NCBI GenBank assembly: GCA_020692245.1 | Contig: JAIMKT010000031.1 | Location: 1-33,093 of the forward strand | Direction: 5' to 3' | Length of the DNA: 33,093 nt | DNA from: Microcoleus sp. GA_180221_E-2-1-MAG-45_12 | GTDB taxonomy: Bacteria > Cyanobacteriota > Cyanobacteriia > Cyanobacteriales > JAAUUE01 | Part shown: one piece after another, positions 1 through 33,093 of the stretch | How the letters are laid out: each line of letters opens with the position of its first letter | How positions within the stretch are numbered: position 1 is the first letter of the stretch | Program-made: the position numbers and the translations under genes | Notes under the pieces: model-generated | The model's input: only the letters and a program-made list of their open reading frames with translations | What the model was told of the DNA's origin: nothing | Databases searched by the model: none

Positions 1-76
1 CAATCTGATATAGCAAGTGGACTTCTGTGAACCATGAATTAGAATCCCCGTGCCTTTAGGTCGGGGAGTATGTCAA
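1..76 (+). mobile_element. Right end of an IS200/IS605-type element (likely TnpB omega-RNA 3' end)
   Basis: The first 76 bases resemble the conserved right end of cyanobacterial IS200/IS605-type elements. A GTGAACCATGAATTAGAATC-like tract (27-45) leads into a hairpin. Its stem is CCCCG (46-50) with CGGGG (62-66), with T51 bulged, an inner stem 52-54/59-61 and a TTTA loop. The hairpin is followed by GAGTATG and then TCAA (73-76), the tetranucleotide used as the right cleavage site in IS608-type elements. In TnpB-carrying members this end encodes the 3' scaffold of the guide (omega/re) RNA, and the guide comes from the flank, here starting near base 77. The transposase or tnpB body would lie left of the window, so I cannot say whether the element is intact. 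The match rests on recall of the motif, not on a search. Confidence 0.65.
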
Positions 77-257
77 AGGTGATTGATTTGTTGATGGAGA
101 TGAAGTAGGCTGGCAAAGGATGCCGTGGAGTTGTTTCTGGCTGAAGATGAATGTAGGTAACAGACTGAGACATAGGGCTTGACTCTAGGCTATGATACGT
201 TGAAGAGATAGAAAATATAAAAAAGAACGAAAAAATTCGGCTTTTGCCTTTGTAATT

Positions 258-779
258 ATGCCTAGAAGTCAGCGTAACGATAATTTTATTGATAAAACCT
301 TTACGGTTATGGCAGATATGATTCTGAAAATGCTGCCCACCAATCGCAAAGCGAAGGAAGCCTTTGTTTATTACCGGGATGGACTATCGGCTCAGTCGGA
401 AGGGGAATATGCGGAGGCACTAGAGAATTATGAAGAGGCTTTGAGATTAGAAGAAGACCAGAATGATCGCAGTTTTATTCTCTACAATATGGGACTGATC
501 TATGCCAGTAACGGCGAACATGACAAAGCCCTCGAATTTTATCACCAGAGTATTGAGCTGAATCCCCGGCTGCCCCAAGCCTTGAATAATATTGCCGTGA
601 TTTACCATTACAAGGGCGATAAATCCAAAGAGGCAGAGGAGTTGGAACGGGCTGAGGCGTTTTATGATCAGGCGGCGGAGTATTGGAAAGAGGCGATCCG
701 GTTGGCTCCCAATAACTACATTGAGGCGCAAAACTGGTTAAAAACCACGGGTCGATCGACCATGGATGTATTTTTCTAA
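258..779 (+). CDS. ycf3: Photosystem I assembly protein Ycf3
   Basis: Ycf3 is a thylakoid-associated chaperone that helps assemble photosystem I subunits. The 173-aa product has the diagnostic N-terminus [15 protein letters not shown] and three TPR units. These lie at about residues 35-68 ([18 protein letters not shown]), 72-105 ([20 protein letters not shown]) and about 110-155, where the last repeat is extended by the acidic stretch [20 protein letters not shown]. Length and start agree with the usual 170-173-aa family. No clear Shine-Dalgarno sequence precedes the ATG. The upstream 180 bases hold no other gene, but they directly abut the IS605-like right end at 1-76, so the insertion sits in the ycf3 5' flank. 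gatC follows 13 bases downstream and may be cotranscribed. Confidence 0.97.
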
Positions 780-792
780 AATCAAAAACTAT

Positions 793-1098
793 ATGACTCA
801 AAAAATCGATCGAGAACAAGTAAAAAAAGTTGCCCACCTAGCTCGTCTAGAGATTACGCCCCAAGAAGAGGTGGAATTGGAGGGGAGTTTGAATGCAATT
901 TTAGATTATTTTGAACAACTAGAAGAGCTTGATACTACAGACGTGCCGCCGACAACTAGGGCGATCGATATTAGCAATATTACCCGGATTGATCAATTAA
1001 CACCTTGGGTCGATCGAGATGAACTCCTCAGCGAGGCTCCCGATCAAGATGGTGATTTTTACAAAGTCCCCCAAATTATGGGCGGCGATCCCGGCTAG
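793..1098 (+). CDS. gatC: Aspartyl/glutamyl-tRNA(Asn/Gln) amidotransferase subunit C
   Basis: GatC is the small subunit of the GatCAB complex that transamidates Glu-tRNA(Gln) and Asp-tRNA(Asn). The 101-aa product shows the family pattern: [17 protein letters not shown] near the N-terminus, a middle helix ([22 protein letters not shown]), then [29 protein letters not shown] at the end. The frame is open to an ATG at 766, but that start would overlap ycf3 by 14 bases and add nine residues foreign to the family. The ATG at 793 gives the expected MTQKIDREQ start. The gene ends by overlapping the convergent hepT stop by four bases (1095-1098). gatA and gatB are not in the window, which is common in cyanobacteria. 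Confidence 0.95.
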
Positions 1099-1451
1099 AT
1101 TTCTAATCCATTGTTTTCTTGATTCAACATATCGAAAATAACTACTTTAAGTGCTGGTAGAAAAACCTGAACCGTTCTCCATACAAGCACTATGTCCACT
1201 TGCCAATATTCATGAACTAAAATATCTTTCATCCCAGCTATGGACTGCCAAGGAATATCTGGATAAAGCCTACGCTGTTGCTTGGGAATGTTTTTCACAG
1301 CTTCTCCAATAATTTCTAGGAGCTTGACCACCGCTAAAGTCTTTTCTCTATTTGCCTGAAAATCCTCAAAATTAACACCATTAACAAAGGATTCAATCTC
1401 GGCAATGGAGTTCAGAATGTCTTGTAAATATTCTTTATAGCTACGTTTCAT
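1095..1451 (-). CDS. hepT: HepT-like HEPN ribonuclease toxin (DUF86)
   Basis: This 118-aa helical protein has the DUF86/HepT layout: [16 protein letters not shown], then [27 protein letters not shown], and the catalytic segment [16 protein letters not shown] toxins are metal-independent RNases with an R-x4-6-H active site, and in HepT the tyrosine two residues after the His is AMPylated by the MntA antitoxin. Here the His (H80) and Tyr (Y82) are present, but the expected Arg is Lys (K75), so toxin activity is uncertain. The start codon overlaps the stop of mntA by four bases (ATGA at 1448-1451), so the two genes are translationally coupled, antitoxin first. The 3' end overlaps convergent gatC by four bases. 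Confidence 0.88.
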
Positions 1452-1753
1452 ACATAAATTGCTTCAGCTAAAACTCGCTCCCGAATTTGAGGTTTCAGTC
1501 CATTCTTAGTGACAATATCCACTTTCATTTCAAGAAGTTCGCTTAAATAGTCTCTGAGTTTGATTAGATCAATAAGAGTCGGGGCATTTTCTATGTAGTC
1601 TGTATAATCAACCAGAAAGTCGACATCGCTAGTTTCAGTTTGCTCACCTCTAGCATAGGAACCAAAGATTCTCAGATCAGTAATCTGATAGGTATCACAG
1701 AGAGATTGCTTTTGTGGGGATAAAATTTGCCGTAATTCATCAAGAGTTTTCAT
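1448..1753 (-). CDS. mntA: MntA-like nucleotidyltransferase antitoxin
   Basis: This 101-aa protein is a minimal nucleotidyltransferase (MNT) domain of the DNA polymerase beta superfamily. The catalytic signature G-S-x10-D-x-D is intact: G31-S32 and D43/D45 in IFGSYARGEQTETSDVDFLV. In the characterised HepT-MntA pairs, MntA neutralises the toxin by transferring AMP to a tyrosine beside the HEPN active site. This gene lies directly upstream of hepT with a 4-base ATGA overlap, the standard operon arrangement. The ATG at 1751-1753 has no strong Shine-Dalgarno sequence. It sits 16 bases downstream of the YciO-like gene on the same strand, so a shared transcript is possible. The call is secure by motif and context; function in this strain is inferred. 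Confidence 0.9.
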   Translation of the reverse strand: MKTLDELRQILSPQKQSLCDTYQITDLRIFGSYARGEQTETSDVDFLVDYTDYIENAPTLIDLIKLRDYLSELLEMKVDIVTKNGLKPQIRERVLAEAIYV

Positions 1754-1769
1754 GATCTTTGTGAAAAAG

Positions 1770-2456
1770 TTAATAATTGCTTACCAAATCCCAGCCTAAG
1801 CCCCGGCGGATAATTTCTGGTTCCTCTTGGGTAAGGTTGACGATCGTCGATACTCGATACTTTGGTTCTGAGCCATCATCCACAATAATATCTACCGAAT
1901 CTTTTAACTGATCAAACAACTCCGCCTGTTCCCAATTCACATGGCAAGCCTCCCCAGAAGGAAACTCATCTTCCTCGTAGGGCAACCCTCCCACTTCTTC
2001 AGGGTCATTTTCGAGGGTGTGGGCAGAGGTGGAAATAATCGGATTGCCAAGGGATTCTAGGAGCAGTTGACAGAGATGATGATTGGGAACCCGGATGCCA
2101 GTGGTTTTCCGCTTGGGATTCATGACTAACTTGGGGACTAATTTCGTGGCTGGTAAGATGAAGGTGAAGGGCCCCGGAATTAGGTGTTTCATAAATCGAT
2201 AGGCGGAATCCGTCACTAGGGCGTATTCAGAAATATTAGACAGAGAAGAGCAGAGAAAAGTTAGGGGTTTATCGTTGTTCATCTGCTTCAGACGGCGCAC
2301 CCGGGCGATCGCATCTTTAGAATTTAAATCACAGCCAATAGCGTAGACTGTATCTGTGGGATAGAGCATGATGGCTCCCTGTCGCAGGGCATCTCGAACC
2401 TGTTCAAGACGGCGTTTTTGGGGAGTTTCAGGATGGAGAGAATAAACAGTAGCCAT
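1770..2456 (-). CDS. Sua5/YciO/YrdC family protein, YciO-like
   Basis: This 228-aa single-domain protein has the YrdC-fold landmarks YPTDTVYAIG (32-41), KPLTFLCSSLSNISEYA (63-79), PGPFTFILPATK (94-105) and GIRVPNH (120-126). Family members such as TsaC and Sua5 make threonylcarbamoyl-AMP for tRNA t6A. Those enzymes use a K-x-R ... S-x-N tetrad. Here the corresponding positions appear to be K57-Q-M59 and S144-A-H146, so the Arg and Asn are missing. That pattern fits the YciO branch, whose activity is weaker or different, better than canonical TsaC. The start ATG at 2454-2456 gives the expected N-terminus. It is divergent from larC with 44 bases between start codons, so both promoters must be compact or overlap the genes. 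Confidence 0.85.
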   Translation of the reverse strand: MATVYSLHPETPQKRRLEQVRDALRQGAIMLYPTDTVYAIGCDLNSKDAIARVRRLKQMNNDKPLTFLCSSLSNISEYALVTDSAYRFMKHLIPGPFTFILPATKLVPKLVMNPKRKTTGIRVPNHHLCQLLLESLGNPIISTSAHTLENDPEEVGGLPYEEDEFPSGEACHVNWEQAELFDQLKDSVDIIVDDGSEPKYRVSTIVNLTQEEPEIIRRGLGWDLVSNY

Positions 2457-2500
2457 AAATTTTACTTTTTTATTATGTATTTTATTTTGATAAAAATGTG

Positions 2501-4051
2501 ATGAAAAAAATTGCGTATTTAGAATGTCCGACGGGAATTGCTGGGGATATGTGTCTAGGAGCCTTGGTTCATGCTGGGGTTCCGTTGGATTATCTCCAGA
2601 CTGAACTAGCCAAACTGGGGCTTGGGGATGAATATCATCTTTGGGCAGAACCCGTGCATCATAATGGGCAGGTCGCTACCAAGGTGCATGTGGATTTGTT
2701 ACTAGAAGAAACCTTAGACCACCACCACTCAGAAACTTCCCTAGATCATCATAAACATAATCATGAACCTAATCCCATTCATTCCCTCGAACATGATCAT
2801 GACCATCCCCATGACCATACTCAGAAACCGGATCATGAGCCTCAACTCGATCGATCTCAAGTTCTCTCCCTAAGCGATCCCCAGCTAGTTAATAACCAAG
2901 AACATACTCATCAACATAATCACAAGCATAATCATGGGCAGAAAAATCATCGTCCCCATCGACACTTACCAGAAATTACTAAGTTAATTAAAGAGGCTGG
3001 TTTACCAACACGAGCTAGGGATTGGAGCTTGGCAGTATTTCACAAGTTGGCGATCGCTGAGGGAACAGTGCATGGCATTTCTCCCGAACTGGTGCATTTT
3101 CATGAAGTGGGGGCGACGGATGCGATCGTGGACATTGTGGGGACGTGCTTGGGCTTGGATTGGTTAGGGATTGAGGAGCTTTATTGTTCGGCGTTGCCTA
3201 CGGGGGGCGGGACAGTGTGGGCAGAGCATGGGCGTTTACCAGTGCCAGTACCAGCCGTGTTGCAGCTTTGGCAGGATCGGCATTGTCCGGTGTATAGTAA
3301 CGGGATCGATCGAGAGTTAGTCACCCCCACGGGAGCCGCCCTAGCCGTAACTCTGGCACAGGATTTTGGTCAACCGCCTGCCATGAATTTACACAAAGTC
3401 GGTCTGGGAGCCGGAACTCAACAATTACCCATCCCCAATATTCTCCGGTTATGGTTAGGAGAAAAAATAGAAGGTTTCACGGCTAAATCTCATGCTGTCA
3501 GTCAAAACAGCCAAAGCAATCAAAGTTCTAGTGAGTCTAATCGGCATCCTCTGAATAATCTTGTCACTAATTCTAATCATCTTGTAGAGACCTTAAAAAC
3601 AGAAACTACAGAAACTATTGCCGTGTTAGAAACTCAGATTGATGATCTCAGCCCCCAAGCTATTAGTTATGCTTGCGATCGCCTCTTTCAGGTAGGAGCT
3701 TTGGATGTGTTTACCCAAGGAATCACCATGAAAAAATCTCGCTTGGGAACGTTGTTAACTGTGATTACTCCCGTGGCAAAAATTGCTGACTGTGAGCAGG
3801 TATTATTCCAAGAAACCAGTACCTTGGGGATTCGTCGATCGATGCAAACTCGATCGATCCTCCACCGAGAAATCCAACCAGTCACCACAGCCCACGGTAC
3901 AGTCCGGGTCAAAGTTGCATGGCAGCAGTCGGGGCAGATTCTCAATGTGCAACCAGAGTACGAAGATTGTGCCGCGATCGCTCGATCGACCAACCAGGCA
4001 CTCCGGGAAATTCAAGCTACTACTCTCAAGACTTGGGAGAGGAAACAGTGA
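2501..4051 (+). CDS. larC: Nickel pincer cofactor biosynthesis protein LarC
   Basis: LarC is the CTP-dependent nickel insertase that completes the nickel-pincer nucleotide cofactor of lactate racemase (LarA) and related enzymes. The N-terminus [22 protein letters not shown] and the central [16 protein letters not shown] are diagnostic. After the N-terminal domain comes a large insert (about residues 75-157) with more than 20 histidines in HDH, HNH and HTHQH clusters, probably for nickel binding or storage. The rest ([37 protein letters not shown]) is complete. In some lactobacilli larC is split and joined by a programmed frameshift; here it is one frame. The frame opens with GTG at 2498 followed by ATG at 2501, and I take the ATG. 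No larA, larB or larE is in the window. The stop codon lies inside a short tandem repeat. Confidence 0.93.
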
Positions 4052-4073
4052 ACAGTTATCAGTTATCAGTTAT
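4046..4073. repeat. Short heptanucleotide repeat at the larC 3' end
   Basis: ACAGTGA-ACAGTTATC-AGTTATC-AGTTAT spans the last codon and stop of larC. The unit AGTTATC is the reverse complement of the GATAACT unit at 22975-22988, so the two loci carry the same repeat family in opposite orientation. It resembles the short tandemly repeated (STRR-type) heptanucleotide families known in filamentous cyanobacteria. The following bases to 4208 hold nothing else I can assign. Confidence 0.7.
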
Positions 4074-4208
4074 TTGTACTGAGCAGTTTGGTAGACTCAC
4101 CCTAAAACTTTGCACAGATTTGAAGGTTGTTATTTTGTAAATAGGGGCTGCTGGCTTCACAAAAAATGAGATATTGAGAAAAGTGTACCTAATTTGTTGG
4201 GGGATATA

Positions 4209-6980
4209 ATGTTCGTTCAATCTAACTCACCTTCATATCATGCACTGTCTGACCATGAGCTGATAGAGAGTTTGGCAAGTAGTGCTGAGACCGGGCTAAC
4301 CCCTGAAGAAGTAGCTCGCCGCTATGAGCAGTATGGTTGGAATGAATTACAGTTTAAACCCGGAAAACCCCCATGGTTAAGGTTTTTGCTGCAATTTCAT
4401 CAGCCGCTACTCTATATCCTCTTGCTGGCGGGAACGGTCAAAGCATTTCTTGGTTCTTGGACTAACGCTTGGGTCATTTGGGGAGTAACCCTGATTAATG
4501 CCATTATTGGTTATGTGCAAGAAGCCCAAGCTGAAGGAGCGATCGCATCCTTGGCAAAAGCCGTAGCCACAGAAACAACAGTCTTGCGAGAAGGACAGCC
4601 CCTACGCATTCCCTCACGAGATTTGGTACCGGGGGACTTGGTAATGCTGACATCGGGAGATAAAGTTCCCGCAGACTTGCGTTTGTTGCGGGTGCGGAAC
4701 TTACAGGTGGATGAATCGGCGCTGACGGGGGAATCAGTTCCTGTAGAAAAATCTATCCAAGTATTTCCCGTTGATACTCCCCTTGCTGAACGGCGAAATA
4801 TGGCTTATGCGGGCAGTTTCATTACCTTTGGGCAAGGACAAGGCTTAGTTATTGCCACTGCCAATGCTACGGAGGTGGGGCAGATTTCCCAATCGATGGA
4901 AAATAGCGTTAGTTTGAGTACGCCGCTGACCCGTAAGTTTGAGAAATTTAGTCATACATTGCTCTATGCTATTTTGACCTTGGCAACTTTTACCTTTGTT
5001 GTGGGCATAGGACAAGGGGGAACTTGGCTTAATATGTTCGAGGCGGCTGTGGCTCTAGCGGTGAGTGCAATTCCTGAAGGTTTACCTGCGGTGGTGACGA
5101 TTACTTTAGCGATCGGGGTGAACCGGATGGCAAAACGCAACGCCATTATTCGCAAATTACCAGCCGTGGAAGCCTTGGGGAGTGCTACAGTTATTTGTTC
5201 TGATAAAACTGGAACCTTGACGGAAAACCAGATGACTGTCCAAGCCATTTATACCGGGGGGCAGCATTATCGCATCAGTGGCGGGGGCTATAGTCCTAAA
5301 GGGGAAATTACGGCGATCGCCAACAACCAGGAGATGGCTCTTGAGGGGAACACCCTGCCCTGTGTTTTAACAGATTGCCTGATCACGGGTCTTGTCTGCA
5401 ATGACTCCCAGTTGAAACAAACGGGTGCAGATTGGTCGGTAGTAGGCGATCCCACGGAAGGGGCGTTAATTGCTGTTGCCGAAAAAGCCGGGCTGAGTCA
5501 AGGAGCGTTTATGGCGGTGAAACCTCGGCTAGATGCTATTCCCTTTGAATCTGATTATCAATACATGGCGACATTACATGATGCTGGACATGATGCCGAG
5601 CCACGAATGATCTATGTTAAAGGGTCGGTGGAAGCGTTGCTGGAGCGGTGTACCCAGATGTTGGATGCCCAAGGACAGGCGATCGCCCTAGATGCGTCCC
5701 AAATTAAACAGGAAGTTGAGGCAATGGCGAATCAGGGGTTGCGGGTGTTAGCCTTTGCCCAAAAAGTAGCCTCGGCTCATCAGCACGCGATCGACCACGA
5801 GGATATTGCAGCAGATTTGGTCTTTCTAGGGCTACAGGGAATGATCGATCCACCCCGTCCAGAGGCGATCGCCGCAGTTCGAGCCTGTCAGTCGGCAGGA
5901 ATTCAAGTCAAGATGATTACAGGGGATCACATTGCTACTGCTACAGCGATCGCTCAACGCATGGGTATTCAAACCACGGCTGGCTTAATTGCCTATGAAG
6001 GACGAGATATCAGTCAAATGAATGCCTCAGAAATTGAAAATGCTGCCTTGGCAGGATCTGTCTTTGCCAGAGTTGCTCCTACCCAAAAACTGCAACTAGT
6101 GGAAGCCCTCCAAGCTACAGGGAACATTGTGGCGATGACAGGGGATGGTGTGAACGATGCCCCAGCCCTCAAACAAGCAGATATCGGCATTGCCATGGGG
6201 AAAGGGGGAACGGAAGTGGCTCGGGAATCGGCAGCGATGCTACTGACTGATGATAATTTTGCATCCATTGCGGCGGCAGTGGAGGAGGGGCGCACAGTTT
6301 ACCAGAATTTGCAGAAGGCGATCGCTTTTTTGCTGCCTGTGAATGGGGGGGAATCCATGACAATTTTGATCAGTGCGTTGTTAGCACGGGAGTTACCAAT
6401 TCTATCCCTGCAAGTCCTCTGGCTGAATATGATCAACTCTATTACTATGACGGTTCCCCTCGCCTTTGAACCTAAATCTCAGAGCCTGATGCAACAGCCG
6501 CCCCGCAACCCTAATGAACCGCTCCTCACTCCAAAACTGCTCCGTCGGATTCTGGTGGTATCGGTGTTCAATTGGATTTTGATCTTCGGATTATTTGAAT
6601 GGGCAAAATCTACTACTGGGGATATTGCCGTAGCCCGGACAATGGCGATTCAAGCCTTAGTTGCCGCAAGGATCATTTATCTGGTTAGTATCAGCCAGTT
6701 AGGAACAGATATTGTGCAATATTTGCGTGGTCGATCGAGGACGATCGCTTCTTCCCCGGCGCTGCTTTTGGGAATTGCCACTGCGGTTATTTTGCAAGTG
6801 CTGTTCAGCCAGTGGAGTGTCATGAATATCTTATTTGCTACGGCTCCTTTGACTTGGAATCAATGGCTAATTTGTCTGGTTCCAATGTTACCAATGATCC
6901 CGACTGCAATGTTGGCTAATCAAATCGATCCACCCCAAGCTAATTCCACAGGAAACAAGAAACTCGTTATTAAAACTTAA
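4209..6980 (+). CDS. P2-type cation-transporting ATPase
   Basis: This 923-aa P-type ATPase pumps cations across a membrane using a phospho-aspartate intermediate. Visible parts are an N-terminal cation-ATPase domain ([12 protein letters not shown]...[10 protein letters not shown]), TGES in the actuator domain, the phosphorylation motif DKTGTLTEN (D332), [11 protein letters not shown] in the nucleotide-binding domain, and [22 protein letters not shown] in the hinge. Helix M4 has PEGLP (E290) and M5 has N712-G-G-E715, as in P2A calcium pumps. M6 reads LNMINSITM, so Ser744 seems to replace the key calcium-binding Asp. The transported ion is therefore open. The frame extends to a TTG at 4194, but the ATG at 4209, preceded by GGGGGA, is the better start. 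The 3' end overlaps the convergent lysE gene by 11 bases. Confidence 0.93.
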
Positions 6981-7614
6981 GAATATCTCCTAGGGCAACA
7001 ATTCCAAAAGCGGTAATAATTATCCCAGCAATCCAGTTAACCCATTGCAGGAAAGTGTTATTTAATTTGTGTCGAAACCAGCCAGTGATCGAGGCAAGAG
7101 TCAACCACCAGAGGCTTGATCCTAGAAATACACCAAGCACTAATAAACTAGCATTCTCAGCATTATTTGTTTGGGTCATATTCAAACCAGCAAAGATCAC
7201 CACAAAGGCGAAAATAGTTAGAGGATTGGTAATAGTTAGCAAGAAAGTCGAGAAATAATTACTAATAAATCTACCAATAAATCCCTTGATTTCTCCAGTT
7301 TTCCCTTCTTCTTCCTGAGCCTCTTTGCTAACAGGACTGAGAAAAGTTTTCACGCCTAGATAACACAGAAAAATTCCTCCCACTAAGCGAATTAAAAATT
7401 GTTGGCTCACCAGAAAATCACTCACCATAGTCAAGCCAAAACCAGCGATACAACCATAAATCCCGTCAGCAGTGGCAGCACCCAAGCCGGAAATAAAGCC
7501 CGTTAACCAACCAGAAGCTAAACTCCGGCGGATACACAAAATCCCGATCGGGCCCACGGGGGCAGCAATGGCAAAACCGATCGCGACTCCTTTCCATAAA
7601 AATTCCAAATCCAT
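6970..7614 (-). CDS. LysE/RhtB family amino-acid exporter
   Basis: This 214-aa inner-membrane protein has the LysE-superfamily hallmarks. The N-terminal membrane segment carries AAPVGPIGILCIRRSLASGW, followed by SGLGAATADGIYG, a third helix with GGIFLCYLGVKTFL, a charged loop (SKEAQEEEGKTGEIKG), and LTITNPLTIFAFVVIFAGL. About six membrane helices are expected, and the usual length is 200-220 aa. Members export basic or small neutral amino acids by proton antiport; the substrate here cannot be read from sequence. GAGGG precedes the ATG. A decayed Lrp/AsnC-type regulator lies 31 bases upstream on the same strand, consistent with an ancestral regulator-exporter pair. The 3' end overlaps the P-ATPase gene by 11 bases in convergent orientation. 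Confidence 0.93.
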   Translation of the reverse strand: MDLEFLWKGVAIGFAIAAPVGPIGILCIRRSLASGWLTGFISGLGAATADGIYGCIAGFGLTMVSDFLVSQQFLIRLVGGIFLCYLGVKTFLSPVSKEAQEEEGKTGEIKGFIGRFISNYFSTFLLTITNPLTIFAFVVIFAGLNMTQTNNAENASLLVLGVFLGSSLWWLTLASITGWFRHKLNNTFLQWVNWIAGIIITAFGIVALGDILKF

Positions 7615-7645
7615 AGATTTTCCCTCATCAAAATTCCTATCAAAA

Positions 7646-7813
7646 CTAAATTGGCAACATTGGGGTTTCCTTCACCGTAGATAGAGCTAGGGTGGTGCGA
7701 GTTCTGAGAATGCAGGGGAGTCCCTTAATTTGGTTGCTGATCAGGGCTTCGAGGCTCCGGGTACTGGCGCAACGTACCTTAAGCAGATAATCATCCCCAA
7801 TGACATGGTGGTC
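7646..7813 (-). pseudogene. Remnant of an Lrp/AsnC-family regulator (C-terminal domain only)
   Basis: The minus strand reads HHVIGDDYLLKVRCASTRSL, then EALISNQIKGLPCILRTRTT and LALSTVKETPMLPI, ending in TAG at 7646-7648. This is the C-terminal effector-binding (RAM) domain of Lrp/AsnC regulators, with the typical GDDYLLKV, the RTRTT strand and the STVKE end. An in-frame TAA (7814-7816) lies two codons before the homology begins, and no helix-turn-helix or start codon is present. About two thirds of a normal 150-aa regulator is therefore missing. It lies on the same strand just upstream of lysE. It was probably the exporter's regulator and has been truncated from the 5' side. No transposon end is evident at the breakpoint. 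Confidence 0.82.
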
Positions 7814-7831
7814 TTAGGAAATTAATAAAAC

Positions 7832-7862
7832 TTGACATTTTGCTGCCCTAAAACAGTATGAT
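7832..7862 (+). promoter_or_regulatory. Candidate sigma-70-type promoter
   Basis: TTGACA (7832-7837) and TATGAT (7857-7862) are separated by 19 bases, slightly long. The site lies in the 184-base gap left of the methyltransferase start at 7998 and would give a leader of about 125 bases. It begins right after the breakpoint of the Lrp remnant. Confidence 0.4.
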
Positions 7863-7997
7863 CTGTCTACTGCGATGCAGATGTAATGCAGAACTACCTG
7901 CTGAACCCCAAACAGATTGATCGAAGAAACTCCTATTTAATATCTCTATTTAATAATTTTTCTTTTTATACATAGAACGTTTTTACCCTTTATCCCT

Positions 7998-8837
7998 ATG
8001 AAGCTAACTAGAGTTAACCGCTATCAAAATGCAGCCCTAGATTATTACCTATCTCTCACTCAATCGCCCTATCTTCACTATGGTTACTGGGAAAAACTTC
8101 CTGTCGCCACTGAAGATTTGATCATGCCTAAATTTCGGGAAGCGCAGGCGGCTTATACTAATTTGATTGGTAATCATATTCCCCAAGGTGTGCAAACTAT
8201 TCTCGATGTGGGATGTGGAATTGGCGGAAATGCCACTTATTTGATCGGTAAGGGTTATCAAGTTGATGGGCTGGCTCCTGATAGCTTTCAACAGGAGAAA
8301 TTCTTAGCAAAAACCCAAGGACAAGCCAAGTTTTATTTAACTACTTTTGAAAAGTTTCAAGCCGAGCAAACCTATGATTTAGTGCTGTTTAGTGAAAGTA
8401 CTCAATACATGGCTGCTCAGGATATTGCTTCTGGATCTGCCAAAATTCTCAAGCCCGGTGGTTATGTTTTAATGGTAGATATGTTGCGGACTGATCCTAA
8501 TTATAAAGAAGGAATGTTTTCCAATTGTCACGAGGTAAAAGAACTCCATCAAACCATGAAAAATGCTGGGTTTCAGTTGGTAGAAACAAAAGATATTTCT
8601 GAACATATTATCCCCACGATCGACCTTTATATGCAAGAGTTTCAAACCTACGGCATGAGTACGATTAAGTATGTAGGAGCCTTGGTCGAAATCACCGTCC
8701 CTCCGATTCATAAATTATTTAAGTTTCTATTTGGCAAAAGAATCGATCGCCTCCTCAATGAAGGTTTATCAGCGAGGGTGATTTTTGAAAAGTATTTATG
8801 CTATGAATTACAGGTGTGGCAACTAGAACAAAAATAA
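7998..8837 (+). CDS. Class I SAM-dependent methyltransferase
   Basis: This 279-aa protein has the SAM-binding motif I ILDVGCGIGGNATYLIGKGY (about residues 67-86). Motif II is in TYDLVLFSESTQYM, and post-motif KILKPGGYVLMVDML follows. The layout resembles sterol/gamma-tocopherol or small-molecule O-/C-methyltransferases, with an N-terminal segment (ALDYYLSLTQSPYLHYGYW) that closes over the substrate. The long C-terminal part after residue 180 (EHIIPTIDLYMQEFQTYG) probably shapes substrate binding. The acceptor molecule is unknown. The ATG has no strong Shine-Dalgarno sequence. cobW follows 15 bases downstream on the same strand, so the two may be cotranscribed, but I see no functional link. 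Confidence 0.85.
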   Translation: MKLTRVNRYQNAALDYYLSLTQSPYLHYGYWEKLPVATEDLIMPKFREAQAAYTNLIGNHIPQGVQTILDVGCGIGGNATYLIGKGYQVDGLAPDSFQQEKFLAKTQGQAKFYLTTFEKFQAEQTYDLVLFSESTQYMAAQDIASGSAKILKPGGYVLMVDMLRTDPNYKEGMFSNCHEVKELHQTMKNAGFQLVETKDISEHIIPTIDLYMQEFQTYGMSTIKYVGALVEITVPPIHKLFKFLFGKRIDRLLNEGLSARVIFEKYLCYELQVWQLEQK

Positions 8838-8852
8838 GTATAGAAATAAATC

Positions 8853-9890
8853 ATGAGTACAAAAATCCCCGTTACAGTCATTACAGGTTTTCTTGGTAGT
8901 GGTAAAACTACTTTAATTCGGCATTTGTTGCAAAATAATCAGGGCAGAAAAATTGCCGTGGTGGTAAATGAATTTGGCGAGATTGGCATTGATGGAGAAT
9001 TGCTGCGATCGTGCCAAGTTTGTGATGAAGAAAACGAAGTGGTTAGTAATATTATTGAGCTAAATAATGGTTGTCTTTGTTGTACGGTGCAGGAAGAGTT
9101 TTTCCCGACCATGCAGGAATTACTAAAACGCCGAGACTCGATCGATTGCATTGTCATTGAAACCTCTGGATTAGCCCTGCCCCAGCCCCTAGTTCAAGCC
9201 TTTCGTTGGCAGGAAATTCGGACGATCGCTACGGTAGACGGCGTAATTACGGTGGTTGATTGTGCGGCGGTGGCAGCGGGAACCTTTGCCAGTGATATCA
9301 ACGCCGTCCAAGCCCAGAGACAAGCCGATCCCAATTTAGAACACGAGACACCTCTAGAAGAACTCTTTGAAGACCAGTTAGCCTGTGCGGATCTAGTGCT
9401 GCTAACCAAAGTTGATCTAGTCGATGCAGAAACCAGAGAAAAAGTAGAAACTTGGCTACAACAGGAACTCCGTCCCGGCGTGAAAATTATTCCTTGTCAT
9501 AGTGGCGAAATTGCTCCAGAAATTCTCCTTGGTTTTAATGCTGCCGTGGAAGAAAATCTAGAGCAGCGATCGGGACACCACGACCTAGAGGAAGAACATG
9601 ACCACGATGATGATATTAATTCTTTATATATCACCCTGCCTCCCCAATCAGAAATTCAAGCCTTAGTTTATAAGCTAGAAACCCTTGTCCAAGAGCAGGA
9701 AATTTATCGGATTAAGGGCTTTGTAAATATTGCGAATAAACCCATGCGGATGGTGTTTCAAGGAGTAGGAAATCGGTTTGATTATTTCTTCGATCGACCT
9801 TGGCAGACCACAGAATCACGGGAAACTCAATTAGTATTTATTGGCAAAGATTTAGACTCGCAAATCATTAATCAATCTCTCCTATCTTAA
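8853..9890 (+). CDS. CobW/COG0523-family GTP-binding metallochaperone
   Basis: This 345-aa G3E-family GTPase has the P-loop GFLGSGKTT (12-20), NEFGEIGIDG, the metal-binding C-L-C-C motif (74-77), a Walker-B-like IVIETSGLALP and the base-recognition TKVD. The linker holds a His/Asp-rich segment (GHHDLEEEHDHDDD), followed by the C-terminal CobW domain (YRIKGFVNIANKPMRMVFQGVG). Members insert or deliver metals such as cobalt, zinc or iron to client enzymes. In cyanobacteria this type is usually annotated CobW and tied to cobalamin synthesis, but zinc-handling paralogs look the same. No cobalamin gene or Zur box is visible nearby to decide. Length is normal for the family. Confidence 0.9.
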   Translation: MSTKIPVTVITGFLGSGKTTLIRHLLQNNQGRKIAVVVNEFGEIGIDGELLRSCQVCDEENEVVSNIIELNNGCLCCTVQEEFFPTMQELLKRRDSIDCIVIETSGLALPQPLVQAFRWQEIRTIATVDGVITVVDCAAVAAGTFASDINAVQAQRQADPNLEHETPLEELFEDQLACADLVLLTKVDLVDAETREKVETWLQQELRPGVKIIPCHSGEIAPEILLGFNAAVEENLEQRSGHHDLEEEHDHDDDINSLYITLPPQSEIQALVYKLETLVQEQEIYRIKGFVNIANKPMRMVFQGVGNRFDYFFDRPWQTTESRETQLVFIGKDLDSQIINQSLLS

Positions 9891-9914
9891 TCCGCACTGG
9901 TAGAAGCTGTAGTT

Positions 9915-9928
9915 GCGACTTTAGTCGC
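9915..9928. repeat. Small hairpin in the cobW-MBOAT gap
   Basis: GCGAC-TTTA-GTCGC forms a 5-bp stem with a four-base loop within GTAGTTGCGACTTTAGTCGCC. This kind of element recurs in intergenic regions of several cyanobacteria. No T-tract follows, so it is not a good intrinsic terminator for cobW. The rest of the 134-base gap shows nothing clear. Confidence 0.5.
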
Positions 9929-10024
9929 CATAATCTCAATCGCTATAGCCTTAGTTACGAGAAACTTTTAAACATACTCATAACTCCTATCACCATTTTT
10001 TTGCTCTAATTCTCCCTAGCAATC

Positions 10025-11542
10025 ATGAGTTTTAACTCGCCCTTCTATGCATTGTTTTTATTTATAGTTGCGGTAATCTATTGGGCAATTCCTGCTCAAA
10101 TAGAACTGCGACTATTACTGATTCTTGCCTCTAGTTTGATTTTCTATAGCTCCCTCCAGTGGTATTACATTCCCCTATTTTTAATCATTACAGTAATTAA
10201 TTGGCAGTTAGGAAAATCTCTGGCTCCGGCTAAATCTAGTTCTTCCGCACCAGCTAGTCAGAGTCATCAATATAAACAAAATCATCAACGTAAAAAAATC
10301 CTGCTGGGGTTGGGAATTGCCCTCAATATCTTGGTGTTGGTGGGATTTAAATATATTCCCTTCTTCTTGGGATCGATCGCCGGACTTTATCAACAATTCA
10401 CGGGCTTTCCCCTCGAAATAACTCAAAATTCTAGCCAATGGGTGATGGATAATCTGGTGGTTCCCTTGGGAATTAGCTTTTTTACCTTTGAGTCGATCGC
10501 CTACCTAGTGGATAGTTTCAAAGGGCAAATTATTTCTGGAAGTTTGCTACAATTTACGGCTTATAAGCTATTTTTTCCCAAGTTTATCTCTGGCCCCATC
10601 ACTCCCTACGATGATTTTTATCGGCAGGTAAAACAACAATCACCGCCCCAACTCTACCAACTCTCGGAAGCTGTATGGTTGATTGCGATCGGGATTATTA
10701 AAAAAGCTCTGTTGGCCGATCGTCTAGGGATTTTAGTTGATCTGTGTTTTAGCAATGCCGAACGGGCAGGTAGTGTAGACCTCTGGTTAGGGATTATTGC
10801 CTACGGTTTTCAGCTTTATCTAGATTTCAGCGGCTACGTGAATATGGCAAGGGGCAGTGCCATGCTCTTGGGCTTTAATCTTCCCGAAAATTTCGACTTT
10901 CCTTACTTCAGCACTAGCATTGGCGACTTTTGGCGTAGATGGCACATGACCTTGGGTAGTTGGCTCCGGCAATATCTCTACTTTCCCCTCGGCGGCTCTA
11001 GGGTAGGTTTAGCTAGAACCTGTAGTAACTTGCTGGTGGTGATGTTGATCGCCGGGATTTGGCACGGGGCAGCGTGGGGATTTCTTGTGTGGGGCGGGTT
11101 GCACGGGCTGGCTCTCGCTCTCCATCGTTTAACGGAGGTGCTGAGTCGCCGTTCCCCTAGTTTGCAGAAATTTTGGCAGCATCCGGGGGGAGTTTTGCTA
11201 GCTTGGTTCCTGACTCAATCCATGGTGTTTCTGACTTGGGTATTTTTCCGCCTCCCCAACCTAGAGCAGTCTGGATTGGTGTTGAGTCATCTCTGGGGAC
11301 ATCAGGGAGATATTCAGTTTGCGGAGCAGGTTTATCAGGGGACGATCGGGCTGGATCCTCTCCAGTTATTAACCCTCATGGCAATCCTCTGGTGTTTCCT
11401 GACCTTAAATTTTTGCATCGAACGGACTCTCAAGCTCCAGCTTAACTGGCACCTCAAACTATTTCTGATTCCCCTCGTTTTACTAAGTGTCTGGCTCCTA
11501 GCTCCCGAAGGTGGTCTGCCCTATATTTATTTTGATTTTTGA
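10025..11542 (+). CDS. AlgI-like MBOAT O-acyltransferase
   Basis: This 505-aa polytopic protein belongs to the membrane-bound O-acyltransferase family, which transfers acetyl or acyl groups through the membrane to polysaccharides. The N-terminus starts with the AlgI-like MSFNSPFYALFLF. Family motifs follow: PLGISFFTFESIAYLVD, FFPKFISGPI, FQLYLDFSGYVNMARG, DFWRRWHMTLGSWLRQYLYFPLGGSR, and GIWHGAAWGFLVWGGLHG, whose His is the catalytic candidate. About 10-12 membrane helices are expected. Family length is 460-520 aa. An AlgJ/AlgX-type SGNH partner would normally finish the transfer, but none is next to it, so the acceptor glycan is unknown. Confidence 0.92.
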   Translation: MSFNSPFYALFLFIVAVIYWAIPAQIELRLLLILASSLIFYSSLQWYYIPLFLIITVINWQLGKSLAPAKSSSSAPASQSHQYKQNHQRKKILLGLGIALNILVLVGFKYIPFFLGSIAGLYQQFTGFPLEITQNSSQWVMDNLVVPLGISFFTFESIAYLVDSFKGQIISGSLLQFTAYKLFFPKFISGPITPYDDFYRQVKQQSPPQLYQLSEAVWLIAIGIIKKALLADRLGILVDLCFSNAERAGSVDLWLGIIAYGFQLYLDFSGYVNMARGSAMLLGFNLPENFDFPYFSTSIGDFWRRWHMTLGSWLRQYLYFPLGGSRVGLARTCSNLLVVMLIAGIWHGAAWGFLVWGGLHGLALALHRLTEVLSRRSPSLQKFWQHPGGVLLAWFLTQSMVFLTWVFFRLPNLEQSGLVLSHLWGHQGDIQFAEQVYQGTIGLDPLQLLTLMAILWCFLTLNFCIERTLKLQLNWHLKLFLIPLVLLSVWLLAPEGGLPYIYFDF

Positions 11543-11595
11543 TGGAATTTTGGAGAGTTGTCTTACGATAGGTTTCAATAGTAGCAAAGAGTAGC

Positions 11596-13623
11596 TTAAA
11601 TTTTTAAGTTTCTGAAATCTATAACTTCGGGTACTTTATAGCCCTTGACCAGAAAAATTTCTACTTCCCGGTTCTGCCCCTTGAGGGTATCACTGCCCCA
11701 AGAATCCAACTCAAAGCGGTCTTCTAGGTAAATCATCGTATCGTAACCAATCAGAATCCGGCAATTGCTGGGTTGGGCTTCTTTTTTGTAGCTTTCAAGG
11801 CGAGAGGCAGTGTTGACACTATCACCGATAATGCCGTACTCCATACGTTTTTTCCCACCGAGAGAACCAACGACGATCGGCCCGGTAAATATCCCGATCC
11901 GCATTTGAATTGTGGGTAAATTACGTTTTTTCCAGTTTTGATTGAGGGTTTCTAGACGATCGCCAATGGCTAGGGCTGCATAAACTGCCCGTTGGGTATC
12001 GAGGGTCACTTCCGCATTGTGGACTCGGGACATGGGAACCCCAAATACCGCCATTACTCCGTCTCCAGTAAATTTATTAATAATTCCTTCCCGGATCATG
12101 ACTTCTCTAGTGACTTCTTCGAGGATTTCATTGAGCCATTCCAGGAGAGCCTCTGGGGGCATGGTTTCCGAAATGGTACTAAAGCCTTTAATATCAAGAA
12201 AGAGCATGGTGGCGGTGAGTTTGATCCCCGGCAGTTTGCCAGATTTGAGGAGTCGATCGCGTCCCTGCCATAGAGCTTCAGCAATTTCTGGAGAAGTATT
12301 CTGTCCCAAGAGCTTCATCACGATCGTATTTTTTTGTTGAGCTTCGTAGGCTTGATGGGTTAACACAACTCCCAGCCCTAGGGCAAACCCGATGATCGGT
12401 GTCGCTACGGGGATTAAGGTATGGTTGCTAAAAAAATAAAAACCCACACTAACAATAATACTCACTCCGCCCAAGCTACCCACAAAGACAGAAGCAGGAT
12501 GTTTTAAGACCCAAGGCAACATTGCTCCCAAGAGGATCCAGCCACAAATCCACCGCCACTCCCAAGCATTCGACCAAAAGCCAAAGAGGGGTCGATCGCC
12601 TATCGCCGCATCCAGAATTTGACTAATCATTTGGGCATGAATTTTCACCCCCGGCATCGTAAAATTTTCCTTGAGCACTGCACTGTAGGGAGTATAAAAA
12701 CTATCTTTGAGACTGCTAGCAGTAGAGCCAATGAGGACAATCTTATCTTTGATCAGTTCTGGAGCTACCCGGTCAGCAAGGAAATCGGTTAAGCTCACTT
12801 CCTTGGCAATATTGTTGGAGTTGCGATAGTTCAACATTACCTGCATCCCGGCGGAGTCAAATTTCTGGTACAAACCATAGGTAGGAGTGAGGGGAAAGAA
12901 TACGGCTTTTCCCAGTTGCATATAGTCTGGATTAATTTCGCTTGGTTGAGGACTAATGCCCATGGGTTTTAGATAGCTGGTGGCTATTTGCATAGAAAAA
13001 GAGGCAAGGAATTCCTGATTTTCTGGAGATTTGGTGAGATTTTCTGGGGGACTAGCTAGCCACAGGTTCCGGCGCACAGCATTATCTGTGGTGTCGATCA
13101 GCACGTTATTAAAACCAACTTGATTGGGGTCAACTCCGGGGGGTGCAGGAGTGCCGTTTTCAGTATCAATATCTCGCACTACAAATAAATTGGGCTGCTG
13201 AAATTGTTGCTGGAGTCGATCGCCCCCCTGTTCATCGAGGGGTTCCACGGGCAGATTCCGGTAGATATCTAAACCAATCACCCTAGGTTGCCCAGCTTGG
13301 ATTTTTTCCAGCAGAGTTGCCATGGTTTTATCAGGCAGGGGCCAGCGTTGCTGCGATCGCAGGTCTGCTTCAGTGATCGAAATCAGTAAGATGCGGGGGT
13401 CTGGAGGTAGTTCTGGTTGGGAGCGCACCATCCGATCGAAGAGTAGCAATTCCCAATGTTGCAAATGACCATAGACCCTCAATCCCCAAATAGTTGCCCC
13501 AACGCTGAGAGTGGCGATCGTGACAATCCTGACTCCATTCAAGTCTGGCATTTTACTAGTGAATTTACTCAGCCAAGGGGAAAGGTTTTTAAGTATTGAA
13601 GGCATCTCTTTACTAGATCTCAT
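11596..13623 (-). CDS. CHASE2 sensor class III nucleotidyl cyclase
   Basis: This 675-aa membrane protein has an N-terminal helix (about 30-50), an extracytoplasmic CHASE2 domain (about 55-345, with HWELLLFDRMVRSQPELPPDPRILLISITEADL), three membrane helices (about 350-430) and a class III cyclase domain (about 475-660). The cyclase has both metal-binding aspartates (MLFLDIKGFST and KFTGDGVMAVFG), the adenine-type Lys before FTGD, and the N-x3-R pair in SVNTASRLES. The second base-selecting position, normally Asp or Thr in adenylate cyclases, is Gly597 in EYGIIGDSVN. It should make cAMP, but a cGMP role is not excluded. The frame begins with GTG at 13624-13626 followed by ATG at 13621-13623, and I take the ATG. 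Confidence 0.92.
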   Translation of the reverse strand: MRSSKEMPSILKNLSPWLSKFTSKMPDLNGVRIVTIATLSVGATIWGLRVYGHLQHWELLLFDRMVRSQPELPPDPRILLISITEADLRSQQRWPLPDKTMATLLEKIQAGQPRVIGLDIYRNLPVEPLDEQGGDRLQQQFQQPNLFVVRDIDTENGTPAPPGVDPNQVGFNNVLIDTTDNAVRRNLWLASPPENLTKSPENQEFLASFSMQIATSYLKPMGISPQPSEINPDYMQLGKAVFFPLTPTYGLYQKFDSAGMQVMLNYRNSNNIAKEVSLTDFLADRVAPELIKDKIVLIGSTASSLKDSFYTPYSAVLKENFTMPGVKIHAQMISQILDAAIGDRPLFGFWSNAWEWRWICGWILLGAMLPWVLKHPASVFVGSLGGVSIIVSVGFYFFSNHTLIPVATPIIGFALGLGVVLTHQAYEAQQKNTIVMKLLGQNTSPEIAEALWQGRDRLLKSGKLPGIKLTATMLFLDIKGFSTISETMPPEALLEWLNEILEEVTREVMIREGIINKFTGDGVMAVFGVPMSRVHNAEVTLDTQRAVYAALAIGDRLETLNQNWKKRNLPTIQMRIGIFTGPIVVGSLGGKKRMEYGIIGDSVNTASRLESYKKEAQPSNCRILIGYDTMIYLEDRFELDSWGSDTLKGQNREVEIFLVKGYKVPEVIDFRNLKI

Positions 13624-14205
13624 CACTAAAATTTGTAGAGTTAATAGTAGCTAATTAATTTAGTTAGATGCTGGTTAATTATTTCTTCCAATAGTTCTTT
13701 TCTATAGTCAAGAAGCAAACCCCTGTTTCCCTGAATAATTCTAAATAATTTTACCTTAGCTAAATCTTAAGTTAGGCTTTCAATTTAAAACCTCACACAC
13801 TTTAATTAGACATTAACCAAAACTTCATCAGATTTCAATCAAAAACCATCATCAAAATTTATATTCCTGTTCTTTAAATTAACTGTTCTCTAGATTAACT
13901 TATTACTCTCTAGCGCTAACCAACTCAGGAAAAGATACAATCCGATCCTCCTAGGATAATTCCTGAGATCTCTGGACTTCTCTAATACAACCTGCTCCAA
14001 ACCCTACCGTCAATAGACCTAACATCATCACTTGGTATAATTACTTAGCATAATCCTTGTCAGTTCCAAATTGTTAGGTTCCCCAAGAGCCAAGGAGTAC
14101 TTATTTATGAATGGCTTAAAGTTGCAAACTTGCCTCGATCGCCTAAGATTGCCATATAATGAGATATGTTGCTATTTGTAAAGGAAACTGTTAAAGGAAC
14201 CATCC
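13624..14205. other. Divergent AT-rich intergenic region
   Basis: These 582 bases separate the cyclase (minus) and the folate transporter (plus). No open frame shows family resemblance. A small inverted repeat, ATCCT-CCT-AGGAT, lies near 13950. The region presumably holds both promoters. Confidence 0.6.
14130..14160 (+). promoter_or_regulatory. Candidate promoter of the BT1 transporter
   Basis: A perfect TATAAT (14155-14160) lies 45 bases before the ATG at 14206. A weak TTGCCT (14130-14135) stands 19 bases upstream of it. The AAAGGAA ribosome-binding site is at 14194-14200. The -10 is convincing; the -35 is not. Confidence 0.42.
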
Positions 14206-15603
14206 ATGCTGATATCGCCTCCCAGCTTGACTCAATTCAAAACAACTATCACTGAAAAGCTATTCTTGGGGAATGAACCAACCCCGGAGTTAATAGCGAT
14301 CCTGACGGTTTACTTTGTCCAAGGGATTTTGGGTCTGGCTCGGTTGGCAGTAAGTTTTTTCCTGAAAGATGAGTTGGGGCTGAGTCCTGCTCAAGTAGCC
14401 GCCCTGATGGGGGTAGCGGCTCTGCCTTGGATCATCAAACCAGTCTTTGGCTTTTTGTCGGATAGCTTGCCTCTCTTTGGTTATCGCAGGAGATCGTACA
14501 TTATTCTCTCTGGGTTTCTGGGGACGATCGCCTGGGTCTTAATGGCTACAGTGGTACATTCTGCCACCACTGCAACTTTAGCAATTCTCCTCAGTTCTCT
14601 CTCGGTCGCCATTAGTGACGTGATTGTAGACTCCCTAGTCGTGATCCGGGTGCAACAAAAATCCCAAGGCGAAACAGGTTCCCTCCAATCTCTCTGCTGG
14701 GGAGTTTCCGCCCTAGGAGGTCTAATTACAGCCTACGTTAGTGGCTCTCTATTACAAAGTTTTAGCACCCAGACAGTTTTTGGGATTACCGCTTCTTTCC
14801 CTTTGCTTGTCTCCTGTGTAGCGATGCTGATCCAAGATGACCGGGTGAGCGATCGACCCAACTTTTCCAGTGTCCGCCTCCAAACTCAACAACTCTGGCT
14901 AGGGATCAAACAAAAAGCTATCTGGCTGCCTACCCTATTTCTGTTTCTCTGGCAATCCACCCCCACTGCCGATTCTGCCTTCTTTTTCTTCACCACCAAT
15001 GAACTCGGCTTCACCCCAGAATTTCTTGGGAGAGTCCGCCTAGTCACCAGTATCGCCTCCCTAGTTGGAGTTGCCATCTTCCAGCGCTACCTCAAAAATC
15101 TTTCCTTTCGAGTCATTCTGGGTTGGAGTACCGTCATTGCTGCTGCCTTGGGAATGACCACCCTCTTACTCGTCACCCACACTAACCGCTTGCTAGGTAT
15201 TGATGATCACTGGTTTAGTTTAGGAGATAGCCTGATCTTAACCGTAGTCGGACAGATTACCTTCATGCCCGTCCTTGTGCTTTCTGCAAAAATTTGTCCA
15301 CCGGGAGTCGAAGCTACCTTTTTTGCCCTCCTGATGTCTATTTGGAACCTAGGCGGCTTGTTATCCCATGAATCTGGAGCGTTGTTGACCCATGCCCTAG
15401 GCGTGACTGATACCAACTTTGAGAACCTTTGGCTCCTTGTCACCATTACTAATCTCACCACCCTCCTACCCCTACCTTTCTTGGGTTGGCTCCCTGACAC
15501 CTCTAATGAACCAGAACATGAAACTAATACCCCGGAAATGCTGGCAGCAGAACCAGAAATGGGGGCGAATCATCCACCAAAAACTCCAGTTCTCGGAAGT
15601 TAA
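14206..15603 (+). CDS. BT1/FBT-family folate-biopterin transporter
   Basis: This 465-aa major-facilitator-type protein belongs to the folate-biopterin transporter family, found in cyanobacteria, plastids and trypanosomatids. Markers are YFVQGILGLARLAVSFFLKDELGLSPAQVAAL and LPWIIKPVFGFLSDSLPLFGYRRRSYI, the family's signature region. SDVIVDSLVVIRVQQ and EATFFALLMSIWNLGGLLS follow. Twelve membrane helices are expected. A Synechocystis homologue (Slr0642) has been shown to carry folates. The C-terminal 35 residues (TSNEPEHETNTPEMLAAEPEMG) are hydrophilic and probably disordered. A good ribosome-binding site (AAAGGAA) precedes the ATG. It is monocistronic by position. Confidence 0.93.
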   Translation: MLISPPSLTQFKTTITEKLFLGNEPTPELIAILTVYFVQGILGLARLAVSFFLKDELGLSPAQVAALMGVAALPWIIKPVFGFLSDSLPLFGYRRRSYIILSGFLGTIAWVLMATVVHSATTATLAILLSSLSVAISDVIVDSLVVIRVQQKSQGETGSLQSLCWGVSALGGLITAYVSGSLLQSFSTQTVFGITASFPLLVSCVAMLIQDDRVSDRPNFSSVRLQTQQLWLGIKQKAIWLPTLFLFLWQSTPTADSAFFFFTTNELGFTPEFLGRVRLVTSIASLVGVAIFQRYLKNLSFRVILGWSTVIAAALGMTTLLLVTHTNRLLGIDDHWFSLGDSLILTVVGQITFMPVLVLSAKICPPGVEATFFALLMSIWNLGGLLSHESGALLTHALGVTDTNFENLWLLVTITNLTTLLPLPFLGWLPDTSNEPEHETNTPEMLAAEPEMGANHPPKTPVLGS

Positions 15604-15882
15604 TTAAGCGATATATATATCCATAGAAAACAGCATTTAGTTGCCAAAATATTTGGAAAATTTATGCTATGGATTTAAATATTTAGACAACAGAGAAAAA
15701 TTTAAATATAATATATTGATTAAGGATTATGTTGAAAATTAAGAAATCAAATAACTCGCTATCTTCCTACTGGAATTGACTTACCTTGAGTCCTATAGCT
15801 AGAGTACGGAACTCTTCGGCAGTTTTTATGAGAAATATTAGGTTTCAAACATGATTAAATATTCAATGAAATTGGACATTTT

Positions 15883-16860
15883 ATGGTTGATCCCCTCTCA
15901 TTTCCCGACTTTGATGCGGCTGCCCGTGGAGTGATAAGTTTTCTGCACGATCGCCTAGGCTTTGATCTATGGATGGTAACTCGCAAGGAAGAAGATAAAT
16001 GGATACTTCTCCAAGCTGAAGACCACGGCTATGGCATTAAAGAAGGTAGTGTTTTTCCTTGGGCTGAGTCTTTTTGCGCTCGGATGGTCTTGGGTACTGG
16101 ACCAAGGATTGCCCCTGACTCTCAAGAAGTCTCGGTCTACTGTCAAGCTGCCATTAATTTTGAATTTGAGATTGGAGCTTATATTGGGATTCCCCTCAGC
16201 TACAGTGATGGCTCTCTATTTGGTACTCTTTGTGCGATCAATCCCAAACCAAAGCCAGAAAGTATTAAGCAAGAACTCCCCCTAATTGAACTTTTATCTA
16301 AGTTGCTTAGTAGTTATCTAAGTGCAGAAATTAAAGCAGCAGAACAAGTTCGTTGCATAGAAAGAGCGCAGGCTGAGGCAATGAGCGATGCTTTAACAAA
16401 TCTTTATAATCGCCGGGGTTGGGAACGGTTGCTGGCGAGTGAAGAAAATCGCTGCCGTCAGTATGGTTATCCAGCTTGCATTATCATGATTGACTTGGAT
16501 GGTCTAAAGCAGATCAATGATACCTATGGTCATAGTAAGGGAGATGAACTGATCTGTGAAGCTGGGCAGGCTCTGCAACAGGCGACCCGAAGACAGGATG
16601 TGGTGGCAAGAATTGGGGGTGATGAGTTTGCGGTGTTGGGGATAGAATGCAATATTTTGGAAGGGGAGAAGTTAGCCCACAGAATTGAAGAATCCTTTAA
16701 GACTAGAGGCATTAGTGCATCTGTTGGTATTGCTGAAAGAGATCCCAGTTCAGGGCTAACTCAGGCTTGGGAAGAAGCCGATCGAGCTATGTATGCTTGT
16801 AAGCAAAGCCATCGAAAAAATCTTTCCCTGTCTGTGCCAACCACCTTAGTAAATAGCTGA
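15883..16860 (+). CDS. GAF-GGDEF diguanylate cyclase
   Basis: This 325-aa soluble regulator has a GAF domain (about 8-150, ending in GAYIGIPLSYSDGSLFGTLCAI) and a GGDEF domain (about 165-320). The GGDEF motif is exact (245-249, ARIGGDEFAVLG), and DALTNLYNRRGW and MIDLDGLKQINDTYGHSKGD are intact, so it should make cyclic di-GMP from two GTP. A product-inhibition site R-x-x-D (RRQD, 236-239) stands five residues before GGDEF, as expected. The GAF domain lacks a Cys of the kind used to attach bilins in cyanobacteriochromes at an obvious position, so its ligand is unknown. The last 74 bases overlap a convergent membrane-protein gene. Confidence 0.93.
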   Translation: MVDPLSFPDFDAAARGVISFLHDRLGFDLWMVTRKEEDKWILLQAEDHGYGIKEGSVFPWAESFCARMVLGTGPRIAPDSQEVSVYCQAAINFEFEIGAYIGIPLSYSDGSLFGTLCAINPKPKPESIKQELPLIELLSKLLSSYLSAEIKAAEQVRCIERAQAEAMSDALTNLYNRRGWERLLASEENRCRQYGYPACIIMIDLDGLKQINDTYGHSKGDELICEAGQALQQATRRQDVVARIGGDEFAVLGIECNILEGEKLAHRIEESFKTRGISASVGIAERDPSSGLTQAWEEADRAMYACKQSHRKNLSLSVPTTLVNS

Positions 16861-17170
16861 GGGAAGCAGGATTGACGATCGCCCAGAGATTAATCCCTAC
16901 GCAAACTAGGGCGAGGAACATCAAAATAAAGGTAGGAGCCATCACCACTCCAATCATGAACCAAGTCCAGACATGAAGTAGGAGAATCGTGGCATAGCTA
17001 AAGGCAGCGATCGCCGTAATGACAGGTTGCCAGTGGGGGCGACGAAAACCAGTGAAGATCAGAGTCTGCGTGGTGATGATCATATTTGCGGGGACTAGAA
17101 ATGCACAAATACCAACGCAATGATCTCGAGACAATTGACAAAGAGTGTGTAGGGTGTGTATATCAAGCAT
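16787..17170 (-). CDS. Conserved cyanobacterial membrane protein
   Basis: This 127-aa protein has about three hydrophobic segments (GICAFLVPANMIITTQTLIF, ITAIAAFSYATILLLHVWTW, FILMFLALVCVGINLWAI) and a short charged tail. The start MLDIHTLHTLCQLSRDHC resembles conserved hypotheticals I associate with cyanobacteria, but no function is known. The frame also opens at an ATG at 17224, adding MNCNCSHAKHARIVKLEA. I prefer 17170 because the added part looks non-hydrophobic and unconserved, although the AGAGG before 17170 is very close to the ATG. The 3' end runs 74 bases into the convergent GGDEF gene. Confidence 0.72.
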   Translation of the reverse strand: MLDIHTLHTLCQLSRDHCVGICAFLVPANMIITTQTLIFTGFRRPHWQPVITAIAAFSYATILLLHVWTWFMIGVVMAPTFILMFLALVCVGINLWAIVNPASLSYLLRWLAQTGKDFFDGFAYKHT

Positions 17171-17277
17171 AGCCTCTAGCTTAACGATTCTGGCGTGCTT
17201 TGCGTGGGAACAGTTACAATTCATTAGATTATTTAAAATTTGTTAGACAAGTTAATTGGTGGTTTGAGGGAGAATCT

Positions 17278-17667
17278 ATGGAGTCGGGCATATTATTAGC
17301 GGTCAATGGCACTCTGATGCGGGGCTTGGAGCTAAATGGCAATTTATTGGCGGTGGGGGCAGTTTTTCTGCGGGAAGATTTGACGGCTCCCGTGTATAGG
17401 TTGTGGTCGATCAAGGATAAATATCCGGGCATGGTCAGGGTTAAAGAGGGGGGCGTGGCGATCGCTCTAGAAATTTGGCAAGTTCCTCCGGCAGGCTTAG
17501 TTCAAGTGTTGCTCCAAGAACCCCCGGGACTCTCGATCGGTCAAGTCCATCTCCAAAATGGGGAAACCACCCTCGGAGTCTTGGCAGAACCCATCACCTG
17601 TGAAGGCAAACAAGAAATTACTAAATACGGCGGCTGGCGAGCCTATAAGCAATCTCAACAATCTTAA
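17278..17667 (+). CDS. Allophanate hydrolase C-terminal-like protein (AtzF-C, GGCT fold)
   Basis: This 129-aa protein matches the small C-terminal domain of allophanate hydrolase and related gamma-glutamylcyclotransferase-like folds: VNGTLMRGLELNGNL, then APVYRLWSIKDKYPGMVRV, GGVAIALEIWQVPPAGL, EPPGLSIGQVHL and ITKYGGWRAY. In full-length allophanate hydrolases this domain follows an amidase domain and helps decarboxylation of the amidase product. Here it stands alone, with no amidase or urea-amidolyase gene nearby. An in-frame ATG at 17200 exists, but the ATG at 17278 has GAGGGAG just upstream and starts directly at the conserved strand. Its stand-alone role is unknown. It converges on chlD with 16 bases between the stops. 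Confidence 0.82.
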   Translation: MESGILLAVNGTLMRGLELNGNLLAVGAVFLREDLTAPVYRLWSIKDKYPGMVRVKEGGVAIALEIWQVPPAGLVQVLLQEPPGLSIGQVHLQNGETTLGVLAEPITCEGKQEITKYGGWRAYKQSQQS

Positions 17668-17683
17668 TAATTAAGTTTAGCTT

Positions 17684-19612
17684 TTATCTAGATAACGCTC
17701 CCTTGGTGACTCCAGCGATCGCCTGATCTGTCGCCTTGGGCAGATGATAATATTTACCCCCCGCATTGGCAGCTAGTTCCTTAGCAAAGCCTGTACTCAC
17801 AAATTTACTTTCCGTATCAATAACCAGTAATTGAATTCCCAGTCCCCGAATTTTTTTGGCAATTTCTAGCAACTCTTTTTTAATATCTGGTTTCTCGCCT
17901 TCAGGAAGGGTTTCTCCCAAGGAACGCGCCAGAGAAATATTCCCCCGCCCATCAGTGATCGCCACAATCACCACCTGCCCAATATCCCCAGATTGCTTGG
18001 CATTCATCCCCACCCGCACCGCTTGGGTCAGTCCGTGAGCTAAGGGTGAACCACCACCACAGGGCATCACTTCTAATCTACGTCTGGCAGTAGTAATGGA
18101 TTTTGTGGGCGGTAACAATACCTCAGCCTGTTCTCCTCGAAAAGGAATCAGGGCAATTTGATCCCGGTTTTCGTAAGCCTCGGTAAGTAAGCGCAATACG
18201 GCTCCCTTGGCTGACTGCATCCGGTTTAGAGCCATAGATCCCGAAGCATCCACGAGGAAGATAATTAGGGAACCCGCCCGGCGTGCTAGTTTTTTGCCCC
18301 GGATATCGGATTGTTCGATAAAGACTTTTTTGTTGCCCAGCGCTCGTTCCCGGCGAGATTTTTGGTAGGGAGCCGCCGCCCTCAAGGTTGCATCCACGGC
18401 AATGCGTCGCACCTTTCCCTTGGGCATGATGGGTTTGACGTAGCGCCCCCGGTCTTCCGAGAAAATAATACTCCGATTCCCTGATTTGCCCTGCCGTTGA
18501 GACATTTGAGCAAAATAGAGAACTTCAGGATCAAGAATTACGCCCTCTGGGTCAAAGACAAATTCCTCTGGCAGGGTGTTATTGTCTTCCTCTGGGGGAT
18601 TAGGATTTTCTTCTTCTTGTTCGTCTTGCTGATCCTGCTCAGATTCTTGCTGATCCTGCTGATCTTGGGGTTCCTCTGGGGCTGGGGGCGGTGGCGGCGG
18701 TGGAGTTTCTTCTGGGGGTGGTTGAATGTTGCTGGCCCGGGAGATGATCACCAGTTCTACGGCTTTACGGAGATCTTCGGCGTTGACCTGCGATCGACCT
18801 TCCCAAGCGGCATGGGCTTTGGCTACTCTCACTGCAAAGAGTTCTGCCCGATGTCCCTGAACTCCTGCCCGAATCGCCTCTTCTACTAGATAACCAATCT
18901 GCTCTGGGGAAATCTGTACATCCTTGAGCCATTCCCTAGCGAGAATAATTTGGGTTCTCAGATCATCGAGATCGGCGGTGTATTGTTGTAGAAAGTTTTC
19001 GGGAGATTGGACATAGCTAATTGCTTGATCCACTGCAAGGACTCGATCGTCTAACCCCAAGACTCCATCGGCAGAGAGGGCGATCGCAATCCGATCCCGC
19101 AGATGTTCCCGAAAGTCTCCTTCTTCTGGGTTATAGGTAGCAATTAACAAGGCTTGGCAGGGATGCTCAAAGCTAATGCCTTCCCGTTCAATCTGGTTGC
19201 GCCCTTCACTAATTACGGAAAGCAACTGGTTAGAAATCTGCTCATCTAACAAATTAATTTCATCTACATACATGACACCCTGATGCGCTTCAGAAAGTAA
19301 TCCCGGTAAAAATACTGGTTCTCCCCGCTTAATGGATTGGGTCACATCCACAGAACCCAAGAGGCGGTCTTCGGTGACACCAAGGGGAATCTGGACAAAG
19401 GGTGTAGGTTGAGTTTCTTCGGCTTCTGTCAGAATGGGGGGCAATAGGCTATGTAAGGCTCTTGCCATGACGGATTTGGCTGTGCCTCGTCTGCCAGCGA
19501 TCACGACACCGCCCAAACCAGGATCCACCGCTGTGAGTAATAATGCTAATTTTATTGCCTCCTGCCCAACTACCGCAGTGAGGGGAAATGAATTCATAGT
19601 TATGGTCGTCAT
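17684..19612 (-). CDS. chlD: Magnesium chelatase subunit D
   Basis: ChlD works with ChlI and ChlH to insert Mg2+ into protoporphyrin IX, the first committed step of chlorophyll synthesis. The 642-aa product has an AAA+ domain (about 8-290, [19 protein letters not shown]-loop-like [25 protein letters not shown]). A proline/acidic linker follows (about 300-345, a run of prolines and then Glu/Asp/Gln-rich sequence). The C-terminal von Willebrand A domain has the MIDAS motif DASGS ([14 protein letters not shown]) and ITDGRGN. It is slightly shorter than the usual 670-680 aa, mostly in the linker. The ATG at 19610-19612 is used; a second at 19595-19597 ([10 protein letters not shown]) is also possible. 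chlI and chlH are elsewhere. Confidence 0.97.
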
Positions 19613-19863
19613 AGTTGCTTATTTTAGCCTGTTGAGAGAGCAATTTTTCAACTCACGCAATTGTCTGTACATGGATCGTAGTTTCGAGTTCCGCCGTTCT
19701 GAATTTATCGTTAGGCATTATTGTCAGAGGAAAAATGAAAGACATCATAAACATGTATTATAGTAAATATGTATTATGCTTTTCTATTTATCTCTACCCA
19801 TCTTTTATATAAATTGTCAAGCATATCTAACATTAGAATTTGTAATTTGGGAGTATTAATCAT

Positions 19864-20616
19864 ATGGAATCAAAAACAAATGAAGTTACCTCTAAAGGAA
19901 TTGATTCTCTTTTTGATAGTGATCTTCTAGAAGTTCCAGTAAGTATCTCTAGCGATCAAACAACGACTAACGGCTTTCCAAAAAGCTTGCCCCGTGAAGT
20001 CTATAAAAGTTTAAGGGAAGCTTGGAATGAAAGCTATGGTGAAGATAGCAAGCCCCCAACATCTGACCAGATTAAGAAACTGTATCATACATGGATTACT
20101 TATCCATTTAATGAAGATGGTTGGTACGAGAAATATGGAGATTATTATGAAGGATTTTACCGCACTAATAAGATAGAAAACCAGGTAACTGAGGAACAAG
20201 ATGAACTAGTATCTATGTATCTTCAATATGAGGCAACGACAATAGATTTTACCCCATTTATCCAGTTTGTTAGTAAGTTTGTTTTTGATGAACAACTTTT
20301 AAACATTACTGATCTAAACCCATTTTTACTCACTTCATTGAAAATACAAAATAAAGATGATTTACCTGAAGAAGCAGGAATTTATTTTGTTATAGATACA
20401 TCAAAAGTTTATTATATTGGGATGAGCCGAAATTTACAGGAACGTTGGTATTGTCATCACCGACAGGCAGATTTTGATAAGCTCCCTAATCTTTCTATCG
20501 CTTATATCGGCGGTTTACCTGCAAGTTATTTGAGAAGTATTGAGACAACATTGATACAGCACTTTACTCCAAAACTCAATATTCAAAATAATCCTTTACT
20601 CAATAACAGAATTTAA
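19864..20616 (+). CDS. GIY-YIG nuclease-domain protein
   Basis: The last third of this 250-aa protein is a compact GIY-YIG endonuclease domain: G172-I-Y, Y184-I-G, then R189/R194 (SRNLQERW), the metal-binding candidate E227 (RSIETTLI) and the closing PKLN (236-239). All catalytic positions of the fold seem present. The N-terminal 165 residues match no domain I know; they include an aromatic-rich stretch (WITYPFNEDGWYEKYGDYYEGFY) that could bind nucleic acid or protein. It is not UvrC, a Slx1-like protein or a homing endonuclease with a recognisable DNA-binding tail. It lies divergent from chlD, 250 bases away, and precedes a small membrane-protein gene and hicBA. The codon use is AT-richer than that of its neighbours, suggesting accessory origin. 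Confidence 0.8.
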   Translation: MESKTNEVTSKGIDSLFDSDLLEVPVSISSDQTTTNGFPKSLPREVYKSLREAWNESYGEDSKPPTSDQIKKLYHTWITYPFNEDGWYEKYGDYYEGFYRTNKIENQVTEEQDELVSMYLQYEATTIDFTPFIQFVSKFVFDEQLLNITDLNPFLLTSLKIQNKDDLPEEAGIYFVIDTSKVYYIGMSRNLQERWYCHHRQADFDKLPNLSIAYIGGLPASYLRSIETTLIQHFTPKLNIQNNPLLNNRI

Positions 20617-20688
20617 ACTATAGTGATTTCAACTTATTCGTAGATAAGAATTTACTAAAAGTTTTGTTAAACATGGAGAAATTTTATT

Positions 20689-20907
20689 GTGTTTTTGAAT
20701 AATCCATTTGTTAGAGCCGTTGGTATTGCAGCGATCGCTTGGGCATTGTTACAAGGATTAACCTATATTCTGGATGCCTTGGTTAAGTTAATGTCTAGTC
20801 TAGCGATTTGGACTAGGGTATTTTTTGTTCCCTATAGTATCCAAGTTGCGATCGGCATCGGGGTAGTTTATTTAATTTATACTGCCGTTACTACCAGTAG
20901 AGATTAA
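20689..20907 (+). CDS. Small two-helix membrane protein
   Basis: This 72-aa protein has two hydrophobic stretches (about 8-26, RAVGIAAIAWALLQGLTYIL, and about 48-66, SIQVAIGIGVVYLIYTAV) separated by a short amphipathic segment. The start is GTG at 20689 with GGAG at 20675-20678 ten bases upstream. The ATG at 20673 is in another frame. I do not recognise a family. It lies 72 bases after the GIY-YIG gene and 58 before hicB on the same strand. Confidence 0.6.
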   Translation: MFLNNPFVRAVGIAAIAWALLQGLTYILDALVKLMSSLAIWTRVFFVPYSIQVAIGIGVVYLIYTAVTTSRD

Positions 20908-20965
20908 TTAGTCGGTATTAGCTAGGATCAAATTGAATAATAGTTATAAAAAGAAGCTATAAGTT

Positions 20966-21193
20966 ATGAAACAAGTCAAACAACTAACTTGTATTATCGA
21001 ACGGGAAGGTGATGGCTATGTATCGCTTTGTCCACAGATAGATATTGCTAGTCAGGGTAATTCAGTAGAAGAAGCAAGAAATAATCTTATTGAAGCGATC
21101 GAGCTATTCTTTGAAATGGCAAGTCCCAACGAAATATTATCGAGGATGTACTCAGAAATCTATGTAACCCAGATTGAGGTAGCGATTGGGTAA
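20966..21193 (+). CDS. hicB: HicB-family antitoxin
   Basis: This 75-aa protein is a short UPF0150/HicB domain with the typical pattern LTCIIEREGDGYVSLCPQIDIASQGNSVEEARNNLIEAIELFFE. HicB binds and blocks HicA. This short form lacks the C-terminal DNA-binding helix-turn-helix or ribbon-helix-helix seen in longer HicB proteins, so autoregulation may need another element. It precedes hicA with an 8-base overlap, antitoxin first, the reverse of the classical E. coli order but common for this short cyanobacterial type. Confidence 0.9.
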   Translation: MKQVKQLTCIIEREGDGYVSLCPQIDIASQGNSVEEARNNLIEAIELFFEMASPNEILSRMYSEIYVTQIEVAIG

Positions 21194-21404
21194 ACTACGA
21201 GTTCTTTCTGCAAAAGAAGTTTGTCAAATTTTAGGTGAGCATGGTTTCACAAAAATCAGGCAGCGAGGTAGCCATATTATTATGCAAAAGAAACTTGATG
21301 ATTCTACAATTACAGTGCCTGTGCCTAACTATTCAGAAATCAAAATTGGCACACTTCAATCAATAATTAGACAATCAGGTTTACCTCGCTCCTTATTTGA
21401 ATAA
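21186..21404 (+). CDS. hicA: HicA-family mRNA interferase toxin
   Basis: This 72-aa protein has the HicA double-stranded-RNA-binding-like fold. VLSAKEVCQILGEHGFTKIRQRGSHIIM contains the catalytic His30 (GSH), followed by ITVPVPNYSEIKIGTLQSIIRQSGL. HicA cleaves mRNA independently of the ribosome's reading frame. The only possible start near the family N-terminus (GKLRVLS) is TTG at 21186, because an in-frame TAG lies at 21180-21182. The TTG GGT AA sequence also contains the hicB stop, so translation is coupled. The pair appears intact. Confidence 0.9.
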   Translation: MGKLRVLSAKEVCQILGEHGFTKIRQRGSHIIMQKKLDDSTITVPVPNYSEIKIGTLQSIIRQSGLPRSLFE

Positions 21405-21456
21405 AGATAATTCTTGTCACCTCCTTGAATATTTCTTCCCTCAATTTAACGTCAAC

Positions 21457-22902
21457 TCAAGAAAGCTCTAGACATAGACGGCGGAAATCATCGCCCCTCG
21501 CTTCAAAATTGGGGTATTGATCAAAGCTGGCACAGGCGGGGGAAAGTAAGACCACTGAGGCTTGTTGCTGGGGAGCAAGGACTTTAGCTCGATCGATCGC
21601 CCCTGCCATAGTTTCCACAATCTCGTAGTCAAAATAGTTAACTTCCTCTAGTTTCTGGGCAAATTCTGGGGCAGCCTTCCCAATGAGCAGCACAGTACTA
21701 GCTTTTGCTTTAATTAGAGCCAACCAAGCACTAGCATCTCCTTTCTTTGCCTCGCCCCCAGCAATGAGAATCGCCGGAGCCGGAACCGAATTTAAGCCCA
21801 CGATCGCTGCATCATAGTTAGTGGCTTTACTATCATTAATAAAATCAATCCCTTGCCAGGTAGTGATGTGTTCGAGACGATGGGGAACACCGGGAAAGTT
21901 GGCGACACCTTGGGCGATTACTTCTGGAGCAATTCCGGCTAATTTTGCGGCTAACACTGCCATGAGCAAATTTTGCTGGTTGTGTTCTCCTCCCATCCGT
22001 AGAGCTTGAGCTTGAACGATCGGCACATTTTGAGCATAGACCCAGCCATTTTCTAGGTAGCAACCTTGGTCTGGATTGCCCAAAAGATGGGATTTCCCCT
22101 TAATGCTTGTCCAATAAATTTTGGTTAGATCGAGGGTTGGGTAAGAAGTTGTGCTTGAGGTTTTCCCTAGGAGATGCTGCCCTAGGTTGTGGAGGTAAGG
22201 ATCGTCACCATTGAGGATTTGTATCTGAGATGATTGGAGGAGCTTGGCTTTGATTTGGGCGTAGTTTTCTAGGGTTTTGTGGCGCTCTAGATGGTCGGGG
22301 GTGAGAGTTGTCCAGATGCCAATGTGGGGAGCGATCGAGGTGGAAGATTCAATTTGATAGCTACTCATTTCGGCAACTACCCAATCTAATTTTTTCTGGT
22401 TACTGGTATTTTCTTGGATTGGCTCTAGAGGCTGATATTGTAGGGCTAATTCACAGGCAGCATCCCCAATATTGCCACAGGCAGGAGCATTTAATCCCGC
22501 AGATTGAAAGATCGCCGCAGTTAAGGCAGTAGTAGTGGTTTTACCGTTGGTTCCCGTAATGGCAACCCAAGGAATAGTCCCCAAATGTCGCCACGCCAAT
22601 TCCATTTCCCCGATCGTCTCGATGCCCAAATTTCTCGCTTCCACCAACAAAGGCACATCCCAAGGCACACCGGGACTAACCACAATTAAATCGGGCAGTT
22701 GATTTTGCTGTTTGGCTGCTTCCCAGTCGGGGCTATGGCTGAGAAAGACGGGAATATTATCTTGAGCTAGTTGTTGTTGTTGTTGCTGGAGAATCAGGGA
22801 GTCACCTCGATCGCTCACCTGCACATCCCAACCGGATTGGTGTAATAATTTAGCAGCAGCAACTCCTGATTTTCCTAAGCCAATGACAAGGGCGTGGGGC
22901 AT
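21457..22902 (-). CDS. murD: UDP-N-acetylmuramoylalanine--D-glutamate ligase
   Basis: MurD adds D-glutamate to UDP-MurNAc-L-Ala in peptidoglycan synthesis. The 481-aa product starts [20 protein letters not shown] (N-terminal Rossmann-like domain). It has the ATP-binding P-loop [26 protein letters not shown], the LTPDHLERH segment, [14 protein letters not shown] and [22 protein letters not shown]. The same frame is open another 35 codons to 23007, but those codons read through a tandem repeat ([17 protein letters not shown]) and are not part of the family, so 22902 is the correct start. The gene lies downstream of the ECF-type ATPase on the same strand, with only the repeat block between them. 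Confidence 0.96.
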
Positions 22903-22907
22903 AATTT

Positions 22908-23019
22908 CAGTGAACAGTAAACAGTAAACAAGGAACAGTGAACAAGGAACAGTGAACAAGGAACAGCAAGGATTGATAACTGATAACTGGTAACTGTTAA
23001 CTGTCAACTGTTAACTGTA
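22908..23019. repeat. Tandem repeat block (14-mer x3 and heptamer x6)
   Basis: Bases 22927-22968 are three tandem copies of AACAAGGAACAGTG, the last ending CA. They are preceded by CAGTGAACAGTAAACAG. Bases 22975-23016 are six tandem heptamers: GATAACT, GATAACT, GGTAACT, GTTAACT, GTCAACT, GTTAACT. The block fills the gap between murD and the upstream ATPase gene and runs into the latter's coding end. The heptamer is the same family as that at the larC 3' end, inverted. Confidence 0.88.
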
Positions 23020-23671
23020 TTTTCTCCTTGAGGCGGCGGGGATCACCTCGATCGACAATCCTGCCCTGCTCTAAAAGAAATGCACCATCGCAATAATCCA
23101 ATTCTTCTAGACGGTGAGTTACCCAGAGAGCGGTGATTCCCCGGTTGCGGACAAGGTTTTGGACTTGAGCCACTAGCTCAATTTGGGTATCTGGATCCAA
23201 GAGGGCGGTGGGTTCATCAAAGATCAACACGGGACAATGGCGGGCGATCGCTCCAGCAATGGCAATCCGTTGTTTTTGACCACCACTGAGGGCATAGATG
23301 GGGCGGCGTTGGAGGGCGAGGAGATTAACAGCAGTAAGGGCTTCTTCTACCCGTTGATGAACTTCTGGGGGCGAGAGCTTATCTGCTACTAAGCCAAAAG
23401 CCACATCTGCGCCAACGGTGGGCATCACCAATTGATGATCAGGGTTTTGAAATACAAAGCCTACGGGCTGCTGAATCTCTAATTTTCCTGATTGCAAAGG
23501 AATTAAACCCGCCAAGAGCTTCAATAGCGTAGATTTGCCACTGCCATTGGCTCCCAACAACATCCAAAATTCTCCCCTAGGCACATCGAAACCACAGGAA
23601 GACAGGATCAACGGTTCCTCAACTGACCAACTAAAACACAAATCTCGGACGCTAATCGCCGGGGTACTCAT
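22997..23671 (-). CDS. ECF/CbiO-type ABC transporter ATP-binding protein
   Basis: This 224-aa ATPase has Walker [10 protein letters not shown], the Q-loop VFQNPDHQL typical of CbiO/EcfA proteins, signature [16 protein letters not shown], Walker [13 protein letters not shown] and the H-loop VTHRLEEL. Family members power uptake of cobalt, nickel or vitamins with a shared T subunit and a substrate-binding S subunit. Neither is in the window, so the substrate is unknown. The C-terminal residues QLTVDS and the stop are encoded entirely by heptamer repeats, so the natural end was replaced or extended when the repeat arrived. It is upstream of murD on the same strand. Confidence 0.9.
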
Positions 23672-23706
23672 TTACAATTAGGGACTAATCAACTGGGAAT
23701 TAAGAA

Positions 23707-23979
23707 CTATTCTGCTACAGCGGCGGAGAAAAATCCGGGGGGTTTACCAGAGGCGGCGGAACCAGATTTTTGGGAGATTTGAATGGCACTAATCTGATCG
23801 CTGAGAATACCAATTTTCTTTTCTGGTTGACGATCGCAGGTCAGTTCCAAAATTTCCCCATCGCTCGATCGCATGGCGGCAATAATTTTTTGAAAAAGAG
23901 CTTCCGCATCTTCCACGGTCTTCCGTTGCACGGACATGGATACAGGATTAGTTTTTAGAGTAATGTCGATGGTAAACAT
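23707..23979 (-). CDS. UPF0367 family protein
   Basis: This 90-aa conserved cyanobacterial protein matches the UPF0367 pattern: MFTIDITLKTNPVSMSVQRKTVEDAEALFQKIIAAM, then LELTCDRQPEKKIGILSDQISAIQISQKSG and a flexible end (AASGKPPGFFSAAVAE). Its function is not known. The recurrent placement of such small proteins in cyanobacteria and plastid-bearing lineages suggests a housekeeping role. The start ATG is at 23977-23979. It lies 35 bases upstream of the ECF-type ATPase on the same strand and could share its transcript. Confidence 0.8.
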   Translation of the reverse strand: MFTIDITLKTNPVSMSVQRKTVEDAEALFQKIIAAMRSSDGEILELTCDRQPEKKIGILSDQISAIQISQKSGSAASGKPPGFFSAAVAE

Positions 23980-24071
23980 AGGGTAAACAGAAAATAAACG
24001 AACATAACAGGCTAACTTTGCTTGATAATCAGCTTGATGATCATAACAGTTATTGGTGTTAGGTGCAGGAT

Positions 24072-25760
24072 TCAGCTTAAAAGGGGGGCAGCACTGAGGA
24101 GTTTCTGAGTGTAAGGATGTTCGGGATGGTTGAAAATCTTTTGAGTGGCTCCTAATTCGACGATTTTGCCCTGATTCATAACGGCGATGCGATCACAGAG
24201 AAATCTTGCCACTGAGAGGTCATGGGTAATGAATAGGTAAGTTAGGTTAAATTCCTGTTTTAAGTCCAGCATTAGATCCAAAACCTGCGCCTGCACACTG
24301 GCATCTAGCATACTCACGGGTTCATCACAGATTACTAAACTGGGGTTGGTAATCAAAGCTCTGGCGATCGCTACCCGTTGTTGTTGCCCTCCCGACAGAT
24401 CACTGGGGTATCGATCGTAGTCCGCCCCACTCAAGCCAACTTTTTCTAGCATCTGGATCACCCGTTGTTTGGCTTCGTTAGTGGTAGCTAGTTTATGGAT
24501 AAACAAAGGATCGGCAATGCTCCTGCCGATAGTCATCAGAGGATTCAGGCAAGCGTGGGGGTCTTGGAAAATCATTTGGATTTGTCTGCGGGTGGTTTGC
24601 AAGTCACCTCGACTCAATTGGGTCAGCTCTACGCCTTGAAACTCTACCCTACCCGCCGTTGGTCGCACTAACTGTAAAATCGTTCTTGACAAGGTGCTTT
24701 TGCCACAGCCCGATTCCCCCACCAAGCCCAGAATTTCTCCGGGATAAATCTCTAAATTAATATCGTCCACAGCCTTAATTACTGAGGGTTGAGCCTCTGG
24801 TTGAGCTTTTGGGGATTGAGAATTTTGATCAGGCTTAGTAAATCTCGTGAATTTGCTAAAGACCTGCTGAATTAGGTTTGTTTCTAGGGTGTAATACTGT
24901 TGGAGATTGGTCAGTTTTAGGAGGGGATTAATCTCCGTATTCGTTAATTTGTCTTCCTTGGTTTGGCTGCTGGTTTGGAGATGGAGAGCAGATTTTAATA
25001 AAGATTGGGTGTAGGGATGCTGGGCGTGGTGGAGGATGGTTTTTGTGGCTCCGGTTTCCACGATTTTGCCTTGGTACATAACCGCCATGCGATCGCAGTA
25101 TTCACTTACTAAAGCTAAATCATGGGAAATTAATAATAGAGCTAAATTACGATCGGCGCACAGATGGGTGATTTCTGTGAGAATTTCTGCCGCCACGGTG
25201 ACATCTAAACTAGTTGTGGGTTCATCCGCCACTATTAACTTGGGGTTGAGCAATAACGCTAGGGCAATAGCTACCCGTTGCCGCATCCCGCCGCTAAATT
25301 CGTGGGGATATTGAGACCAACGGCTTGCCGGAATCCTCACCGCTTCTAGGGTCGCGATCGCTTGATCCTTTGCCTGCGCCTTACTCAATTGGGGTTGATG
25401 GGCAAGGAGGGTTTCTAGGCAGTGGTTGCCAATGGTCATTAAGGGATCGAGGCGAGTCATGGGGTCTTGAAATACTAGGGATACGGCTTCTCCCCGGAAT
25501 CTGCGGAGGCGATCGGCCCCAAAATCAAACACTGCTTCCCCGTTAAAATTCACCCCGCCCGTAACTTGACTCCCCTTGGGTAATAAGCGCATGGCTGCTC
25601 TGCCTAGGGTCGATTTGCCACAGCCCGATTCTCCCACCAAACCCAATCTTTCCCCCTCATCTAGGGTCAGAGACACATCATCCACCGCCCAAGTTAAGGC
25701 TTGGTGATTTCGGGTGACAGGATAGCTGACTCGCAGGTTCTCGATCGAAAATAGGGTCAT
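24072..25760 (-). CDS. Peptide/nickel ABC transporter, fused dual ATPase (DppD-DppF type)
   Basis: This 562-aa protein joins two ATP-binding domains of the Opp/Dpp family. The first (about 1-260) has GESGCGKST, FSGGMRQRVAIALALL, LIVADEPTTSLD and the family C-terminal HPYTQSLLKSA. The second (about 320-560) has GESGCGKST, LSGGQQQRVAIARAL, LVICDEPVSMLD and HPYTQKLLSAAP. A charged linker (about 265-320) connects them. Such fusions (compare GsiA) energise uptake of oligopeptides, dipeptides, glutathione or nickel. No permease or binding protein is adjacent. The frame extends to a TTG at 25784, but the ATG at 25760 (MTLFSIENLRV) begins at the conserved domain. Confidence 0.93.
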   Translation of the reverse strand: MTLFSIENLRVSYPVTRNHQALTWAVDDVSLTLDEGERLGLVGESGCGKSTLGRAAMRLLPKGSQVTGGVNFNGEAVFDFGADRLRRFRGEAVSLVFQDPMTRLDPLMTIGNHCLETLLAHQPQLSKAQAKDQAIATLEAVRIPASRWSQYPHEFSGGMRQRVAIALALLLNPKLIVADEPTTSLDVTVAAEILTEITHLCADRNLALLLISHDLALVSEYCDRMAVMYQGKIVETGATKTILHHAQHPYTQSLLKSALHLQTSSQTKEDKLTNTEINPLLKLTNLQQYYTLETNLIQQVFSKFTRFTKPDQNSQSPKAQPEAQPSVIKAVDDINLEIYPGEILGLVGESGCGKSTLSRTILQLVRPTAGRVEFQGVELTQLSRGDLQTTRRQIQMIFQDPHACLNPLMTIGRSIADPLFIHKLATTNEAKQRVIQMLEKVGLSGADYDRYPSDLSGGQQQRVAIARALITNPSLVICDEPVSMLDASVQAQVLDLMLDLKQEFNLTYLFITHDLSVARFLCDRIAVMNQGKIVELGATQKIFNHPEHPYTQKLLSAAPLLS

Positions 25761-25868
25761 GGGTTTAAGGTGGTCAATCTTCAAAAATATTTACTACTAG
25801 CAAAACCTTAACAAAACATGGGCAGAAAATACTCAACAACAATATTTAAAAAAACTTTTGATTAAGGG

Positions 25869-25898
25869 TTGACATTTATTTTAAGAGTCAGTTATTAT
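25869..25898 (+). promoter_or_regulatory. Promoter of tRNA-Glu
   Basis: A consensus TTGACA (25869-25874) is followed after 18 bases by TATTAT (25893-25898). The overlapping TATAAT at 25896-25901 would give a 21-base spacer. The tRNA begins 20-25 bases downstream, as expected for a stable RNA promoter. Confidence 0.65.
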
Positions 25899-25920
25899 AA
25901 TCAAGGTGTTAAAGAAGTAC

Positions 25921-25993
25921 GCCCCCATCGTCTAGAGGCCTAGGACACCTCCCTTTCACGGAGGCGACGGGGATTCGAATTCCCCTGGGGGTA
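25921..25993 (+). tRNA. trnE: tRNA-Glu (UUC)
   Basis: The 73-base gene folds as a complete cloverleaf: acceptor GCCCCCA with TGGGGGT (G1-U72 wobble), D arm CGTCTAGAGGCCTAGGACA, anticodon arm CCTCC-CTTTCAC-GGAGG with anticodon TTC, and T arm GGGGA-TTCGAAT-TCCCC. No CCA is encoded. Besides translation, in phototrophs this tRNA supplies glutamate to glutamyl-tRNA reductase for haem and chlorophyll synthesis. The A53-U61 pair described as an identity element for that enzyme in plastids is present. It has its own promoter and terminator. Confidence 0.97.
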
Positions 25994-26021
25994 CTAATCA
26001 ATATCAAAAAATAAAGTAAAA

Positions 26022-26053
26022 AAGTCTGGTCTGAAAATCGATCGGGCTTTTTT
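26022..26053 (+). terminator. Intrinsic terminator after tRNA-Glu
   Basis: AAGTCTGGTC (26022-26031) pairs with GATCGGGCTT (26040-26049), a 10-bp stem with four G-U pairs and an eight-base loop. It is followed by a T-run to 26053 and preceded by an A-run. It lies about 28 bases after the tRNA. Confidence 0.7.
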
Positions 26054-26141
26054 GTTTTATGTCAAAATTTAGGTCGAAAACGAAGCAAATTAATCTTCTG
26101 CATAGGGGCTTACAGCACTTTTCTGGTTTGTGGATGACAGG

Positions 26142-26161
26142 CAAGGGGCTTAAGCCCCTTG
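26142..26161. repeat. Perfect 20-bp palindrome
   Basis: CAAGGGGCTTAAGCCCCTTG is its own reverse complement. It lies 22 bases beyond the 3' end of the minus-strand methyltransferase gene, with no T-run on either side. It looks like a cyanobacterial intergenic palindromic repeat rather than a terminator. Confidence 0.75.
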
Positions 26162-26182
26162 TTATATGGGGAAAGTGTGTCT

Positions 26183-26770
26183 TCATCTAGCTGAAAAACG
26201 CTGTAAATCCTTTGTGTACAATCTGGCTCGTACCTTCTGCCAATAAATTTCGTCAACACTTAACCAACCCCACGCAGGTTTTATTTCTGGGCGCTTGTGG
26301 GGCGTAATAATTAATAAATGATTGCTAACTAAACCAAGATGGTAAAGCAGGATTGGCAGCCGGGATTCTGGGACTAAATGTAAAGCAAAACTACAAATAA
26401 TTAAGCTGTATTTTTCTCCCGTCAAAGCTCCCGTGGCAATTTCTTCAAAACTAAACTGCCGAGCAATTTTTCCGGTTCTTTTTTGATAATTTTTGTAAGT
26501 AAAGGGATCGATCGCCTCAACATTAAGTATGCCCATATTTTCGAGGGCAAGGGTGACTTCGCCACTGCCACAGGCAAGGTCTAAAACCCTCTGCCAATCT
26601 AAATTCCATTGCTGATTAGCTAGTTCGAGGATTTGCGTCACAATGGCTTCGTGGGGATTGCGATAGTCATCTCCAAATTTTTGGTAGTAGGTCTCGATAT
26701 CGTACTCTAGGTAGGCATTTCGTAAGGATTTTTGCGGCGGCGAAATTAAGGATTTATTTAGATTTCTCAT
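26183..26770 (-). CDS. Class I SAM-dependent methyltransferase
   Basis: This 195-aa protein has the SAM-binding motif VLDLACGSGEVTLALENMG (about 62-80), then VEAIDPFTYKNY and YSLIICSFALHLVPESRLPILLYHLG (motif II/post-motif region), and the end WGWLSVDEIYWQKVRARLYTKD. The substrate is unknown; the short size and the closing W/Y-rich segment fit small-molecule or tRNA-type methyltransferases but do not decide. The ATG at 26768-26770 gives a complete domain. It is divergent from the HD-GYP response regulator, with 186 bases between them. Confidence 0.85.
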   Translation of the reverse strand: MRNLNKSLISPPQKSLRNAYLEYDIETYYQKFGDDYRNPHEAIVTQILELANQQWNLDWQRVLDLACGSGEVTLALENMGILNVEAIDPFTYKNYQKRTGKIARQFSFEEIATGALTGEKYSLIICSFALHLVPESRLPILLYHLGLVSNHLLIITPHKRPEIKPAWGWLSVDEIYWQKVRARLYTKDLQRFSAR

Positions 26771-26956
26771 GGATTAATCTAGATTTTGATGAAGTAGTTA
26801 CTATTCATAAATCTCAATATTTTAGGGGCATTTAACTTATGTATACCGATGAAATTCGTGCTATATTTGACAGTAAAGAAAGTTATATAATAACTAAATA
26901 TATCCATACAGTTAATATAACTTATCTAAGTTGGTCATTGTCATAGGTTTGTTGCT

Positions 26957-27943
26957 GTGTCTATAAAATACTCCGATCAAGCGAAAGTAATGGTAGTGGA
27001 TGATCATGCGCCGAGCCGGATGACTGCTGCTGCCCTGTTGTCCGTAGAGGGCTACGATGTCCTAGAAGTGGATAGCGGGATCAAGGCGTTGAGCTTGGTG
27101 AAAAAGTATGAACCAGATATCATTTTGATGGATGTGATGATGCCGGAGATGGATGGGTTTGAGGTGTGCCGCCGTCTCAAGGAAGATGAACATACACGGC
27201 TGACCCCCTTGATTTTTGTTACGGCTCTCCATGATAAAAAATCTAGAATTGCCGGGATTGATGTGGGGGGTGATGATTTTTTGACAAAACCTTTCGATCG
27301 ACTAGAACTCTCAGCGAGGGTGCGATCGCTCATTAACCAAAAACGCTTGAATGAAGACCTAGACCACGCCGAACAGGTATTATTTTCCATTGCCAAGGCG
27401 GTAGAAAGCCGAGACCCGGTGACGGGAGACCATTGTGAACGACTGATGATGTTGGGGAAAGATTTTGGGGAATATCTCACCCTTTCCCGGATGGCAGTGC
27501 GAGATTTGATGTGGGGCGGCTATCTCCACGATATTGGCAAAATTGCCATTCCCGATGCGGTGTTGCTCAAAAAAGGGAGTTTCACACCGGAAGACCGCCA
27601 GATTATGAACCAGCACGTGATTATTGGCGAGCGTATTTGTCAACCCCTCCGTACAATGCAGGGCGTACTCCCCATTATCCGCTACCACCATGAGCGCTGG
27701 GATGGCAGTGGCTACCCTGATGGTCTCCAAGGCAATGACATCCCCATGTTGGCTCAAGTATTCCAGATTATTGACATTTATGATGCGTTGATGAGTGAGC
27801 GTCCCTACAAGGCTGCTCTGTCTCAGACTCAAACTTTGAAAATCATGCAAGAGGAGACCGATCGAGGCTGGCGAAACCCCGAATTAATGCTCCAGTTCCA
27901 GAGTTTTATTGTCAATTCTCCCCAACACATCAAAGCTAGTTAG
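26957..27943 (+). CDS. Response regulator with HD-GYP-type phosphodiesterase domain
   Basis: This 328-aa RpfG-like protein has a receiver domain (about 9-125, KVMVVDDH, phospho-acceptor D59 in ILMDVMMPEMDGF, TALHDK, FLTKPF). An HD-GYP domain follows (about 140-320): H191-D192 in YLHDIGKIAIPD, and HHERWDGSGYPDGLQG with G252-Y-P. HD-GYP enzymes hydrolyse cyclic di-GMP, so this could oppose the GGDEF protein at 15883. The cognate kinase is not adjacent. The start is GTG at 26957; the next in-frame Met is inside the first beta strand, so GTG is required. The gene is convergent with the ArsA-like ATPase, with the stop codons one base apart. Confidence 0.92.
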   Translation: MSIKYSDQAKVMVVDDHAPSRMTAAALLSVEGYDVLEVDSGIKALSLVKKYEPDIILMDVMMPEMDGFEVCRRLKEDEHTRLTPLIFVTALHDKKSRIAGIDVGGDDFLTKPFDRLELSARVRSLINQKRLNEDLDHAEQVLFSIAKAVESRDPVTGDHCERLMMLGKDFGEYLTLSRMAVRDLMWGGYLHDIGKIAIPDAVLLKKGSFTPEDRQIMNQHVIIGERICQPLRTMQGVLPIIRYHHERWDGSGYPDGLQGNDIPMLAQVFQIIDIYDALMSERPYKAALSQTQTLKIMQEETDRGWRNPELMLQFQSFIVNSPQHIKAS

Positions 27944-27944
27944 C

Positions 27945-29045
27945 TTAGAAGGAAATAATTAAATAGTTATCTTGGAACTTTGCACCCTTGACTGGTTGAC
28001 CGCTAAGTTGGGGTGGCAATTCTAGATTCCGGCGTTGATCTCCCGCTTCGATCGTCACCTCTGGCCCCGATTGGATCAGTTTCACCTGCTTCTTATCAAA
28101 GTTGGGTAAATATAAACTAACTTGTCTTTTAGCAACATCGATCGTCATAGGTTTGGGGACAGGCGTAGTTTGGGGGAAATCTGGCAGAGCTTGGATGAGA
28201 GCCTCCCAACTATCTCCCTTCTGGGGCAGATTCACAAGGGGCAGGGGCAGAAATTCATTGCTGAGGTATTGTTGAGATTGATTGAGGAATACACCGCCCA
28301 CGGTTAGCCCTACCTGCTGGGCAGCACCCCAAAGATACTGAGCCGAGGCGATCGATCCCGGATCTCCCGTAGTCACCAAATAAGCAATAAACCTTTGGGG
28401 ATTAGAAATAGCTTTCTTGCCCTGTTCAAGGATTTGATTCGCTTCGTTGGTGGGTTCTTGGGCAAAATTATCACTACTCCAAGATACATTCAAAACCGCA
28501 CTAGTGACTGGAGCAACAAAAGGAGAAATATTTTTACCTAGCTCAGAATTAATGAACACCTGTCGGAAGCGGCGCAGATACCAACTAATGGTTTCCGGCA
28601 TTCCCATCATCCGCAAAGTTGCCTGATCCCCAGTACCATCAAAGACGATCGCATCATAGTTACCATCTTGGTCGTACTCCCGGAGAGCATTCAAAGCTAA
28701 GGCACTATCCATACCGGGAAACAGAGCTAATTCTTCGCCATAGACATCCTTGAGGATCGGGGTGCGGAGATATTTTGCCTCTAACTTTTTGATTTCTTCC
28801 CAGCCCTGGGTTAACAAGTTGGCAACTCGCAATTGCAAAACGTGGAGCCTCGGATCGATCTCCTGAGGTTCGGTACTGGCTAGAATATCCCCGGAAACCC
28901 CCAAAATCAGGGGAAATGCAGGACTGGGGTCTTGAGAAAGGAGTAAAACCCGCTGCCCTTGCCTAGCTAGTTTCTTGGCTACTGCAATCGCTGCCGTAGT
29001 TTTTCCAGTTCCCCCTTTACCCAAAAAAGTTAAAATCAACGCCAT
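27945..29045 (-). CDS. ArsA/Get3-family ATPase with C-terminal HSP20-like domain
   Basis: This 366-aa ATPase has the deviant Walker A FLGKGGTGKTTAAIA near the N-terminus, the switch region LLSQDPSPAFPLILG and IVFDGTGDQATLRMMGMP. The conserved adenine-side region lies in VGGVFLN. The last 75 residues (VAKRQVSLYLPNFDKKQVKL to KFQDNYLIISF) look like the alpha-crystallin-like domain found in phototroph ArsA/Get3 homologues. The usual DTDPA of Get3 is replaced by SQDPS, and the Get3 zinc CxxC is absent, so an arsenite-pump or tail-anchor role cannot be assumed. No ars genes are near. The ATG at 29043-29045 begins directly at the first strand. Confidence 0.88.
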   Translation of the reverse strand: MALILTFLGKGGTGKTTAAIAVAKKLARQGQRVLLLSQDPSPAFPLILGVSGDILASTEPQEIDPRLHVLQLRVANLLTQGWEEIKKLEAKYLRTPILKDVYGEELALFPGMDSALALNALREYDQDGNYDAIVFDGTGDQATLRMMGMPETISWYLRRFRQVFINSELGKNISPFVAPVTSAVLNVSWSSDNFAQEPTNEANQILEQGKKAISNPQRFIAYLVTTGDPGSIASAQYLWGAAQQVGLTVGGVFLNQSQQYLSNEFLPLPLVNLPQKGDSWEALIQALPDFPQTTPVPKPMTIDVAKRQVSLYLPNFDKKQVKLIQSGPEVTIEAGDQRRNLELPPQLSGQPVKGAKFQDNYLIISF

Positions 29046-29133
29046 GAAATTTCCCCAACCCTTAGTCTAAACTTATTAATTTGAATTTATTAACCTGAAA
29101 CCATAGGACTCATATTGATACTAGATAGCTATG

Positions 29134-29289
29134 GTGAGCATTACCCACCTTACGCCATCCACAATAGATCAAGCCCTATTTTGTGTAAGTTTGAATTTAT
29201 TTTAGAAATTACGTATAGACACACTGGTAGAGTGAGCCATGCCCACCTTACATCATCCATAGTATATAGGATTTTATTTTGCGTAAGTT
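29134..29289. repeat. Two diverged 58-bp direct repeats
   Basis: Copies at 29134-29191 and 29232-29289 have the same length and match at about 42 of 58 positions. Both hold GTGAGC near one end, CCCACCTTAC in the middle and GTAAGTT at the other end, with 40 bases between the copies. They occupy the gap between the ArsA-like gene and petP. The GTGAGC...CCCACCTTAC core resembles hairpin repeats common in cyanobacterial intergenic regions, here degraded. Confidence 0.65.
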
Positions 29290-29293
29290 CTAA

Positions 29294-29485
29294 TCAAGCA
29301 AGTTTTAACTCGTCGGCAAAAAACCAAGTGGCAGTTTTATCAGTAAATTCCACCACTAGACCAACACCGCTACCATCAACCATTTTGTAGCCTTTGATGA
29401 TTCCTACCTGCCCTAACTTACCCACTATTTCGCTGGAGACGCGATCGCGCAGCCGAAAAACCTTAACTTTCTGACCAATTTCCAT
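29294..29485 (-). CDS. petP: Cytochrome b6f complex subunit PetP (DUF2862)
   Basis: This 63-aa SH3-like protein matches the Ssr2998/PetP pattern: EIGQKVKVFRLRDRVSSEIVGKLGQVGII, KMVDGSGVGLVVEFTDKTATWFFADEL. PetP is a peripheral small subunit of the cytochrome b6f complex in cyanobacteria and red algae that influences the balance of linear and cyclic electron flow. Length is typical. GAGAAG lies before the ATG at 29483-29485. It stands alone, divergent from the psb30 region. The last coding bases are followed directly by the 58-bp repeats. Identification is from motif recall and is fairly firm. Confidence 0.8.
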   Translation of the reverse strand: MEIGQKVKVFRLRDRVSSEIVGKLGQVGIIKGYKMVDGSGVGLVVEFTDKTATWFFADELKLA

Positions 29486-29847
29486 GTTACTTCTCTATAC
29501 AATTAATCGAATCATATTTTAGCTGAATTGAGCAACCCAAGTAAAGCAAACTACAATCCCAAGCAGGGCAAGAGACTCGAAATCAAGAGATATCTAAAGC
29601 ACTATGGAGGTCTAATATATTGTGAGACTAATTAAAAAAGTGATCACCGTCAGCCTAGAAACCGTTAAAATCGTCAAAGGTTTACCAGATTTGGGATTGC
29701 CCTAAAATTAGAACCCGACCTTAAATTTATATATATTTTTGTTAAGTTAATTAAAATCTCTCAAGGCTCCCCTCTAAAATAATTAAGGAATTTTTTCTGA
29801 TACTTTAAAAACATCAACTTAAATTAAGACTGATTTTAGGAGAAGCA
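29486..29847. other. Intergenic region between petP and psb30
   Basis: These 362 bases are AT-rich and separate divergent petP and psb30. They contain one very short open frame (29622-29705) with a GGAGG upstream, listed separately. No RNA gene, repeat or clear promoter could be assigned, apart from AT-rich tracts near 29725-29745. Confidence 0.5.
29622..29705 (+). CDS. Possible 27-aa peptide
   Basis: GTG at 29622 opens a 27-codon frame (MRLIKKVITVSLETVKIVKG, then LPDLGLP) ending in TAA. GGAGG (29606-29610) lies 11 bases upstream. The peptide is basic and amphipathic with no membrane segment. I recognise no family, and a random frame of this length is common. It could be a leader or decayed fragment. 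Confidence 0.2.
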   Translation: MRLIKKVITVSLETVKIVKGLPDLGLP

Positions 29848-29988
29848 ATGGATTTTTTAAGCTCTTTTTCAAGCTCCCTAGGTGGACTAAATTGGGAAGT
29901 CATCACCCAACTTACCTTTGTGGTACTGATCATGCTGGCTGGCCCTGCTGTGATTTTTGTCCTTGCATTCCGGGGCGGCGATCTCTAA
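29848..29988 (+). CDS. psb30: Photosystem II reaction centre protein Psb30 (Ycf12)
   Basis: Psb30 is a single-helix subunit at the periphery of the photosystem II core. The 46-aa product has a short hydrophilic N-terminus ([14 protein letters not shown]). The conserved block follows: [20 protein letters not shown], then [12 protein letters not shown], in which the AGPA-centred membrane helix and the R-G-[GD]-L C-terminus are typical. AGGAG lies seven bases before the ATG, so the start is clear. The gene is monocistronic, with a strong terminator about 20 bases downstream. Confidence 0.95.
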
Positions 29989-30008
29989 AAAGAAACTTGT
30001 CTCAGATC

Positions 30009-30049
30009 AGATTGTTAGCATTAGAATTACGTTGCTAGCGATCTTTTTT
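30009..30049 (+). terminator. Intrinsic terminator of psb30
   Basis: AGATTGTTAGCA (30009-30020) pairs along its whole length with TGCTAGCGATCT (30033-30044), 12 bp with two G-U pairs and a 12-base loop. A six-T run ending at 30049 follows. Confidence 0.85.
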
Positions 30050-30112
30050 GCTGGTGGTTATCTAGAATTATCTGGGGCGACCTAGACCTATCTAGACCGG
30101 AGTATATTAACC

Positions 30113-30679
30113 ATGACACAGCAGCAATCTGAACAAGAGTTTGCCGAGATCATTGCTTTGCTAAATTACTACCGATTTGACTGCGATCGCTATCCTCCAG
30201 ACACTCTCGTCCTCTACTGGTGTATTGATTATCCCCTAAGCTGGGTGAAATCGGCGGTGGTGGAGGCTCTCTATCAGGGTCGGTACAAAAGTTTGTCTGT
30301 GGAGCAGATTCTCCAAGGTTGGCAACGCCGCAACCAACCCACTTATCATTTTAGCCACGACTTTGAACGCCTGATCTATAGCCAATTGCCGATCGCGGAA
30401 ACCATCGCTGCCAGAAAAGCTAGAGAGGCTCGGCGGGGGATTTTCTCTGAAGGATTAGCTCCTCGAAAGACAGGTAAAACTTCGAGTTCAAGGCTGGACG
30501 ATCGATCAGATAGTAAAGCAAACCAGAATAATCATCAAAGCAATCATCAAAACAATCAAGCCAACTCCTCCCGCTACACCACGGTGAAACAGCCCATTGA
30601 TAAATTTACCCCCGATGGGGATGTAGATATTGAAGAAATTTATCGCAAGTTTCAAAATCCCCCCGAAGTTTCAGAATAG
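30113..30679 (+). CDS. Conserved cyanobacterial hypothetical protein
   Basis: The first 95 residues of this 188-aa protein form a compact conserved-looking unit: FAEIIALLNYYRFDCDRYPP, VLYWCIDYPLSWVKSAVVEALYQGRYKSLSVEQILQGWQRR, TYHFSHDFERLIYSQLP. The tail (about 105-165) is low-complexity, rich in Ser, Asn, Gln and His (KANQNNHQSNHQNNQANSS), and ends with an acidic segment DGDVDIEEIYRKFQ. I associate the N-terminal pattern with cyanobacterial hypotheticals of unknown role. The AVVEALYQGRYKS...ILQGWQRR part suggests a helical winged-helix-like or DnaD-like fold, but that is a guess. It follows the psb30 terminator and is convergent with the acyl-CoA synthetase gene. Confidence 0.75.
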   Translation: MTQQQSEQEFAEIIALLNYYRFDCDRYPPDTLVLYWCIDYPLSWVKSAVVEALYQGRYKSLSVEQILQGWQRRNQPTYHFSHDFERLIYSQLPIAETIAARKAREARRGIFSEGLAPRKTGKTSSSRLDDRSDSKANQNNHQSNHQNNQANSSRYTTVKQPIDKFTPDGDVDIEEIYRKFQNPPEVSE

Positions 30680-30722
30680 CTAGTGAGGTTTCTGAGGTTT
30701 TGGCGGGAGGAAATATTTTGTG

Positions 30723-33093
30723 TCAACTGATTGAGTAGATAACCTTTAGCATTCCTGTTTCCAGGTCTGGATGAAGTTGAAAACCCAACTGCCGACAGAT
30801 GCTCTGCATTTTATTGTTACTGGTGAGGACATAGCCAACGATCGCTTCTAGATTTTCTTCCTTGCCAATTGCCAACAACCGCCGGACTAGCTCTGTGCCT
30901 ACGCCTTGGTGCTGGTAGCGATCGCTGACAATCAGGGCAAATTCTGCAACCTTGCTGCCATGGAGCTTACTCAGACGAGCCACAGCGACGATCTCATGGG
31001 CTGCGGTTTGGGGATTTTTGTGATCGGCAACGAGGATCATTTCTCGATCGTAGTCAATAAAACAAATCCGGGTCAGGCGCTCGTGGGCAATGCGCTGCTT
31101 CAGTTTTACCGTGTGGGCATAACGCAGATAGACACTTTCCTCCGAGAGTTCTTTGTGGAACTGCACCATCAGGGGTTCATCTTCTGGGCGAATGGGGCGA
31201 ATTTTCAGGCGATCGCCTTGTCGAGAATGCCAAGTTTGGACGTATTTGGTAGGGTAGGGACGAATAGCGAGAGAGGGGCGCTGGGCTTGATCTGCCTGAG
31301 TATGGAGGACAACCCGGGCATCTAGCGCGATCAATCCTTCCGGGGAAACCAACAGGGGATTAATATCAATCTCTCGGATTTGCGGCTGTTCCACAATGAG
31401 CTGACTAAAACTAACTAATAGCTGCTCTAGTTGATCGAGGTCGATCGCCTGCCGCCCCCGGACTCCCTGCAAAGCCTGATAAATTTTGGTTTGTTCCATC
31501 ATCCGCCGTGCTAAGGTCGTATTCAATGGCGGCAGGGCCAAGGCTCGGTCTTGGAAAATCTCCACCAACTGTCCTCCCAGACCAAAGAGCATCACGGCTC
31601 CAAACTGGGGATCCAGACTACTGCCCAAAATTAACTCATAACCTTCCAGCTTGACCATGGGTTGCACCGTCACACCAAGAAAGGCTTGGGGATTTTCGGG
31701 AAAGAGGGAACGCACCTTAGCCGCAATTTCTGTAAAAGCTTGAGTAACCGCCGCCCCATTGCAAAGATTCAGGCGCACTCCCCCCACATCGGTTTTATGG
31801 GTAATGGTTTCTGAGTGTAGTTTCAGCACCACGGGATAGCCGAGGCGATCGGCCATAGTCACCGCCTCTGAGACCTCAGTAGCAATTTCTGTAGGCACCG
31901 TGGGAATTCCGTAGGCAGCTAATAATTGCTTAGATTCATACTCTGTTAACAGGGGGCGATCGACCTCCGTGGCTTGGGCAATAATTTGGCTGGCTAGGAT
32001 CCGATTAGGGGCAGAAGCCTCAGAATCTGCGGGGAGGGAAGGAGTTTCATAAATTCCCTTGAGATTGTAGGTGTACCGCCACATATAGTTGAACAGGCGC
32101 ACCGCCGTATCCGGGTAGGGAAAGGTGGGAATATTTGCCTGATTGAGGATTTGCGTTCCCGCAGCGACTCCAGCTCCCCCCATCCAACTAGAAAGAATTG
32201 GCTTACCTAAGTGACTATAGGCTTTAAGCTGCTCCGCCGTTTGAGTCGGGTTGGTCATGGCTTGGGGCGTGAGGATCACTAGTAAGCCATCACTATCTGG
32301 GTCTTGGGCAACTACATCTAGGGTCTGGGCGTAGCGATCGCTGTTGGCATCACCGAGAATATCAATGGGGTTGTGATGACTCCACTGGGGGGGTAAAAAT
32401 GCATTGAGCTTGGTAATAGTTTCTGCACTCAGTTCTGCTAGATTTCCACCACCGCTAATCAGTGCATCAGTGGCGATCGCCCCGGGGCCCCCCGCATTGG
32501 TGACGATCGACAGCCGATTGCCCTTGGGTCTGGGTTGTTTTGCCAAAATTTCCGCCATATCAAACAAATCAGAAATGGTATGTACCCGCAACACACCAGA
32601 CCGCCGAAACGCTGCATTTAAGACCTCATCACTCCCGGTCAAGGCTCCTGTGTGGGAAGCTGCTGCTTGGGCTGCCGCCTCTGTATGCCCCACCTTGAGG
32701 ACAATAATTGGTTTATCAATGGCTACTTCCCGTGCTGCCGAGAGAAACCGTTGGGCCTCACCAATAGATTCCATGTAGAGAACAATACTATGGGTATGGG
32801 GATCATCACCGAGGTATTCAATCAAATCTCCCCAGCCCACATCCAGCATGGAACCGATGGAGACAAAGGCACTAAAGCCCACATTTTCCCCCAAACTCCA
32901 ATCCAAAATCGAAGTGCAGAGCGCTCCACTCTGACTGATAAAAGCTACGTTGCCGGGGCGGGCGATCGTTCCTGCAAAAGTCGCATTCAAGCCAGCCAAG
33001 GGATTCATCACCCCCAAACAGTTGGGCCCAATAATTCGCATTCCCCCCCGCCGTGCCTCTGCCAATACCTGCTCCTCTAGGGCAATCCCCGCC
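30723..33093 (-). CDS. ADP-forming acyl-CoA synthetase/GNAT fusion (Pat-like), 5' truncated by window edge
   Basis: The frame stays open to the right edge, so the N-terminus (about 100 residues of the CoA-binding domain) is missing; 789 residues are visible. In order: the end of the CoA-binding domain ([17 protein letters not shown]), the succinyl-CoA-ligase-like region ([33 protein letters not shown]), an ATP-grasp domain ([57 protein letters not shown]) and a C-terminal GNAT domain ([38 protein letters not shown]). Pat/PatZ proteins of this layout acetylate lysines, notably on acetyl-CoA synthetase. The catalytic phospho-His of true ADP-forming synthetases appears kept here (codon 32653-32655), so it may also be catalytic as a ligase. 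Confidence 0.93.

Follow-up and report, generated by a model that had tools for sequence, protein, structure and literature searches.

The window, by which we mean the whole stretch of 33,093 nucleotides that was analysed, covers bases 1-33,093 of contig C36 (43,837 bases) in the assembly of a cyanobacterial genome, G000 (4.2 Mb in 132 contigs). Its first base is the start of the contig and no biological boundary. The beginning of the window carries, in order, the tail of a tnpB gene, a hairpin followed by a TCAA terminus, a segment of host DNA, and ycf3, the gene of a photosystem I assembly protein (Table 1). The hairpin and the TCAA are those described in the original prediction, which had read them as one end of a transposable element; within the stem, bases 45-50 and 52-54 pair with 59-61 and 62-67.

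Table 1. Features at the start of the window, with the evidence on which each assignment rests
Position	Strand	Feature	Evidence
1-30	+	3' end of tnpB, comprising the nine final codons (QSDIASGLL) and a TGA stop (28-30); contributes to the putative guide-RNA scaffold	Frame, C-terminus, and spacing common to intact TnpB elements
31-76	+	Right end (RE) of IS200/IS605-type element; putative 3' end of reRNA/omegaRNA scaffold	Copies in the genome and in relatives stop at base 76; C83 empty site
42-45	+	GAAT, right guide tetranucleotide (G_R), 5' foot of hairpin	15/18 distinct aligned sequences; IS608 G_R (PMC5934647)
45-67	+	RE hairpin, 9 pairs, loop TTTA; helix 3 of scaffold	Covariation
73-76	+	TCAA, right cleavage site (C_R), final element bases	Same-end copies; C83 empty site; PMC5934647
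77-96	+	Host flank, candidate guide of TnpB reRNA (its initial ~16 nt, by analogy with ISDra2)	RE boundary; guide role by homology (PMC8612924)
77-225		Host DNA not common to the congener's ycf3 upstream region; 79-118 putative Rpn/YhgA-like (DUF4351) remnant	Genome and congener comparison
226-257	+	Conserved native 5' flank of ycf3	Congener homology begins at 219-226
258-779	+	ycf3, photosystem I assembly protein, intact	NCBIfam NF002725, 319.5 bits (cut-off 143); 99% identical to congener

The terminus at base 76 is shared by other copies in the same genome, all stopping at the identical TCAA, a comparison that the original prediction had proposed and that goes in its favour. Specifically, copies end exactly at base 76 at C85:1-73 (99% identity), C83:14249-14320 (93% over window bases 5-76), and C113 (97% over bases 39-76), as well as on C60 and C98, and weaker right-end-like matches on C120, C74, and C56 stop at this base or a few bases from it. 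Aligned across copies, the right ends have the common form GAAT-hairpin-…TCAA, and matches to bases 1-76 at E<=0.001 occur in 237 of the 391 genomes of the order. A search of the genome contigs for the 50-base right end, written as an exact degenerate pattern, gave no match, and a search of Rfam gave no real one. Contig C85, like C36, begins at the repeat of bases 1-76, as expected of assemblers, which break at multicopy elements, and the left part of the window element is missing from the assembly because the contig begins inside that repeat. Further, contigs C1, C22, C121, C77, and C58 break off within the left ends of IS605-type elements, and such repeats thus explain part of the fragmentation of this assembly.

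The limits of the element could be fixed from a sister copy, C83:13895-14320 (equivalent to L018:3896-4321), whose empty site is found in the congener G001 (contig C72). There, a flank ending in TTTTAC is joined straight to TTTTGATGC, and the joined flanks align over 574 bases at 93% identity; the one gap, of one base, lies away from the junction. The uninterrupted TTAC|TTTTGATGC thus shows that the target TTAC is retained and that the element ends in TCAA, the insertion at C83 having occurred without target duplication. For the window insertion itself, an empty site was sought in G001 and not found, as the region has been rearranged between the two congeners. The original prediction had also considered that an empty-site relative might carry bases 1-76 unchanged; they are absent from the region upstream of ycf3 in G001.

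The first 30 bases identify the kind of element. Read in frame 1, they align to the C-terminus and stop codon of intact TnpB proteins in relatives, and the distance from this stop to the end of the TCAA is 46 nt (76-30). The same frame, C-terminus, and 46-nt distance recur in intact TnpB elements (~413 aa), among them L119, L122, L123, and L126; across relatives of the order, open TnpB frames with this C-terminus are mostly of 413-422 codons, and the stop-to-TCAA distance is exactly 46 nt in most. The closest relative, L119, is 98.6% identical at the DNA level over 69 bases, and its TnpB protein carries OrfB_IS605 and Cas12f1-like_TNB domains. Hence, where the original prediction asked whether any tnpB lies nearby on the upstream side, the answer is contained in the window, since bases 1-30 are themselves the 3' end of one. 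In relatives, the tnpB-only element is ~1.38 kb long, and in this layout we take it to resemble the IS1341/IS891-like elements of Cyanobacteria. A tnpB N-terminus on contig C1, which breaks inside the gene, was considered as the left half of the window element and rejected: its relatives L147-L149 terminate differently, in …GGAGAGTGTCAA at 15 nt beyond the stop, and the C1 tnpB therefore belongs to another clade.

These observations also bear on whether the hairpin is an ordinary intrinsic terminator, or some unrelated hairpin, rather than a transposon end. It is G+C-rich and follows a stop codon ahead of the next gene, as a terminator would, but it has no T-run, and the dispersed copies that stop at TCAA, the tnpB tail, and the empty site of the sister copy leave such a reading extremely improbable; an intrinsic terminator was ruled out on the copies and the tnpB tail. 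It is, by contrast, very probable that bases 1-76 represent the right-hand end of an insertion sequence of the IS200/IS605 type that carries tnpB and has IS608-type ends (target TTAC, C_R TCAA, guide tetranucleotides AAAG and GAAT), inserted ~180 bp upstream of ycf3 in the same orientation, probably in or beside a decayed gene for an Rpn-type nuclease. Three points weigh on the other side: the assembly lacks the left end, the tnpB body, and the TTAC of this copy; the closest complete TnpB of the clade in the genome, C57, is only 57% identical; and no empty site was found for this insertion. Nevertheless, 76 bases suffice to identify a right end truncated by a contig boundary once relatives are compared. 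The window copy is a further copy of an already known kind of element.

The ends can be compared with those of IS608 from Helicobacter pylori, a member of the IS200/IS605 family in which the tetranucleotides are TTAC (C_L), AAAG (G_L), TCAA (C_R), and GAAT (G_R) (PMC5934647). All four are present here beside subterminal hairpins, and insertion is 3' of TTAC, with the left-end part of the likeness being read from related elements in the genome. Specifically, the eight left ends found in the genome, that of C83 among them, all read TTAC|C…TTGGG…TAAAG and then form a hairpin; in the window copy, the contig start precludes reading the left end and its TTAC. Two features set the present elements apart from IS608. 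First, the copies here have tnpB without an adjacent tnpA, so that TnpA would act in trans; Y1_Tnp domains occur in the genome at C72 and C48, the former an IS200/IS605 transposase by NCBIfam, and neither adjoins the window copy. Second, the TnpB sequence belongs to a cyanobacterial clade.

The hairpin also appears to be part of a longer structured RNA. Folded alone, bases 1-120 are unremarkable (z -0.81), and, as the folding energy of this segment is not significant, we judged structure solely by covariation. For this, the last ~155 nt of 18 copies were aligned, 14 with a tnpB frame and four mini-elements without one. In the three named helices, 52 cells are changed on both sides of a pair, relative to 11.5 in shuffles. 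The hairpin itself has 95.7% of cells paired across relatives, and 14 of its cells are changed on both sides where shuffles average 2.9; RNAalifold predicts 40 pairs for the ~155-nt tail, 26 of them with compensatory two-sided changes. The hairpin and the two helices upstream of it thus covary across relatives, in the manner expected of a TnpB guide RNA, and the conserved structure overlaps the 3' end of tnpB and the RE and ends at TCAA. The window contains the 3' half of this scaffold, the 5' half lying beyond the contig start. Together with the same-end copies and the tnpB tail, the covariation upholds the earlier assignment of the locus as an IS200/IS605-type right end that includes the 3' portion of the scaffold of a TnpB guide RNA.

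In ISDra2 of Deinococcus radiodurans, the tnpB 3' end and the RE contribute ~150 nt of the reRNA, and the flank then supplies a guide of ~16 nt (PMC8612924); the ~155-nt structure described here matches this reRNA in length and position. The two differ in that the TAM here would be TTAC, as opposed to TTGAT in ISDra2, and in that the present clade is described here from its sequence. Homology suggests the following course for transposition, for processing of the RNA, and for guided cutting. A Y1 transposase, TnpA, supplied in trans, would excise and insert the single-stranded DNA of an intact element, its ends being recognized through pairing of GAAT with TCAA and of AAAG with TTAC. TnpB would be expected to process its own mRNA to a scaffold of ~155 nt with ~16 nt of guide starting at base 77, and the resulting reRNA would direct cleavage of the empty donor site, in which TTAC is joined to base 77 onward (AGGTGATTGATTTG), so that the element is restored.

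Whether the window copy derives from a full-length element bears on this scheme, given that the sister copy at C83 is a mini-element without tnpB. Related mini-elements (L118, L121, L128, and L129) come from four genomes of another family (G091, G219, G002, and G179), and all share a layout of left end, conserved non-coding interior of ~180 nt, full reRNA tail, and RE, within 370-430 bp. We presume that C83 and its four relatives, which have both ends and no tnpB, are akin to the MITE/PATE-type mini-elements of IS200/IS605, from which they differ in retaining the whole structured guide-RNA tail and not only the end palindromes. By eye, the interior is preceded by a TATAAT-like box; promoter scans with consensus motifs passed over this box and yielded nothing convincing in the mini-elements. 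The interior was also considered as a second tnpB tail, a candidate rejected on its reading frame, which is broken in C83 and L128.

The window copy might likewise be a mini-element, moved by TnpA in trans and supplying its guide RNA to another TnpB in trans. The existence of such elements in G000 and in the four other genomes, the 93% match of C83 to the window, and the absence from the assembled genome of a full-length tnpB cognate to the clade (the nearest complete TnpB in the G000 assembly, C57, is only 57% identical) speak for this possibility, which we nevertheless regard as somewhat unlikely, since the first bases of the window point the other way. Bases 1-7, CAATCTG, match the full-length elements L122 and L123, whereas the mini-elements read AAGCCTG; the CAAT of bases 1-4, in place of AAGC, makes a full-length origin of the window copy the more likely, on what is thin sequence evidence. 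It is tempting, if rather doubtful, to suppose further that mini-elements with a complete covarying scaffold are solo guide-RNA genes that borrow TnpB in trans, and that the window copy might belong among these, with its guide RNA encoded just upstream of ycf3. The mini-elements constitute a natural test of whether the guide RNAs of tnpB-less elements can serve TnpB.

The original prediction placed the guide at bases 77-96 and drew it from the flank of ycf3. Its start at base 77 stands, being set by the boundary of the right end; its source is not the native flank of ycf3. Homology to the ycf3 flank of G001 begins only at window bases 219-226 and the sequence further upstream is unrelated, so that bases 77-218 do not belong to the conserved flank of ycf3. 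The genes upstream of ycf3 are arranged differently as well: the upstream neighbour in G001, a gene that we take to be DUF3181-like, has its counterpart inside contig C18 of G000, with other genes next to it. The segment 77-225, between the transposon end and ycf3 and absent in the congener, marks a rearrangement breakpoint relative to it. Bases 79-118 share 80% identity with a 307-aa ORF on C52 that matches DUF4351 and YhgA-like Transposase_31/PDDEXK, and they read VIDLLMEMK*, with an in-frame stop. This sequence match suggests that the element probably inserted within or next to an Rpn-type nuclease gene, now decayed, a location that we infer, the match being short (40 nt).

The proximity of the element to ycf3 raises the question of whether this remnant yields a guide RNA that targets the gene or the ycf3 promoter, or whether read-through from the element alters ycf3 expression. 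The two share an orientation and no intrinsic-terminator-like site was found between the RE and ycf3, so read-through into the gene is possible. However, the proposed guide is foreign to the native flank, and a search of both genomes of the genus (G000 and G001) for TTAC followed by bases 77-96, with up to three mismatches, found no target, the sole match to 77-96 being the TCAA-flanked source itself. Further, the proximal 32 bp of the ycf3 flank are conserved (97% over 35 bases), and no TAM adjoins the filled site: the resident flank follows TCAA and not TTAC, and the occupied site is thus not expected to be cut, consistent with the proposal that TnpB cuts the empty donor joint and not the occupied site (PMC8612924). 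We consider either effect on ycf3 very improbable. Nothing indicates that the element controls or endangers ycf3, and the idea that a TnpB guide is tied to a photosynthesis gene, tempting as it is, is corrected here as unsupported.

Elsewhere in the window, a pair of genes of toxin-antitoxin type, encoding a HepT-like ribonuclease and an MNT-type nucleotidyltransferase, lies on the minus strand at 1095-1753 with a 4-base overlap. Finally, short dispersed repeats (CAGTGAACAGT/TATCAGT) occur at 4037-4073 and 22908-23005, in both direct tandem and inverted arrangement.
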